From: Pseudomonadota bacterium
GTDB taxonomy: Bacteria; Desulfobacterota; Desulfobulbia; Desulfobulbales; SURF-16
NCBI GenBank assembly: GCA_018822545.1
Contig: JAHJKA010000072.1
Location: 1-64,000, forward strand
Length of the DNA stretch: 64,000 nt
Direction of reading: 5' to 3'
Shown here one piece after another: positions 1 through 64,000 of this stretch. The notes below the pieces were generated by a model. That model ran no database searches. It was not told the DNA's origin and worked only from the letters and a program-made list of their open reading frames with translations. The position numbers and the translations under genes are program-made. Within the stretch, counting starts at the first letter, position 1, and every line of letters starts with the position of its first letter.

Positions 1-1716
1 ACCGTTCCGAGTTATATCGACTGCTTCCTTGCCGTTGACCACACTCTCAACAGTGATGCCCATACCTGTCAGCATGGCCTCGGTTACCCCTCTATTGGTT
101 TCATTATCCTCAACAACAAGGACATGAAGCCCACGTGAACTGAGGTCCACTCCCTGCCCAGACCCACTTCTCTCCTTGGAAAAAGGTAAAGCTGGCTCAT
201 CAATCGCGCCTTGTTTCCACCCCAGACGAACAGTGGTGATAAAGATTGAGCCATTGCCGAGTTCGCTCTCAACCTTGATGGTGCCCCCCATCATCCGCGC
301 CAACTTCCTCGAAATTGCTAAGCCAAGGCCTGTTCCACCAAACTGCCGGGTTGAAGAACTGTCCTCCTGGTGGAAGGAGTTGAAGATACGTTCCTTTCCT
401 TCAGGGGAAAGGCCCACACCGGTGTCTCGAACAAGAATCTCAAGGGTTGCTTCCGTATCATTCTTTTCGAGACAGGCAACATAGAGCGAAACCATACCAT
501 CATGGGTAAACTTGATACCATTATCAACGAGATTATAAAGTATTTGACGAAAGCGGGACCGATCACCAATGAGTAAAACTGGAACCTCAGGATCCATATC
601 AACAATGAGATCAATATTTTCATCCTGGGCCTTTACCGAGAAAAATTCATTGAGTTCGGCAAGCAGCTCCGGAAGGGAAAAAAGACTATGATGCAGGACA
701 AGGGTGCCGGCTTCCAACCTTGAAAAGTCAAGAATATCATTAATGATAAGAAGAAGAGCATGGGAAGAATCCTGAATGATTTTCAGGTAATTGGCAACCT
801 TGGGCGAAATATCTTCCTCAATAGCCAGATCGCAGGCAGCGACGATGCCGTTCATGGGGGTACGAATTTCATGACTCATGTTGGCAAGAAAATCGCTTTT
901 TACAGTTGCAGCGTGATCTGCCCTTGTTTTTTCAGAGAAAAGACGGGCATTAATTTCTTTCAGTGCTGCCGTTCGGGTTTCGACCCTTGACTCGAGCTGA
1001 CCGGTTAAATCTTTCATCTCCTCTTCCCTTTTGGAGATCTCATCGAGCATGTCATTAATGGTGTCGGTAAGAAGTCCCATTTCATCAGAGGAATACTTCC
1101 TGGCCCTGGCCTTAAAATCCTTTTTCTCGCAGATGAATCGGGCCGTTTCAACCAAACTGACAATGGGCTTCTTAAACTGGTCATGCAAAAGAAAGGCGCT
1201 GACGTAGACCACCCCTAAGGTGACCATGGCGACAAAAAAGAAAATAACAAGTATGGAAATAAAACCCTCTCTGGCATCATCAAGATCAACAGCCAGAAAG
1301 AAAAAACCTTGCCGTGTGTCTCCTTGATAAAGACCCTGGAGGGATGAGCAGATACTATCTGCAAAACATTCCTCTTGGATGTCATGGATCGACAGGGGGG
1401 GAGCGTTGATTGTTAAATCGCGCTGGTAGTCGGCAAATAATATGCCCTGAGCATCATATAACGCTGCCTCCCTGACATTCTTCCGTTTCGAAAGGATGCT
1501 CAGCCAGCTTTCGGCCTTCTGCAAATCGTTGGCCATAAGATACTGGAGGCTCTGAGGCCCGAGCAGATCAACAACCTGGACAAGTTCGTCCGTCTTAAAC
1601 TTTTTATATCTCTGGAGTTCATAAAAAGAGAATGCAAGACTGGCAATGACAAGGGATGTCACAGAAGTTATCATGAGAACCATGATGAGCCGGTCTTTTA
1701 TGGAAAAAAATTTCAT
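1..1716 (-). CDS. Hybrid sensor histidine kinase, C-terminus cut by window edge
   Basis: Reads from an ATG at 1716 through base 1 without a stop, so at least 572 residues are present. Order: N-terminal membrane helix (about 8-30), a periplasmic sensor of roughly 120 residues resembling the CHASE8 type, a second helix near 150-172, a HAMP segment, a coiled coil, a HisKA domain with H-box NMSHEIRTPMNG (His282), and an HATPase with DTGVGLSP and GTGLGLAIS motifs. A receiver domain begins about residue 545 (LHVLVVEDNETN) and runs off the window. This is a membrane-bound phosphorelay kinase that autophosphorylates on His and passes phosphate to its own receiver. The stimulus is unknown. The 162-base gap to the upstream protease gene probably holds its promoter; I see no strong Shine-Dalgarno sequence before the start. 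Confidence 0.9.
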   Translation of the reverse strand, partial: MKFFSIKDRLIMVLMITSVTSLVIASLAFSFYELQRYKKFKTDELVQVVDLLGPQSLQYLMANDLQKAESWLSILSKRKNVREAALYDAQGILFADYQRDLTINAPPLSIHDIQEECFADSICSSLQGLYQGDTRQGFFFLAVDLDDAREGFISILVIFFFVAMVTLGVVYVSAFLLHDQFKKPIVSLVETARFICEKKDFKARARKYSSDEMGLLTDTINDMLDEISKREEEMKDLTGQLESRVETRTAALKEINARLFSEKTRADHAATVKSDFLANMSHEIRTPMNGIVAACDLAIEEDISPKVANYLKIIQDSSHALLLIINDILDFSRLEAGTLVLHHSLFSLPELLAELNEFFSVKAQDENIDLIVDMDPEVPVLLIGDRSRFRQILYNLVDNGIKFTHDGMVSLYVACLEKNDTEATLEILVRDTGVGLSPEGKERIFNSFHQEDSSSTRQFGGTGLGLAISRKLARMMGGTIKVESELGNGSIFITTVRLGWKQGAIDEPALPFSKERSGSGQGVDLSSRGLHVLVVEDNETNRGVTEAMLTGMGITVESVVNGKEAVDITRNG

Positions 1717-1878
1717 GTATTGCCGTGTGAAAAGGACTTAAGAAATCTTACGTAAGTTGATCGCACGATACCGGAGTCCGACATGAACGCCCTTTGCGTA
1801 TTCCTACATTGCAAGTCGTGCCTTACAAGGTGCATATGGTGAGCATTACTTGGCTGAAATGTAGTGGTAATCAGAAGA

Positions 1879-3222
1879 TTATTTAACATATCCCCAGTCT
1901 GTCAAACGTTGCCGAGCATGACTTGCAGCATCTCCCTGGGAAACCTGCTGCAGATATCTATTATATTCACGAGCGGCCTTCTCCTTTTCGCCCATACCAT
2001 CAAGGGTAATTCCTTTCAAAAAAACCATCTGGCTATTGCCAGGCATGATCTGATCAAAGCTTGCGAAATCCCCATAGGCTCCAACAAAATCTTTCAAAGC
2101 GAGCTTGCTGATCCCGCTAATCTGTATAGCCTGGGCCTCTGAAGGATAGACCTTTCTGGCCATCGTTGCGTAACGCAATGCCTCCTGATCCTTTTTCAAC
2201 GCCATCTTACACTTGGCCATCATAAGTAATGCCGCATAATCATTTGCAACTTTGTTGAGAGCTGAGGCAAAAGAGATCTCCGCCTCACTGAATTTTTGTT
2301 CAGCCATGTGGCTGGCGCCATCCTGCATATCAAGCAGGGCCGGCTTTATTCTTCGCACGGATACGGTATTATCCATATAACGTTCGCGCAGCAAGGTTTT
2401 CTTGAGCTTGTCCCCATATTCTCCAGCGGCCCGTTGGCGGGCCGCATCGAGCCGATCCTGGCTCATGGGGTGAGTGGAGAACATCAGTTCCAGGGCGTTG
2501 GGCTTATACTGTGACTTCTGAACCAAAAGAGCCATGAGCCCTTCCATACCTCTGGGATTGTAACCAGCCCCAACCATGTATTGCATGCCAAGACGATCTG
2601 CCTCCCTTTCATCGTCACGGCTATAACTGGCCAAAAGGGCGCCGGCCCCCATACCCCCTATTTTTTCAAGATAAGGGGCATAACTGGCATATTCACCACT
2701 ACGAACATAGCCGCTGCCGCCAGCCAGGGCCAACTGGATCAAGGTCCCCTTGGTCATGCGCTCGGCAGTATGCCGGGCATTGACATGGCCTATCTCATGG
2801 CCAAGCAAGGCGGCCAATTCCGCCTCATTATCAAGCTCCACAAGGATTCCCCTGGTCGCGGCAATGGAACCACCGGGAAAAGCATAGGCATTAACATAGG
2901 CGGCATTGACGCCACGAAAGCTGTAAGGCATCTTCGGGCGGTGGGAAATGGCAGCAATAGACATCCCCACTTCACCCAGGTAGGCGTTTAAAGCCTTATC
3001 CTGACAAGGTCCATAATCCATGGAAAACTGCTGGGGCGACTGCTTGGTGTCAATGGCAATTTCCTCACCTTCGCTCATCAAAACCAGCTGTTTTTTCCCG
3101 GTGACAGGATCTATCGCACAACCGGCAAGAGCAAATCCAGCAGTGGAAAGCGAAAGGAGCCATAAAAAATCACGGCGATTAAGACAGCGTTTGGACAGGC
3201 GAACAGTAAATGTGTCATCCAT
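1879..3222 (-). CDS. M48-family metalloprotease lipoprotein with TPR tail (BepA-like)
   Basis: A 447-residue zinc metallopeptidase. HEIGH at 142-146 is the HExxH zinc motif, and the downstream EREADRLG supplies the third ligand. The N-terminus carries RRDFLWLL, a twin-arginine type motif, followed by a hydrophobic stretch and a lipobox ending LAGC (Cys35). It is therefore probably a folded-exported lipoprotein facing the periplasm. The C-terminal third (about 290-440) is helical and TPR-like (EAEISFASALNKVANDYAALL), as in BepA/YfgC proteins that clear stalled outer-membrane proteins. The gene begins 15 bases after the HDOD gene and is probably co-transcribed with it. The family call is firm; the quality-control role is inferred. 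Confidence 0.88.
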   Translation of the reverse strand: MDDTFTVRLSKRCLNRRDFLWLLSLSTAGFALAGCAIDPVTGKKQLVLMSEGEEIAIDTKQSPQQFSMDYGPCQDKALNAYLGEVGMSIAAISHRPKMPYSFRGVNAAYVNAYAFPGGSIAATRGILVELDNEAELAALLGHEIGHVNARHTAERMTKGTLIQLALAGGSGYVRSGEYASYAPYLEKIGGMGAGALLASYSRDDEREADRLGMQYMVGAGYNPRGMEGLMALLVQKSQYKPNALELMFSTHPMSQDRLDAARQRAAGEYGDKLKKTLLRERYMDNTVSVRRIKPALLDMQDGASHMAEQKFSEAEISFASALNKVANDYAALLMMAKCKMALKKDQEALRYATMARKVYPSEAQAIQISGISKLALKDFVGAYGDFASFDQIMPGNSQMVFLKGITLDGMGEKEKAAREYNRYLQQVSQGDAASHARQRLTDWGYVK

Positions 3223-3237
3223 AAAACACCTGCAAAA

Positions 3238-4812
3238 TTAATTCTTTGACCTGACCTTCTGAATTGCCATCACAGCAAAATCCCGGAAGAGTCTAATTGT
3301 TTTCAACTGTTCCTGATCGATCTTTGGCCTGCCCTGTTTGCGATCAAGATAAATAAGAGCAATGGGCTTTTTGTCGATACAGATGGGAAAGAGAAAAACC
3401 GTGCGATCTTTAACAAGATATTGAAAGTTTTTCGGAAAGGCACCTTTGGCATTAACCGGAATCGCCATGTCCTTGCAGGTCGTCAGGGCGCGGGGAATAG
3501 CCTGTTCCTTGTTGGCCATGGGATGATCGAAGTTTAGAACACCATTGGCGTCAATGTCGCCAAGGCCATAGCGGCCTACCACAGAAATTTTTGAGGCCTG
3601 GATACTGAGAATCCCCATAATCACCCGGTCAAAACCGATCCCCCGATAAAGAGATTCCAGGAGATTAACATAAAACTCATCAAGTTTAATTTCACTACCC
3701 ATCAGGGTTTCCGTCATCTCACGGATAAAATCGTTGACCGATTTATCAGAGGAAGGAAGGGGTTCAAGTTCCGTAACGCACTCATCCCTCTTACCTGTCC
3801 CCTTTCCACCACCATCATCAGCAGGCATATATCTCTTCCTGCCAATGGCTTTACCGCCATACTCGCTGACCTGCTTAATATTGTTACGGATATTGAGCTT
3901 TGACAGGCCATAACGTATGGAGTCTGAAACATCTTCTGAGGTATCCACACTCTGATCCAGACGCTCGATGGCCTCCTCAAGATCCACCTTAAACATCGGG
4001 CCGAACTTCTTGAAAATAGCATCAAGGTCGCCGCCAAGACACACCTTGTCTGTAAATTCATTAGTAAAACTAGACAAGTTCTGCAAATAACCCTCAGCAT
4101 CAAACTTGTTTTTGGGCTTCTCCATCTCAACGGCCATGGAACCGATAATCTTTTCAGACATGTTCCAAAACTTGGCGACCTCCCGACCAAGCTCGTTATA
4201 CGTTAAATCATCGAGCAGTGATCGGGCTGCCTTTTCTTCAGGAACACCTTCACCAACTTGCCTTTGAATATCCTTATAAATGTCAGGCATATAAATACAG
4301 GTGATAATCTTACCTAGATGATGCAACAGGGCACAAATAAAAGCCTCTTCAGGCAGAACATTGATATTCTTTGCCACCACCATCTCGCGAGCCTGCAGCC
4401 CACTCAAGAAAGAGCGGGTAAGGATCTTTGAAATTTCCTCTTTTTCCACCCCTGACTTAAGAAAATCCTCAAAAAGAGCAATGGCGGTTGCCAGATCACG
4501 AACACCATCAAAGCCAAGAATAGTGACGGCCTTTGAAATAGAACTAATCGAATGACCTATGGAATAGTAGGCTGAATTGACCACTTGCAGAACCTTATTG
4601 GTCAAAGAATAATCTTTTAAGATAACCTTGGCCAGGTCATAGGCCGCACTTCTATTAGAGTGGGCAAGACTGATAAGCTCCTGCACATTGCTCGACATGG
4701 CAGGGAGTTCGCTGAGATTTATTTTAGCAAAAATAGAAGCAAGTTTGCCGGATGGTTCCTGAGTCTGGTTCGTCATAGGCATAAAAGAAGAATCGTCTGT
4801 GAAATAGCTCAT
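3238..4812 (-). CDS. HDOD domain protein with C-terminal GAF-like domain
   Basis: A 524-residue soluble protein. Residues about 30-250 form an HDOD domain (LPAMSSNVQELISLAHS, VILKDYSLTNKVLQVVNSAYY, ISKAVTILGFDGVRDLA, LLHHLGKI). HDOD is a phosphodiesterase-like fold that usually lacks HD hydrolase activity and acts in signalling. A low-complexity linker follows (about 300-360). Residues about 370-515 look like a GAF domain (LLESLYRGIGFDRVIMGIL, FPICIDKKPIALIYLDR). It is the first gene of a minus-strand pair with the lipoprotein protease and is divergent from the FHA operon. Met11 and Met13 are alternative starts. The ligand is unknown. Confidence 0.87.
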   Translation of the reverse strand: MSYFTDDSSFMPMTNQTQEPSGKLASIFAKINLSELPAMSSNVQELISLAHSNRSAAYDLAKVILKDYSLTNKVLQVVNSAYYSIGHSISSISKAVTILGFDGVRDLATAIALFEDFLKSGVEKEEISKILTRSFLSGLQAREMVVAKNINVLPEEAFICALLHHLGKIITCIYMPDIYKDIQRQVGEGVPEEKAARSLLDDLTYNELGREVAKFWNMSEKIIGSMAVEMEKPKNKFDAEGYLQNLSSFTNEFTDKVCLGGDLDAIFKKFGPMFKVDLEEAIERLDQSVDTSEDVSDSIRYGLSKLNIRNNIKQVSEYGGKAIGRKRYMPADDGGGKGTGKRDECVTELEPLPSSDKSVNDFIREMTETLMGSEIKLDEFYVNLLESLYRGIGFDRVIMGILSIQASKISVVGRYGLGDIDANGVLNFDHPMANKEQAIPRALTTCKDMAIPVNAKGAFPKNFQYLVKDRTVFLFPICIDKKPIALIYLDRKQGRPKIDQEQLKTIRLFRDFAVMAIQKVRSKN

Positions 4813-5065
4813 TAATATCTCTAAACTATTATACGTTTTTTAGCCTTTTCCACCAGCAGAATGATAGATTTACACCAGAAGCCGTAAAAGGAAACAACCT
4901 GGGCACAGCCAAAGACAGTTCACACCTCTCCTCTCGGCGAAAAAAGATGCCCTTTTTAAATCCATCCCCTCACCTCAACATCATACTATGAGCGCCATTT
5001 ATCACCAAACCGCAACAAAGTATGGAAAAGCACGCCTAATTTCTGTATGGTTGAAATGACAACTA

Positions 5066-5083
5066 TTTGATAAAATTTAGCAT
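5066..5083 (+). promoter_or_regulatory. Possible extended -10 promoter of the FHA operon
   Basis: TGATAAAAT at 5068-5076 fits an extended -10 element (TGnTATAAT with one mismatch); I see no good -35. A start point near 5083 would leave a leader of about ten bases before the ATG at 5092. The absence of a Shine-Dalgarno sequence there would fit a nearly leaderless mRNA. Weak evidence. Confidence 0.25.
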
Positions 5084-5091
5084 CCTAATTT

Positions 5092-6024
5092 ATGTCAGCC
5101 ATTCTTGTTTTCAAAAATAAGCCTTCAATGCCGCCCTGGGATCTACGAGGGAAGAGTACCTTCCGTATTGGTCGGCATCCGGAGAATGATTTTATCCTGC
5201 AGGAATCATGGATTTCCAGGCGCCATGCCATGATCCAGCAGGAATCCAACCAACACTACCATATTATTGATCTTGGCAGTGCCAACGGTACCTTTGTCAA
5301 TGGCAGTCGGATTGTCACCCCCACTCCGATGCACACGGGTGACATTATTGCCCTGGGCAAGACAGAACTCATTTTCAACCACCAATCCGCCCCAAAACTA
5401 AACCATACCTCTCTCCAGAACCTTGGTGATGAAACCATTGCCTTTGTCAACAAGAAGCTGGTGACTATCCTTGTCTGCGACATCCACAGATACACCGAGC
5501 TTTCTGAAGCCGTGGGCAATGAGCCCATCTCAAAGCTTCTCCTGGACTGGAACAAAAAAGCCACCCAGATTATTCGTAAGTATGATGGCCAGGTGGACAA
5601 ATTCATCGGTGATGCGGTTCTGGCCTTTTGGCTCCAAGATGATAAGGATCATCTTGAAAAGGTACTTTCAGCTGCCATGGATATTAACCAGATAACAGCC
5701 ATCCTGGGTGAAAAGTTACATTTCCCCTGGCCGCTTACCACCGGTGCAGCCATCAACAGTGGCATGATTATGCTGGGAAATCTCGGTGCAGACGGCTCCC
5801 GTGACTTCACCATGGTCGGCGACGCCGTCAATGTGGCATTTCGCCTTGAAAGCCAAACAGAAGCGCATACCAAAGAAGTGATTCTTGGTCAGAGCACCTA
5901 TGAACAACTGCGCCAGCACCATGACATTTTCACCCCACAAACTTTTGTTTTAAAAGGTAAAAACGACAAGGTACAAGGATACACCACCACCTTCATCAAA
6001 CTCGCAACCGCTCTTAAGATGTAA
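5092..6024 (+). CDS. FHA domain - class III adenylate cyclase fusion
   Basis: 310 residues. The N-terminal FHA domain (about 8-98) has the phosphothreonine-binding signature residues: Gly27-Arg28, Ser42-Arg43 and His45, and SANGTFVNG at 63-71. A class III nucleotide cyclase domain follows (about 122-305). Asp130 and Asp174 are the likely metal ligands, Lys170 the purine-specifying lysine, and Asn247 and Arg251 the transition-state residues in VGDAVNVAFRLE. Thr240 sits where many cyclases have Asp, as in class IIIb enzymes. All catalytic residues appear present, so it should make cAMP. No membrane segment is visible. The FHA domain suggests recruitment to phosphorylated Thr made by the kinase two genes downstream. 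First gene of a four-gene operon. Confidence 0.9.
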   Translation: MSAILVFKNKPSMPPWDLRGKSTFRIGRHPENDFILQESWISRRHAMIQQESNQHYHIIDLGSANGTFVNGSRIVTPTPMHTGDIIALGKTELIFNHQSAPKLNHTSLQNLGDETIAFVNKKLVTILVCDIHRYTELSEAVGNEPISKLLLDWNKKATQIIRKYDGQVDKFIGDAVLAFWLQDDKDHLEKVLSAAMDINQITAILGEKLHFPWPLTTGAAINSGMIMLGNLGADGSRDFTMVGDAVNVAFRLESQTEAHTKEVILGQSTYEQLRQHHDIFTPQTFVLKGKNDKVQGYTTTFIKLATALKM

Positions 6025-6068
6025 ATTAGCGTCACCTGAAACAAACAAGAACAGGACAGGACAGAGAT

Positions 6069-6770
6069 ATGAGTAAATGGGCCATCATGCTGCAGAACAA
6101 AGTAATTAAAGAATTTGAGATTCATGAGGGTGAACGTCTTATCATCGGCCGCGGCGATGACGCCAACGTCCGAATTGACAATACCGCCATCTCAAGACAC
6201 CATGCCGCCCTTGAAATGCAAAACGGCAAACCATTCCTCCAGGATCTTTGCAGCCTGAACGGTTCCATGGTCAATGGCAATAAAATTGACTTTATCCAGC
6301 TCTCAGAAGGCGACGAGGTGATGCTGAGCAAATTCTCCCTGGTCCGTGGCGATGATTTTGAAGGGAAACAACGGGTATCCACATCAGCGCTGCCCATGGA
6401 TCTTGAAGATGCCACTATTTTTGCACCCGGCAAACCAAAGGCCAAAAAAGAAGAGAAAACTCCAGGTCAAAACGTATTCCACCTCAAGGTCCTTAGCGGC
6501 AGCGCCACCCCAAGTACTGTGCCGCTGGCAGGCCGGACCAGTATTAAAATTGGCAAAGCCGACAACAGTGACATCATCACTCCTGGATTTTTCATCTCTG
6601 CCAACCAGTGTTTTATCAACAAGAGGGAGGATGGTTATCACATCATGCCCCAGAGTGGCTTCATCAAAACAATGCTGAACGGCCAAGTGTTAAAATCTCC
6701 GAAAAAACTACACCCAGGTGATATTATTTCCATCCGCAGTCATCAGATCAGGTTTGAGCAAATCACCTAA
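6069..6770 (+). CDS. Double FHA-domain adaptor protein
   Basis: 233 residues with two FHA-like domains and no enzymatic domain. FHA1 (about 5-92) is canonical: Gly27-Arg28, SRHHA at 42-46, and SLNGSMVNG at 62-70. A charged linker (about 105-135) contains EDATIFAPGK. FHA2 (about 138-232) keeps the fold pattern (IKIGKADNSD, LNGQVL, GDIISI) but has SANQC where SRxH is expected, so it probably does not bind phosphothreonine in the usual way. It lies 44 bases after the cyclase and 22 before the kinase start, and is preceded by a purine-rich stretch (GGACAGGACAGAG). It is best read as an adaptor for the neighbouring kinase. Confidence 0.85.
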   Translation: MSKWAIMLQNKVIKEFEIHEGERLIIGRGDDANVRIDNTAISRHHAALEMQNGKPFLQDLCSLNGSMVNGNKIDFIQLSEGDEVMLSKFSLVRGDDFEGKQRVSTSALPMDLEDATIFAPGKPKAKKEEKTPGQNVFHLKVLSGSATPSTVPLAGRTSIKIGKADNSDIITPGFFISANQCFINKREDGYHIMPQSGFIKTMLNGQVLKSPKKLHPGDIISIRSHQIRFEQIT

Positions 6771-6792
6771 TAAAAAAAACTCACGAGTGAAC

Positions 6793-9231
6793 ATGCACTT
6801 TGCAACCGATGCCCACCAAGACGCCACAGTGATACTGGCTCCTTCTTTGTCCAAACAAGACAAGGAGCCTTCGACGTGGCATATTGGAGACATCATCAAT
6901 GACCGTTATAAAATTGAAGCAATTTATAATGGCGCCATGGGCACGGTCTTTATAGCAGACCACCTCACCTGGCGGGTCAAGATGGCCATCAAGGTACCGC
7001 GCCCTGATGTCGTGTCTTGTAAAGAAGGCATCCAGCGCATTCTCGCTGAAGCAAATGCCTGGATTGACCTTGGTCTCCATCCCAATATTGCGGCCTGTTA
7101 TTTTGTCAAGAAACAGAATACGGCCGTTCAGATTTTCACCGAATATGTTAACGGTGGCACCCTGGCAGACTGGATCAGTAAGGATCGTTTACGCAACAGG
7201 CGTGACGCCCTTTCTATTGCCATCCAATTTTGCAATGGCATGGAACACACCCATTCCAAAAAAATAATCCATCGCGACATCAAACCCCAGAATATCCTGC
7301 TCACCAGAGATGGTCTTGTCAAAATAACGGATTTTGGCATTCTGCGGCTGGTGGATGCAGATGTCTCTGCCGACCAGACAATGGTCACCGAAAACAAAGG
7401 CCTCGACAAAAATTGTACCGTTGGCTTTCGAGGCACCCTGAACTATGCCTCCCCCGAACAGCTGCTCAACACCCATCAGGTCGATTTCCGCACTGATATT
7501 TTTTCCTTTGGGCTGTGCCTCTGGATGATGTTCTGTGGCAAACGCCCCTACAGCCATAACAGTGAAGATGTCTGCCCGACACCTATCTCCTGTTACCGGG
7601 ACATTCCGCTCTCCCAGTCCATGGTCCATATGCTTAAAAAATGCGTCCAGCATGATCCGGCCGACAGGTATCAAAATTTTCAGGAACTTCGTCACGACCT
7701 GCACCAGATATACCTGGATCTCTTCCAGGTTGCCTGTCCCTATGCCCAAATGGGTCCGGTGAATCTTCAGGCAGAGCATCTCAATAACCGCGCCGTTTCC
7801 CTGGCTGAACTGGGGAAATTCAGTGAGGCCCGTGATTTTCTTCTACAGGCCTTGGAAATCAACGATCACCTTGCCGAGGCGGCTATCAATATGCACCTTC
7901 TGTCCTGGAGGGCTACCACCATCCCGCCAGAACAGATGCTTCGCCGCCTCAGCACCACCCAAAAAATATTCCCTGACCATGAGCAACTCAAGAAACTGCT
8001 AGCCGAGGTTGAAACGAGCCTGACCGCTGCCAAGTCAGACAGGCATATTCCGCCTGAACTGATTCTCTGCCCTCCTGAAACGCCCATGGAGATTTTCCGC
8101 AAGAATCAACTGCAGCATTCCATTCGCGAAAATATTTACAACCTCGCCAGGGCCGGCAAATTAACGCTCAGCTTTGAGACTCTATGCCAACACTGGCAGG
8201 AAACCGGGTTCGGTCCCGATGCTGGTCTGGAAAAAGTCTATGACAATCTGGCCACCAAGGGGATCAAAAAAAGTGTCCTCGCCCTCCAACGCAAACGTCT
8301 GGCGCAGTTACCGGAGGCCACCCCCTTCATGTGTTACAACCCGGCCACAGGCAGACTCGTTTGCGCCACAAGGGCTGGTTATTTTCGCATCCTGAATTTT
8401 AACCGCAAATGGTCCATGGCCAGTAGCGATATTGTCTCTAAATCTGTGGACTCCACAACCCAGGGCTTCCGCCTTACCAACGCCAGCATTACCTCCCTGG
8501 CCCTGTGTCCTTCCGGCAGTTATCTGGCCATTGGCCAGGAGGGCGGCAAAGTATTACTCAAATCCTTGGTGGATCATAAAAAAACCATCATCAATTGCGG
8601 CAAAGTGGCAATCAGCACCCTCCTCTTCAGCCAGGATAATCGCTGGCTTGCCGCTGGCAGCACTGATGGTAAAATTGTTTTTTTTGACCTGGTTAAAAAT
8701 GGAAGATATACCTTCCAGGCCAGCTCTGCCATCAATGACATGGCCCTGCTGGCGGGCGGCCTCAATTTTGTAGTGGGTTGTGATGACGGTACGCTGCAAA
8801 TTTGGGATTTTGCCGGGCAGAAACTTACGAGGGAGATCGAGGCCCACGTTCTTCCCATTAAAAAGCTGTGTCTATCATCCTCCGGCAAACAACTGGCCAC
8901 GGTCAGTGAAGACAGGCTCATCAGGGTATGGGACATGCACGAATCAACCTGCATCCGTACCATTGAGGATACTGATGACTTATCCACTTCCATCCTCCTT
9001 ACCGATGATGGTTTCAGTATGATAACTGGCAGTGAATCTGATATTGTCAAGGTATGGGATATCACCAAGGCCACTCATGTCTTGCTGGTCGATAGTCGGG
9101 GAGACGGTGTTTGCACCCTCATCCCGGGACCGGACCCGGCAACCTTTATTGCCGGCAACCAGAACGGCTCTGTTGTCTTATGGAAACTCTTTTACGACCT
9201 TAAACTTAATAATATGACCACAGGTAGATAG
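6793..9231 (+). CDS. Ser/Thr protein kinase with TPR-like linker and WD40 propeller
   Basis: 812 residues from the ATG at 6793. The frame is open further upstream to an ATG at 6718, but that would overlap the FHA gene by 53 bases; a GTG at 6787 is another option. Kinase domain about 35-315: glycine loop NGAMGTV (46-52), Lys67 in MAIKVPRP, HRDIKPQN (160-167), DFG (180-182) and the APE-like SPEQ. All catalytic residues are present, so it is probably active. A helical, TPR-like region follows (LNNRAVSLAELGKFSEARDF). From about 490 to the end are WD40 blades (LQIWDF, IRVWDM, VKVWDI, VVLWKL). No membrane helix is seen, unlike PASTA-type kinases. Residues 10-12 (DAT) may be an autophosphorylation site. 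Confidence 0.9.
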   Translation: MHFATDAHQDATVILAPSLSKQDKEPSTWHIGDIINDRYKIEAIYNGAMGTVFIADHLTWRVKMAIKVPRPDVVSCKEGIQRILAEANAWIDLGLHPNIAACYFVKKQNTAVQIFTEYVNGGTLADWISKDRLRNRRDALSIAIQFCNGMEHTHSKKIIHRDIKPQNILLTRDGLVKITDFGILRLVDADVSADQTMVTENKGLDKNCTVGFRGTLNYASPEQLLNTHQVDFRTDIFSFGLCLWMMFCGKRPYSHNSEDVCPTPISCYRDIPLSQSMVHMLKKCVQHDPADRYQNFQELRHDLHQIYLDLFQVACPYAQMGPVNLQAEHLNNRAVSLAELGKFSEARDFLLQALEINDHLAEAAINMHLLSWRATTIPPEQMLRRLSTTQKIFPDHEQLKKLLAEVETSLTAAKSDRHIPPELILCPPETPMEIFRKNQLQHSIRENIYNLARAGKLTLSFETLCQHWQETGFGPDAGLEKVYDNLATKGIKKSVLALQRKRLAQLPEATPFMCYNPATGRLVCATRAGYFRILNFNRKWSMASSDIVSKSVDSTTQGFRLTNASITSLALCPSGSYLAIGQEGGKVLLKSLVDHKKTIINCGKVAISTLLFSQDNRWLAAGSTDGKIVFFDLVKNGRYTFQASSAINDMALLAGGLNFVVGCDDGTLQIWDFAGQKLTREIEAHVLPIKKLCLSSSGKQLATVSEDRLIRVWDMHESTCIRTIEDTDDLSTSILLTDDGFSMITGSESDIVKVWDITKATHVLLVDSRGDGVCTLIPGPDPATFIAGNQNGSVVLWKLFYDLKLNNMTTGR

Positions 9232-9233
9232 TT

Positions 9234-9986
9234 TTGATTAATTTTTTCCGCGCCATATTTTCCAATAGAAAGATCAACCTTACCTGTTTCGGGCGGACTG
9301 ACACAGGAAAGGTTCGCCAGCACAATGAAGACAGTTTCGCCCTTCGTCCGGACCAGAACCTTTACCTGGTTGCTGATGGCATGGGGGGCCACAAGGGTGG
9401 AGAAATTGCAAGCCGACTGGCCATCGAAGAAGTTATTGCGGCGATCCCCATTACAGAACTCAAGAAGAGCCGTTTCTCCCCGGAGGCCTGCCGCCATCTT
9501 TTACTTGAGGGTTTTCGCAAAGCCAACGACAGCGTCTTGGCCTATGGTCAAAACGATTCTGACATCGCCGGCTTGGGTTGCACCCTGATTGGCTGCCTGA
9601 TCATGGGGAACCAGGCTCACATCTGCCATGTAGGCGATGTCCGAGCTTACCTAATCAAAGACAACAGCATGGTGCAGGTTACTTCGGATCATTCCCTGGC
9701 TGCCATGACTTCTGGAAATGACGAATCACAGCCCAAAAACATTGTCACTCGCTGTATAGGGGTCAGCCTGGACAACAGTCCAGATTATCATCTCCTGGAA
9801 CTGGATTCCCAAGACCAGCTTCTTTTCTGCTCCGACGGTCTCTGGAATATGGTTGATGACGATACAATCTTTGCCATAATCAGCAAGGCACCAACTCCGG
9901 AATCTGCCTGTAATCAGCTTATTATTCAGGCAAATGAAGCCGGCGGCCGTGATAATATCACCGCTGTCATCCTCAAAGTCGACTAA
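9234..9986 (+). CDS. PP2C-family Ser/Thr phosphatase (PppA/PrpC-like)
   Basis: 250 residues, starting at a TTG three bases after the kinase stop; the first internal ATG lies inside the catalytic core, so the TTG start (or another non-ATG codon) is needed. PP2C motifs in order: GRTDTGKVRQHNEDSF near 21-36, ADGMGGHKGGEIAS, CHVGDVRAYLI, SDHSL, CSDGLWNMVDDD and GGRDNITAVIL. The metal-binding Asp residues are all present, so it should be an active Mn/Mg-dependent phosphatase. It presumably reverses phosphorylation by the adjacent kinase, as in bacterial Stk/Stp pairs. It is the last gene of the operon and converges on nrdJ. Confidence 0.92.
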   Translation: MINFFRAIFSNRKINLTCFGRTDTGKVRQHNEDSFALRPDQNLYLVADGMGGHKGGEIASRLAIEEVIAAIPITELKKSRFSPEACRHLLLEGFRKANDSVLAYGQNDSDIAGLGCTLIGCLIMGNQAHICHVGDVRAYLIKDNSMVQVTSDHSLAAMTSGNDESQPKNIVTRCIGVSLDNSPDYHLLELDSQDQLLFCSDGLWNMVDDDTIFAIISKAPTPESACNQLIIQANEAGGRDNITAVILKVD

Positions 9987-10050
9987 CACCTCTCGCCTTC
10001 CATAGCCCATAAAAAAGGTTCATCGTCAAAGAGCGGGTAAGCTTGTTTAT

Positions 10051-10122
10051 TAAACACAAAGGCACAAAGACACAGAGGCATTGCATGAAGAAACTCTCTG
10101 TGTCTTTATGCCTTTGTGTTTA
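10051..10122. repeat. Near-perfect 27-base inverted repeat
   Basis: The left arm at 10051-10077 (beginning TAAACACAAAGGCACAAAGA) pairs with the right arm at 10096-10122 with one G-T mismatch; the spacer is 18 bases. The arms are built from short CACAAAG/CACAGAG units. The hairpin could act as a bidirectional transcription terminator or be a dispersed intergenic repeat. I recall similar AAAGGCACAAAGACAC-like sequences in other environmental genomes, but this is not checked here. Confidence 0.8.
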
Positions 10123-10227
10123 GCACAATGGTTAGATTGAGCTTTGAAGGATAATCACCTCCACTTTCTGCCAATTTTCGGTGGATTCCGTGGCAAACCA
10201 AAGTTATTCACGCTCATCGACGAAGAA

Positions 10228-10277
10228 CCATACAAAAGGGGGGTCGAAAGAATTCTTTCGACCCCCCTTTTGTATGG
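10228..10277. terminator. Perfect 50-base palindrome, probable bidirectional terminator
   Basis: Symmetric about 10252/10253 with no mismatch; the core is AAAAGGGGGGTCGAAAGAA and its complement. As RNA it would form a very stable hairpin with a GGGGGG/CCCCCC stem, flanked by A4 on one side and U4 on the other in either orientation. It lies 26 bases beyond the nrdJ stop and between convergent genes, which fits a shared terminator. Confidence 0.7.
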
Positions 10278-10303
10278 GCTATGGCAGGCAGCACCCTATA
10301 CCA

Positions 10304-12577
10304 TCAACCGCACTCCGAATAACCGCAGGAATGACAGATGCAGCAACCACCCTCATGCTCCACAACACCGCCACATTCAGGACAGGCGCCAAACATCTGG
10401 TGACCGGCGTTGCCATCCTTACAGGCAGCATGGCCGTTACCTTCCATATGTTGCTGAATGGCTTTGGCGATGGCATCGGCACAGGAAACAACCTTGTTTT
10501 TACCTAAGCCATGGGGCTTATGACAACTGATGCCGATGAGTTGCTTCAAGATAGGCTCAGGAGCCATACCAGAGCGCCAGGCCAATGATACCAGCCGACC
10601 AATGGCCTCACACTGACTGGCGGCACAGCCACCGGCCTTACCCACCATATTAAAGAGTTCAAACTGCAACCCCTCATCATCCTCATTGATCGTGACATAC
10701 ATAGGCCCGCAACCCGTCTCCATCTGATAGGTACTACCGGTGAGCTTGCGAGGCCGATCCCGCTTTATCCGCTGGTGCTCAGAGGCCTTGCCCTTGGCAG
10801 GATCAACACTCTGATTTTCGGTCTTGCCAGTGGAGAGAACCTGATTATCGCGACAGCCATCACGATAGATAGTTACCCCTTTACAGCCTTGTTTATAAGA
10901 CCGCATATAGGCCTCATGCACCTCATCTTCCGTGGCACTATGCGGAAAATTAATGGTTTTACTCACCGCATTATTGGTGTGGCGCTGAAAGGCCGCCTGA
11001 ATATCAATATGATTTTTGGGACTGATATCATGGGCAGTCTCAAAAATCTGCCGATATTTGACCGGAACCTCTGCAATCCCCTGAACAGTTCCATGTTCAG
11101 CAATCGTCTTCATGAGGCTGGTGGAGTAAAAACCATTCTCCTTGGCATATTTCTCAAAAAGCTGATTCACTTCATAGAATTCAGCATTATCCATAACCCG
11201 CCGGACATAGGACACTGCAAACAAAGGCTCTACACCACTTGAGCAGTTGGCCAAAATAGAAATGGTACCGGTGGGCGCGATGGTGGTTCGGGTGGCGTTA
11301 CGCACAGGGGTATTAGGATCCTTATCATAGTAAATTGACTTGGCAAAATTGGGAAAAGCCCCCCTGATCTGGGCCAGTTTGACAGAGGCCTGGTAGGCTG
11401 TATCATCAACAAACTTCATGACCTTATCGGCAACGTCAATGGCTTCCTTGGAGGAATAGGGGATCCCCAACAAGATCAACATATCGGCAAAGCCCATAAC
11501 CCCGAGTCCGACCTTCCGGTTACCCTTGGTGATTTTAGCAATTTCAGGCAACGGATAGCGATTCAGATCGACAACATTATCGAGAAAATGAACGCCCTTC
11601 TCAACGATATCAGCAAGCTTGTCATAATTGATGGTGCCATCAACAACCATATTGGCCAGATTGATGGACCCTAAGTTACACGATTCGTGGGGCAGTAGGG
11701 GTTGTTCGCCGCAGGGATTGGTAGCCTCAATGGCCCCAAGGGCCGGGGTGGGATTCCCCTCATTCATGCGATCGATAAAAACAATGCCGGGCTCACCGGA
11801 GAACCAGGCCTGTTTGACTATTTGTTTAAAGACCTTACGAGCGCTCTTTCTGGCCACCACTGAATTATCGCGGGGATTGATGATGTCATAATCCTCATCA
11901 TTTTCCACGGCATCCATGAAATTATTGGTTACGGCAACTGAGATATTAAAATTATTTAGCTTTTTAAGATCCGCCTTCACCTTGATAAAATCCATGATAT
12001 CAGGATGGTCCACCCGCAGCATGGCCATATTGGCACCTCTTCTGGTGCCGCCCTGTTTGATGGTTTCGGTGGCAACATCGAAGACAGACATAAAGGAGAT
12101 GGGCCCGGAGGAAACGCCTTTAGTGGAGTGCACTATATCGTGGTGGGGTCGCACCCGAGAAAAGGAAAAACCTGTGCCACCACCACTCTTATGAATGAGC
12201 GCGGTCTGCTTGACCGCCTCAAAGATGGACTCCATGGAATCCTCAATGGGCAGAACAAAACAGGCAGAAAGCTGGCCTAATTCACGGCCGGCATTCATCA
12301 GGGTGGGCGAGTTCGGCATAAAATCAAACTGAGCCATCATGGTGTAAAAATCCATGGCCAAACCGTCAATGTCCGCCTTTTTATCGTAGGATGCATCGGC
12401 CGTGGCAATGGTACTTGCCACTCGCCACAACATATCCTCAGGTTTTTCCAGAACTGTCCCTTCCTTATCCTTCATCAGATAACGGCGATCTAAAACACTG
12501 ACGGCACTATCCGAAAAAGCTGGAATTGGCGCTCCAGCGGGGAGAGAACTGGTGGTGGCAGACATCTTCTTAGTCAT
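10304..12577 (-). CDS. nrdJ: Adenosylcobalamin-dependent (class II) ribonucleotide reductase
   Basis: 757 residues from the ATG at 12577, chosen because AAGGAG lies six bases upstream; the frame extends to 12610. It reduces ribonucleotides to deoxyribonucleotides using a B12-generated thiyl radical, without oxygen. Motifs: SACFVLPIEDSM (redox Cys), GGGTGFSFSRVRP, NPCGEQPLLPHESCNLGS with the radical-bearing and partner cysteines, and APTGTISILANCSSG. The C-terminal tail is rich in Cys (CPECG, CCICHSCGYSECG), as in NrdJ enzymes with a zinc-ribbon-like end that also shuttles electrons. No nrdAB or nrdD is in the window. Upstream is a 509-base region with repeated AAATATGGT boxes. I saw no cobalamin riboswitch. 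Confidence 0.96.
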   Translation of the reverse strand: MTKKMSATTSSLPAGAPIPAFSDSAVSVLDRRYLMKDKEGTVLEKPEDMLWRVASTIATADASYDKKADIDGLAMDFYTMMAQFDFMPNSPTLMNAGRELGQLSACFVLPIEDSMESIFEAVKQTALIHKSGGGTGFSFSRVRPHHDIVHSTKGVSSGPISFMSVFDVATETIKQGGTRRGANMAMLRVDHPDIMDFIKVKADLKKLNNFNISVAVTNNFMDAVENDEDYDIINPRDNSVVARKSARKVFKQIVKQAWFSGEPGIVFIDRMNEGNPTPALGAIEATNPCGEQPLLPHESCNLGSINLANMVVDGTINYDKLADIVEKGVHFLDNVVDLNRYPLPEIAKITKGNRKVGLGVMGFADMLILLGIPYSSKEAIDVADKVMKFVDDTAYQASVKLAQIRGAFPNFAKSIYYDKDPNTPVRNATRTTIAPTGTISILANCSSGVEPLFAVSYVRRVMDNAEFYEVNQLFEKYAKENGFYSTSLMKTIAEHGTVQGIAEVPVKYRQIFETAHDISPKNHIDIQAAFQRHTNNAVSKTINFPHSATEDEVHEAYMRSYKQGCKGVTIYRDGCRDNQVLSTGKTENQSVDPAKGKASEHQRIKRDRPRKLTGSTYQMETGCGPMYVTINEDDEGLQFELFNMVGKAGGCAASQCEAIGRLVSLAWRSGMAPEPILKQLIGISCHKPHGLGKNKVVSCADAIAKAIQQHMEGNGHAACKDGNAGHQMFGACPECGGVVEHEGGCCICHSCGYSECG

Positions 12578-13086
12578 TGGCATCTCCTTATCAACTTTCC
12601 TTGGTAACATAGCACCTTACACACAAGAGAAAATCTGTCCTGTCACAAAACCCCCTTGGGGCAGGACCAACTTGCAACAAAGTGCACAAAACCGACACTT
12701 ATAAAATATAAAAAAACAGCTTTTTTTTTAACAGAATGGACAGACAACATCGCCCATGAAAAAACTGAGCCTCAAAAACAGGTAACGTATTTAAACCTCA
12801 AAAAAAGGGGAATAGTGACGCCAAGGCGCCAACAGATCAACATACCAAATATGGTAGGAACAGAGATAGAAAAGCACAATATATATGCCTTGTAAAGAAA
12901 AAATATGGTTTTATTTTTACCATATTTCAAAGTGATTTAAAATCAATGAGATAAAGAAGAACGCCTGGAATATGGCGCAATGACACTTTAGAAATTTAGT
13001 AAATAATTAAATTTTAACCCGATGGAGAAGCTAGGCGTCAGCACGAAAAAGATATCAGCTGAAATGAGGAAAATACGTCAAAAAGT
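12578..13086. other. AT-rich upstream region of nrdJ
   Basis: About 509 bases between the response-regulator stop and nrdJ (both minus strand), so it holds the nrdJ promoter. It contains three copies of AAATATGGT (12847-12855, 12901-12909 and inverted at 12919-12927). A 79-codon open frame at 12656-12895 looks non-coding. Confidence 0.6.
12901..12927. promoter_or_regulatory. Inverted repeat AAATATGGT-N9-ACCATATTT, candidate operator
   Basis: Two perfect 9-base arms separated by 9 bases, with a third direct copy of AAATATGGT at 12847-12855. They lie roughly 270-350 bases upstream of nrdJ. Repetition of the same 9-mer suggests a DNA-binding protein site. It does not match the NrdR box well. 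Confidence 0.35.
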
Positions 13087-13743
13087 TCAAGGGGTTGGCA
13101 GGACATACCCTTTCTGAATGGCGTATTTAATGAGATCGGCCGTATTGTTGATATTGAGTTTCTTGAGAAGATTGGCGCGATGGTGCTCAACGGTACGGGT
13201 CGAGATGGATAGGAGTTCAGCAATATCACGACTGGTACGTCCCTCGGCCACCAATTTTAAGACCTGCCTCTCCCTTGGTGTTAAGGAGTCTGAGGGCACG
13301 CCCTTCTTCTCTCGACAGGCCTTGATCTCGTCGCGGCTGAGTTCACCGGCAAGTCCAGGAGAGATAAAAAGCTCACCCTTCAAGGCTTGATTAATGGCCG
13401 TAAGCAGTTCCGTATCTGAATCTTCTTTCAGAATATACCCATCGGCCCCGGCAGACAAAGCATGGCAGAGGTACTGCTTGCTCTTATGCATGGTCAGCAT
13501 AATGATTTTAACATCAGGACAGATCTTCTTGGCCTCGCCAATGGCCTCGATTCCCCGCAGATTAGGCATCGAGATATCAAGCAAAATAATATCAGGGGTA
13601 ATTTTCTTAATAAAATTAAGAAGTTCAAGGCCATCGCTCACCTGTCCAATTACTGCAAAAGAGGGCTCTGACTCGATAATTTTCTTAATTCCATGCCGAA
13701 TTAAAACATGATCATCCGCCAGCACAACACGACAGACCCCCAT
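13087..13743 (-). CDS. NarL/FixJ-type response regulator
   Basis: 218 residues. The receiver domain (about 3-122) has Asp10-Asp11, phospho-acceptor Asp56 in IILLDISMP, and Lys106-type residue in YILKEDSD. The LuxR-type helix-turn-helix (about 150-212) reads LTPRERQVLKLVAEGRTSRDIAELL and STRTVEHHRANLLKKL. It lies 35 bases after the stop of the DegS/NarX-like kinase gene and is its evident partner. Target genes are not identifiable from the window. Confidence 0.93.
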   Translation of the reverse strand: MGVCRVVLADDHVLIRHGIKKIIESEPSFAVIGQVSDGLELLNFIKKITPDIILLDISMPNLRGIEAIGEAKKICPDVKIIMLTMHKSKQYLCHALSAGADGYILKEDSDTELLTAINQALKGELFISPGLAGELSRDEIKACREKKGVPSDSLTPRERQVLKLVAEGRTSRDIAELLSISTRTVEHHRANLLKKLNINNTADLIKYAIQKGYVLPTP

Positions 13744-13778
13744 AATGCACCTCTTAGCTGTTTTCTACACAGATAGTG

Positions 13779-15707
13779 TTAAACAGGAATAGTAACGTGA
13801 ACAGCCGTGCCATGACCAGGCTCACTTTCAATATCAAAACTTCCCCGCAGAATGCGAACCCGCTCTGCCATGGCTGTCAGGCCCATACCCTTTTCCGGGC
13901 TGATGGACTTAAAAATTTCCTCAACATTAAAACCTTTTCCATTATCTTTAACAACGAGAAAGATACGATTCTGCCGTTTTTCGATTTGCACGGTAAAGGC
14001 TGTAGCATCAGCATGCTTACTCATATTATTGAGTGATTCCTGGACAATACGATAAATCATACGCTGGGAATTCTGACCGAAATAATGGTTGATCTCGACA
14101 AGGTCGATGGTGGCCTCCATTCCAGAGAGTTTGGCAAAATGACTGATCAGATGCTCGAGCGCTGCGTCAATACCAAGATCATCGAGAAGAACCGGCGACA
14201 AATTGCGCGACAAACGCCGAACATTTTCAATGATGACATTGATGGACGAGCGCATCTCCTCGCATTCTTCAGATAATTCCTCAAGGGATTCCTTCCCAAA
14301 ACCGCTGACAATGGCCCGCAGCTGCAACTTCAGGGCAGCCAGGGACTGGCCAAGCTCATCATGAAGCTCCACTGAAATGCGCTGTCGTTCATTCTCCTGG
14401 ACGGTGAGCAGGTTATTGGAAAGCTGGTGCAGTACCTCCTCAGAATCCAGGAGGGCAGCCTCAACCTTCTTTCTCTCTTCAATCTCATTTTGCAGAATCC
14501 TGTTGGTGGAAGAGAGTTCAAGGGTTCGCAGGTGGACAACCTCCTCAAGGGTATTACGATGTTCCTCAAGGGCAGCCTCGGCTTTTTTGGAACGATAGAT
14601 GAGCACGGAAAGAACAATAACCATGGCCTCAAGGGCCAGGGCGATACCCAAGGCCGTCCAGCCGAACTTCTTATACTTCCACAGAACGGACTGCGGCTCC
14701 TCGGTAACCGTGCTCTTTTCTGGCAAAGAGCCATAAGAGATGTCAAACCAGCGCATCTCGTTATAATCAAAGGCGTAATAATTATCCGTGGTCACGGTTC
14801 TGGTCTCACCAGGTTTCAGCTCACCCCAAACCACCTGCATGGCAAGCTTAGCGGCCATCTCGCCCTGGGCCATACCACTGACCATGCGACCACCCAAGGG
14901 ACCGCTGCCCAGATAAAAATCCCACATGCTGAAAATAGGCACCTTACAACGACTGGCGATGAGCCAGGAGGAACGCTTATTGGTAAAGACCCCACCCGAC
15001 TCGTCTCTGGTGAAATTACCGAGAAGAACTATGGTATTGCCGCTCAGGCCTTTAACCGTATCAACCAGCTCATCCATGGATGACGGCGTGAGAAATTCAA
15101 AGTGAAGGGCAGGGAAATTCGCCTCCTCCCGGCGCAACAGAGGCTCAAGGAGGATTCCATCAACGCTGCGGTCATTTATCACAACGACCTCTTTCGTGTC
15201 CGGGTAAAGACTCAGGCCTGCGGCTATAGTCGCATTGACCTCGACATTTTCAACCACACCGGCAAAACCTTCCACCCCATATTTTTCAGGGGGCAGGCTG
15301 CCGATCTTGCCACAAAAAAGTATTGCCGCCCCCGGGAATATCTCGCCATGGAAACGGGCCAAAAAATTGATGGCGATATCATCCACGGCAATAACCGCCG
15401 CAAATTGCATCAACCGATACTTCTGGGTCAGCTGGGCCCGCAGGAGCTGAAAATTGTCGGAATCATCAAGGCGTTGGGCATCCATATACTCCATATGAAG
15501 CTCAAGGTTCTGCTGGTCCTTGGCCAGAAGCACCTTGTAGAGACCGTCATTGACATCCTCAACCCAGCCCAGTCCACTATGGTAGGAATGCAGCACAAAA
15601 ATTTTCTTCTGCTCCGGCCCTTGCTGGGCCAAAGCAGCAGAACACGGCACCCCCAGACAAAAGAGGCAGAGGAGAAGAAGGATTTTTTGTTTCACCATTA
15701 AACGCAT
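13779..15707 (-). CDS. Sensor kinase with periplasmic ABC-substrate-binding-like domain (NarX/DegS class)
   Basis: 642 residues. A signal sequence (about 1-27) leads into a periplasmic domain of about 310 residues resembling PF04392-type ABC substrate-binding proteins (KIFVLHSYHSGLGWVEDV, FAAVIAVDDIAINFLARF, GNTIVLLGNFTRDESGG). One membrane helix follows near 350-372, then a coiled coil, a HisKA_3 dimerisation domain (ISVELHDELGQSLAALKLQL, His449) and an HATPase (VKDNGKGF, GMGLTAMAERV). The binding-protein-like sensor suggests a small organic ligand, possibly aromatic or amino-acid-like; this is inference. It starts 9 bases after the prfC stop and precedes its response regulator. Confidence 0.92.
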   Translation of the reverse strand: MRLMVKQKILLLLCLFCLGVPCSAALAQQGPEQKKIFVLHSYHSGLGWVEDVNDGLYKVLLAKDQQNLELHMEYMDAQRLDDSDNFQLLRAQLTQKYRLMQFAAVIAVDDIAINFLARFHGEIFPGAAILFCGKIGSLPPEKYGVEGFAGVVENVEVNATIAAGLSLYPDTKEVVVINDRSVDGILLEPLLRREEANFPALHFEFLTPSSMDELVDTVKGLSGNTIVLLGNFTRDESGGVFTNKRSSWLIASRCKVPIFSMWDFYLGSGPLGGRMVSGMAQGEMAAKLAMQVVWGELKPGETRTVTTDNYYAFDYNEMRWFDISYGSLPEKSTVTEEPQSVLWKYKKFGWTALGIALALEAMVIVLSVLIYRSKKAEAALEEHRNTLEEVVHLRTLELSSTNRILQNEIEERKKVEAALLDSEEVLHQLSNNLLTVQENERQRISVELHDELGQSLAALKLQLRAIVSGFGKESLEELSEECEEMRSSINVIIENVRRLSRNLSPVLLDDLGIDAALEHLISHFAKLSGMEATIDLVEINHYFGQNSQRMIYRIVQESLNNMSKHADATAFTVQIEKRQNRIFLVVKDNGKGFNVEEIFKSISPEKGMGLTAMAERVRILRGSFDIESEPGHGTAVHVTIPV

Positions 15708-15716
15708 AGCAGCCTG

Positions 15717-17303
15717 CTAATTATGTTCCCTGGTCTTATAAAAAATGATGTCAGGCCACTGCTCTTCCACAAAACCGATATGCCATTGCCCAGGCGCAAG
15801 ATAGGTAAGATGCCCCTCGGCATCATGGGCCAGGCTCCCTTTGTTTCTGGCCTCAAACTCCTTCAAGCGTTTTTTGTTTTCGCAGTCCACCCAGCGCGCC
15901 GCGGCATACTCCACCGGCTCGTAGATAGCATCAACCCAATACTCGTCTTTTAGGCGGGCCATAGTGACATCAAACTGCAGTATACCCACCGCACCCAGGA
16001 TATAATCACTGCCCATAATGGGCCTGAAGACCTGAACAGCACCCTCCTCGGCAAGTTGGACCAAACCTTTCTGGAGCTGCTTAGTCTTCAGGGGATTTTT
16101 CAAAATCACCCGCCGGAAATGCTCCGGGGCAAAGTTGGGGATTCCGGTAAACTTGAGGGGTTCCTTCTGGGTGAAGGTATCGCCTATCTTGATGGTGCCA
16201 TGGTTATGGAGACCAATGATATCACCAGCAAAGGCCTCCTCAATATTGGCCCGATCCTGGGCCATGAAGATAGTGGCATTGGCCAGGGTAATGGACTTAC
16301 CCACCCGATGATGGATGACCTTCATGCCCCGCGTGAATTTCCCGGAACAGATGCGCAAAAATGCAATGCGGTCCCGGTGGGCCGGATTCATATTGGCCTG
16401 GATCTTAAAAACAAATCCTGAGAAATCATCCTCCAGGGCGGAAACCTGACGGCTGGCGGCCTGGCGAACGCCAGGGGCAGGGGCCAGTTCCACAAAGGCG
16501 TCAAGCATCTCCTTCACCCCGAAATTATTAATGGCGCTGCCGAAGAAAACAGGCGTTTGACTGCCCTTAAGATAATGCTCCAGCTCAAAAGGATTGGCCG
16601 CGCCATCCAGAAGTTCAATATCGTCACGAAGCTCCCGGGCCTCGGTGGTGCCAATCAGCGCGTCAAGCCGAGGATCAGCAAGATCATCAATAACAATACC
16701 CTCTTCCCCCCTGGTTTCCTTGCCAGGGCTGAAAAGATGCAGCTTCTTTTTGTAAATATTATACACACCCTTAAAACGCTTACCCATACCAATGGGCCAC
16801 GACAGCGGCGTACATTCCACCTGGAGCTTATCCTCAATCTCGCTCATAATAGCCAGGGGATCCATACCCTCCCGATCGAGCTTATTAATGAAGGTGATGA
16901 TGGGGGTATTGCGCAACCGACAGACCTCCATCAACTTCTCGGTCTGGGGCTCAACGCCCTTGGCAAAATCAATGACCATCAGAGCGGAATCCACCGCTGT
17001 TAACACACGGTAGGTATCCTCTGAAAAGTCTTGATGGCCGGGGGTGTCAAGGAGGTTAATCTCAAAATCACGGTAATTGAACTTCATCACCGAACTGGTC
17101 ACCGAGATGCCGCGTTCCTGCTCAATGGCCATCCAGTCACTGGTGGCGTGCCGCGCTGCTTTTCGTGACTTGACAGCACCGGCCAGCTGGATGGCACCAC
17201 CAAAGAGCAGCAGTTTCTCAGTGAGGGTGGTCTTGCCGGCATCCGGATGGCTGATGATCCCGAATGTCCGTCTCTTCTCGACTTCTTTCTTATATAAACT
17301 CAT
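15717..17303 (-). CDS. prfC: Peptide chain release factor 3
   Basis: 528 residues from the ATG at 17303, chosen because RF3 proteins begin shortly before the [21 protein letters not shown] block and are about 529 residues long; the frame extends to 17366. It is a translational GTPase that recycles RF1/RF2 after termination. G-motifs: HPDAGKTT (G1), DTPGHQDF (G3), NKLDREG (G4). Domain II and the RF3-specific C-terminal domain ([13 protein letters not shown]) are complete. The gene lies directly upstream of the sensor kinase pair, an unusual operon partner. Confidence 0.96.
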
Positions 17304-17577
17304 AGTTTGCTTGTGGGTAGGTGGGTATAAAAAACGATAAAAATTCTTTTCATGAACAGTTTTCAAGCAGCATGGCCGCTTATCAGGAAAATTCTAGGCT
17401 GGAACCAGAGCCATCAACTGCCTGTCCAGCCTGAAATTATAAAAAACAAACAATTTACCAGTATTTGCCATCTTTTGCTTTCTTTAAATCACACCCTCTT
17501 CCCCCTTGCTTTGCCAGACAAAATACGAAACAATACGAGGATAATCTACGCTAAAATTATTTATAAAGAGGGACATC

Positions 17578-18039
17578 ATGCCTGAGCACACCGTAACAGA
17601 ACTGGCCATTACCATGGCCCATGTCATGCTGCCCAAGGACGGCAATCCCATGGGCTTTGTTCATGGTGGCGTTGTGGCAAAGTATATTGATGAAGCCGCC
17701 GCTGTGGTGGCCAGCCGTCACGCCCGCTGCATGGTGGTAACGCGGAGCTTTGACAACCTGGAATTCCATAACCATGTGGCCATCGGCAACCTCCTGCTGC
17801 TGAAGACCAGCCTCAACATGGTGGGCCGCACCTCCATGGAAATCGGGGTCAGGGTGGAGGAAGAGGAACTCACCACCGGCCGGGTCAACCACATCGCCTC
17901 TGCCTATCTCACCTTTGTTGCCCTCGATGCCAAGGGCAAGCCATGTCCGGTGCCCCAAGCCGTCTTCACGACCCCCGAAGAAAAACGCCGCAACAAGGAG
18001 GCCCTGCTCCGCCGTGAAAAAAGATTGGTGGTCTCATAA
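17578..18039 (+). CDS. Acyl-CoA thioesterase, YciA-like hotdog fold
   Basis: 153 residues. Hotdog thioesterase signature: GNPMGFVHGGVVAKYIDEAAAVVASRHA, with the catalytic-type acidic residue Asp39-like in YIDEAA, and FHNHVAIGNLLLLKTSLNMVGRTSMEIGV in the second half. This class hydrolyses acyl-CoA esters to free acids in the cytoplasm. Start at 17578 is preceded by AAAGAGGG. It is followed after 64 bases by the radical SAM gene, so the two may be co-transcribed. The substrate chain length cannot be read from sequence. Confidence 0.85.
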   Translation: MPEHTVTELAITMAHVMLPKDGNPMGFVHGGVVAKYIDEAAAVVASRHARCMVVTRSFDNLEFHNHVAIGNLLLLKTSLNMVGRTSMEIGVRVEEEELTTGRVNHIASAYLTFVALDAKGKPCPVPQAVFTTPEEKRRNKEALLRREKRLVVS

Positions 18040-18103
18040 AAAGTTCTGGGCCGTCAGCCATTCTCCCAGTTGACCGGGAACGTGCTCTGGTCTATGGTGG
18101 CCC

Positions 18104-19234
18104 ATGCCTGAAACTTCACCCCGAAAAATACCCTGCGACCCGGCCCATCATATCCGTCAGATCTTTATTGAGGAAAGCTGTGCCGACCTGGCCTATGTCC
18201 ACGAAATCTGTGAACGGGCCCAACTGCCCACCCAGATTATAGCCGACCGCAGCGATCCCCCGGTCGCCTATGGCTCCTTCCCAAAGAATCTCCAGATCGG
18301 CAAACAACACCTTGTCCTGAGTAAAAATCGGGGCTGTTTTTTTAAGCCCTGCCCGGGCACCAGAGAGTATCGCTGCTGCGATTACCATGTACTCAATATC
18401 GGCATGGGTTGCCCCATGGATTGCGTATACTGCATCCTCCAGGCCTACCTGAACAAGCCCTGGCTCACCTTCTTTGTCAACAGCCATGACCTCTTTGCCG
18501 AGCTTGACCTGGCCTTTAAGCGGACCAGTCAATTTTGGCGAATCGGCACCGGGGAATTCACAGACTCCCTGGCCATAGACCATATCACCAGGCTGAGCCC
18601 CCTGTTGATTAACTATATGCGCGACAAAACCAAGGGCGTCCTTGAGCTGAAAACCAAATCGGTTTCCATCCAACATCTCGCAAATCTTGATCATAACGGC
18701 AGAACGGTGATAGCCTGGTCGTTAAATGCCCCGGCCATCATGACCAAGGAAGAGCTCCACACCGCAAGCCTTGACGAGCGCCTGGCCGCAGCCTGCCAGG
18801 TCGCTGACATGGGCTACAAATTAGCCTTCCATTTTGATCCGATCATCTACCATGATGGCTGGCAAGAGGGCTATAGCGCCACAATCAAGAAGCTCTTCGC
18901 CACTGTTCCCGCTGAAAAAATTGCCTGGATAAGCTTGGGTGCCCTGCGTTTTCTCCCGCAGCTGAAGGCCATCGCCCTCACCCGTTTTCCCGGCTCCACC
19001 TTTTTCCACGAAGAATTTATCCTGGGACTTGACAATAAATACCGCTATTTCAGGGCATTACGTGTTGAAATGTACAAGCATCTCTTAAATGAAATGCGGG
19101 CCCTGGCAAGCCCCCACACCTGTCTTTATTTCTGTATGGAAAGTGACGAGATCTGGCAGGAATGCGGTTTTACCCCAGGCAAGAGCCAAAGCCTGCCGGA
19201 CGATCTCGACACTGCCTTCACGCGCACTGCTTAA
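18104..19234 (+). CDS. Spore photoproduct lyase-like radical SAM protein
   Basis: 376 residues. The radical SAM 4Fe-4S motif is CPMDCVYC (Cys103, 107, 110), preceded by additional conserved-type cysteines (78, 83, 91, 92). The motifs RIGTGEFTDSLAIDH and LELKTKSVSIQHL match the SplB family, which repairs the spore thymine dimer. A C-terminal cysteine in LYFCMESDEIW may correspond to the H-atom-donor region, but I cannot align it here. No sporulation genes are in the window and the cell looks Gram-negative, so the real substrate may be another DNA lesion. Family firm, function uncertain. Confidence 0.85.
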   Translation: MPETSPRKIPCDPAHHIRQIFIEESCADLAYVHEICERAQLPTQIIADRSDPPVAYGSFPKNLQIGKQHLVLSKNRGCFFKPCPGTREYRCCDYHVLNIGMGCPMDCVYCILQAYLNKPWLTFFVNSHDLFAELDLAFKRTSQFWRIGTGEFTDSLAIDHITRLSPLLINYMRDKTKGVLELKTKSVSIQHLANLDHNGRTVIAWSLNAPAIMTKEELHTASLDERLAAACQVADMGYKLAFHFDPIIYHDGWQEGYSATIKKLFATVPAEKIAWISLGALRFLPQLKAIALTRFPGSTFFHEEFILGLDNKYRYFRALRVEMYKHLLNEMRALASPHTCLYFCMESDEIWQECGFTPGKSQSLPDDLDTAFTRTA

Positions 19235-19467
19235 CCACATAACATAATCTTTTATATTACTGTAAACACGTACTTTTATTCACAACAAGACTCTGTCCTC
19301 ATCACCATTTATCCAGACTTTTTTTTATTACGCCAACCCTCTCTTTTTTGGTTGGCTATCCCCTTTGCTTTTTGTATTCTAACAATCGTTGCGCATCGGA
19401 TCGACATACCTTTTTTTGCAGGCATGTCATTTTTAGTTTATTTCTTTTGGTTAAGGAGAGAACATTC

Positions 19468-19881
19468 ATGATTAATAAGGCAATCCTCATTGGTAATCTC
19501 GGCGGAGACCCGGAAGTACGTTATACCCAAAACGGTTCTGCCGTTGCCAATTTTAATGTAGCCACCACCGAACGCTGGAAAGATCAGTCCGGCACTCAGC
19601 AGGAACAAACTGAGTGGCACCGCGTCGTCGCCTTTGCTCGCCTTGGCGAGATTTGTGGCGAGTATCTTTCCAAAGGCTCCAAGGTCTATATTGAGGGACG
19701 TATCCAGACCAGACAATGGGATGACAAGGACGGCAACAAGCGCTACACCACAGAGATCGTGGCCCGCGAGATGAAAATGCTCGACAGCAAACCCAGCCAG
19801 GGTGGCAGCGGCGGTGGCGGCGGTTCCTACAACGAACCACCCCCAGCCGAACCCAGAATGGGTGATGATGTGCCGTTTTAG
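19468..19881 (+). CDS. ssb: Single-stranded DNA-binding protein
   Basis: 137 residues from the ATG at 19468, chosen for TTAAGGAGAGAAC just upstream; the open frame reaches back to 19348. It carries the OB fold ([71 protein letters not shown]) and a glycine-rich linker. The tail ends GDDVPF, the acidic tip that recruits repair and replication proteins. A strong terminator follows. Confidence 0.97.
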
Positions 19882-19901
19882 ACTTTTCCAGATGTCCAGC
19901 A

Positions 19902-19938
19902 GAAAAAAAGGGAGCCTTGGTAAGGTTCCCTTTTTTTA
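19902..19938 (+). terminator. Rho-independent terminator after ssb
   Basis: AAAAAAAGGGAGCCTT pairs with AAGGTTCCCTTTTTTT across a GGT loop with one G-T pair, and ends in a T run. It lies 20 bases beyond the ssb stop. Confidence 0.85.
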
Positions 19939-20227
19939 TGGTCATCAATACCTAACATACTGCCTTAGATTGTCGAAGAATCTCCCTCGCTCTTCACAGC
20001 TGTACCCTTTCTCACCCTTGCCATTGACGTTCTCAAAAATACCTCCCCAAGAGTGCTAAAAGAAAACAACCCAGAAGGAACTCGTTGACAACCCAGCAGG
20101 GATGTTGTCCTTCTTCTGACAAAGTATCGCCACCGGCACTGACAAGGGTGCCTATGAAATTTTAAAGGCTCTCTGTAAAAATTTCCCATCACCCCAGTGA
20201 AAAGGGTTCCCCTGGAGGAAGAATAGT
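19939..20227. other. Intergenic region upstream of the NtrB-type kinase
   Basis: About 290 bases with a small inverted repeat GACAAC/GTTGTC (20087-20109). A GGAGGAAG ribosome site (20214 onward) serves the kinase gene. No convincing gene seen. Confidence 0.5.
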
Positions 20228-21685
20228 ATGTCGCCAGCCACCAAGACATCAACGCTCAGAAAGAGCATGAATCTTCTCAACTTTATAGTTTTTATTTTTA
20301 TCGGCTTGCTGGTTATCGCCTATTCATATCAATTTTTCTCTATGGAAACGAAGCTTGGTAACCTTGAGGATTTCCACGATCTTTTCGACAACGTGCTTGA
20401 GGTCCGCCGCTACGAGAAAAACTATTTTCTGCACGTAGGGTCTGAAAATATTGAAAAGATCACGGAATATCTCGACAGGATTGATGCCGATATCAGTAAA
20501 CAAGAAAAAGACATCATCAGGGTGATCGGTCTTGATAAATTCCGTGAGTTTAGAGCCAACCTGGACGCTTACAGGCGTATCTTTACAACCTCTTCACAGA
20601 CCAATGGCAGCAACACCAAGATCGACAAGGAAAATCTTCGTCAAAAAGGTATGAAGATGGTGGACTTAACCAGAGAGCTTCTTGACAATAAACAGCTGCG
20701 AATACGTAACAGTTTCAAATTCACTATTTCCAGCTTCATTCTCATCACCGGAATTTTCTTTCTCTTTATTATCATTGGCCTACGACTGCAGGCCAAGAGT
20801 GTCCTTGACCGTATTGCCTTTGTGCAGCGCGCCACAAAAAGTATCATTGCTGGAAACTTTAAACCCATTGACTACCACACCCCGCAACAAGACGAGATTA
20901 CCGATCTGATCCGTGACTTCAACACCATGGCCTATGAACTTGATACCAGACAGGAACAGCTTATCCAGTCGAGAAAACTTGCCGCCATTGGCACCTTTTC
21001 TTCAGGTATCGCCCATGAATTGAATAATCCTCTTAACAACATTTCGCTGTCGGCCGACACCCTGCACGAGAATTTTGATGACCTTACACGAGAAGAGTTT
21101 CACGAAATCATCACCGACATCATCAACGAAACACATCGAGCCAGCGAGGTGGTTAAAAACATTCTGGACTTTTCACGAGATCAGAAACCAGTGGTTCAGC
21201 TCCTCAACATCAAAGAGGTTGTCGCTTCCACCAAAAAATTGATCGACAACGAACTGCGTCTGAATGCCATCTGGCTGGTCCAGGTTATTCCGGCAAATCT
21301 GCCTCCTGTGTGGGGTGAAATGCAAAAACTGCAGCAGGTTTTTCTCAATCTCTTTCTCAATGCCATCCATGTCATGTCCAAGGGGGGGCTGATTCATGTC
21401 GATGCCCAGGAAGACCCGCCAGGGTACATCAGAATCAATGTCAATGATACCGGCACCGGCATTGAACCTGAAAACATAGAACACATCTTCGATCCGTTCT
21501 ACACCACCAAAGAGGTGGGCAAGGGCACTGGCCTTGGCCTATCCATTGTTTATGGTATAGTGAAAAAACACGGCGGCTATATTGAAGTAAAGAGCGAGAT
21601 GAATGTCGGCACCACCTTCTCAATCATCCTGCCCATTGCCGCTGAAACACCGCCACAGCTTGGGAACGACACGCCATGCGAGTAG
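20228..21685 (+). CDS. NtrB-type membrane sensor histidine kinase
   Basis: 485 residues. Two membrane helices (about 16-36 and 165-187) flank a periplasmic helical sensor with VRRYEKNYFLHVG, a pattern found in helical-bundle/HBM-like sensors. HAMP, HisKA with GIAHELNNPLNNISL (His263), and HATPase motifs ([32 protein letters not shown]) follow. The start is backed by GGAGGAAG. It overlaps its NtrC-family regulator by 10 bases, so they are translationally coupled. The stimulus is unknown; the exporter operon downstream is a plausible target of the pair. Confidence 0.93.
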   Translation: MSPATKTSTLRKSMNLLNFIVFIFIGLLVIAYSYQFFSMETKLGNLEDFHDLFDNVLEVRRYEKNYFLHVGSENIEKITEYLDRIDADISKQEKDIIRVIGLDKFREFRANLDAYRRIFTTSSQTNGSNTKIDKENLRQKGMKMVDLTRELLDNKQLRIRNSFKFTISSFILITGIFFLFIIIGLRLQAKSVLDRIAFVQRATKSIIAGNFKPIDYHTPQQDEITDLIRDFNTMAYELDTRQEQLIQSRKLAAIGTFSSGIAHELNNPLNNISLSADTLHENFDDLTREEFHEIITDIINETHRASEVVKNILDFSRDQKPVVQLLNIKEVVASTKKLIDNELRLNAIWLVQVIPANLPPVWGEMQKLQQVFLNLFLNAIHVMSKGGLIHVDAQEDPPGYIRINVNDTGTGIEPENIEHIFDPFYTTKEVGKGTGLGLSIVYGIVKKHGGYIEVKSEMNVGTTFSIILPIAAETPPQLGNDTPCE

Positions 21686-23040
21686 CAGTCATTGATGATG
21701 AAAAAATAGCAGGCCAACTGGTCAAACGTGTCCTGGATGAAGAAGGCTTTGAAGTGGAACTCTTCCAGGCTGGCACTCCTTTTCTCACCCGCATGCGGCA
21801 AATGCCCTTTGCCATTGTCTTTATCGACCTGGAACTGCCGGACATGAACGGGCTGACTATCCTCAATGAGGTCAAACGATTTTGTGAGGATACTGAGGCG
21901 ATTATCATCACCGGCCACGGCTCCGTGGAAACAGCTCTGGATGCCACCCAGAAAGGCGCCTTTCACTACATCCATAAACCGTGCAAACGGCATGACATCC
22001 GGCTTCTTGCCTCTCTGGCCCGTGAGAAAATTAAACTTCAGGAAGAAAACAGAAAACTAAAATCGGCCATGGGCAACGATAACCTCATGGCTAATTTCGT
22101 CGGAGCCAGCCCGGCCATGCAGGAAATCTTCGCCATGATCAAGAAACTGGCCATGGTCAACTGTAACGTGCTGCTCCAGGCAGAAACCGGTACCGGTAAG
22201 CAGATCGTGGCCCGGGCAATCCACAACTTAAGCCCCCGCAACGGCCATCCATTTATCTATTTTAACTGTGGAGGATTTACCGAGGAATTGATCAGCAGCG
22301 AACTCTTCGGCCACGAGAAAGGGGCGTTCACCGGGGCCTCACACACCAAAATCGGTCTTTTTGAAGCAGCGGAGGGCGGCACCCTCCTCCTTGATGAAAT
22401 TGGTGAAATGCCTGCGTCCATGCAGGTAAAACTCCTGCACGTCCTCCAGGAACGCCAAATCATGCGGGTGGGGAGCACCAAGCCCATTGACCTTGACATC
22501 CGCATCATTGCCGCCACCAACAGAGACCTGCGGGAGGCCGTAAAAAAAGGCATTTTTCGCGAAGACCTCTTCTTTCGCCTCAATGTTGTCGGACTCCACC
22601 TGCCCCGCCTAGCAGAACGGGGGGATGACATCCCCCTGTTTATTTCCCATTTCATCGACAAATTCAATCTGGCCTTCAACAAGCAGATCACGGGCGTGTC
22701 GCCCCAGGTTATGCAACTTTTGACCGCCTACCCATATCCCGGCAATGTCCGTGAGCTGGAAAATATCATCCAGCGCGCGGTCGCCCTGGCCGACACCAAA
22801 CGTATCCAGGTCCGTGATCTGCCGGCCCGACTCCGGGAATTTGCCGACAATGTCGCCACCTCCGAACCCTTACTCCCCCTGGAGGACGTGGAGAAGAAAC
22901 ACATTGCCACGGTCCTGGAAAGGACCAACTACAACAAAAACCTGGCAAGCGTCATTCTCAATTTGCCGCGCACCACCCTCTGGCGGCGCATGAAAAAATT
23001 CGGATTGCTCAGTCCTGATCAGGATTCCGAAGAAAACTGA
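21676..23040 (+). CDS. Sigma-54-dependent response regulator (NtrC family)
   Basis: 454 residues. Receiver (1-120) with Asp51 in VFIDLELPD. AAA+ domain (about 135-370) with Walker A AETGTGKQ, the sigma-54 contact loop GAFTGA, Walker B GGTLLLDEIGEM and arginine-finger region FREDLFFRLNVVGL. A Fis-type DNA-binding helix-turn-helix ends the protein (LASVILNLPRTTLWRRMKKFG). All key residues for activating sigma-54 RNA polymerase are present, although the Walker A begins with Ala and ends with Gln rather than the usual Gly and Glu. It overlaps the upstream kinase. I could not find a clean -24/-12 promoter nearby. Confidence 0.95.
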   Translation: MRVAVIDDEKIAGQLVKRVLDEEGFEVELFQAGTPFLTRMRQMPFAIVFIDLELPDMNGLTILNEVKRFCEDTEAIIITGHGSVETALDATQKGAFHYIHKPCKRHDIRLLASLAREKIKLQEENRKLKSAMGNDNLMANFVGASPAMQEIFAMIKKLAMVNCNVLLQAETGTGKQIVARAIHNLSPRNGHPFIYFNCGGFTEELISSELFGHEKGAFTGASHTKIGLFEAAEGGTLLLDEIGEMPASMQVKLLHVLQERQIMRVGSTKPIDLDIRIIAATNRDLREAVKKGIFREDLFFRLNVVGLHLPRLAERGDDIPLFISHFIDKFNLAFNKQITGVSPQVMQLLTAYPYPGNVRELENIIQRAVALADTKRIQVRDLPARLREFADNVATSEPLLPLEDVEKKHIATVLERTNYNKNLASVILNLPRTTLWRRMKKFGLLSPDQDSEEN

Positions 23041-23223
23041 GCCCTTCTCCTTCCTCTGTCGTTTCACCTGCCACCACACTCTGCCCCGGTGCCCGATGCT
23101 GAGCCGTCAGCCATCTGTGCGCTCCCTTTGCCTAACGACGCCAACCAACTTGGCCCTTGGCCAGGAAGAACTCCTTCCAGGCCTGACCAGGGTCACCAAC
23201 CAACACGTTCCAATCTGAAACAT

Positions 23224-23538
23224 TCAAATCCGCCATCCAGAGAAAGTCAATAATGAGCGGGGCCCACATCGTTCTTCTCCCTGACATCTCTGCGCCGTTA
23301 TCTTCAGCCCCCTGTCCATTTCATATTGAAACACAACGCCTTGCACCACCAATTTGAACAAACTTTCTTTACCGGCACAGGAAGTTACGGGCACTAGGCC
23401 TGCATCCTTTCCGTCCCTTGCAAACTTTCGCATGGCCAAAGAACCAAATTTCATTTTGAAACACTTCCCCCAGTGAATTTCATCTGCAAAAAAACCTGCA
23501 AAAACACAAAATAACGCCATAACAGCTAAATACAACAC
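23224..23538 (-). CDS. Possible small secreted protein, unrecognised
   Basis: 104 residues from a GTG at 23538, or 98 from an internal ATG. The first about 18 residues are strongly hydrophobic (LAVMALFCVFAGFFA), like a signal peptide, followed by a basic, cysteine-containing chain (Cys in GKCF, TSCAGK, QRCQGEERCG). I do not recognise a family. No Shine-Dalgarno sequence is evident, so this may be a chance frame, but it is the only plausible gene in this 741-base gap. Confidence 0.3.
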   Translation of the reverse strand: MLYLAVMALFCVFAGFFADEIHWGKCFKMKFGSLAMRKFARDGKDAGLVPVTSCAGKESLFKLVVQGVVFQYEMDRGLKITAQRCQGEERCGPRSLLTFSGWRI

Positions 23539-23555
23539 ATTCAGCCATCATACCT

Positions 23556-23588
23556 AGGGCCATTGTGGCGAAACGCCCCGATGGCCCT
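23556..23588. terminator. Stem-loop, possible terminator
   Basis: AGGGCCAT and ATGGCCCT form 8-base arms with an inner GGCG-AAA-CGCC stem, followed on the plus strand by CTTTAG. It could end plus-strand transcripts or lie in the promoter of the small minus-strand frame. Moderate structural support only. Confidence 0.4.
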
Positions 23589-23781
23589 CTTTAGTCCAGA
23601 CACGCCAAGCCACAAAAAAAATAAAACTTAACAAACTGTTATAACGTCGTTTCAATCACCTCTCCCCCTTTCCCGCACCCTCCTCCCATAACTCTGGCAT
23701 TGAATATGTATTAGGGCAGAGACATGAAGGCGCAACAGCAGTTTCACTTTTAACACTCAACAACAAAGGAGCAATGAGACA

Positions 23782-24717
23782 ATGTGGCACATGTATCTTC
23801 CCATCGCTGGTAACAGCGTAAATATAATGACTATTTTCGGGTTAGGGGGATTTGTCGGTCTCCTGTCCGGAATCTTCGGAGTCGGGGGCGGCTTTCTCAT
23901 GACCCCTCTCCTGATGATGTTCGGCATCCCGGCCACCGTGGCCGCCGCCTCTGATTCAAATCAGATCGTCGGCGCTTCGACATCAGGCACCCTGGCCCAC
24001 ATGCGCCTCGGTAATGTTGACGTAAAAATGGGTGTCCTGCTGCTGATCGGCGGTATCCTTGGCGGTACGGTGGGCGTTCAGCTCATCAAAATCCTACGCG
24101 CCATGGGCAATGCTGACTTTTTGATCAGCCTGACCTATGTTTTGATGCTGGGTGGTGTTGGCGGCTATATGTTCATCGAAAGCCTGCAAAGCTTGAAGAA
24201 AAAACCAGCATCTGAAGTGCTGGACATAAGCGCAAAGCCCAAAAAACCATCCAGCTGGGCCATGATGTTCAAGAAGATCCCCTTCCAGACCCGTTTTGAA
24301 AAATCCGGTGTTGAACTCTCCATCCTCGTCCCTCTTGTTCTTGGTATTTTCGTTGGTGTTCTTGCCGCGATCATGGGAGTCGGCGGCGGCTTTATCATGG
24401 TACCGGTCATGGTCTATCTCCTGCGCATGCCCATGCATGTAGTGGTGGGAACCAGTCTTTTCCAGATTCTCTTTACCTGTGTCAACGTTACCATCATGCA
24501 GGCGAAGACCAATCACACTGTCGACTTTGTCCTTGCCGTTCTGCTCCTGCTTGGCTCAACCATTGGCGCCCAGGTTGGCACCAAGGTCAGTAAAAAATTA
24601 AAGGGTGATCAACTCAAAATCCTTCTGGCATCCCTTGTACTTCTGGTCTGCATAAAAATGTTGGCCGGTCTCCTTATGACTCCTGATTTTATGATTGCCA
24701 TGAAGGGAGGACACTAA
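23782..24717 (+). CDS. TauE/SafE (TSUP) family membrane exporter, probable sulfite/sulfonate or related anion
   Basis: 311 residues, about eight hydrophobic segments, with the duplicated signature GIFGVGGGFLMTPLLM (about 30-45) and AAIMGVGGGFIMVPVM (about 197-212). A cytoplasmic loop of about 45 residues separates the two halves. The family moves sulfite, sulfoacetate or organosulfonates and related anions across the inner membrane. AAAGGAG lies before the start. The next gene starts two bases after the stop and encodes PF09608, a known TSUP partner in my recollection. The substrate is inferred only at family level. Confidence 0.9.
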   Translation: MWHMYLPIAGNSVNIMTIFGLGGFVGLLSGIFGVGGGFLMTPLLMMFGIPATVAAASDSNQIVGASTSGTLAHMRLGNVDVKMGVLLLIGGILGGTVGVQLIKILRAMGNADFLISLTYVLMLGGVGGYMFIESLQSLKKKPASEVLDISAKPKKPSSWAMMFKKIPFQTRFEKSGVELSILVPLVLGIFVGVLAAIMGVGGGFIMVPVMVYLLRMPMHVVVGTSLFQILFTCVNVTIMQAKTNHTVDFVLAVLLLLGSTIGAQVGTKVSKKLKGDQLKILLASLVLLVCIKMLAGLLMTPDFMIAMKGGH

Positions 24718-24718
24718 A

Positions 24719-25486
24719 ATGAAAAACAACTATAAAATATACATTTTTATTCTTCTTATCGCCCTCTGGGTCCAGGGTGGCAATGCAAAAGGCGCCACCC
24801 TGGATTTGGACCTCACTCCAGAGCGTGTGGACATTGGGACCTTTTATAACGGCACCACCGTCAAAATCAGTGGCCAGATGCCTGCGACTGCAGAGGTTGT
24901 GGTAAGGCTGAGTGGTGAAGGCGAGGAACTCCATCTGAAAAGAAAAGGTAAAGTCGCCGGTCTGTTGTGGATGAACACCAGTGACCTCACTTTTGAAAAT
25001 GCTCCTAAGGTTTATATGGTGTCAACCGGTACCGGTCTTAAGGACCTGGAAACTTCAGCGGCAAGTCAGTTCAGCTTCAAAGCCCTGAAAAATCGCATCG
25101 AAATTGCCCCAGAAAGTAGCGACAACGATTTTCTTCTCCAGGAATTTATCCGCCTCAAAAGTAAACAAGCCCTCTATTCCGTCACCCCTGGGGGCGTAAG
25201 CTATGGCCAGGAAGCAGGCGGCATGAAATCCTATGAGACAACGATGACTATTCCATCCAACATGAAGCCTGGGAATTATGCTGTTGATGTTGCAGTGGTG
25301 CAGGACGGCAAGATCATCGCCAGTACCAGCAAACCCTTGGTTTTAAAACAGGTTGGTTTCCCAGAGAAACTTTCCAAGATGGCTTACGGCAATGGACTGT
25401 GGTTTGGCATCATGTCAGTGGCCATTGCGGTCATGGCAGGCCTGTTCATGGGCATGGTATTCAAGGGTAAGAGCGGCGCCCATTAA
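24719..25486 (+). CDS. PF09608/TIGR02186-like membrane-anchored periplasmic protein
   Basis: 255 residues. A signal peptide (about 1-26), a beta-rich periplasmic region (LDLTPERVDIGTFYNGTTVK, ISGQMPATAEVVVRLSG, SVTPGGVSYG, TTMTIPSNMKPGNYAVDVAV), and a C-terminal membrane helix (about 227-250, LWFGIMSVAIAVMAGLFMGMVF). This is the pattern of the TIGR02186/Alph_Pro_TM family, often encoded beside TauE/SafE exporters, with no established function. It is only two bases from the exporter stop, so one transcript. Likely an accessory subunit; inference. Confidence 0.82.
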   Translation: MKNNYKIYIFILLIALWVQGGNAKGATLDLDLTPERVDIGTFYNGTTVKISGQMPATAEVVVRLSGEGEELHLKRKGKVAGLLWMNTSDLTFENAPKVYMVSTGTGLKDLETSAASQFSFKALKNRIEIAPESSDNDFLLQEFIRLKSKQALYSVTPGGVSYGQEAGGMKSYETTMTIPSNMKPGNYAVDVAVVQDGKIIASTSKPLVLKQVGFPEKLSKMAYGNGLWFGIMSVAIAVMAGLFMGMVFKGKSGAH

Positions 25487-25587
25487 TACGCCCATAATAT
25501 ATGTAGACACTCTTGCGCAGTTTCAGGCAGGATTATAAATAGCTCTTACTTTTTACGTTATAAGCATTACTAACAATTCGGTTCCAG

Positions 25588-25625
25588 ACCCCTCTCCATG
25601 GCGCATCATGGCCTGAGAGAGGGGT
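25588..25625. repeat. Stem-loop between PF09608 gene and PPDK-like gene
   Basis: ACCCCTCTC (25588-25596) pairs with GAGAGGGGT (25617-25625), with inner CCATG/CATGG. It lacks a T run, so it may be a processing or partial termination signal that sets different expression of the two halves of the locus. Confidence 0.4.
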
Positions 25626-25691
25626 TGCCGAAGCACACGAAACCGACCACGCACAACAGTCACACTTACAGAAAAACCGGAAGATGTTTTG

Positions 25692-28259
25692 ATGAAAAAA
25701 ATAATGAAAAATATCCTTGCCCTCTTGCCGAGCAATAGAGCAAAGACGTCTGCCGTACCCTTTCCGGTTCTCTTCGGCAAATTCCAGGACATACTGACGA
25801 TCAACAACAGTGTTCTCGAAACCATCGCCACAGTTAATGACAAACTGGGCGGCAATTATATCTTTGACCGCCATTATATTGAGACCACCTGTCAGACTAT
25901 AACCGACCAGGTATTGAAACTTATTAATGACCTGGACACCATAGCACCTAATAAATACTTGGCCCTACACGACAGTTTTCGGCGAATTTCAGCCGAGATT
26001 GAAAAAGATTTGGCTGGCCGTCCGTACTGTCATTTTGGACCATTTACCCTGGCCTATAAGGCAATCAGCCATCATGCCGCCGAAGAAGTGGGCGGTAAGA
26101 ATGCCAGCCTGGCGGAAATTGCAAACTTCCTCGACCTCACGATCCCAGACGGCTTTGCCGTGACCGGCGCTGCCTTTCATGCCCTTCTTGCCAAGAACGA
26201 CCTGCGCCAGAAGATTGATCGAATTGTCGCGTCTTGGAAGCGCGGTAAAGTGTCGGTGGAAGATGCGGCCCAGAAAATCCAGCAGCTCATTTTGGACAGC
26301 AAGCTGCCCGGCAAACTGGAAAAAGACCTGAGCCGCAGTCTGGCACAGCTGAACGATAACAAGACGAACAAACCGTTACTCCTGGCTATCCGCAGCAGCG
26401 CCTGGGGGGAAGATGGCGAACGCAGTTTTGCCGGACAATATGAAAGCTTTCTCAATGTCCCGGCAGCAGAGCTTGCCAAAGCCTACCGTCAGGTGGTGGC
26501 CAGTGCTTACAGTGAAACCGCCCTGATGTATCGCCAGAAGATTGGTTTCCCAGAAGAAGAGGTCACCATGGCGGTGGCCTGCCAGGTCATGATCGATGCC
26601 GTTGCCAGTGGCGTTCTCTACACTCTTGACCCTCAACATGGCCATGGCGGATCCATGCTGCTGAGCGCCACCTGGGGCCTTGGGGCGCCAGTGGTCTCAG
26701 GCCGGGCCAGTGGCGATCGTTTTACCGTGGCGCGCAGCAAACCCTATGCCGTCAAAGAAATGCAGCTGGTGCGCAAGAAAACGGCCCTTACTTCCATTGC
26801 CGGTGGCGGCACAGCCCTACAGCCGCTCCCCACAGACCGGCAGACTCAGGCCAGTTTGGGTAACGAGCAGATCAAACAGATAGCAGCCACCGGGATGCTT
26901 ATTGAAAAATATTTCAAGAAGCCCCAGGATATTGAATTCGCCATCGATCGTCAGGGAAAGCTCATCGTGCTCCAGGCCCGCCCTTTGAATATTGACCAGA
27001 CGGATGCCCCAAAGGCCCCAGAACTTGCCAAACTTCTCAGCCAATATCCGGTCCTGTTCCGTGACCAGGGCGACATTGCCCAGGCAGGCGTCGCCACCGG
27101 CAAGGTCTATATGTTTTCTGACGACTCAAGGCTTCGGGACGTGCCGGCCGGCGCCATTCTGGTGGCCCGTTTTGCCTCGCCGCTTTTGGCCAAGGTCATG
27201 GCCAAGGTAAGCGCCATCCTGACGGATATTGGCTCACCCACCGGTCATCTGGCCACTATTGCCAGGGAGTTCCGGGTGCCCTGTATCGTAAACACCGGTA
27301 ACGCCACCGAGCTTTTACAACCAGAACAGGAAATCACGGTGGATGCCGAGGCCAATATCGTTTATCAGGGCTTGGTTAATGAACTCTGCCTCTATGAGCT
27401 CACTGAAGATGCCATTGAAGAATCCACCGAATACAAACTGCTCCGTCGGGTCCTGAAAAACATTGCGCCCCTCAACCTGCTGGACCCGGCTGAAAAAAGT
27501 TTTACCCCAGCTGCCTGTAGCACCCTTCATGATATCACCCGCTTTGTCCACGAAAAGGCCGTGGAAGAACTGATTGACCGCAACTACTACAACCACCATG
27601 ATCCAAAAACGTCTTCGGGGAAGTTGCGGCTGAACATCCCCATTGATCTCGTCCTGATCGATATCGATGGCGGCCTGCGAAAAGGCTCACGAAAAGGCGA
27701 GGTACTGCCTGATGCCATCCTTTCGGTGCCCATGCTGGCCTTCCTGGAGGGCCTCACCCATCCCCAGGCCTGGGACAATGAACCCATGTCCGTGGATATG
27801 GGAAGTTTCATGTCCAGCTTGACCAGGACCTTCTCAACGGAACTGGCATCGCCCAAATATGTAGGGCAAAACCTGGCGGTTATTTCTAAGGAATATACCA
27901 ATATCAGTCTTCGCCTTGGCTATCATTTCACCATGATCGACAGCTATGTAACGGACAACATCAACGATAACTATGCTTATTTCCGGTTTTTTGGTGGCGT
28001 AACAGACGAGACCAGGCGTTCACGCCGCGCTGAGTTTATCGGCGAGGTGTTGGCCCGCCATGATTTTCGAGTTGAGGTGCATGGCGATCTGGTGGTGGCC
28101 CGCATCAAGAAAATGGACAAAGAAGGAATGTTGCAGCGTCTGCAAGTGCTCGGCTGGCTGGTCGGTTTCACCCGACAGCTGGATGTGAAAATGCTGAGCG
28201 ATCAACATATACATCATTACATTGATAAATTTAACCAACTCATGGAGGCAAACATATGA
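25692..28259 (+). CDS. PEP synthase / pyruvate phosphate dikinase-like protein without recognisable C-terminal barrel
   Basis: 855 residues from the ATG at 25692 (a TTG at 25689 is in frame). A helical N-terminal extension of about 110 residues precedes a PPDK N-terminal ATP-grasp nucleotide-binding domain (about 115-435; VGGKNASLAEIANF, LLAIRSSAWGEDGERSFAGQYES, DIEFAIDRQGKLIVLQARPL). The swivelling phosphohistidine domain follows (TDIGSPTGHLATIAREF, His519). The last about 300 residues (for example DNEPMSVDMGSFMSSL, ISKEYTNISLRLGYHFTMID) do not resemble the PEP/pyruvate TIM barrel. So it may generate phosphohistidine from ATP and pass it to an unknown acceptor. It overlaps the downstream receiver gene by four bases. 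Confidence 0.82.
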   Translation: MKKIMKNILALLPSNRAKTSAVPFPVLFGKFQDILTINNSVLETIATVNDKLGGNYIFDRHYIETTCQTITDQVLKLINDLDTIAPNKYLALHDSFRRISAEIEKDLAGRPYCHFGPFTLAYKAISHHAAEEVGGKNASLAEIANFLDLTIPDGFAVTGAAFHALLAKNDLRQKIDRIVASWKRGKVSVEDAAQKIQQLILDSKLPGKLEKDLSRSLAQLNDNKTNKPLLLAIRSSAWGEDGERSFAGQYESFLNVPAAELAKAYRQVVASAYSETALMYRQKIGFPEEEVTMAVACQVMIDAVASGVLYTLDPQHGHGGSMLLSATWGLGAPVVSGRASGDRFTVARSKPYAVKEMQLVRKKTALTSIAGGGTALQPLPTDRQTQASLGNEQIKQIAATGMLIEKYFKKPQDIEFAIDRQGKLIVLQARPLNIDQTDAPKAPELAKLLSQYPVLFRDQGDIAQAGVATGKVYMFSDDSRLRDVPAGAILVARFASPLLAKVMAKVSAILTDIGSPTGHLATIAREFRVPCIVNTGNATELLQPEQEITVDAEANIVYQGLVNELCLYELTEDAIEESTEYKLLRRVLKNIAPLNLLDPAEKSFTPAACSTLHDITRFVHEKAVEELIDRNYYNHHDPKTSSGKLRLNIPIDLVLIDIDGGLRKGSRKGEVLPDAILSVPMLAFLEGLTHPQAWDNEPMSVDMGSFMSSLTRTFSTELASPKYVGQNLAVISKEYTNISLRLGYHFTMIDSYVTDNINDNYAYFRFFGGVTDETRRSRRAEFIGEVLARHDFRVEVHGDLVVARIKKMDKEGMLQRLQVLGWLVGFTRQLDVKMLSDQHIHHYIDKFNQLMEANI

Positions 28260-28642
28260 GCGACCAACACAAAACAAGCATCCTGATTCTAGATGATGAA
28301 CCGATAGTCAGCAAACGTCTCAAACCATCCCTGGAAAAACAGGGCTATGAGGTCGAAACGTTCACGGTCAGTAGCGAAGCCCTCAAACGGACCAAAGAAA
28401 GAAGCTTTGATATTGTCATCACCGACCTGAAAATGGAAGGCTTGAACGGAATGGATTTCTTCACCGAAGTCAAGGCAACATCCCCTCGCACCGAGGTCAT
28501 AGTTATCACAGGATTCGCCACCATGGAAACTGCCAAGGAATCCTTTCAGAAAGGTGTTTTTGACTTTTTGGCCAAGCCGTTCAAGATCAGTGAAATCACG
28601 GCTGTGATAAATAAAGCGGAACTGAAAATAAAACAATCATAA
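28256..28642 (+). CDS. Single-domain response regulator (CheY-like)
   Basis: 128 residues, only a receiver domain. Asp13-Asp14 and the phospho-acceptor Asp57 (VITDLKMEGLNG), Thr/Ser in VITGFAT, and Lys in FLAKPFK are all present. Its ATG overlaps the PPDK-like stop (ATGA), so the two are translationally coupled. No output domain is present. It may act by binding the PPDK-like protein or another partner, or serve as a phosphate sink for a kinase outside the locus. Confidence 0.92.
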   Translation: MSDQHKTSILILDDEPIVSKRLKPSLEKQGYEVETFTVSSEALKRTKERSFDIVITDLKMEGLNGMDFFTEVKATSPRTEVIVITGFATMETAKESFQKGVFDFLAKPFKISEITAVINKAELKIKQS

Positions 28643-28682
28643 CCACATCATCTCCATGATGTGCACAAAAGAGGTAATTGAT

Positions 28683-29501
28683 ATGAATATGGGTCTTCTT
28701 GCTTTGGATGAAAATCTGGCCTCAAGCATCGCCCTCAGATATGCTTCACAGCTGGTCAACATGCTCACTCTGCAGCTGCAGGCCGGGCATGTTGAAGTGC
28801 CGGACAAAAAACAACACTCCGGTGGCACCGGCTGGGTGCGGCGTACCTGGGAGCGTGGTTTACAGGAAGCCGGCCAACAAGCCGTCCAACGCTTGCTGAA
28901 TACAGAAAAAGTCCCCTGTCCCTTTATTGGTTCGCCCAAGGTTTTCATCGGGGATCGGGACAAGGAATTTCTAGCAGAACTGGGCAGCGGTCGCTACGAT
29001 CTGTTTATTGAAGGGAACCTGAACACTTCCGACATCAACAATTTCTATGAGCTGATCTCTTCACCACTCTACACGAAAACACCCTGTCCAATCATGGTGG
29101 TCAAGAATCTGGTCTCAAGCGATTCTGTTGCCTTACTTTGCGGCGATGGTGTGGACCATCAGTCTGTGATTCCTAAGGCACTCAGTCTGCTCAAAGGCGA
29201 TGCCCTTCATTATGACCTTATTTTTTATCGTTATCAGGAAACTGAAGCCACCGTGTCCACAAACAAGGATGAGGCCGGCACTGTTCTTGTCGAAGCAGAA
29301 AAACTTTTGCAGGCAGCCAATATAAAACCGGCAAATGTTCAAGTGGTTACAGGAACACCGGAAAGTGTTGCAGCAATGCTGAAAAAATATTGTCTTGTGG
29401 CAACATCATTTCCGGTCAGAAAGACCCCCAGGCTTGAGCTGCTTGCCCAATGCCCATCACCCATCTTGCTCTGCAAAAATAAAGCGAGGAAATCATCATG
29501 A
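28683..29501 (+). CDS. UspA-like protein, divergent
   Basis: 272 residues from the ATG at 28683, preferred because AAGAGGTAATTG lies upstream; the frame opens at 28656. Two halves resemble Usp-fold domains, but the sequence is divergent: the first ends PCPIMVVKNL and the second ends CPSPILLCKN, the typical C-terminal strand of a Usp domain. The Usp ATP motif G-2x-G-9x-G-S/T is not evident. Its ATGA overlaps the next Usp gene. Family assignment rests on context and strand pattern. Confidence 0.65.
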   Translation: MNMGLLALDENLASSIALRYASQLVNMLTLQLQAGHVEVPDKKQHSGGTGWVRRTWERGLQEAGQQAVQRLLNTEKVPCPFIGSPKVFIGDRDKEFLAELGSGRYDLFIEGNLNTSDINNFYELISSPLYTKTPCPIMVVKNLVSSDSVALLCGDGVDHQSVIPKALSLLKGDALHYDLIFYRYQETEATVSTNKDEAGTVLVEAEKLLQAANIKPANVQVVTGTPESVAAMLKKYCLVATSFPVRKTPRLELLAQCPSPILLCKNKARKSS

Positions 29502-30367
29502 GAATATTAATAGCCTTTGATACTCATTCTTATAGCAGCCGGATTGTCAGTGAAGTGGCAAAACTTGCGGCAAACACCTGGGCAGATATCACCATGCTGG
29601 CAGTACAGCCCGCAGGTTCCGGCAACAAAACTGATGCAACCCTTGCCAAAGCGCTCCGCCAGTACCGCACAGACTTTATCGATCAGTTTGATGCAGGCGA
29701 CCAACCGTATGGCGGCAACATTAGCAATGAAGAGTTTGTCCAGAAAAATGGGGCGTGGGAGCTCAGCAAGCACAGTCCTGCCCTTGCCTCGCGCAAAGAA
29801 TTACTGTTGAAAATTAGGGTTGGCGACCCTGCCAAGGAAATCCTGGCTGAGGCGCGGGAGCACGAAGCTGATCTCATCGTTCTTGGGTGCACCAAGGGTC
29901 TTGATAGCCAGTGGAAAGGTGAAGTAGACCTGCCCCAGAAGATTGCCAAAAAGGCGGCTTGTTCCGTTGTGGTCATCAAAGAAAAGAAAGTACCCACCAC
30001 CCTTACCTGTTGCCTTGACCAGACCCATGTCAGCCAGTCATCCTTGGAGATGATTAATCAGATCGTCACCCTCTACCAGGCTGAGCTGAAAATCGTTGGC
30101 CTTACCGACAACAAGGGCACAGACGGAAAGGCCGGCGTCGAAAACAGCATCGCGCAGATATTGAAATATTATGCCGAACGGCAGATCAGTGCCTGGATCA
30201 AACTGGTCCGCCCGGAAGACCTTGAAGAATACGTCGCAGAGGTCAGCCGTGAAAATATGGTTGGCTTATGGATGGGCAAGAAATCCCTGCTTGGTAAAAT
30301 ATTCTCCCCTAATCTCGTGGGTAAACTCGTTAACCACAGTCAATCCTCTGTGCTGATTTTACGATAA
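29498..30367 (+). CDS. Tandem-domain universal stress protein
   Basis: 289 residues. The first Usp domain is clear: RILIAFDTHSYSSRIVSEVA at the start, then VGDPAKEILAEAREHEADLIVLGCTKG, and PQKIAKKAACSVVVIKEKK. The second half begins TTLTCCLDQTHVSQSSLEMI and ends HSQSSVLILR. The nucleotide-binding glycine pattern is only partly kept (GCTKG). Such tandem Usp proteins often bind ATP/AMP and respond to stress or energy state. Coupled to the previous gene by a four-base overlap, it ends the operon and is followed by a large stem-loop. Confidence 0.85.
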   Translation: MRILIAFDTHSYSSRIVSEVAKLAANTWADITMLAVQPAGSGNKTDATLAKALRQYRTDFIDQFDAGDQPYGGNISNEEFVQKNGAWELSKHSPALASRKELLLKIRVGDPAKEILAEAREHEADLIVLGCTKGLDSQWKGEVDLPQKIAKKAACSVVVIKEKKVPTTLTCCLDQTHVSQSSLEMINQIVTLYQAELKIVGLTDNKGTDGKAGVENSIAQILKYYAERQISAWIKLVRPEDLEEYVAEVSRENMVGLWMGKKSLLGKIFSPNLVGKLVNHSQSSVLILR

Positions 30368-30852
30368 AAGCGGATTCTCTTGCCTTACCCCTCACTCCTG
30401 GATACGATCCGGCCCCTGGCATCTTGTTATTGCCAGGAGCCTGATCGGTATCCTTTGGGGGTCATCAAAGCCAGTTCTTGTTGCTATCGCTGAAATCAAC
30501 CTGTTGGAGAAAATTTCATCCTGATCCTCTCCGGATCATGGCTTTTGATTCCCGTGATTTGTCGTCCGGAGCCAAAAATCAAAAAATATCAGCGCCCCTC
30601 AAACACCATCATTTCCAGTACCCATCCATCCATCATCAACCACCAGCACGAGCAAACGTCTGAGCAAGAGAGGTCGGCTCTGAACTCTCTGTTGCCCTTT
30701 AACTACATTTGGGGCAAACTCTTTTCGGATCAGAGAATGCATCTTGCCCTTGTCAAAGAAGGCAAGCAATCTTATAGTCATGAAAACTTAGACAAACTCG
30801 TTGACATCATTCACTGTTTTTATCTCTGCAGTAGTAAAAACCAGAAAAGACC
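30368..30852. other. Intergenic region between usp and dnaJ-like genes
   Basis: About 485 bases. It begins with the long hairpin at 30400-30453; the rest shows no gene I can support. Two short plus-strand frames (30478-30663, 30545-30874) have low-complexity, unprotein-like composition. Confidence 0.5.
30400..30456 (+). terminator. Long stem-loop terminator after the usp operon
   Basis: GGATACGATCCGGCCCCTGG (from 30400) pairs with the complementary arm ending GATCGGTATCC (30453), with one bulge and two mismatches, around a 9-base loop, followed by TTT. It starts 33 bases after the usp stop. Confidence 0.65.
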
Positions 30853-31755
30853 ATGGATTATTATAAAATATTAGGCGTAGACAAATCAGCCGACAGCGCC
30901 GCCATCAAGAAGGCCTATCGCAAACTGGCCATGAAGTACCACCCGGACAAAACCGCCGGCGATAAGGCCGCTGAGGAAAAATTCAAAGAGGCCAACGAGG
31001 CGTATGCCGTCCTCTCTGATCCCGAGAAACGCAAACAGTACGACACCTACGGCTCAACGGGCTTTTCCCAGCGCTATTCCCAGGAGGACATCTTCCGGGG
31101 CAGCGATCTGGGCTCCATCCTGCGCGAATTTGGCATCAATTTCGGAGGTGGCTTCAGCCAGGGCGGCGGCAGCCCTTTTGAATCTTTTTTCTCACAATCC
31201 AGCGGTGGCGGCAGCAGAGGCTTTCAGCAGCAACCAGCGAAAGGGCAAGACATGATCATGGAACTCTGGGTCACCCTGGAGGAAGTTGCCACTGGTACAG
31301 AGCGAACCATTGCTCTGGCTCATATCGGCGACCGGGTGTCGGTAAAAATCCCCCCGGGCATCGAGTCCGGCAAGAAATTGCGGGTTACCGGCAAAGGAGC
31401 CCCTTCCCAAACCGGTGGCCCGGCAGGCGACCTGTACCTCAAGATCAATGTTCAGCCCCACTCCCTTTTTCAGCAGGAAGGCAGTACCCTCATCTATGAA
31501 GTCAAGATTCCCTTCAGTCAGGCAGCCCTGGGAACAAAGGTGGCGATACCAACCATGGACGGCAAAGAGCTTAACGTCAAGATTCCCGCAGGCATGCAGG
31601 CCGGTGGTAAACTCCGGCTACAAGGCAAAGGTCTCCCTAAAGGGCCCAAAGGACCACACGGTGACCTGATGGTAAAAATAAACATTGAGGTTCCAAAAGA
31701 GTTATCTGCGGAACAGAAAAAACTTCTGAAAGAGCTGCAAAAAATCGGTTTGTAA
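30853..31755 (+). CDS. DnaJ-family co-chaperone, CbpA type (no zinc finger)
   Basis: 300 residues. The J-domain (about 2-66) has HPD at 30-32 ([13 protein letters not shown]) for Hsp70 stimulation. A Gly/Phe-rich linker (about 80-130) and two beta-sandwich client-binding domains follow ([54 protein letters not shown]). The four CxxCxGxG zinc repeats of DnaJ are missing, so this is a CbpA/class II protein. No Shine-Dalgarno sequence is obvious at the start. It stands alone between two hairpin or intergenic regions; rpoH elsewhere in the window could control it, though I see no clear site. Confidence 0.92.
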
Positions 31756-31841
31756 CTCTCTTTTTACGCACCATCCTTTGCCAAGTCCAATAAGAACATC
31801 CCCGCTTCTACCCATAGCAAACATGCTGCAAAAAGATGAGT

Positions 31842-32867
31842 TTACTGCGGCGACGTTTCTTCCTCGTCCTCATCCTCAGAAAAATATCCCCAGGAGGAAG
31901 GGTTTGTTTTCACAGGAGCCGCTTCCACTTGTCCTCCTTTTTTTTCAGCGTTTACGAGCTCAGCCTTACAGTCTAAGGCCCGCGCAAAATTAGGGACCAT
32001 CGCAAGGGTTCGATCAAGAATCGTTGCAGCCTCCTGAAATTTTTTCTTTTTCACCAGGAGACAACCTTTCTCCCCCAGAGCTGGCACAAATTCAGGGTCT
32101 TTATCCAAGGCCATTTCCAACTTCTCAAGGGCCAAATCAATCTCCTGGCGCTGGACAAGATTCACGGCATAATTATAATCAAGCCGGGCCCGGCGCTGGG
32201 CCATGGTGCGCTCAACGGTTTCCGGTTTCAACAGGGCGTTAAGCTCCTCTCTGCTTTTCTCGTGGAGCATAACCTGTACTTCACCGGGCAAAAGCACGTC
32301 GATATTGCGGGTATATCCAAGGCCCTCATGAATAATTCCATCCGCGTTTACAATAAGGATGGAAGGCATCACATAAACACCTAATTTTTCGAAAGATTGG
32401 CTAGCGGTATCCACATACACTGGAAAATCTATATGGGCCTGCTCAACAATCTCATTAATCTTGGCTACCAATTCTGGCTGGACAAAGACTGCTGCCAACT
32501 CGATATTTCTTTGGCGATAAAATGAACGCTGATTCTGGATATCGGCAAGGACCTCAATGGCCCGCTCTTCCTTGGTGTCAATATCCGCACCAAAAAAAAC
32601 CAAAACCAATGGCTGCTGCCTTTTATCAAACAGCTTTTTAGTGTCCGTGGCAAAATCAGTAAACTCCAGCGTAGGCAGGGTGTCGCCTTTCCCCACATAC
32701 AAAAAAGAAAATGCTGGCCACGCAGCCAGCAGAAAAGAGAGCGCGACAACTCCCCCAACAATTATACGACAAGAAAGCCTCTGTCCCATAAACACCATCA
32801 TTAAAAGTACACTTTCAAGATTCAGCATCACTGCAATGCCGAAACTCGTACGCGATATTTCCCCCAA
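31842..32867 (-). CDS. Membrane-anchored thioredoxin-fold protein with TPR tail, CxxC absent
   Basis: 341 residues from the first ATG; Met14, Met24 and Met27 are alternatives, with Met27 (start 32789) placing the signal/anchor at the N-terminus. A hydrophobic segment is followed by an AhpC/TlpA-like thioredoxin fold (LVLVFFGADID, FPVYVDTASQSFEKLGVYVMPSILIV with cis-Pro). The redox CxxC is not present at GADIDTK, so it is not an ordinary thiol reductase. TPR repeats fill about 240-320 (EIDLALEKLEMALDKDPEFVPALGE). The tail is acidic. Probably a periplasmic assembly or scaffolding factor. Confidence 0.75.
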   Translation of the reverse strand: MGEISRTSFGIAVMLNLESVLLMMVFMGQRLSCRIIVGGVVALSFLLAAWPAFSFLYVGKGDTLPTLEFTDFATDTKKLFDKRQQPLVLVFFGADIDTKEERAIEVLADIQNQRSFYRQRNIELAAVFVQPELVAKINEIVEQAHIDFPVYVDTASQSFEKLGVYVMPSILIVNADGIIHEGLGYTRNIDVLLPGEVQVMLHEKSREELNALLKPETVERTMAQRRARLDYNYAVNLVQRQEIDLALEKLEMALDKDPEFVPALGEKGCLLVKKKKFQEAATILDRTLAMVPNFARALDCKAELVNAEKKGGQVEAAPVKTNPSSWGYFSEDEDEEETSPQ

Positions 32868-32994
32868 CCTGTACAGCCTTTTTTTACATAAGAATATTCC
32901 CTACTCTCATCTTGAGTATTGCTCATCTATGACATACACTTAAATCTGCTGTTAAAAGCGACACCACACCCAATCAACCCTTCAGGAGAGTACC

Positions 32995-33597
32995 ATGGAT
33001 GTCATCACTGCCATTGAAACACGTCGGGCCGTCAAGCATTATGACCCCAATCATCGCATGACAGAGGAAGAAATTGATCGGATTATGTCCCTTGCCATGC
33101 TTTCCCCCACCGCCTTCAATATCCAGAACTGGCGCTTTGTGGTGGTTAAGAACCCTGACTTACGTCAAAAAATCAGGCCTGTCGCCTGGGGCCAAGCCCA
33201 GGTCACCGACGCCTCGCTCCTGGTGATTCTCTGCGCCGATCTGGGTAGTTGGCAAAAAGAACCTGGCCGCTATTGGCAAAATGCCCCCAAAGAGGTCCAG
33301 GACTTTCTCCTGCCGGCCATTGATGCCTATTATCGCGACAAGCCCCTGGTTCAACGTGACGAGGCCATGCGGTCCTGCGGCATGGCCGCCCAGACCCTCA
33401 TGCTTAGCGCCAAAAGCCTGGGCTACGAGTCGTGTCCCATGGACGGCTTCGACTTTGCTGAAGTAGGCAAGCTGATCAACCTGCCTGCTGACCATGTCAT
33501 TGCCATGTTTGTTGTTATTGGCAAGGGTATCAAGGAGCCCTGGCCCCGTGGTGGGCAGATTGGTAAAAATGAAGCCGTAATCATCGACAGTTTTTAG
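32995..33597 (+). CDS. Nitroreductase-family flavoprotein
   Basis: 200 residues, one FMN-binding nitroreductase domain. AIETRRAVKHYDP at the start, LSPTAFNIQNWRFVVV, and the C-terminal GYESCPMDGFDFAEVGKLI and FVVIGKGIKEPWPRGGQ match the family. It would reduce nitro compounds, quinones or flavins using NAD(P)H. GGAGAG lies before the start. It is monocistronic, bounded by a divergent gene and a stem-loop. Confidence 0.9.
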   Translation: MDVITAIETRRAVKHYDPNHRMTEEEIDRIMSLAMLSPTAFNIQNWRFVVVKNPDLRQKIRPVAWGQAQVTDASLLVILCADLGSWQKEPGRYWQNAPKEVQDFLLPAIDAYYRDKPLVQRDEAMRSCGMAAQTLMLSAKSLGYESCPMDGFDFAEVGKLINLPADHVIAMFVVIGKGIKEPWPRGGQIGKNEAVIIDSF

Positions 33598-33714
33598 TTC
33601 CATTGTGACTACCGGTCACTTTGGCCAACCCAGGCCTTGAAGAACAAACAAGCTCCGGCAACCATCCCCTCCACGAGCATCGTAGCCATTAAAGCCATGA
33701 ATCCTTCACAACCG

Positions 33715-33747
33715 CAAACCTCTCTGTGACGCAAGCAGAGAGGTTTG
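33715..33747. terminator. Stem-loop between convergent nitroreductase and kor operon
   Basis: CAAACCTCTCTG and CAGAGAGGTTTG form a perfect 12-base stem with a 9-base loop between two convergent transcription units. It lacks a long T run on either side, so it is a modest terminator candidate. Confidence 0.5.
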
Positions 33748-33794
33748 GCCGGACGAGCTCATTGAACCATCAAAATTGAGAGAAAAAATACTTC

Positions 33795-34043
33795 CTACAT
33801 CTTCTTGATGTTGTCTACCAATTCAGCAATGTGCAGTCCTAAAGAAACACATTGTTTACCTTCCATACATTTCCTGGCATCATTGTTTTCCAAAAAGGTT
33901 TGCAGGTGGTGCCCTTTTTGTTTGAGGTCAACAACCCAGGCTCCTTTTTCATCGCTGTAGTCAACATTGAGATCAATGCCGCAGATGCCGATATCAGGAT
34001 AGATGTCTGTTATCTTTTTACAGAGTTCTTCTTTGGTCATCAT
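33795..34043 (-). CDS. Small cysteine-containing protein downstream of korB, unrecognised
   Basis: 82 residues, soluble, with cysteines in ELCKK, GICGIDL, RKCMEGKQC. GATGGAGGTGCGCT precedes the double ATG, a good ribosome site. It starts 23 bases after the korB stop on the same strand and is probably the last gene of that operon. No family is recognised. The cysteines could bind metal or a cluster. The composition is protein-like. Confidence 0.7.
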   Translation of the reverse strand: MMTKEELCKKITDIYPDIGICGIDLNVDYSDEKGAWVVDLKQKGHHLQTFLENNDARKCMEGKQCVSLGLHIAELVDNIKKM

Positions 34044-34066
34044 AGCGCACCTCCATCCTCCTTATC

Positions 34067-34924
34067 CTAATGCAATTGCGCCAACTCAGCGCTCATATCT
34101 TTCCGAAATAACGCCTGTTTCACCAGAGGATCCTCCTTAAGCACGGTAAGCCCCTGCTCATAGGATGGCCTGTCATTCCTGTAAAAGATACCGGTGGGAA
34201 TCCTTTCCCCCCATTCAAGGGACCTGCGGAAGGCCTCAACCCGGTCTGTGGGGTCGTAGCCGGCCTCAAGCTCATACGCCCTCTCCTTGTACCAGTGGAA
34301 GGTATTAACCTTATTAAAGGTTACACAGTTTTGCAGGATGTCCACCATGGCAAAGCCTTCATGGCGAATGGCCTCTTTGATAATCTCTTGCAGAAACGGC
34401 AAACCAGAGGCCCCGGCAAAGCCCCGGGCCACAAAACTGCAGTTTAAAGAAATCGCCATGGCAAGAGGGTTAAGCGGCTCTGACAAGGAGCCGGAGGGTT
34501 GGATCTTGGTCACCCGGCCTTGCGGCGTGGTTGGTGAAGCCTGGCCCTTGGTAAGGCCATAGACCTGATTATTGTGGACCAGGAGGGTCACATTGATATT
34601 TCGGCGGATTGCATGGATGAGATGATTGCCCCCCTCACCGTAACAATCGCCATCACCGGCAAGGGCAAGGACAGTCATGTGATTATTGGCAAGCCTGATT
34701 CCGGTTGCCACCGGCAGGGTCCTGCCGTGCAGACCGTTAAAGGTATTGCACTTGGTATAGTGGGGAAGTTTGGCGCCCTGGCCAATCCCAGAGACAATGG
34801 TGAACTGGTGGGGTTGCATTGCAAGATCCACAAAGACCTTCTTCAGGGTGTTGAGTATTGCAAAATTACCACAGCCAGGACACCAGGACGGTTGCTGGCC
34901 CTTGTAATCATCAAAGGTAAGCAT
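34067..34924 (-). CDS. korB: 2-oxoacid:ferredoxin oxidoreductase, beta subunit
   Basis: 285 residues from the ATG at 34924, backed by AGGTG; a GTG at 34933 is also in frame. It carries the thiamine diphosphate motif GDGDCYGEGGNH and cluster cysteines (WCPGCG, TKCN, QNCVTF). With KorA it oxidises a 2-oxoacid (most likely 2-oxoglutarate) with CoA, giving acyl-CoA, CO2 and reduced ferredoxin, or runs in reverse. It overlaps korA by 14 bases. The substrate cannot be fixed between 2-oxoglutarate and other 2-oxoacids from sequence alone. Confidence 0.92.
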   Translation of the reverse strand: MLTFDDYKGQQPSWCPGCGNFAILNTLKKVFVDLAMQPHQFTIVSGIGQGAKLPHYTKCNTFNGLHGRTLPVATGIRLANNHMTVLALAGDGDCYGEGGNHLIHAIRRNINVTLLVHNNQVYGLTKGQASPTTPQGRVTKIQPSGSLSEPLNPLAMAISLNCSFVARGFAGASGLPFLQEIIKEAIRHEGFAMVDILQNCVTFNKVNTFHWYKERAYELEAGYDPTDRVEAFRRSLEWGERIPTGIFYRNDRPSYEQGLTVLKEDPLVKQALFRKDMSAELAQLH

Positions 34925-36632
34925 GGATTTCACCTATAAGAGTTTGCAGGGTAAAGGGCCGCCCATCATATTTATTGATCAAGTACGTGCAGCGATGGTT
35001 GGTTTCGCCATGGAGCACCCGCGCAAACTGACTCGTTGCATTATTTTCGACACAAATAGTGACCGGGGCCTCTTTGAGAAGGGCAACGTAGTCAAACTGC
35101 TCCAGCAGGGGAAACGGGTATATCTCGCTGAAGTAGAGCAGACCTATTTTGAACTCTCCGGCAAGATGTTCCACAGCCTCTTTCAACACGCCGAAGGTTG
35201 ATCCGTAGCCAACCACAATGGCCTGGGGATTATGTTCACCATAATAAAGGGGCGGCGATATTTCTTCCCGCAGCAGAGCCATTTTCTTAAAAAGCCTCTT
35301 CTCAACCATCAAGTTCCTGGTTGGGGCATCTTCGATGATATGGCCGTCCTCGTCATGTTCATCACTGTCAACGACAACCAGATGCTCTGAATCGCCAGGA
35401 ATTGCCAGGGGAGAAATACCGCTTTCAGTATAGGCATAACGCTGATAGCTTTCCAGGCCGACCAGCAATTCACCGCGCAATCGAAAATCCTCCTGATACA
35501 GCAATCTGCTGTCAAAATCAGCCAGGCTCCACTGGCAATCGGCAAGATACTGGTCAGATTGAATAAACACCGGAATTTGGTATTTTTCAGCAAGATGGAA
35601 GGCCTTATTGGTCAGATAAAATGCCTGCTCCGGGGTCCCAGGAGCAAAAATAACCCGGGGGAATTCGCCGTGGCCGCCATGCAGCACAAAGAGGAGATCA
35701 CTTTGCTCTGTGCGGGTGGGCAAGCCTGTAGCCGGCCCAGGCCGCTGGACCTCGGCGATAACCACGGGAGTTTCGGTGATTCCGGCCAGGGACAATCCTT
35801 CTGTCATCAAGGCAAAACCGCCGCCCGAGGTCCCGGTCATCGCCCTTACACCGGCGTAGGAGGCGCCAAGGGCCATATTGATAGCGGATATTTCATCCTC
35901 TGCCTGCTCAACCACAATCCCATATTTTGCAGCTTTACCAGCAATATAGTTCATAATCCCTGTGGCTGGGGTCATGGGATAGGCCGCATAGAACTTACAG
36001 CCACTGGCCAAGGCACCAAGACCAATAGCCTGACTGCCATTGATAAGCATCAGGGGCGCATCTGCCAGGGTGGCCACAGGCACAGATGGTATGGTGTCAT
36101 AATGAGCACGGGCATAGACAAAAGCTGCGTTGGCAACAGCATAGTTGCTAGCAACAATCTCTTCAGTTTTTTTTGAGATAAAGTCGCCGATGATTCCCTG
36201 AAAAGGGGCCAGAGGCAGATCAAGAACAGCCAGCACCGCCCCTATGCTCGCTGAGCTCACCATGACACGTGGCGCGTTCAGCTCTTCAACGAGAAGTGCC
36301 AGGGGGATATCCAGAAATTCCTCGCCCTCCTGTTTACCGCCGCAAGAGGCCTGGTCATAGAGAATATGACCTTGGTTATTGAGCTGATGCCGATGCAGAG
36401 CAATTGTCGGCAGATCAAGGGCCACAAGGAGATCATAGGTGTCACGCACCGATTCAAGCAGACGGTCAGCAAAGGTGATCTGGTAAAAATTATGGCCACC
36501 CCTGACCCGAGACATATAATCCTGGTGGCTGAAAACATAAAACCCGGCCCGCACAAAATATTTCGCCAATACGCCGCCGATAAGTTGCAGCCCTTGACCC
36601 GCTTCACCGCCTATCCGAATGGAATATTCCAT
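34911..36632 (-). CDS. korA: 2-oxoacid:ferredoxin oxidoreductase, fused gamma-alpha subunit
   Basis: 573 residues from the ATG at 36632, chosen because GGAGG lies seven bases upstream; the frame runs to 36725. Residues about 1-185 are the gamma domain (IRIGGEAGQGLQLIGGVLA, SHQDYMSRVRGGHNFYQI), then the alpha pyrimidine-binding and C-terminal domains (INGSQAIGLGALASGCKFYAAYPMTPATGI, TGTSGGGFALMTEGLSLAG, QRPGPATGLPTRTEQSD). The gamma-alpha fusion is typical of two-subunit KorAB enzymes. No separate ferredoxin-like delta subunit is nearby. Confidence 0.93.
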   Translation of the reverse strand: MEYSIRIGGEAGQGLQLIGGVLAKYFVRAGFYVFSHQDYMSRVRGGHNFYQITFADRLLESVRDTYDLLVALDLPTIALHRHQLNNQGHILYDQASCGGKQEGEEFLDIPLALLVEELNAPRVMVSSASIGAVLAVLDLPLAPFQGIIGDFISKKTEEIVASNYAVANAAFVYARAHYDTIPSVPVATLADAPLMLINGSQAIGLGALASGCKFYAAYPMTPATGIMNYIAGKAAKYGIVVEQAEDEISAINMALGASYAGVRAMTGTSGGGFALMTEGLSLAGITETPVVIAEVQRPGPATGLPTRTEQSDLLFVLHGGHGEFPRVIFAPGTPEQAFYLTNKAFHLAEKYQIPVFIQSDQYLADCQWSLADFDSRLLYQEDFRLRGELLVGLESYQRYAYTESGISPLAIPGDSEHLVVVDSDEHDEDGHIIEDAPTRNLMVEKRLFKKMALLREEISPPLYYGEHNPQAIVVGYGSTFGVLKEAVEHLAGEFKIGLLYFSEIYPFPLLEQFDYVALLKEAPVTICVENNATSQFARVLHGETNHRCTYLINKYDGRPFTLQTLIGEIHAYL

Positions 36633-36799
36633 AAAAAACCTCCAGGGGCAGCCAAGGGTTGCCCATAAACATTTCATAATCGCACAGCGATGCAGGTCGA
36701 CATTGTCAGCAGCACAACTCAGCAATAACCTTACACCAAGACGAAGTTCGCAGGGGAGGAAAGAAACATCCCTCCCCTGCCTGGCCGGTCAACAATCCA

Positions 36800-37342
36800 T
36801 CAATGCCACGACTTTCTGATCTCCTCACCGAGCTTAACAGCCCAGGGCTCATCCTGAACGTCAAAAAGGGTCATGGCCCATTTATAGACCTGGGGAGAGA
36901 TGGCAAAATTACGCATGAATTCTTCGACCTCGATGCCGGCATGCCCAAGGGCCTGCTTCATATCCTCTTGCGCCTCTTTATCGTGATGCAGCGCCCGATG
37001 AGCGAGGGAACGGGCCACCCAGGCTTCTGAACGCTCTGGGTTGAGGTCAAGAACCATGGTGAGATCGGCAATGGTCTCCTGTAACTCTGCATGATTAAGA
37101 TGGGTGATACCACGATAAAAAAGGGCCAGTTCAGCATCGTGATCAAATTCCAGGACATGGCTGAAATCTTCTACCGCCTCATCAAAATCAGCGTTTTTCA
37201 GATGGGCCATACCCAGGGCCAGATAGCCTTTTTCAGGTTGCAGACCATGCTCCAGGGCTGCGGAAAAAGAGGCTATACTTTTCCGATAATCACCTTGCAA
37301 GAAGGATTTTTGCCCGGTCAGGAAATCATGTAGCGCATTCAT
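36800..37342 (-). CDS. TPR protein
   Basis: 180 residues composed of about four TPR motifs (GYLALGMAHLKNADFDEAVEDF, ALFYRGITHLNHAELQETIADL, AWVARSLAHRALHHDKEAQEDM) and a C-terminal helix pair. GGAGGTGCG precedes the ATG. It is probably cytoplasmic; no signal peptide is visible. It lies 167 bases upstream of korA on the same strand and may share its transcript. A pentanucleotide repeat sits 180 bases upstream of its start. No enzymatic domain. Confidence 0.85.
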   Translation of the reverse strand: MNALHDFLTGQKSFLQGDYRKSIASFSAALEHGLQPEKGYLALGMAHLKNADFDEAVEDFSHVLEFDHDAELALFYRGITHLNHAELQETIADLTMVLDLNPERSEAWVARSLAHRALHHDKEAQEDMKQALGHAGIEVEEFMRNFAISPQVYKWAMTLFDVQDEPWAVKLGEEIRKSWH

Positions 37343-37685
37343 AACGCACCTCCAAAAAATTCTATTTTAAAGAGACTAAAATCTTATTTGAAATCCTGTT
37401 CCACAACGGGAAGGATTTACATAAACAATAATCATCATCACCAGTGTGACAATATGCCACATTCACGATGACAGATGGAAGGCTATAAAAGAAAAGAAAC
37501 CGAATAAAGAAAATTCCCTGGAGAGAAGAGAAGAGAAGAGAAGAGAAGAGAAGAGAAGAGAAGAGAAGCAAGATTGCGCCGAAGCAAAAACGTCTCAGGT
37601 AGCCGGAAAACGGCTTACTGGCAATAAGATAAGAATATCACTCCGTCGTGGCGAACCTGAAAATCTGGACCTGGGAGTTTTGGAC
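37343..37685. other. Upstream region of the TPR-kor genes with a short tandem repeat
   Basis: About 343 bases between the purC terminator and the TPR gene. It contains the AGAGA repeat at 37522-37568. An open frame at 37446-37790 passes through it, but looks accidental (runs of Glu/Arg). Confidence 0.5.
37522..37568. repeat. Pentanucleotide tandem repeat, about 9.4 copies of AGAGA
   Basis: Nine perfect copies plus two bases of a sixth-phase AGAGA unit (reads GAAGA in other phase). Located roughly 180-225 bases upstream of the TPR gene start and outside any supported gene. Such short tandem arrays can change length by slipped-strand pairing. Confidence 0.9.
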
Positions 37686-37730
37686 AAAAAAGGGGGAGCA
37701 GTCGGCAACAGGCTGCTTCCCCTTTTTTTT
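37686..37730. terminator. Bidirectional terminator downstream of purC
   Basis: AAAAAAGGGGGAGCAG pairs with CTGCTTCCCCTTTTTT (one G-T mismatch) around an 11-base loop, with eight Ts on the plus strand. It is 18 bases beyond the purC stop on its minus strand, where the reverse orientation also ends in a T run. Confidence 0.8.
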
Positions 37731-37747
37731 AATATCAACAGAAAAAC

Positions 37748-38638
37748 TTACAAACCGCTGCCGGTAATGCGCTCCAGGGCCTCAAGATAGCGGGCCCCTG
37801 TTTTTTCAAGAATTTCTGCAGGCAGAGGCGGGGCGGGCGGAGTTTTATCCCAGGTCAGGCTGGAGAGATAATCGCGAAGAAACTGCTTGTCGAAACTGGC
37901 CTGGCCGCGGCCGATAACATAATCATCCTCAGGCCAAAAGCGCGAACTGTCGGGGGTGAGCACCTCATCGATGAGCATCAGCTTGCCATCATACCAACCC
38001 AGCTCGAACTTGGTATCGGCAATGATGATGCCTTTAGAACGGGCATAATCCGCCGCCTTTTCATAGAGGCGGACACAGACATCGGCAATCTGCGCCGTCT
38101 CATCTTTACCCACCAGCTTCTCCATCTCAGCCACCGAGATATTCTCATCATGGAGGCCCTGCTCCGCTTTGGTGGAGGGGGTAAACAGGACCTGCGGCAA
38201 CTTCTGGGACTCCTGCATACCCTCAGGCAGCTTAAAACCGCAGACAGTGGTGTTTTTCTTGTACGCACTCCAGAAGGAACCGGAAATATAGCCGCGGACA
38301 ATACACTCCACCGGCAGGGGTTTGGCCTTTTTAACCAACATGGAACGGCCCCGGAGTATATCCTTAAATGGCGCACAGGAGGCTGGATAGGTGTCGGGAT
38401 CAGCGCTGATCAGGTGATGGGGAATGATATCCTTGAGAAGATCAAACCAAAACAGCGATAGCTTGGTGAGCACCCTGCCCTTATTGGGAATGGGCTCGTT
38501 CATAATCACATCATAGGCGGATATACGATCAGTGGCCACCATCAGCAGGTTGCCATCAACCTCGTAAAGATCACGTACCTTCCCACGATTGATGAGCTGT
38601 AAACCTTGAAGATTTGTTTGTGTTATAGATTGGCTCAT
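37748..38638 (-). CDS. purC: Phosphoribosylaminoimidazole-succinocarboxamide synthase
   Basis: 296 residues. It joins aspartate to CAIR with ATP in purine biosynthesis. SAICAR synthetase motifs: [10 protein letters not shown] (about 18-27), [46 protein letters not shown], and the ATP-binding [26 protein letters not shown] block. AAGGAAAA lies upstream. It is monocistronic: a terminator follows and mutL stops 135 bases upstream. purE and purD are elsewhere in the window. Confidence 0.97.
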
Positions 38639-38773
38639 GGGGTTTTCCTTTTTTTTTAAGAGTAAAGAGTTGGCCTGTTTTTTACCATAAAGAGCGGCAG
38701 TCAGAAAGTTTCTTTTTTGGAAAGGTCGACCGCCCTAACCAAGACGCTTGTCCCGGGTAAAGGGGATACAATC

Positions 38774-40639
38774 TCAGGTACGTTTAAACCATTTTTTCAC
38801 TTCATCCGGCGAAAAGAGGCGGTAAACAGGGCGACCATGGGGACAATGGGAAAAGACATCAGCCGTCAGCATCTGCTCGACAAGGGCCATGCCTTCCTCG
38901 TGTTGCAGGACATGGTTGGCCTTAACCGCCGCCTTACAGGCCATGGTAGCCAAGACATCTTCAAGGCGGGTGGCCCGGGAGGCAGAGATATCAGGGGCCA
39001 CATATTGATCAATGATGCCGCTGAAGATCTCCAATGGCCCAAGATAGGCAAGCAGCGCAGGAATAGCCTTGATGACAAAGGTCTCGCCACCGAATTCCGC
39101 CACCTCCAACCCCATCTCGACAATCTCATCATGATGGTTGTGCAGGGCCTGAATCTGGGCGGCGGTGCACTCCACCATCTCAGGAAAAAGAAGGGTCTGG
39201 CGGGCCACCGTCCGGCTGGCGAGCTGTTTTTTCAGTTTCTCAAAAAGGAGCCGTTCATGGGCCGCATGCTGATCGATAACCACCAATCCTTCATTACTGG
39301 CACAGAGAAGATAGGAGTCTTGGTATTGACCAATATAGTTGATATGATTCAGGCCAGAAGGAGTCGAGGTAGCCATGGAGTCGAAATCAGGCCGATGAGC
39401 ACCAACCGGATCGTTCTGGACGGAATGAGGCTGAGCAGGCGAGGCCGGGGGCGATGTTTTTAGTGCCTGGCCATCATCTGAAAGCAACACTGATTTTTTT
39501 TCACGACAAGAGGGAAAGAGCGAAACAGGCTGCGGCAGTGGTTCCTGACCGACGGCCGCAGGCTCTCTGGTCTGGGGGGCAACGGGTCGGCTCGGACGGG
39601 GCTGAAAGGTGCCGAACAAGGCCTTTTTCACCTGGCCCTGATACCTTTCCAGGCCGGTGCGCACCGCTTCCACCACGGCCTGATGAATAACATTGGCCTG
39701 CCGGAAACGAATCTCCTGTTTGGTGGGGTGGACATTGACATCTACCTCAGCCAGCGGTGTTGAGACCATAATAACCCCGGCAGGACGACGCCCCTTCATA
39801 TAATAACCGTGGGCCCCTTCGCTGACGGCATGGCTCACCATCCGATCGCGCACCGGGCGCCCAAGAACAAAGAGGCGTAATTGACCAGCCGGGCCAGCCA
39901 TGACATCAGGCGAGAGCAACCAGCCATGGACGGCAATTTCTCCGCCATCCTCGTATTTATGCCAATCAATGGCCAGAAGGCTGCCGGGTTTTTTCTGGCC
40001 GAAAAGGGTGGCCACCCGGTGCTCAAGACTATCGCCGGAGGCAAAAGAAAGCACCTCCCGACCATCGACCACGAGGCGGAAACCGACCTCAGGATGGGCA
40101 AGTGCCGCACAGAGCACGACCTCTTCCACATGGGAAAGCTCGGTACGTTTGGTCTTCAGGAATTTACGACGGGCCGGGACATTACCGAAAAGATCGCGAA
40201 CCTCCATGACCGTGCCCTGACTGCAGCCCATTTCATGGACCTTTCTGACCTGGCCATAGCGGATTTCAGCCAGGGTGCCAAGCTCGGCCCCTGGTCGTTT
40301 TGAAGTGATGACAAGCTGAGACACCGAGGCAATGGAGGGCACTGCTTCACCCCGAAAGCCCAGGGTGGTGATACCATTGAGATCAGCTGCCTCTTTGAGT
40401 TTACTGGTGGCATGCCGCTCAAGGCAGAGCAGGACATCATCCGCATCCATGCCCTCACCGTTGTCAATAACCCGCAACAGCCTGGTACCGCCGCCCTCCA
40501 CCTCAACGGTGATATGGCTAGCTTTAGCATCAAGGCCGTTTTCAACAAATTCTTTCACCACCGAGGCCGGTCTTTCAACGACCTCGCCGGCAGCGATCTT
40601 ATTAGCCAGATCCTCAGGGAGGATTTTTATTTTTGACAC
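38774..40639 (-). CDS. mutL: DNA mismatch repair protein MutL, endonuclease-active type
   Basis: 621 residues. GHKL ATPase: FVENGLDAKAS, DNGEGMDADD, ATSKL, LGFRGEAVPS. C-terminal domain carries DQHAAHERLLFEKL, matching the DQHA(X)2E(X)4E endonuclease motif of MutL proteins from bacteria lacking MutH, plus CPHGRPVYRLF near the end. It links MutS recognition to strand nicking. A proline-rich linker separates the halves (about 345-430). It sits between purC and the M23 peptidase gene on the same strand; its start lies 10 bases downstream of the peptidase stop. Confidence 0.95.
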   Translation of the reverse strand: MSKIKILPEDLANKIAAGEVVERPASVVKEFVENGLDAKASHITVEVEGGGTRLLRVIDNGEGMDADDVLLCLERHATSKLKEAADLNGITTLGFRGEAVPSIASVSQLVITSKRPGAELGTLAEIRYGQVRKVHEMGCSQGTVMEVRDLFGNVPARRKFLKTKRTELSHVEEVVLCAALAHPEVGFRLVVDGREVLSFASGDSLEHRVATLFGQKKPGSLLAIDWHKYEDGGEIAVHGWLLSPDVMAGPAGQLRLFVLGRPVRDRMVSHAVSEGAHGYYMKGRRPAGVIMVSTPLAEVDVNVHPTKQEIRFRQANVIHQAVVEAVRTGLERYQGQVKKALFGTFQPRPSRPVAPQTREPAAVGQEPLPQPVSLFPSCREKKSVLLSDDGQALKTSPPASPAQPHSVQNDPVGAHRPDFDSMATSTPSGLNHINYIGQYQDSYLLCASNEGLVVIDQHAAHERLLFEKLKKQLASRTVARQTLLFPEMVECTAAQIQALHNHHDEIVEMGLEVAEFGGETFVIKAIPALLAYLGPLEIFSGIIDQYVAPDISASRATRLEDVLATMACKAAVKANHVLQHEEGMALVEQMLTADVFSHCPHGRPVYRLFSPDEVKKWFKRT

Positions 40640-40649
40640 CAGCGAAACC

Positions 40650-42017
40650 CTATTTCAGATAGCTCTCGATATGAAGATCAAGCCAGGAGCCATCCCACCA
40701 CTCCAGGGGATCAACCATAATTCCATTCACCAGCATGGAGTAATGCAGATGGTCGCCACCAGCCATGCCCGTCGTTCCTGTGGCACCGAGCAGGCCATTC
40801 TTGGCAATGATCTCACCGGGAGCAACCGATATTTGACTCATATGGGAGTACAGACTGAAAACGCCGGTTCCATGATCAAGCACGACAGTATTCCCATAGA
40901 TTCCGCGATAATCAGCATAGACAACTTTCCCTTTATTGGCGGCCTTGACCGGGGCTTGACGCACCGAGGCGATATCATTGCCGAGATGGACCTGATTATC
41001 GATCTTCTTACCCTTGTACATATAGGTGCGATGATCAGCAAAGCTGGCTTTTCCTGCTCCGGGCATACGACCGAACTTCCCGCTCCACAATTTTTCGGGC
41101 ACAGAGTGGGAGCAGAGTTCACGAAACTTTATGTTATTTTCTGCGCGCACCTTATTGTTCACATAGAGGTATTGCTCAACATTAGAGCCCGTCATTTCCG
41201 GGTAATATTGGGAAAATTCAGGAATTTTCAGTTCGAGAAACGAATCAGGTATATCAATGGTATCTCTTTTCAAAGCCCGCTTTTTGACAATCATACCAAA
41301 GGGTGCCTTACCCTGATTACCGGCGACATCTTCGGCAAGAACATAGAGTGATGTTATCTTTTCCGTATCAAAAGGTAAGCCAATCATGGCTGCATACATA
41401 TCCTTGCCTTCAACAGCGAAACCAGGGTGAAAATCAGCATTAATAATGACACCATGCCGGGGAACATCTTCATCCATCTTGTAGGTGACGATACCGGAAC
41501 CGCCCTGCTTGATATAGCGAGGGGAATCAAGTTTAGTCACTTTAGGCGGATGGGTATCAAATTCCACCGGAAGAATGACCTGAATCTCATTGCCAGCACC
41601 AAACCGCCAAAACGAATAATCCCGCGCATTGATTACCACTTCCGCCGGTCCATCAGCAAGACCAAGACGCACCGTATCAAGGGTGACCGTAAAAACCATT
41701 TCTCGTGGTCCGGCCTGGCCTATCCAACCCCGACGCGGGAAAATCTTATCGACGACCACCGATGACTTATTGTTTTGAACGACACTGACCTGAACATGTC
41801 GCAAGCCACTCTTCTGATCAGCAGCTTCAAATTGAAGCTCCTTCAGCGCGCTCAGTAACGGAGGCAAGGGAGACAGATTAATGGTAGGTTGTTCTCGCTC
41901 ATTAACATAAAACAACAAGGCCGCGGCAATGACAAAAATAAATAATATTACTGCTATAAAAATGGCTGAACCACCGCTCTTTGCCCGGCTGCTCTTACTT
42001 GCCGATAACAATCCCAT
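40650..42017 (-). CDS. M23-family zinc metallopeptidase, membrane anchored
   Basis: 455 residues. A short N-terminal membrane helix (about 18-40, IFIAVILFIFVIAAALLFYV), a long periplasmic region of beta-type domains (about 45-290), then the LytM/M23 catalytic domain: HLGNDIAS (zinc ligands His and Asp) and GGDHLHYSM with the third and catalytic His. Family members cut peptidoglycan cross-bridges or activate amidases. All zinc ligands appear intact, so it should be an active cell-wall hydrolase facing the periplasm. Divergent from the geranylgeranyl-reductase-family gene. Confidence 0.9.
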   Translation of the reverse strand: MGLLSASKSSRAKSGGSAIFIAVILFIFVIAAALLFYVNEREQPTINLSPLPPLLSALKELQFEAADQKSGLRHVQVSVVQNNKSSVVVDKIFPRRGWIGQAGPREMVFTVTLDTVRLGLADGPAEVVINARDYSFWRFGAGNEIQVILPVEFDTHPPKVTKLDSPRYIKQGGSGIVTYKMDEDVPRHGVIINADFHPGFAVEGKDMYAAMIGLPFDTEKITSLYVLAEDVAGNQGKAPFGMIVKKRALKRDTIDIPDSFLELKIPEFSQYYPEMTGSNVEQYLYVNNKVRAENNIKFRELCSHSVPEKLWSGKFGRMPGAGKASFADHRTYMYKGKKIDNQVHLGNDIASVRQAPVKAANKGKVVYADYRGIYGNTVVLDHGTGVFSLYSHMSQISVAPGEIIAKNGLLGATGTTGMAGGDHLHYSMLVNGIMVDPLEWWDGSWLDLHIESYLK

Positions 42018-42244
42018 GTGTTTTCTCCAGATGTGTTAAAATTTCTCTAAGGGGGGTGAAAATAAATGAACAGGGAGGGGACATCTTCGCGCCAGCGAGA
42101 TTTTACGCTCCCAAAAGAACATTTTCAATTTGTGCATATCACCAACAAAACTACCTTAAAGCGTGGACAGGTCAAAGTTTTTTCTTGCATAACCAACCAC
42201 CTGCCACTACTTTTGCCTCTCATATAAAGCCATACACACTTACC

Positions 42245-43267
42245 ATGACGCAAGATCATTTCCATAGCATAATTATCGGGGCAGGACCAGCCGGCTTGAG
42301 TTGTGCCCGCATTCTGGCGGCAAGCGGCAAGCGTGTTCTGGTCTGTGAAAAGAACAAAAAAATTGGCCCCAAAATCTGCGCTGGCGGTGTGACCTCATCA
42401 GGTCTGAATCTGGCCATCCCGGCCCAACTTTTAGAACGACAATTCCCCATCCAAAATGTTTCATCAACCTTTCAGGCAACAAGGTTGATCAGTAATGATG
42501 CCATGGTTTCAACGGTTAACCGCGAGAAGCTGGGGCAATGGATGGCTACAACAACCACCAAGGCCGGTGCACAAATTATTACCGATGCCACGGTGCAGAA
42601 AATATCGAGGTCCAAGATCATTACCAGTAAAGGCACCTTCAGTTTTGATTTCCTGATAGGAGCAGACGGTTCAAACTCGTTGGTTCGTCGTTTTCTCAAC
42701 ATACCTTCCACAAAAATAGGCGTGGGGATTCAGTACCACCTGCCCATCTCCATGACAGAGATGGTCTGGCACCTTGACCCCAAACAGTTTAATACCGGCT
42801 ATTGTTGGATTTTCCCCCAGGCCCAAAGAACCTCTGTGGGCGCCTATTGTTTTCGTAGGGACATGCCACCGAAGATCCTTAAAGATCGTCTCCACACCTG
42901 GCTTAAAAGTCTCAACATTGATTACCATGGCTTAAAGCCAGAGGCCGCCAATATCAATTTTGATTACCAGGGGTGGAAATTTAACAACATCTATCTGGCC
43001 GGTGACGCTGGCGGTTTTGCCTCCGGCCTTACCGGGGAAGGAATCTTACCGGCCATCATTTCCGGGGAGGAAATTGCCGCCACTATTCTGAACCCCGACC
43101 ACCAACCGCAACGGCTCAACAGGCTTATTAAAAATCATCAGCGCCATACCCGCCTGCTGCTTATGTCCGGCAAAAACAGATTTGGCTGTCAACTTATCAT
43201 GGAGAGCCTGATTCTTGCTCTCAAGTTAAAAATCATCCCCTTTTCCGCCCTTGAAATGGCACACTAG
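42245..43267 (+). CDS. Geranylgeranyl-reductase-family FAD oxidoreductase
   Basis: 340 residues from the ATG at 42245; the frame opens upstream to 41981, over the divergent peptidase start. FAD-binding GAGPAGLSCARILA at the N-terminus, KKIGPKICAGGVTSSG typical of the GGR family, IGADGSNSLVRRFL, and YLAGDAGGFASGLTGEGILP near the C-terminus (GDAAG motif). The family reduces prenyl chains, including those of quinones or archaeal lipids. It is followed after 10 bases by a small dihaem cytochrome, which suggests electron transfer to or from it. The actual substrate is unknown. Confidence 0.85.
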   Translation: MTQDHFHSIIIGAGPAGLSCARILAASGKRVLVCEKNKKIGPKICAGGVTSSGLNLAIPAQLLERQFPIQNVSSTFQATRLISNDAMVSTVNREKLGQWMATTTTKAGAQIITDATVQKISRSKIITSKGTFSFDFLIGADGSNSLVRRFLNIPSTKIGVGIQYHLPISMTEMVWHLDPKQFNTGYCWIFPQAQRTSVGAYCFRRDMPPKILKDRLHTWLKSLNIDYHGLKPEAANINFDYQGWKFNNIYLAGDAGGFASGLTGEGILPAIISGEEIAATILNPDHQPQRLNRLIKNHQRHTRLLLMSGKNRFGCQLIMESLILALKLKIIPFSALEMAH

Positions 43268-43277
43268 GAAACTTACC

Positions 43278-43559
43278 ATGACAGACCTCAAAAAGAAAAA
43301 CACCCTGCTGTATAATATCATCTTTGTTATTGTTGGCGGGGCCTTGCTGTTTTTTCTCCTCAACGCCCCAGAAGAAAGCACGGCGCGCATTCCCTATGAT
43401 GAAAACCACCAACGTTTTTACAGCATGGGCAAAAAAGAGGCGGAGAAATTCTGTGACTCATGCCATTACCAGGAGGGTGATGCCCCCTTGCCCATTGATC
43501 ATCCTCCCAAATACCGCTGCCTGTTCTGTCATAAAAAAGTAGAGAAAAATGGCAACTGA
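43278..43559 (+). CDS. Small membrane-anchored dihaem c-type cytochrome
   Basis: 93 residues from the ATG at 43278 (an ATG at 43251 is in frame but would overlap the previous gene). One N-terminal membrane helix (NIIFVIVGGALLFFLL) and two haem c attachment motifs, CDSCH and CLFCH, in a 45-residue periplasmic part. A downstream Met/His could serve as axial ligands. TAGGAAAC lies before the start. It overlaps tsaE by 11 bases. It resembles small NapB/NrfB-like cytochrome modules but I do not recognise the family. Confidence 0.8.
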   Translation: MTDLKKKNTLLYNIIFVIVGGALLFFLLNAPEESTARIPYDENHQRFYSMGKKEAEKFCDSCHYQEGDAPLPIDHPPKYRCLFCHKKVEKNGN

Positions 43560-44049
43560 TAAATCCGCCCATATTGACCTGGCAGATTTAGAACAGACCA
43601 TGGCTTTTGGCTACCATATCGGCACCGTTGCTCAGGCGGGCGATGTGATTCTACTCACCGGGGATCTTGGGGCCGGCAAAACCACCCTGACCCAGGCCAT
43701 CGGCAGAGGCTTACAGGTCGCTGCCAGTTGCTATATCACCAGCCCCACCTTCAGCCTGCTCCATGAGTATCCGGGCCGCATCCCTCTCTACCACATGGAT
43801 CTCTATCGTTTAGCCGGTGAAGAGGAAATCGAAGAACTCGGCTTTGAAGAGTACATTTATGGTCAGGGTCTCACTGTCATTGAATGGCCTGAACGTCTTG
43901 GCGAGCTCACCCCCAGAAATTATCTGGAAATACAACTTATCTCCCCTACTCCGGAAACAAGACACGTCACCTTGTCTGCCCATGGCAATATGTGCTGCAG
44001 ACTCAAGGATTTTCTTGAGTACGACTCTTTGCAGCGCAGCACGACATAA
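43549..44049 (+). CDS. tsaE: tRNA threonylcarbamoyladenosine biosynthesis ATPase TsaE
   Basis: 166 residues. P-loop LLTGDLGAGKTTLTQAIGRGL, the TsaE signature SPTFSLLHEYPG and HMDLYRL, and EWPERL. With TsaB/TsaC/TsaD it makes the universal t6A37 of ANN-decoding tRNAs, and is essential in many bacteria. tsaC is encoded 5 kb away on the other strand. The start lies within the last codons of the cytochrome gene, so it is translationally coupled to it. Confidence 0.95.
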   Translation: MATDKSAHIDLADLEQTMAFGYHIGTVAQAGDVILLTGDLGAGKTTLTQAIGRGLQVAASCYITSPTFSLLHEYPGRIPLYHMDLYRLAGEEEIEELGFEEYIYGQGLTVIEWPERLGELTPRNYLEIQLISPTPETRHVTLSAHGNMCCRLKDFLEYDSLQRSTT

Positions 44050-44266
44050 CAAACCGCCGTGCTGGTATCGTTTTTGTCTTCATTATTGCTAAACCTCGTG
44101 CACGGCCACGCCTTTCAGATCAGCACACTGTCATTGAACCGCAAAAGAAACGTTTGACTTTCCTTTTGTCCGGATGAAATAATTCATAAATGGTACGCTT
44201 TAAAAGCAGCAAAGGAATCGAACGATCGACATAATTAAAAAAAAGTCATGTTTACATATCGTCGCG

Positions 44267-44686
44267 ATGACACCAAACGATTCTAAAAACTCCATCCACA
44301 GGTTTCATCATCGGCTGCCCTCTACACTTGAGGGGATCAATAAAACGGTAGCGGAACTAACAGATTTCATAAAAGAAATAGAATTAAAAACGAATTATTT
44401 TGCCCTTATTTTCCTGGTCCGCGAGGCCCTCAACAATGCCGTCATCCATGGCAACAAAATGAGCCCAACCAAACAGGTGCAAATTGATGTCGTGGTTGAA
44501 GGTGCCAACATATCGATTACCATTCGTGATGAGGGTGACGGTTTCCACTGGCGAAAATGGGTTGACCGTCAACCTGTGAACCCAGAAAAAACGAGTGGCC
44601 GCGGCGTTTACGCTCTTCAGCAATACGGTTACAGCATACGCTACAACGACAAAGGCAATATATTGCACTTAAACCGAGAAATATAA
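44267..44686 (+). CDS. RsbW-like serine kinase / anti-sigma factor
   Basis: 139 residues, an HATPase_c domain: LVREALNNAVIHGNKMSP (N box), IRDEGDGFHW (G1) and TSGRGVYALQQYGYS (G2). In RsbW/SpoIIAB systems such kinases phosphorylate a STAS anti-sigma-antagonist and sequester a sigma factor. The partner STAS gene starts one base inside its stop (TAATG). No sigma factor or PP2C phosphatase lies beside it. Confidence 0.9.
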   Translation: MTPNDSKNSIHRFHHRLPSTLEGINKTVAELTDFIKEIELKTNYFALIFLVREALNNAVIHGNKMSPTKQVQIDVVVEGANISITIRDEGDGFHWRKWVDRQPVNPEKTSGRGVYALQQYGYSIRYNDKGNILHLNREI

Positions 44687-44994
44687 TGAGTCAGATAGTC
44701 AAAGAAGATGGCAATGTAAGGATTACCCCTGGTATTGATATAGTTGCCTCGACCTGCACAGATTTACGCCAAGAACTTCTTGGCCTGATAAATGAAGGCC
44801 AAAAAAAGATCATTATTGATTTACAAGATACCGCAATGATTGATTCATCCGGCATTGGCCTGTTGATTTATGTCAAAAACTGTTTAGTCGACGCCGGTGG
44901 TGGCGAAGTGGAGATTGTTCATATTTCTGATGACATCATGGAACTCTTTCTTATAATGAGGCTGGAGAACCATTTTGTTCTCCGTAACTCATAA
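44686..44994 (+). CDS. STAS-domain anti-sigma-factor antagonist (RsbV-like)
   Basis: 102 residues, one STAS domain: GNVRITPGIDIVAST, KIIIDLQDTAMIDSSGIGLLIYV (Ser54/Ser55 the likely phosphorylation site) and MRLENHFVLRNS. Phosphorylation by the adjacent RsbW-like kinase would switch partner binding. Overlaps the upstream gene by one base and the next gene's alternative start, so all three form one unit. Confidence 0.92.
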   Translation: MSQIVKEDGNVRITPGIDIVASTCTDLRQELLGLINEGQKKIIIDLQDTAMIDSSGIGLLIYVKNCLVDAGGGEVEIVHISDDIMELFLIMRLENHFVLRNS

Positions 44995-45046
44995 CACCAA
45001 CGAAAGCCAATATATATCGGCCTGTCTTTCTATCCGGGGATTTTTA

Positions 45047-45448
45047 ATGAAAATCTTAATCGCTGAAGATGACTTTATTGCCCGTAAAGTCCTCTTTAAC
45101 TTCCTGACCAAATACGGAGAAATTGACGTCTCTGAAAATGGCCAGGAGGCGTTGAAGCTTTTCACTCGTCAGCTTAAGCATGGCGACGGATATGACCTCG
45201 TATGTCTTGACATTATGATGCCACGCCTAAATGGTCATGAGGCCCTTGAGGAAATCCGCCGCATTGAGGCCGAATATGGCAAAAAGGACGGAAAGCGGGT
45301 CAAGATCATCATGACAACGGCCCTTGATGATTCTCAAAACATTCTGACTTCTTTCAACAATCAATGTGACGGCTATATAACCAAGCCCTACTCATGGGAG
45401 AAACTGGAGACAGAGGTGCAAAGAGTGCTCAAGGCTGGAAAAGCTTGA
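45047..45448 (+). CDS. Response regulator, receiver domain only
   Basis: 133 residues from the ATG at 45047, preferred because CCGGGGA lies six bases upstream and it fits a receiver N-terminus; the frame opens at 44975. MKILIAEDDFIARK, phospho-acceptor Asp55 (VCLDIMMPRLNG), and Lys in YITKPYSWE are present. No output domain. It follows the RsbW/STAS pair and ends 62 bases from the convergent hybrid kinase, which may be its donor. Confidence 0.9.
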   Translation: MKILIAEDDFIARKVLFNFLTKYGEIDVSENGQEALKLFTRQLKHGDGYDLVCLDIMMPRLNGHEALEEIRRIEAEYGKKDGKRVKIIMTTALDDSQNILTSFNNQCDGYITKPYSWEKLETEVQRVLKAGKA

Positions 45449-45510
45449 CGGAAACAGTGCCAAAACAACATCCCCTTTTAAATTGAGGGAAAGAACGCAA
45501 TGATTGTTGA

Positions 45511-47268
45511 CTATGGAGTTGCTCTCTTCCGGTAAGAATTTAAGGTTGCAGCAAATTTATCTTTGATAATCGGCTTGGACAAAAAATCATCCATTCCGGC
45601 GTCATAACAGCTGTCCTCATCTTCCTTGCGGGCACTGGCCGTTAAGCCAATGATGGGTATGCGCACTTCTCTTCCTTGAAGACTGGCATATTTTCCCCTC
45701 TCGACATCATTACCTTCAATTTCACGTATTCTTCTTGTTGCCTGCAACCCATCCATATTAGGCATCTGTAAATCCATAAGGACAAGATCTATTTTTTTAT
45801 TCTTGAGCTGCTCAATGGCCTCAAGACCATCACTGGCCACATCCACCTCACATCCCTGGCGCTGAATAAGAAGTTTGGCCAGCTTCTGGTTCACCAGATT
45901 ATCCTCAACAAGAAGCACCTTGATGCTGATGGCATTTTCATCAACCGCTCCAGATGCTGTTGAGGTAGCTGCCGCCATGGCATCTTGTGCCTCAGCACTC
46001 ACCTCGGTGAGAGGAATAATACACCTAAAAACTGAGCCTACACCCTCTGCACTTTCAACGGCAATCCGGCCAGCCATGAGCTCAACGAGCTGACAGCAGA
46101 TAGAAAGTCCTAAACCGGTGCCGCCATATTTTCTTGTGGTTGAGCCATCTGCCTGGGTGAATTTTTCAAAGATGGCATCGAGCCGATGGGCTGGAATGCC
46201 AATGCCTGTATCGCGAACCTCAAAAACAAGCTGCTCTTTCCCCTCCCCGTCACCCCTTTTCAGGGCAATATTAACAGAACCATTCTCGGTGAATTTCAAG
46301 GCGTTACCCACCAGGTTGATCAGGATCTGACGCAAACGCACCTCATCACCAACAACCAGCTTTGGCAGGGAAGCATCCACCTCAACGCTGATTTTGTTAC
46401 CCCGACTGGTGGCTTGGGCAGCCAGCATTTCACTGACACTTCGGGCAAGAGAGGACAGCTCAATAATATCAGAGGCCAGATCCAGCTTGCCGGATTCTAT
46501 TTTTGCCAAATCAAGAATATCATTAATTAACACAAGAAGACTATCAGCCGCCTTGCTGATGGTCTGAACAAAATCATACTGTTCCGCCTCGAGCTTTGCG
46601 TCAAGGAGAAGCCCTGAAAACCCGATGATGGCATTCATAGGTGTGCGCAACTCATGGCTCATATTGGCCAGAAACTCACTTTTCAGCCTGCTGGCATCTT
46701 CCAGTTGCTGATTGGTTTCCCGCAACTCTTTTGTCTGCCGTTCAATCTCATCTTCCAGTTCCTTGGCGTACTCTTTTTCTTTTTGCTGGAGGAGGACGTA
46801 TTGATCATGGTTGTCATCAATGAGCCTGGCATGCTGTTTTTTCAGAACCCCTATCTGGCGATGAAGCTGTTCCGATTCAAGCAATGCCTCGTTTTTCTCA
46901 TTATGAGCAAGAGCGAGGCGAAAGGTATTAGTACACATCTGGGCAACAAGAGGGGTAAGACAGATATCTCCTTCGTAACCAGGAAGACTAAACACCATGA
47001 CATCGGGGGGGGTAAGACATAAGGCATAACTCCACTCTCCGGAGGAGTTATGCGCACTGATCATTGCCGAGGAGGCCCTTGCCTCAGTTACCAGCAGGTC
47101 AAGGGTCTCAGAGCATGCCCCGGGCAAATCACCAACCACCTGCCCCTCTTCTTTGACAATGGCCACCGAAATTCCTGGCAATAGAGTTCTAATCTCCTCG
47201 AGGAGAAGCAGGCGGTCCTCATCCCTGTCAACCAGTTCGTCAAATACCGCCGCAAATAAATCGTCCAT
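45511..47268 (-). CDS. Soluble hybrid histidine kinase (GAF-like - HisKA - HATPase - receiver)
   Basis: 585 residues, no membrane helix. An N-terminal region of about 120 residues resembling a GAF fold, a coiled coil (about 125-195), HisKA with [18 protein letters not shown] (His205), HATPase ([35 protein letters not shown]), and a C-terminal receiver ([27 protein letters not shown]). A cytosolic phosphorelay kinase. Its ATG overlaps the HDOD stop by one base. It lies in a cluster with Hpt and a stand-alone receiver, so a His-Asp-His-Asp relay is plausible. Confidence 0.93.
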
Positions 47269-48113
47269 TAGCCCTCTTCACTATAAAGATTTTCGGCTTT
47301 CTCCATTTCAGCCGGAAAATCTTTAATAAGAACCTTATAGTCCGCCATTCTGCTCTTCATATGGGAGTTCAAATAGCTGGGCAGTGGATCTTGGCGCCCA
47401 AGTACGGCTCCATAATTCAAGCGACAGGAAATATATTCAGCAATGTGGAGAATACTGGTAATACTTGGCACCGGATAGGCATTATCATGGTCGTGATGTT
47501 TCTTAATGGCCTGCACCACATCTTCAGGCATATGCCATTCAAGAACCATCAAGCCCCCCACCCGGCAATGGTTTGTTTCAATAATTTCCTCTTCATAGCG
47601 TGTGATTAATTTATCGCCGGCCCTGTAAAGTCCGGCAACCTCGCGTAACTCTTTGCCGGTGAGCTGATCTTCAACAATCAGGCCGATATCATGGATAATT
47701 CCGGCCAAAAATTCATCTTCGCCACCCATTCCAAAGATACGCTCAGCAATCATTTTCGACAAAATGGCAACGGTGGCACTATGCTTCCATAACTGTTGCC
47801 GTGAAAAGCCCTGGTCATCGCTCTCCTTGAAAAGATTACGAATTGCTTCAATGGCCACAAGATTACGAAGGTCTTTCATGCCGATATAGACCACAGCCTT
47901 GGAGATGGACTCCACCTTGTTGACCAGGCCGAAGTAAGGACTATTGACGAGTTTGAGCAGACGCACAACAAGAATGGGGTCAAGCTTAATAATATCCTCA
48001 AAATCCTTCATGTTGGCTGCTTCAGAATTGACCAGCTGGGTCACTCGAATGGCAACATGGGGTAACGTTTTGAGATCATTAAATTTTTGAACGAGGGATT
48101 TGGCTGTAGGCAT
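47268..48113 (-). CDS. HDOD-domain signalling protein
   Basis: 281 residues, mostly one HDOD domain: [75 protein letters not shown]. The metal-binding HD pattern is partly kept (IIHDIG). TAATG overlap with the kinase gene implies coupling. HDOD proteins typically couple signal input to motility or second-messenger pathways. The direct role here is unknown. Confidence 0.9.
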
Positions 48114-48207
48114 AGTCTAGATGAATATTTTTTTTATCTAATTTTCACTTAACCACAAGTAAAGGCAATATACCCTACCTAAACGAGGTCAAGCCTAAGG
48201 AGCCACG

Positions 48208-48239
48208 ACAAACCAAAGCACAAACCAAAGCACAAACCA
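48208..48239. repeat. Short direct repeat, 2.7 copies of a 12-mer
   Basis: ACAAACCAAAGC occurs twice, followed by ACAAACCA. Intergenic between Hpt and HDOD genes; function unknown. Confidence 0.7.
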
Positions 48240-48281
48240 GTATAACCAGGACGTAGTATGCCTGAAAAGAGCGAAGAGCGA

Positions 48282-48608
48282 CTACTTTAAAGTGGAAAGC
48301 GCGCCGATCAAACGTTCTAAAGCTGGCACCAAGGAAGAAGCCGCGCCAAGATCATTATCCCGCCCGGCCTTCTCGATACCATAGGCAACATCGCGCAAGG
48401 CCTCGACACCGAGACTGGCAGCAGCCCCTTTGATACTGTGAGCTACTTCGCCCATCAATTTCGCATCCCCTTTTTCTTGACCGGCCTTCATCTTTGCCAA
48501 ATCACCGGAGGAGGATTCACACAAAAGAGCAAGCAACTCGGTAAGGAGTTCTTCGTCCTCTCCTGCCTGCTCCAAGGCAAAATCACGTTTCCATTGTAGA
48601 TCAACCAT
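48282..48608 (-). CDS. Histidine phosphotransfer (Hpt) protein
   Basis: 108 residues, one Hpt helical bundle. His57 in VAHSIKGAAASLG is the phosphoryl carrier. It is upstream of the HDOD and hybrid kinase genes on the same strand, separated by 168 bases, and is a natural shuttle between the hybrid kinase's receiver and the stand-alone response regulator at 45047-45448. Confidence 0.9.
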   Translation of the reverse strand: MVDLQWKRDFALEQAGEDEELLTELLALLCESSSGDLAKMKAGQEKGDAKLMGEVAHSIKGAAASLGVEALRDVAYGIEKAGRDNDLGAASSLVPALERLIGALSTLK

Positions 48609-48787
48609 TCAATATTTCCTCACAAACTCATTTAAAACCAAACATATACGAAATAAGTACACACACTAACCATTCAAAACTATAACAATAACATGAGATT
48701 GGGAGATAGAATTATTTTATTATTTCTCACTAATACGCTCAAGATGCCCTGTGGCAAAAAGAAAAAACCCGCCACCCTGAAAAAATC

Positions 48788-49384
48788 TCAAAACGTGCAG
48801 GGCAATGATTCTGGAGCAAGTATTCCGCTCCGGAGGAGAACAGGACGACCATCAACACATCCCACCAGAGTGGAACCCGCCCCTCCGGGCGTCATCCCGC
48901 CATCAAGAATATAGTCAACACCGCGTGGGAATTGGACAGCCACCTCCCTGGCAGAATTAGCAGCAAGGACGCCTGAAAGATTAGCACTGGTGGCAGTTAT
49001 CGGCTGACCACACAACTCAACAAGACGCATGGCTACAGGATGAGGAGATATCCGGACACCAATAGTATGCGTTCCGGCGGTAAGGCGACCGGACAAGGCC
49101 TTCGAGGCAGGAAACACCAGAGTCAACGGTGCCGGCCATAGTTTTATGAGGGGTAAAAAACAAGGGGGAACTGATTCTGCGAGGGTAAGAAGCTGATCAA
49201 GACCGCGAATAAGGGTAAGAAGAGGCTTATTCTCAGGTCTTTTTTTCAGCCTGAAGAGTTTATCCAAAGCAGTTTCATTAAAGGGATCGACCGCAAGACC
49301 GTAATAGGTTTCCGTGGGAAAGGCGACAACACCACCCTGCTTGATGATAGTTGCCGCCTCCTGCACGTTTTGAAAAGGGATCAT
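48788..49384 (-). CDS. tsaC: L-threonylcarbamoyladenylate synthase (Sua5/YrdC/YwlC)
   Basis: 198 residues. It makes threonylcarbamoyl-AMP from Thr, bicarbonate and ATP for tRNA t6A. Signature residues: GGVVAFPTETYYGLAVDP, LFRLKKRPENKPL, LTLVFPAS, GVRISPHPVAMRLV, PITATSANLSG. The long C-terminal Sua5 extension is absent, as in YrdC-type proteins. It starts six bases after the purE stop, so it is probably the last gene of a purD-purE-tsaC operon. Confidence 0.95.
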   Translation of the reverse strand: MIPFQNVQEAATIIKQGGVVAFPTETYYGLAVDPFNETALDKLFRLKKRPENKPLLTLIRGLDQLLTLAESVPPCFLPLIKLWPAPLTLVFPASKALSGRLTAGTHTIGVRISPHPVAMRLVELCGQPITATSANLSGVLAANSAREVAVQFPRGVDYILDGGMTPGGAGSTLVGCVDGRPVLLRSGILAPESLPCTF

Positions 49385-49390
49385 AAACCT

Positions 49391-49891
49391 TTAGACATTC
49401 AGATTACGGGCCTTTTCGTCGACCTCAGCAGCCATTTCCGCCTTGAAATCAGCAAGCTTTTGGGCCATTTCACCATCAGACACAGCAAGGATCTGGCAGG
49501 CGAGAATAGCAGCGTTTTTGGCTCCGGCCTTACCAATAGCCATGGTGGCAACCGGAATTCCGGGGGGCATCTGGACCGTTGCCAGCAATGAATCCATACC
49601 TTTCAAGGAAGAAGAATCAATGGGTACGCCAATCACCGGGACAGTGGTATGGGCCGCCAACACCCCCGCAAGATGTGCGGCCATGCCTGCCCCGGCAATG
49701 ATCACCTTGACACCCCGCTGCCGTGCTGTCTCGGCAAACTCCGCAGCTCTGGCCGGAGTACGGTGGGCAGAGGCCACGGTTATCTCGTAGGCAACACCCA
49801 TCTTTTTCAAAAAATCCACAGCTGCCATCATGACAGGGAGATCAGAGTCACTTCCCATAATGATACCGATTTTTGTTTCACTAGCCATCAT
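49391..49891 (-). CDS. purE: N5-carboxyaminoimidazole ribonucleotide mutase
   Basis: 166 residues from the ATG at 49891, six bases after GGAG; the frame starts at 49903. Converts N5-CAIR to CAIR in purine synthesis. Motifs: GIIMGSDSDLPVM, SAHRTPARAAEFA, IAGAGMAAHLAGVLA, PVIGVPIDSSSLKGMDSLLA. Length and motifs match class I PurE. No purK is nearby. 12 bases separate it from purD. Confidence 0.96.
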   Translation of the reverse strand: MMASETKIGIIMGSDSDLPVMMAAVDFLKKMGVAYEITVASAHRTPARAAEFAETARQRGVKVIIAGAGMAAHLAGVLAAHTTVPVIGVPIDSSSLKGMDSLLATVQMPPGIPVATMAIGKAGAKNAAILACQILAVSDGEMAQKLADFKAEMAAEVDEKARNLNV

Positions 49892-49903
49892 CTCGTTCTC
49901 CAA

Positions 49904-51184
49904 CTATGAATTCGTGCGACGTAAGGCCTTTTGACCGATGTCGCGCCTGAAATAACAATCTTGCCAATGGATCATATCCACCACAGCATATGCCTTGTTG
50001 ATGGCATTTGCCAAATCCGCATCAATTGCGGTTACCCCAAGAACACGCCCCCCAGTATTGACCAGGGAACCATCCTTTACCGTTGTACCGGCGTGAAAGA
50101 CAACAACATCCTGTTCACCGGCGGCCTCGTCAAGACCGCTAATAGCATATCCCTTGGTATAGGAACCCGGATACCCCCCGGAAGCCATCACCACGCACAC
50201 CGTTGGCCGGGGATCAATATCAAGGGTGATTGAGGCCAGGTTGCCGTCAATAACCGCCTCAACAACATCGACCAAATCGTTGTTAAGGCGCATAAGCAAT
50301 GGCTGGGCTTCCGGATCACCAAACCGGCAATTAAACTCAAGGACCTTGGCTTTGCCATCGCGTATCATCAGACCGGCATAGAGCATACCCTTGTAAGGAC
50401 ATCCTTCCGCTTCCAGCGCCTTAACCGTGGCCATCATAACTGTTTCCATCACCTGGGCATGTAACTCTGGAGTTACCACCGGTGCCGGCGAATACGCTCC
50501 CATGCCACCGGTATTAGGACCGGTGTCGCCATCATACACGGCCTTATGATCCTGTGACGTGGGCAGAGGCAGCACGGTCGTGCCGTCGGTAAAGGCAATA
50601 AATGAGGCCTCTTCTCCCGGTAAAAATTCCTCAATAATAACTTCATTACCAGCATCACCAAAGGCCCGCTGGGTCATAACAAGATCCACAGCCTCCCTGG
50701 CTTCAGAGAGTTCCTGGCAGACGATGACGCCTTTACCCGCGGCAAGGCCATCCGCCTTGACAACAAGGGGAACGCCTATTTTATCAACATAGGCCATGGC
50801 CTGATCGCGATCTGTAAAGGAAGCGTATTGGGCCGAAGGAATATTATACTTGGCAAGTAAATCTTTCATGAAGACCTTGCTGCCTTCCAGGGCAGCGGCC
50901 TTCTTGTCCGGCCCAAATATCCGTAAACCAGCGTCCTGGAAGATATCGACAATACCGAGGGCCAGTGACACCTCAGGCCCCACTATGGTGAGATCGATGG
51001 TATTTTTTTGGGCAAAACCAAGAAGTCCATCAATATCCTCGGCTGACACCGGGACACACCGGGCCATTTGGGCAATGCCACCATTGCCAGGAGCACAAAA
51101 TATTTCTGTAACCTTCTGGCTCTGCGCAAGCTTCCATACCAGGGCATGCTCACGACCTCCAGATCCAACCACCAATACCTTCAT
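49904..51184 (-). CDS. purD: Phosphoribosylamine-glycine ligase
   Basis: 426 residues from the ATG at 51184, preceded by GGAGAGTGTTC; the frame opens at 51202. ATP-grasp enzyme joining glycine to phosphoribosylamine. Motifs: KVLVVGSGGREHALVWKLAQ, PLVVKADGLAAGKGVIV, EEFLPGEEASFIAFTDG, GGMGAYSPAPV, LEFNCRFGDPEAQPLLMRL. First gene of the purD-purE-tsaC operon, divergent from tetR. Confidence 0.97.
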   Translation of the reverse strand: MKVLVVGSGGREHALVWKLAQSQKVTEIFCAPGNGGIAQMARCVPVSAEDIDGLLGFAQKNTIDLTIVGPEVSLALGIVDIFQDAGLRIFGPDKKAAALEGSKVFMKDLLAKYNIPSAQYASFTDRDQAMAYVDKIGVPLVVKADGLAAGKGVIVCQELSEAREAVDLVMTQRAFGDAGNEVIIEEFLPGEEASFIAFTDGTTVLPLPTSQDHKAVYDGDTGPNTGGMGAYSPAPVVTPELHAQVMETVMMATVKALEAEGCPYKGMLYAGLMIRDGKAKVLEFNCRFGDPEAQPLLMRLNNDLVDVVEAVIDGNLASITLDIDPRPTVCVVMASGGYPGSYTKGYAISGLDEAAGEQDVVVFHAGTTVKDGSLVNTGGRVLGVTAIDADLANAINKAYAVVDMIHWQDCYFRRDIGQKALRRTNS

Positions 51185-51403
51185 GAACACTCTCCTATGC
51201 ATGGATTATCCAAACAACCAGGCATTATCCTGCAAACACAGCTAAATTAAATTTGGATGTTCGCCCTATAAAAATCAACCATGGCTGATCACTTCATCAT
51301 TTTTTAAAAAAATTAGCCGCACATTACCCAAGCTCGCCCATCGCTGTCAAGACCGACTCGCAGCCGGCAGATCAACACGGCCAAACATGAAACGACATTT
51401 TTC

Positions 51404-51432
51404 TTGACACAAAGCAGTAGCGAATCTATCAT
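51404..51432 (+). promoter_or_regulatory. Sigma-70 promoter for tetR
   Basis: TTGACA at 51404-51409, a 17-base spacer, and TATCAT at 51427-51432. It matches consensus at six of six -35 positions and five of six -10 positions. Expected start near 51440, giving an untranslated leader of about 200 bases. Confidence 0.7.
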
Positions 51433-51442
51433 ACGAACAAAA

Positions 51443-51458
51443 ATGAATATCTATTCAT
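51443..51458. promoter_or_regulatory. Inverted repeat, candidate TetR operator
   Basis: ATGAATATCTATTCAT: 7-base arms (ATGAATA/TATTCAT) around TC, lying immediately downstream of the predicted start point. It resembles the TGAATGA...TCATTCA operators of FadR-type TetR regulators. Placement fits autorepression. Confidence 0.5.
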
Positions 51459-51647
51459 CTTAGCACCTTTTTCATCAGCAATCTTTTCAACTAAAATCAC
51501 TCAGAAAGGATCTCAGCCCAGCCCCATACCAGTAGTTTTTGTACGTTTGCCAATATTGACAACATGTTAATTTAAAGAAGTTTTTTCACCTGTTTTATTT
51601 TTTTATATATATATAACAGCTAGTGAAAAGACACTGCATATAAAGTG

Positions 51648-52241
51648 ATGCGAGTCTCAGACAAACATAGCAAAATCACCCAGGCCGCCGTCAAAGTCTT
51701 TGCAAGAAAGGGCTTTTTCAATGCCCGCATTTCAGATATTGCCAAGGAAGCGAAGGTCGCTGACGGCACCATCTACCTCTATTTCAATAACAAGTATGAC
51801 ATTCTCATTTCACTGTTCGAGGATGAAATCGGCAAAATCATCCACCAGGTGAAACTGCTGCTTGAAAGAGAGGATGATCCCTGCAAAAAATTGCACATCT
51901 TCGCCCGCCATCACCTGCTTCTTCTTGAAGAGAAAAAAGATCTGGCCGAGGTTCTGCAGATGGAACTTAGGCAGAGTAATAAATTCATGAAAGAATACCG
52001 CAACACCAAATTCATTGAATATATTGACATTATCTCTGCCATCATTCATCAGGGCCAGGACATGGGGATCTTCAGTAAAAATATTTCTCCAGGCATTGCC
52101 AAGAGAGCTATCTTCGGGGCTCTGGATGAAATGTCCCGGCTTTGGGTGCTTGCCGACGCCCCCCACTACACCATTGAAGAAACAGCCACCCAGGTCTGCA
52201 ACCTCTTTTTACACGGCCTGAAGAATCCCTTGGCACATTAA
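51648..52241 (+). CDS. TetR/AcrR-family regulator, FadR-like
   Basis: 197 residues from the ATG at 51648 (a GTG at 51645 is in frame). The helix-turn-helix (about 8-55) reads ITQAAVKVFARKGFFNARISDIAKEAKVADGTIYLYFNNK. The C-terminal ligand-binding domain (about 75-190) resembles fatty-acid-responsive TetR proteins (YNTKFIEYID, DEMSRLWVLA). A promoter and inverted repeat upstream suggest autorepression. No fad genes are in the window. Ligand unknown, possibly acyl-CoA. Confidence 0.9.
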   Translation: MRVSDKHSKITQAAVKVFARKGFFNARISDIAKEAKVADGTIYLYFNNKYDILISLFEDEIGKIIHQVKLLLEREDDPCKKLHIFARHHLLLLEEKKDLAEVLQMELRQSNKFMKEYRNTKFIEYIDIISAIIHQGQDMGIFSKNISPGIAKRAIFGALDEMSRLWVLADAPHYTIEETATQVCNLFLHGLKNPLAH

Positions 52242-52276
52242 AAAAGGGGGAGCAATAGTTGCTCCCCCTTTTTTTT
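52240..52276. terminator. Bidirectional terminator between tetR and greA
   Basis: AAAAAAGGGGGAGCAA and TTGCTCCCCCTTTTTT form a perfect stem around TAG, with extra T. It overlaps the tetR stop and lies 25 bases from the greA stop, serving both convergent genes. Confidence 0.85.
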
Positions 52277-52300
52277 AGAGAATGGTGCGGCAAAGAGAAC

Positions 52301-52786
52301 TCAAGGAATATCACCGGCTTTAATCTCGACAATCTCCAGGTTCAAGACTCCTTTGGGGGTCTGCACGACAACCTCATCACCCTCCTCTTTGCCGATAAGT
52401 GCCCGTCCCCAAGGAGACATAACTGATATACTGCCTTCTTTTACGTCTGACTCATCTCCCCCGACCAACCAATAGGTGACCTCTTCATCGCTGTTAAGAT
52501 CCACAACTGTCACTTTGGTCCCAAACACAACGCGTTCGGTATCTACCTTGGTACAGTCAATCACCTCAGAACGACCAAGCTTGTCTTTAAGCTCAAGAAT
52601 TCGTCCTTCAATATGCCCTTGCCGCTCTTTGGCGGCATGATACTCAGCATTTTCCTTAAGATCACCATGGCCCAAAGCAACCTCAATTGACCGGATTACC
52701 TCAATACGCTCTTTGCCCTGCAAACGATCCAACTCATCCTTAAGTCGAGCATGACCTGTTTTCGACATTGGTACACGTTCTACCAT
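52301..52786 (-). CDS. greA: Transcription elongation factor GreA
   Basis: 161 residues from the ATG at 52786, preceded by GGAGGAAGAAGGG; an in-frame ATG is at 52801. GreA/B coiled-coil and C-terminal domain: MSKTGHARLKDELDRLQGKE, GDLKENAEYHAAKERQGHIEGRI with the acidic tip region, and SVMSPWGRALIGKEEGDEV. It rescues backtracked RNA polymerase by stimulating transcript cleavage. Follows the large TPR/barrel gene at 132 bases on the same strand. Confidence 0.96.
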   Translation of the reverse strand: MVERVPMSKTGHARLKDELDRLQGKERIEVIRSIEVALGHGDLKENAEYHAAKERQGHIEGRILELKDKLGRSEVIDCTKVDTERVVFGTKVTVVDLNSDEEVTYWLVGGDESDVKEGSISVMSPWGRALIGKEEGDEVVVQTPKGVLNLEIVEIKAGDIP

Positions 52787-52918
52787 CCCTTCTTCCTCCA
52801 CCTATTCTTAGGCCAAAACCAGACCCTAAATTTTCTTTGCTTATTATTAATGCTGCACAGGTCTGAAAATGCCAAGTCATTCCAAGAGAAATCACGAGCA
52901 AAGACCCATCACCTTTCA

Positions 52919-55900
52919 TTACCACCGGTAAAGGAGGGTTGCCAAAACATCCTGCGTCCGGTACTCGTCTGACTCCTCAAACTCAGTCTCGACCTTAAGA
53001 ATCCAGTCAGGATTGATTTCTATATTAAAGCCTGCCTGAAAAACCTGCACGGTATCTTCGAACACATCGTAGGAAAAACCATAGCCGGCCGTAAAAAAAC
53101 TCGGCGTCGACCGACCCAGGACATCATCAGAAAACTTATGCTTATAATTTATGAGAAAATGATTTCGCTCAAAATTCCCAGGGGACCAATAAGGGTGATC
53201 ATCTGCTGCAAAACCGTCATCAAGCAACAGCCCTCCGGCCTCGTTTCCTTCCTGGGCATCTAGAAATTCATAGCGAAAGGTGGCCTTGAGAAAATGCGGC
53301 TCCGGCAACAAGACTGAGGAAAACCAGATGGAATAGCCGTGGATCTCATTATCATCTGAATACTCGGTACGTCTGAGTTCGCCCCCCGCTTGGAGACGGG
53401 GCACAACATCAAGCTCAGCTCGTGCTTCATACACTGTAGCCATTAAACGACGGTCAACACTGGCCAGGGTATCGGTAACAATTTGCCGTTTAACGCCAAT
53501 ATAACTCTCGAACCTATCTCCGGCAAGTCCGGTGACGCTAAAATCATACAACCCGACGCTGCCACGCTTAGCACTTAAGGCATGGCCGCCGACAGAGGCT
53601 TTAAACTGCAAATAATCAAAGAAAGTACTCGCCAAATGGATATCCACTCTATTGGCGTAAGAACTGTCATGTAAAGTAGGCGACTCATAATGAATACGTG
53701 CTGAAGAGACCTTTATTTCTTTTTGCGGTTTTGGTGAAAGCCAGCCGGAAATCCCGAACTCCTTTTGATTGATATCATAATAACCATCCCGACCTTTCTT
53801 CTGGAGTTGGGAAAACGTAATTCCTGTCTGCGGTTGCAGCTTCAGATGATTTCGAGCTATGGCCTCATTAAGGCCAGGGAAATCCTGATTATATCGCTGT
53901 AAACGCTGATAAACCATGGCTTCATCGCCAACGCGTTCAAGACTGCTATACACACCGGCAAGATCAAAAAGCAAGGTGGTGTCGTCTTGTTCCCTGAGCA
54001 GTGATTTGTACTGTTTGACAGCGAGATGATACTCTCTTTTTTTGACGGAATTGCGGGCATTGAGCTCACGCGCCATCAATATTTGCCATTTATAGTCAGC
54101 GTAAAAAAATGCCGCGCGGTGAGCAACATCCTCATAATTACCGCTCATGACAAAGTCAACACCCAGACTCCTCTGCAGGGGATCCGGCCTGCCCATGGGT
54201 TGAATAACCTTCATCCACAAAGAGACTTCTTCCTGGGGAGGCAGAACAATCTTCTCCTCGGCACACTTTTCCAAAAACTGCTGCCCAACCGGGGGCTGAA
54301 GAGCTTCATCATAGATTGCAATGGCCTCTGACCAGTGAAAAAGCGCCCATTGCAATCTGGCCTTAACCAAAAGGGCGGTATACCAGTCTGGATTCTGAAC
54401 AAGAGCTTTGTCGGCCATTGCCAAGCCTTTCTCGTAATGCCCAGAAGAAAGGGCAAGTCTGGCACCAAAAAGGTTGAGTATTGCATTATCGCCATAGCTA
54501 ACAAGCACTTTGCCAACAAGGCTGTAGGCCTCGTCGAGTTCGCCGTTAAGCTCAAGAACACGGATAAAGCGCAGCAAATAACCAAGTGAGTTCGGTACGG
54601 TTTCGCTTAATTGCCTGCCAGCACCGCTGGCTAAAGGATAGAGACTCTCGCCCAGGGCGATCTCCATCAAGGATGCAAGAAGTCCAGGATCGTAACCAGC
54701 TATGTCAAGGGCCTGGACCAAGGTATTCTTTGCCATCTCTTCTTCGCCCATTTCCGTATGAAAATCAAAAAGTTGGGCATATGCGGAGAAATTTCTGCTT
54801 TTCTCGGCAACCAAAGAAGTAAGAACCGACAGGCTCAGATCATCATCTCCTTCGCCAAAATGGGCCTTGGCCATTTGGACCTTTATTGCAACACGCTGTG
54901 GCGGGGAACATATTTGTTCTGAGGAACCAGACAAAAGATGCTTTCCAAAATAGAGGACATCGTCAAATTCCTCCAGGCCATTAAGAACGCGAAGTTCATA
55001 AAGAGATCGCTGACACCTGTTTTTCCCGAGATGGCCTGGGATGGCCTCGAGCCAGGCCTCGGCCTCCCGTATCTGGCCAAGAAAAATATTAATATCAATT
55101 AATCCAATAAGAGCGCGCTGATCATGCCCATCAAGCCAGGCGAGTCGATATTGCTGCTCAGCCTCATAGGAAAATCCAAAGAGTCTATACATCTCTGCGG
55201 CGTCAAGCCTGGCCTGAACCCGAGTCTTAACATCACTTTCTGCCTGGAGTAGCTCATAAATTTTCTCGGCTTGAACAAGTTCCCCAACTCGTCCCAAGGC
55301 TCTGGCATAAACTAGTTTCCCGGCGGGTGCGAGAAACACCGGTTTATCAGCAAGCTTAGTAGACTGCTCAGCAACAACATCGAGCCGCCCCAATGTTCCG
55401 GCAATCTCAAGAAAAATCAAACGATCCTTATCAGCGGCATTCTCCTTGGCAACGACCTCTGCCATATCTTTAAAGGCGTGCCCTGGCAACCCAAGAAAAT
55501 GAAAAACACGAGCACGAATAGCCAAATAATCAGGGGAGAAAAATTCCATCTCCAACAAGGGCGTAAAAAGCTGCCAACCTTCCTGGTCGCGTCCTTGTAA
55601 AAAATAATATTCAGCCAGCCGCAAGGCAACGAGATAATTGTTGGCGTCAAGCTCATGGATTTCCTGGAGCATGGCAACCATCTCATCCCGGCGCCCCATT
55701 TTCTCAAAAAGAGCGACAATTTCCAAGCGACTCATCAGGTCTTTAGGTTGCGCTGCCGCGATCTGTTGCCATCTTTTCAGAGCTTCATCATAACGTCCTG
55801 ATGCGGCAAGATTCTTGGCAAGACTGAGCAGATGTTTTTCGCCATCCCCTCCTTTGGCTACAAGATTCTGATACTGAGAGACAGCCTTTTTCTTCTCCCC

Positions 55901-57025
55901 CGTTTCCACAAAAACCTGGGCTGCCTGAAGACGAATTTCATCAGTAGGATCGGTGACGAGTTCCAGATAACGGCTGAACAATCGGCTGCTGTTCTCCAAA
56001 GACCCGAGTGCCTTATAGCTTTGAGCAAGGACAAGGGTCTTTTCTGCATCATCAGGATAGGCAAGGAGAAACTGCTTCAGAAAGGGAATTGCCTGGCCAT
56101 AATCATTCTGGTCGGCATAGATAGAGCCGATACGCCCAGCCAGCATACTGTTCTCGAGATCCTTGCCGTAACCATGTAAGAGATGGGGAAGCGCCTCCGC
56201 CTCACGTCCCTGCTCGCTGTAATAGGTGGCAAGGCGGGCATGGGCAGTAATATTATCTGGTTTGAGAAAAATGATTTTTTGCCAGTATTCAGCCGCAAGA
56301 TGACTAAGACCTAGGCGGTCATGAACCTGGGCAACAAGAAGAATGAGGTCAAAAGGAGCATCCGGGGCATTTGCCAGGGATACTCCAAGGGCCTGGGCCT
56401 GTTGATCATTACCCTGGTCAACATAGAGACGAAACAAGGCCTGTTGTAAAACAAGGTCATCCGGTTTTTTACGATGAAGGACTTCCAGGACGGGCAGAGC
56501 CTTCCGTGTCTCCCCCAGAGACATATAACTCTGATACAGATGCATGCCCACATCAAATCTTTCATTATCACCGGCCCAGACCTTGGCCAGATAAAAAACG
56601 GCCCGTTGCATCCTGCCTGTGACAAGGAGAAGAATACCCTGGGCCTGTTGATAGGCGAGATTGTCGGGCTTTGTCTCCAGAAGTATCTCTAAATTACTCT
56701 CAGCTTCAGTATACCTCTCCATGGCCAAGAGAAGTTGGGTCCACTCCCAACGGGCCTCGATCAGCTCTGGATGGATGGCGAGCAGATGCTCATAAATCTT
56801 TAGAGCCTCCTTCTTCTGACCCACGCGAACATGCTCACGGGCAACCATCCATTGCGCTGGCCACTCCTGGCCGGACAAATCGGTAAAAACGAGTCGGCCT
56901 GGAACAACTGCTGTTTCGAGAATCGCTAAAACTTCCGGCATGCTGGCCAGCCCAAACAAAGGCATGAGCGTCAGAATCAATGAAAATAGCGCTATAAGGA
57001 AAGTTTTTCTCACAATATTCCACAA
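52919..57025 (-). CDS. Giant TPR protein with C-terminal outer-membrane beta-barrel (PelB-like architecture)
   Basis: 1368 residues. A signal peptide (about 1-28) precedes roughly 30 TPR-like units spanning about 55-1050 (for example EALKIYEHLLAIHPELIEARW, YGQAIPFLKQFLLAYPDDAEK, EAIAIYDEAL). The last about 300 residues alternate beta strands with turns (VTGLAGDRFESYIGVKRQIV, HFLINYKHKF, FFTAGYGFSYDVFED) and end with an aromatic, ATLLYRW, the signature of an outer-membrane barrel. This is the layout of PelB, which guides exopolysaccharide through the outer membrane. No other pel, alg or bcs genes are visible in the window, so the exported polymer is unknown. Follows the DegT gene by 94 bases. 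Confidence 0.85.
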   Translation of the reverse strand: MWNIVRKTFLIALFSLILTLMPLFGLASMPEVLAILETAVVPGRLVFTDLSGQEWPAQWMVAREHVRVGQKKEALKIYEHLLAIHPELIEARWEWTQLLLAMERYTEAESNLEILLETKPDNLAYQQAQGILLLVTGRMQRAVFYLAKVWAGDNERFDVGMHLYQSYMSLGETRKALPVLEVLHRKKPDDLVLQQALFRLYVDQGNDQQAQALGVSLANAPDAPFDLILLVAQVHDRLGLSHLAAEYWQKIIFLKPDNITAHARLATYYSEQGREAEALPHLLHGYGKDLENSMLAGRIGSIYADQNDYGQAIPFLKQFLLAYPDDAEKTLVLAQSYKALGSLENSSRLFSRYLELVTDPTDEIRLQAAQVFVETGEKKKAVSQYQNLVAKGGDGEKHLLSLAKNLAASGRYDEALKRWQQIAAAQPKDLMSRLEIVALFEKMGRRDEMVAMLQEIHELDANNYLVALRLAEYYFLQGRDQEGWQLFTPLLEMEFFSPDYLAIRARVFHFLGLPGHAFKDMAEVVAKENAADKDRLIFLEIAGTLGRLDVVAEQSTKLADKPVFLAPAGKLVYARALGRVGELVQAEKIYELLQAESDVKTRVQARLDAAEMYRLFGFSYEAEQQYRLAWLDGHDQRALIGLIDINIFLGQIREAEAWLEAIPGHLGKNRCQRSLYELRVLNGLEEFDDVLYFGKHLLSGSSEQICSPPQRVAIKVQMAKAHFGEGDDDLSLSVLTSLVAEKSRNFSAYAQLFDFHTEMGEEEMAKNTLVQALDIAGYDPGLLASLMEIALGESLYPLASGAGRQLSETVPNSLGYLLRFIRVLELNGELDEAYSLVGKVLVSYGDNAILNLFGARLALSSGHYEKGLAMADKALVQNPDWYTALLVKARLQWALFHWSEAIAIYDEALQPPVGQQFLEKCAEEKIVLPPQEEVSLWMKVIQPMGRPDPLQRSLGVDFVMSGNYEDVAHRAAFFYADYKWQILMARELNARNSVKKREYHLAVKQYKSLLREQDDTTLLFDLAGVYSSLERVGDEAMVYQRLQRYNQDFPGLNEAIARNHLKLQPQTGITFSQLQKKGRDGYYDINQKEFGISGWLSPKPQKEIKVSSARIHYESPTLHDSSYANRVDIHLASTFFDYLQFKASVGGHALSAKRGSVGLYDFSVTGLAGDRFESYIGVKRQIVTDTLASVDRRLMATVYEARAELDVVPRLQAGGELRRTEYSDDNEIHGYSIWFSSVLLPEPHFLKATFRYEFLDAQEGNEAGGLLLDDGFAADDHPYWSPGNFERNHFLINYKHKFSDDVLGRSTPSFFTAGYGFSYDVFEDTVQVFQAGFNIEINPDWILKVETEFEESDEYRTQDVLATLLYRW

Positions 57026-57119
57026 AAAAAAGAGGGATCAAAGTCCCTCTTTTCTGGTTTCTCATCTCATTTACCGAAAATCATTCCCGGCAAATGAACT
57101 TCTGGGGAGCCTCATCTTC

Positions 57120-58316
57120 TTAAAGCATGCCCCGGCCCTGATAGAATTCCAGAATCTGGGCCACAACAAACTCCAGCATGTCCTTGCTAAGTTCTGGAAA
57201 AATAGGCAAAGCCAATGTTTCCGCAGCAGCCTTATCCGTTTCCGGCAGGGCAGGCCCTTGCCAACCTGTTTTAACGAGACATTCCTGCCGATGCAGGGGC
57301 ACGGGGTAATAAATCTCCGCGCCTACCTCATGTTGAAGCAAGTAATCACGCAACGCATCCCGGTCCTGGACACGGATAACAAACTGATTATAAATATGAT
57401 AATCCGCTCCATTCACGGGATCATCGGCTAACGCCCGATAGACAGCCTGGGGCAACGCCACAAGACCCTTTTCAACCAACCCTGTCTTCTGAAAAAGCGC
57501 CTCATAGATCTGGGCATTTCTTCGTCTTCCTTTATGCCAATCAGGGAGATACCGTAATTTAACATCTAAAATTGCGGCCTGGATGGCATCAAGACGAAAA
57601 TTACCGCCCAATACGCCATGATAATACTTCGGCTTACCACCGTGAACCCTAATCACATCAAGTTGTTCAGCAAGGACCTCATCCTGAACCGTCATCATAC
57701 CGCCATCGCCCATTCCTCCGAGATTCTTAGAGGGGAAAAATGAGAAACAACCGACAGCTCCAAAACTTCCAGCCCTTTGCCAGCGAACCCCTCCTGCCTC
57801 TGCAACCGGAAAACAGGCGCCAATGGCCTGGGCGGCATCTTCAACAACAGGCAGATCATACTCAGCCGCAATGGCCATGATCTCATCCATGGCAGCACAT
57901 TGACCATAGAGATGAACGGGGATCACGGCCTTGATGCTCTTGTCACCCTGGCTGAGCAACTCGCGCATCTTGGCTGGAGAGATATTAAATGTCCGTGGAT
58001 CAATATCAGCAAAGACCGGCGTCGCACCCAAGCGTAAAACAGAACCCATGGTGGCAAAAAACGAATAGGATGAAGTGAGCACCTTATCCCCCGGACCAAT
58101 GCCAAGGCCCATCAAAGCACACAGCAGGGCATCGGTTCCACTTGAAACGCCAATGCCCCTTGGAGATTGGCAATAAGCGGCAACGTTTTCCTCAAATTTC
58201 GCAACATCAGGCCCCATGATGTACATGGAGGAATCCATCACCCTGGTAATTTCCGCCAATATCTCGGCACGAATAGGGGCAAGCTGACCATTCAAATCTA
58301 AAAGAGGAACTCTCAT
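57120..58316 (-). CDS. DegT/DnrJ/EryC1 aminotransferase
   Basis: 398 residues. PLP-dependent sugar aminotransferase: SSGTDALLCALMGLGIGPGD, ADIDPRTFNISP, PVVEDAAQAIGA, Lys197 in FFPSKNLGGMGDGG, GGNFRLDAIQAAIL, and the C-terminal YPVPLHRQECL. Family members aminate keto-sugar nucleotides for O-antigen, antibiotics or capsule. Placed directly upstream of the TPR/barrel protein, it may supply an amino-sugar to a surface polysaccharide. Substrate unknown. Confidence 0.92.
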   Translation of the reverse strand: MRVPLLDLNGQLAPIRAEILAEITRVMDSSMYIMGPDVAKFEENVAAYCQSPRGIGVSSGTDALLCALMGLGIGPGDKVLTSSYSFFATMGSVLRLGATPVFADIDPRTFNISPAKMRELLSQGDKSIKAVIPVHLYGQCAAMDEIMAIAAEYDLPVVEDAAQAIGACFPVAEAGGVRWQRAGSFGAVGCFSFFPSKNLGGMGDGGMMTVQDEVLAEQLDVIRVHGGKPKYYHGVLGGNFRLDAIQAAILDVKLRYLPDWHKGRRRNAQIYEALFQKTGLVEKGLVALPQAVYRALADDPVNGADYHIYNQFVIRVQDRDALRDYLLQHEVGAEIYYPVPLHRQECLVKTGWQGPALPETDKAAAETLALPIFPELSKDMLEFVVAQILEFYQGRGML

Positions 58317-58382
58317 TTGTTATACCTTACCTCACCGCTTCCGGTGAGCAATGTTATAAGTTAAATTCAGCCTCAGAGAAGG

Positions 58383-59339
58383 CTAATTCTGCCATTGACC
58401 AAAGACCTGGTCTAGAAAACTATGGATATCAGGAACTTCATGCTCGAGATATTTTTTCATCTTTTTGAGCAAATTCGCCTCTATCTGGCGGACCCGTTCC
58501 CGCGAGATGCCGAACTGATCGGCAATATCCTGCAGGGTCAGAGGTTCGTCGCTCAACAGACGGGCTGCCAAAATAACCTGTTCTTTGTCATTAAGACTGT
58601 CCCTGAGCTTGGCAAGCAACTCCACCATGCGATCTCGGACCTCCATTTCTGCGACCTTTTGTTCCACGGAAGGTCCGCCATCAGGGAGGAAACTTTTCTG
58701 CTCGTCATCGGAATCTTCACGAACCGGGCTCTCTAAAGAAAGATCCCAGTTATCCATGCGTTGACTCATCTCAATGACTTCACTTTCCTTAACATTGAGA
58801 CGTTCAGCAAGGAGTTTTGGTTCGGGATTAAAGCCCTGACTTTCGAGAAGTTTGCGTTCCTTATTAAGACTAAAAAAAAGTTTGCGCTGGGCCTGGGTGG
58901 TGCCGATTTTCACCAGACGCCAATTATCCATTATAAATTTAAGGATATAGGCCCGAATCCAGTAGGCGGCATAATAAGAAAACTTAACACCACGATAGGG
59001 GTCAAACTTTTTAACGGCCTGCACCAAGCCGACATTGCCTTCCTGGACCAGATCAAGAAAATTCTGCATCCAGTATTTCTGAAAATCCATGGAAACCTTG
59101 ACGACCAGACGCAGGTTGGCCGTTACAAGCCGATAGGCGGCATCGGGATCTTTGTCTTCATGGAATTTGCGAGCGAGTCTGTCCGTTTCCTCGCGGGTCA
59201 AGAGCGCATGCTGACTGATCTCCTGCAGATAACGATGAAGTCCGGACTGGCCCACCGACGGCAGATTGGGATCATCAGGCAACGCAACCAGGGCGTGGAG
59301 ATTGGATTCATCAATTATTTCGGTGTCAATTTTATTCAC
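58383..59339 (-). CDS. rpoH: RNA polymerase sigma factor RpoH (sigma-32)
   Basis: 318 residues. Sigma-70 regions 1.2-4.2 are present: LVTANLRLVVKVSMDFQKYW, NFLDLVQEGNVGLVQAVKKF, QRKLFFSLNKERKLL (the RpoH box, about 148-162), and ADQFGISRERVRQIEANLLKKM as the region 4.2 helix-turn-helix. The RpoH box points to sigma-32, controlling heat-shock and protein quality genes. It may also be a general stress sigma factor. Upstream of DegT by 66 bases on the same strand; linkage unclear. Confidence 0.9.
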   Translation of the reverse strand: MNKIDTEIIDESNLHALVALPDDPNLPSVGQSGLHRYLQEISQHALLTREETDRLARKFHEDKDPDAAYRLVTANLRLVVKVSMDFQKYWMQNFLDLVQEGNVGLVQAVKKFDPYRGVKFSYYAAYWIRAYILKFIMDNWRLVKIGTTQAQRKLFFSLNKERKLLESQGFNPEPKLLAERLNVKESEVIEMSQRMDNWDLSLESPVREDSDDEQKSFLPDGGPSVEQKVAEMEVRDRMVELLAKLRDSLNDKEQVILAARLLSDEPLTLQDIADQFGISRERVRQIEANLLKKMKKYLEHEVPDIHSFLDQVFGQWQN

Positions 59340-59715
59340 CGGTAGCCATTTTCCTCATATCAATAGTGGTAGGAAATCCTTTGCCAGGTTTCGCACACCA
59401 CTAATCTTTTCTCAACATGAATCTCGCCAAGTATATACAAAACACAATTTTGCATATTAACATCTCCAAACACAAAATGCGCGCTTTTTCACCCTGGAAA
59501 TAGCGGTTTCTCTTGGTCACACCATCAGTTTTAAAGATCAAAAAGTCCGCTCTGCCGCCCTGAGAGTCTGGCTGTTCCCCTTGACAAGCGCAGGCCTCTT
59601 CTATATAGAGCATCTATTAAATTAAGTTTCTGCCTATCCTTGGCAATGAAGAAAAATCTTCGGGCTTCTCCCCCCTGTTCCCTGCCATCAAGAGACCTCC
59701 AGCACCAACTATCCA
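59340..59715. other. Divergent rpoH/lepA intergenic region
   Basis: About 376 bases. A good plus-strand promoter (59581-59609) drives lepA. A minus-strand frame (59401-59613) is short and unconvincing. No other feature seen. Confidence 0.6.
59581..59609 (+). promoter_or_regulatory. Sigma-70 promoter for lepA
   Basis: TTGACA at 59581-59586, a 17-base spacer and TATAGA at 59604-59609. Start point near 59616, about 100 bases before the lepA ATG. Confidence 0.55.
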
Positions 59716-61515
59716 ATGAAAAACATTAGAAATTTCAGCATAATCGCCCATATTGACCATGGCAAATCAACCTTGGCTGATCGTCTCATCCAACAATGCA
59801 ACATGGTCACTGCTCGTGAATTCAAGAATCAAATTCTTGACAGTATGGACATTGAGCGGGAAAGGGGCATCACCATCAAAAGTCAAACCATCTGCCTGCC
59901 CTACAAGGCCAAGGATGGTAAAAACTACGTTCTTAACCTGGTCGACACTCCGGGCCATGTTGATTTCAGCTATGAGGTTTCCCGCGCCTTAAGCTCGTGC
60001 GAGGGGGCTCTCCTGCTTATTGATGCCGCCCAGGGTGTTCAGGCCCAAACCCTTGCCAATCTCTATCTGGCCATGGAAAACGACCTGGAAATCATCCCGG
60101 TTATCAACAAAATAGATCTTCCCTCTGCCGATCCGGAAATGGTGGCCATCCAAATCGAAGAGGACCTTGGCCTTGATCTCAATAGAGTCCAGATGTGTTC
60201 AGCAAAAACCGGCAAAGGAGTCGACGCGATTCTCGAGGCCATTGTCAACCTGCTCCCCCCCCCAAAGGAAGGTGACCCGCAGGCTCCACTTCAGGCCCTC
60301 ATCTTTGATGCCAGTTACGACCCTTTCCGTGGCACCATTATCTCAGTGCGCATCATCAATGGCACCGTCAAGGCCGGCGACACCATTCTTTTCATGTCAA
60401 ACAACACCTCCTATCGGGTTGAGGAGGTGGGCCTCTTTCACCTTAAAAAACACCCAAAGAAGACTCTGGAGGCTGGTGAAATAGGGTACATTCTGGCCGG
60501 AGTCAAGACGGTGAGCGATACCAGGCCAGGGGACACTATTACCCTGAAGGACAGACCCTGTGCCGCACCCCTGCCTGGCTTTAAGGAAATTCAGCAGGTC
60601 GTTTTTTCATCGGTGTATCCCATATCCACCGATGATTATGAAAATCTAGCGACGGCCATGGAGAAGCTTAAACTCAACGATGCCGCCCTGACTTTTCAAA
60701 AAGATGCCTCCACGGCCCTGGGCTTTGGCTTTCGCTGCGGCTTCCTAGGTCTGCTCCATCTTGAAGTTATCCAGGAACGCCTGGAACGGGAGTTTGATAT
60801 TCCCATCATCCTCACCGTCCCTTCTGTGTGCTACTACTTTTACCTGACCAACAACACCAAGCTTGAAGTGGACAACCCAGCTCATTTCCCTGATCCTGCC
60901 TCTATCGCTTATACAGAAGAGCCGTATATCAAGGCCACCATTCATATCCCGGAAAGATACATGGGGGTGGTCATGACGTTGTGCATGGAACGCCGGGGGG
61001 GAAACACCCACTACTACTACCCCACTCCGGGCCGTATCGAGTTCACCTGCGAGCTGCCCTTGGCTGAGGTTATCTATGATTTTTACGACCGCCTCAAGTC
61101 AGTTACGCAGGGCTACGGCTCCTTTGCCTACGACCTCATTGATTACCGCAAAAGCGATTTGGTTAAACTGGATATCCTTGTTAATGGCGAGAAGGTGGAC
61201 GCCCTCTCCCAACTTGTGCATCGTGACAATTCCAGGGCCCGCGGCCTCCACGCCTGCGAAAAACTCAAAGAGGAAATCCCCCGCCAGATGTTCAAAATTG
61301 CCATCCAGGGCGCCATTGGCGGCAACATTGTTTCGAGAACCACTATCGCGGCCCTGCGCAAAGACGTAACCGCAAAATGTTATGGCGGTGATATCAGCCG
61401 CAAACGCAAACTGCTGGAGAAACAGAAGGCTGGCAAGAAACGGATGAAAATGGTGGGCAATGTTGAAATTCCCCAAAGTGCCTTCCTCGCCGTCCTTAAG
61501 AGTGATCAGGGGTAA
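59716..61515 (+). CDS. lepA: Elongation factor 4 (LepA)
   Basis: 599 residues, full length for EF-4. Motifs: [17 protein letters not shown] (G1), RGITIKSQT (G2), [12 protein letters not shown] (G3), NKIDLPSA (G4), [12 protein letters not shown] (G5). The C-terminal LepA-specific domain is complete ([20 protein letters not shown]). It back-translocates ribosomes and aids ribosome assembly. Preceded by a sigma-70-like promoter; followed by surE after 99 bases. Confidence 0.98.
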
Positions 61516-61614
61516 AAAAAGCTTTGAGAGGGAGCCCTTACCTCATTTTCGCTAGCGCTGTTTGGCCGTTGTTTTGCTCACAATGGTGAACTTGAATTTG
61601 GTTTACATAAGTGA

Positions 61615-62391
61615 ATGAAAGTACTTCTCACAAACGATGATGGCCCTGACTCACCCCTCTTGGCTTTTGCCATTGAGGCGCTTTGCGACTTCAAAGAAAT
61701 CGCTCTCCTCAAGATAGCAATCCCTGATTCCGAGCAGAGCTGGAAAAGTCACGCCATGAGTGGCCACGGCTCCATCAACCCCCGTGAGGCAATCATAGCT
61801 GGATCTCCAGTGGTCCTGGTTGACGGCACCCCGGCTGACTGTGTGGACTGGGCCATGCACAATCTTTTTGCAAAGGGTGAATGGCCTGATCTTGTCATTT
61901 CCGGAGTAAACTGCGGCAAGAATACCGGACTCGGCTTTGTTCTCAGTTCTGCCACCATTGGTGCCTGCCTGCATGCCAATGTGGCTGAACCGCCACGACC
62001 TGGATTGGCACTATCGCAAGACTTCCATGATCTTGCCTTTGGTGCAGCTGTCAAGAGAGGGGATGTGTCTGCCCAACATTTGATTACCTTACGTGTTCAA
62101 GTCAAAAGACACATAACAACGATATGGGACCATCTCCGAAGAAAAGATGCATTTCTGCGACGACCGGTGACCTGGAATGTCAATTTCCCTGAGCAAGAGG
62201 CCCCTGATCTTCAGATAATTGAAGCTGCCATTGGCGACAGTCGCCTTGAGCAATGTTTTAAAGAAAGAGAAGGCCGATACGAACACTCACTGGCCCGTTA
62301 TGCTGAAGACGTCAACCCAGGCACGGATGGAGTTGCCCTTAAACATGGCCATATCACCGTGAGTCAAATTGATGTACGGCGTCTCTGCTAG
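61615..62391 (+). CDS. surE: SurE-family 5'/3'-nucleotidase
   Basis: 258 residues. Metal-binding Asp8-Asp9 in LLTNDDGPDSPLL, SGHGSINPREA, and SGVNCGKNTGLG; the later LSSATIGACLHA replaces the usual SGTVGA. It hydrolyses nucleoside monophosphates in the stationary-phase survival pathway. The NCG variant and the SSATIGA loop differ from textbook SurE, so specificity may differ. Plus strand, 99 bases after lepA. Confidence 0.9.
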   Translation: MKVLLTNDDGPDSPLLAFAIEALCDFKEIALLKIAIPDSEQSWKSHAMSGHGSINPREAIIAGSPVVLVDGTPADCVDWAMHNLFAKGEWPDLVISGVNCGKNTGLGFVLSSATIGACLHANVAEPPRPGLALSQDFHDLAFGAAVKRGDVSAQHLITLRVQVKRHITTIWDHLRRKDAFLRRPVTWNVNFPEQEAPDLQIIEAAIGDSRLEQCFKEREGRYEHSLARYAEDVNPGTDGVALKHGHITVSQIDVRRLC

Positions 62392-62439
62392 GGGTTCTTT
62401 AGATAGGAGTCAGAGCCGGGGAGGAACTGACAATACAGA

Positions 62440-62622
62440 TTATCCTGCGTCTGGAAGTTGTCTGGTCTGGAACTTGGCGACTTCCACCAAGGTCTCCAAA
62501 CGCACAACCCTTTTATCCACATCAACGACATGACCTTCCAGGCGATCAATGTCTTTATTCAGCCGTTTTACTTCATCGGTGAGCTTGAGTATATCCAGAA
62601 GCAATTCTTTCCAACCTGACAT
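62440..62622 (-). CDS. Small coiled-coil protein, partner of the RHH gene
   Basis: 60 residues, almost entirely heptad-repeat coiled coil (LLDILKLTDEVKRLNKDIDRL, DVDKRVVRLETLVEVAKF). It starts at an ATG overlapping the RHH stop by one base, so the two are translationally coupled. No enzymatic motif. Could be a partner that multimerises the regulator, or a toxin-like protein; family not recognised. Confidence 0.75.
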   Translation of the reverse strand: MSGWKELLLDILKLTDEVKRLNKDIDRLEGHVVDVDKRVVRLETLVEVAKFQTRQLPDAG

Positions 62623-62900
62623 TAAGCCCCCTCCACCCCTAATTGTTTCAGAGTTTGACTCAAGCGCGCCCTGGTATTTCGGGTATCTTCAATGGCCTCC
62701 TTTACCCTTACGGCCACAAGTTCCATTAATTCTGGAGCATCCATGCCGCCAAAATCAGGTTCATAGGCATCAATGGCCTGACGGACTATTTCCGCCGCCG
62801 AAGAGCCTTTCTCCTTGGCAAGGCGATCAAGCTTTTCTATCTGATTTGTCGAAATCAGATACTGTTTCCGCACGAGATTGGATGATTGAACCGCTTGCAT
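62622..62900 (-). CDS. Ribbon-helix-helix DNA-binding protein
   Basis: 92 residues. The N-terminal RHH signature is clear: RKQYLISTNQIEKLDRLAKEK and SAAEIVRQAIDAYEPDF, as in CopG/MetJ/antitoxin proteins. A C-terminal helical region (KEAIEDTRNTRARLSQTLKQL) may form coiled coil with the neighbour. A strong ribosome site, AAGGAGGTAGGTC, precedes the ATG. With the overlapping 60-residue gene it may form an uncharacterised toxin-antitoxin or partition-like pair. Confidence 0.85.
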   Translation of the reverse strand: MQAVQSSNLVRKQYLISTNQIEKLDRLAKEKGSSAAEIVRQAIDAYEPDFGGMDAPELMELVAVRVKEAIEDTRNTRARLSQTLKQLGVEGA

Positions 62901-63169
62901 GACCTACCTCCTTAAATGCTTTGACTCTACTGCCAATATACGCATACACAACAACATACACAAGGAGAAAACCAAAAAAAAATACCATCGCTGAAGCGGC
63001 GTCTAGTGATTTAGTCTAAAAGTCAGGGTGCGCTGTTCAAAAAATGTGGAAGGGTGCTACAGCGGGCTTGATCAAAAGTGGCAGACAAAGACAAAGGGTG
63101 CTAGATTGGGACGCCTGTGCACAAGTACCGCTCTCTGTAAACCTTTGAGACTTAAATAAACCCCTACAA

Positions 63170-64000
63170 ATGTTACTCATCTACCCCCCCGTTGCGAAGC
63201 CAGGCGAGCCCCCGGCTGGCATTGCCCTCCTTGCCGGTATTCTGCGCGGCCACAACTTGCCCTGCACCTTGCTGGATGCCAGCCTTGAAGGACTCCTCTA
63301 TCTCCTTGACTCGCCACCCTCCCCTACCGATACCTGGAGCCGCCGCGCCTGCCGTGGTTTAACCGCCAACCTGGCCGGCCTCAAAAAACCGCAACTCTAC
63401 GCCAACCAAGACAGCTATCAGCGCGCAGTGGCTGATGTCGGGCGGGTCCTTGATCTCATTGGACGCTCCCAAGACGTGGGTCTCAGCCTTGCAAACTTCC
63501 AGGATCAAAATGTATCGCCGTTACAAAGTGCGGACCTGCTTCAGGCTGCAGCAATATATGAAACAAACATCTTTTATCCCTATTTCAGAGATCGGCTGCC
63601 CGGCCTGATCCAAACCGCGCAGCCCGAACTTATCGGTATCTCCCTTAACTACCTGAGCCAGGCCATTCCCACCTTCGCCCTGATCGGTTTCCTGAAAAAA
63701 CAATACCCTGGCTTACCTGTGGTCTTAGGCGGGGGTCTGGTCACCTCCTGGCTCAGCAATCCCGCCTTCACCAATCCCTTTACCGATCTGGTTGATCACC
63801 TGGTGGCCGGCCCAGGTGAAGAGGGGCTCCTTGCTCTCCTGAACACCCCAAATAACAAGAAACACCATACTCCCCAGTATGATGACCTACCGCTGCTTGA
63901 TTATCTGGCTCCCGGCCTGATCCTGCCTTACGCCGCCTCATCTGGCTGCTACTGGAACAAATGTTCCTTCTGTCCGGAAAAGGCCGAGGCCAATCCTTAC
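63170..64000 (+). CDS. B12-binding radical SAM protein, truncated by window edge
   Basis: 277 codons without a stop at the right edge. An N-terminal Rossmann-like cobalamin-binding part (MLLIYPPVAKPGEPPAGIAL, GISLNYLSQAIPTFALIGFL, PVVLGGGLVTSWL) leads into the radical SAM domain, whose cluster motif CYWNKCSFC is just before the edge. Such proteins perform methylations or ring chemistry on unknown substrates. No ribosome site stands out at the start. Confidence 0.85.
   Translation, partial: MLLIYPPVAKPGEPPAGIALLAGILRGHNLPCTLLDASLEGLLYLLDSPPSPTDTWSRRACRGLTANLAGLKKPQLYANQDSYQRAVADVGRVLDLIGRSQDVGLSLANFQDQNVSPLQSADLLQAAAIYETNIFYPYFRDRLPGLIQTAQPELIGISLNYLSQAIPTFALIGFLKKQYPGLPVVLGGGLVTSWLSNPAFTNPFTDLVDHLVAGPGEEGLLALLNTPNNKKHHTPQYDDLPLLDYLAPGLILPYAASSGCYWNKCSFCPEKAEANPY

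Follow-up and report, generated by a model that had tools for sequence, protein, structure and literature searches.

The locus at positions 5092-9986 of the window, i.e. the entire 64,000-nucleotide stretch of DNA analysed here, raises the question of whether a Ser/Thr kinase, a PP2C-type phosphatase and a double-FHA adaptor, encoded together with an FHA–adenylyl cyclase, act as one signalling module with cAMP as its output. The window belongs to a 3.3-Mb draft genome, 85% complete, of an uncultured bacterium resembling sulfate reducers; the named relatives of this genome are Desulfobulbaceae MAGs. "Order" and "family" denote ranks of our genome comparison; the order is inferred to be, probably, Desulfobulbales.

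Organisation of the locus

The four ORFs are all located on the plus strand and separated by 44, 22 and 2 bases. These coordinates and gaps had been given by a first-pass annotation and are borne out by the ORFs, as are, by Pfam and AlphaFold2 models, its identifications of an FHA–adenylate cyclase, a kinase with TPR-like and WD40 parts and a PP2C phosphatase. The run is not a chance arrangement, since other members of the window's family have the same gene order and many further families share its three-gene core. The divergent HDOD gene upstream is also part of the conserved locus. The features are:

3238..4812, minus strand: divergently transcribed HDOD-domain protein, 524 aa (Pfam HDOD 1.5e-39), adjoining the module across the order
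4813..5091, no strand assigned: divergent intergenic region, presumed promoters (position only; promoter scan weak)
5092..6024, plus strand: FHA–class III adenylyl cyclase (AC), 310 aa (Pfam FHA, Guanylate_cyc)
~5164-5358 and ~5449-5991, plus strand: FHA and cyclase domains of AC
5434..5436, plus strand: codon of Thr115 in the FHA–cyclase linker (GDETIAF), proposed phosphoacceptor (Thr conserved in an otherwise variable linker)
6069..6770, plus strand: double-FHA adaptor (FHA2), 233 aa (Pfam FHA, two stretches, 2.6e-27)
~6141-6326 and ~6543-6734, plus strand: first, canonical and second, degenerate FHA domain of FHA2
6414..6416, plus strand: codon of Thr116 in the inter-domain linker of FHA2 (EDATIF), proposed phosphoacceptor ([DE][AE]T[VI]F motif)
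6793..9231, plus strand: soluble Ser/Thr kinase–TPR-like–WD40 protein (Pfam Pkinase/WD40; AlphaFold model)
~6883-7728, ~7768-8259 and ~8263-9204, plus strand: kinase domain, TPR-like helices and WD40 beta-propeller
7417..7419, plus strand: codon of Thr209 in the kinase activation loop (CTVGFRGT), proposed from conservation as autophosphorylation and FHA docking site
9234..9986, plus strand: PP2C-type phosphatase, 250 aa, TTG start (Pfam PP2C 1.9e-16)
10051..10122, plus strand: possible terminator past the end of the operon, a 27-bp inverted repeat with 96% complementarity

The kinase ORF starts with ATG at 6793, and a longer frame opens with GTG at 6718. Positions 1879-3222 encode an M48 peptidase, the gene of which adjoins HDOD in many families or loci; past HDOD and this frequent neighbour the flanks are housekeeping-like and vary by lineage, and no function could be derived from the wider neighbourhood. 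A C-terminal GAF domain in the HDOD protein is unsupported by Pfam, and the protein was rejected as a further substrate as well, its variable linker being devoid of a DxT[VI]xF motif.

The interval between the operon and a ribonucleotide reductase gene contains a loopless perfect 25-bp palindrome at 10228-10277 (CCATACAAAAGGGGGGTCGAAAGAA/TTCTTT...), which is overlapped by an arm pair at 9995-10018/10266-10289. Elsewhere in the window, AGAGA is present in 9.4 perfect copies at 37522-37568, inside a short, probably spurious ORF, and positions 18104-19234 encode a radical SAM protein resembling spore-photoproduct lyase, in a Gram-negative lineage.

Proteins of the module

AC (Pfam FHA 6.4e-22, Guanylate_cyc 3.4e-11) reaches 43.5 bits against a Guanylate_cyc cut-off of 21.9 and, with its catalytic residues, meets the class III criterion. 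D130, K170, D174, T240, N247 and R251 are kept in all aligned family members and in nearly all other orthologues, one of which (G433) is without the catalytic Lys. The FHA pocket (GR/S/R/H/N) is likewise conserved in nearly all orthologues, i.e. a canonical FHA domain is positioned N-terminal to a nucleotide cyclase. In the AlphaFold2 model (mean pLDDT 81) both domains are joined by a low-confidence, disordered linker (residues 101-117). The best fold match of the cyclase domain is CyaB (3r5g), the closest solved FHA domains include GarA/OdhI, and the whole chain weakly matches 6hbz, the DgcB fold. The window genome possesses three further class III cyclase genes and eight cNMP-binding domains, which makes it probable that this cell uses cAMP as an established messenger.

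The identification of the second gene as a double-FHA adaptor holds in part: Pfam finds FHA twice, but the second domain does not possess the phosphothreonine-pocket residues, with GK in place of GR and QC where SRxH is expected. The missing phosphate-binding residues, together with invariant positions of its own (K163, Q180, C181), suggest a phosphate-independent contact for this second domain. All three FHA domains detected in the window genome are encoded in this operon, hence the kinase has no known rival FHA partner there. Additional FHA2 paralogues occur at loci L109, L111, L112 and L114 of the comparison, with no kinase of this type nearby and with drifted linker motifs.

The kinase (Pfam Pkinase 4.7e-44, and WD40; Pkinase 151.2 bits, cut-off 31.7) retains Lys67, HRD and DFG across orthologues and thus meets the criteria of Hanks-type kinases; the first P-loop Gly is replaced in the window's family. 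AlphaFold2 (mean pLDDT 84.5) places a kinase domain at ~30-312, helical repeats at 326-489 and a beta-propeller at 491-804, with the activation loop modelled at low confidence. The propeller matches WD40 structures, and the kinase domain has PDB matches to PASTA-type kinases. A catalytically dead kinase or cyclase had been named as an observation that would refute the proposed relay; in silico, the catalytic residues are kept across orthologues. Genome G145 contains a second WD40-kinase paralogue with a degenerate kinase (L216, 6980-9124), and similar paralogues are found in other family members. The PP2C phosphatase, with motifs intact in orthologues, scores 214.7 bits with the Stp1 model NF033484, narrowly under the cut-off of 230.

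Conservation and co-occurrence across the order

Gene set, conserved residues, linker motif and co-occurrence are read directly from sequence. The order AC–FHA2–kinase–PP2C recurs in the window's family, and most of these loci also have the HDOD gene upstream, in divergent orientation. Other families of the order possess HDOD←→FHA2–kinase–PP2C with no cyclase at the locus, and this is the constant core, which AC adjoins only in the window's family. A restriction of the cyclase gene to that family is nevertheless wrong: a profile of the family FHA-AC retrieves full-length orthologues across many further families of the order. These are not located at the locus; in some genomes they share its contig at a distance of ~20-90 kb. 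The genes neighbouring these unlinked copies, when compared, are uninformative on function. Outside the order, a single-sequence query against 198 genomes sampled from the phylum retrieved no full-length FHA-AC.

Our co-occurrence sample comprises 258 genomes of the order, many of them incomplete MAGs. FHA2 and AC are both present in 56 genomes and both absent from 187, while ten have FHA2 only and five AC only. Outside the window's family, the respective numbers are 39, 187, five and five (Fisher p=1.7e-33, not phylogeny-corrected). The two genes are present or absent together in entire families; the counts lack phylogenetic independence, and incompleteness affects many genomes. Five members of the window's family, where many genomes are likewise incomplete MAGs, possess the kinase without AC. 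Another family of the order has a larger protein with a C-terminal kinase domain, PP2C and a double-FHA gene in a row (L124, L125, L128), with no AC nearby.

Decay of the components is partly correlated. Neither FHA2 nor full-length FHA-AC was found in genomes G195 and G400, where the WD40-kinase relative has decayed and lost the VAIK Lys, the HRD Arg, the DFG Asp and the activation loop. In G291, which is without FHA2, the FHA-AC gene is split in two pieces. G208 has no detectable kinase, and its FHA2 motif is altered to DATTL with the AC motif kept. Counter to this pattern, three of the five genomes with AC and without FHA2 (G239, G398, G442) also have no detected kinase, and their AC is intact. 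Pseudokinase versions of the WD40-kinase without activation loop were observed on the minus strand at L204 (8862-11246) and L205 (8609-11203).

A shared threonine motif

The AC linker Thr is present in 17/17 family sequences and in every outside orthologue that covers the site, in a linker that is otherwise variable. Its context is usually [DE]xT[VI]AF, and it is located ~10 residues ahead of the cyclase core. FHA2 contains [DE][AE]T[VI]F (e.g. ETVF/ATIF) between its two domains in nearly all kinase-neighbouring copies of the order. In the kinase activation loop, xT[VI]GFRGT, T209 is at least 90% conserved, G211 and F212 are invariant, and T[VI]GF is present in most T-loops. AC linker and T-loop thus have T-[VI]-[AG]-F in common. 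In its loose form the motif is rare: the other ORFs at the loci compared, 156,713 residues in all, contain 29 matches, a count that includes the module proteins of the window itself. T209 is positioned five residues before the conserved GT, where PknB has an autophosphorylated Thr. Activation loops often carry Thr at this place, and the agreement of the T-loop with the motif is therefore partly expected.

The link between AC and the kinase module rests on unlinked co-occurrence, on the Thr motif that they share and on correlated decay, and as far as this comparison of genomes goes AC is its partner and not a passenger.

Comparison with known systems

PASTA kinase/Stp1 pairs (PknB, StkP, PrkC) resemble the present set in the kinase domain and in a PP2C near the Stp1 type, but no PASTA part is present here: the PASTA kinase model yields 182.6 bits (cut-off 450), and the C-terminal part is TPR-like and WD40. 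The NCBIfam OdhI model yields 50-54 bits against a cut-off of 200. Identity with the PASTA/Stp1, OdhI or TOMM kinase–cyclase families was rejected, all models remaining below their cut-offs.

Actinobacterial PknG/PknB–GarA/OdhI systems have in common with this module the TPR (in PknG), an FHA domain as kinase docking site, a conserved Thr motif near the FHA domain and FHA similarity. They differ in that GarA/OdhI act by binding enzymes, with no cyclase, whereas the kinase here carries a WD40 propeller. PknG recruits OdhI/GarA by way of their FHA domain, for which an autophosphorylated Thr of the kinase is the anchor, and then phosphorylates the ETTS motif (PMC8546545), and this two-step scheme of docking and phosphorylation fits the present module too.

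The nearest architecture is that of DgcB, an FHA–GGDEF protein of Bdellovibrio bacteriovorus, for which activation was proposed to occur when phosphorylated Thr14 of its tail binds the FHA domain (PMC6733907). DgcB also has the FHA domain N-terminal to a nucleotide cyclase and a Thr motif as proposed phospho-switch (PMC6733907). In contrast to AC, it is a GGDEF protein producing c-di-GMP, its Thr is located in the N-terminal tail and its kinase is unidentified; AC is a class III adenylyl cyclase with the Thr in a flexible linker, and its operon supplies a candidate kinase and phosphatase. CyaB (P. aeruginosa) and CyaC (Arthrospira) share catalytic fold and residues with AC, in which, unlike there, the regulatory domain is FHA.

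Proposed mechanism and alternatives

A phosphothreonine-to-cAMP relay, as suggested by the first-pass annotation, is the best-supported reading on sequence grounds, with phosphorylation, sign and input signal untested. The cyclase had been supposed to take the place of an output. It is not simply a substitute for the output of a T6SS-type system, being encoded as a partner of its own whose gene adjoins the core in the window's family alone. Under the control of its TPR and WD40 regions, whose input is unknown, the kinase would autophosphorylate its activation loop at Thr209, on which the canonical FHA domains of FHA2 and AC may dock. It would then phosphorylate the matching linker Thr in each partner, i.e. 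Thr115 in AC and Thr116 in FHA2. The phosphorylated AC linker could be captured by an FHA domain, which may belong to the same chain, to the dimer mate or to FHA2, and capture would move the element just ahead of the cyclase domain, altering the catalytic homodimer and cAMP synthesis. PP2C would strip the phosphates and reset the switch, and cAMP may act via CRP-like or other cNMP-binding proteins encoded elsewhere. Phosphorylation, docking, capture, sign and downstream output are inferred without biochemistry, as is cAMP production by AC, and the linker Thr may be phosphorylated by other kinases. With these reservations, we hold with some confidence, well short of certainty, that the locus specifies a module for phosphothreonine signalling in the cytosol, with cAMP as output, that follows this scheme from kinase to linker Thr to FHA capture. 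More tentative, and a proposition on which we lean slightly to the negative, is the complete cascade in which the AC linker mimics the kinase activation loop through T-[VI]-[AG]-F and FHA domains read both, for docking and then for switching.

Activation appears the more likely sign of the switch, by analogy with DgcB, the nearest architectural precedent, for which activation by the phosphorylated tail is proposed (PMC6733907). The main rival to activation is inhibition of the GarA type, in which phosphorylation turns the cyclase off and the linker closes on its own FHA domain, so that AC either comes free of the kinase or is locked as an inactive dimer; GarA and OdhI, which are known closed-state switches, are among the closest solved FHA relatives, but against the DgcB precedent we regard this sign as rather unlikely. 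Somewhat less probable still is that the FHA domain of AC only localises the cyclase on phosphorylated kinase or adaptor, with the linker Thr as docking phosphosite and bicarbonate- or ATP-type cues setting activity, so that the cAMP source is placed and not switched by the kinase. Such a role is compatible with the intact FHA pocket and with T240 at the purine-specificity position, as in CyaC-type cyclases among the closest folds. Nevertheless, the sole strictly kept linker residue is a Thr in a kinase-like motif, ~10 residues before the cyclase core, which suits switching better than tethering.

The output of the module might also be the adaptor or the HDOD protein, with AC a passenger in the operon, given that what stays constant is HDOD–FHA2–kinase–PP2C and that AC is missing from some genomes. 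We consider this improbable, as AC co-occurs with the module even where it is unlinked and carries the motif, and the window genome yielded no FHA domain beyond those of the operon. Finally, that the module is a regulatory arm displaced from a type VI secretion system hardly comes into question. Kinase, PP2C and FHA protein do resemble PpkA/PppA/Fha, and some family genomes have a T6SS, but secretion genes and a transmembrane kinase are lacking here and a cyclase is present. The absence of secretion genes noted earlier extends to all orthologous loci, at none of which the neighbourhood check recognised a T6SS gene, and the kinase is soluble, in agreement with the claim that no transmembrane kinase is encoded. 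With the TagH/VI_FHA model only 35.9 and 38.3 bits are reached (cut-off 120.25). Neither the window genome (85% complete) nor its genus has TssC/VipB, and the window genome is also without VasE; TssC is present in 8/22 family genomes, always on contigs other than that of the module, so the module is independent of T6SS. Its presence in genomes without TssC largely refutes this origin.

Significance

FHA switches and kinase–FHA pairs are already known. The open-access literature searched yielded neither a kinase–phosphatase–FHA set devoted to an adenylyl cyclase nor a report of a bacterial Ser/Thr kinase that regulates adenylyl cyclase via an FHA switch. DgcB gave the principle for c-di-GMP, with its kinase unidentified. 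Here, candidate kinase, phosphatase, adaptor and cyclase form one small soluble set with predicted phosphosites, and the coupling of two major signalling systems is therefore testable with purified proteins.
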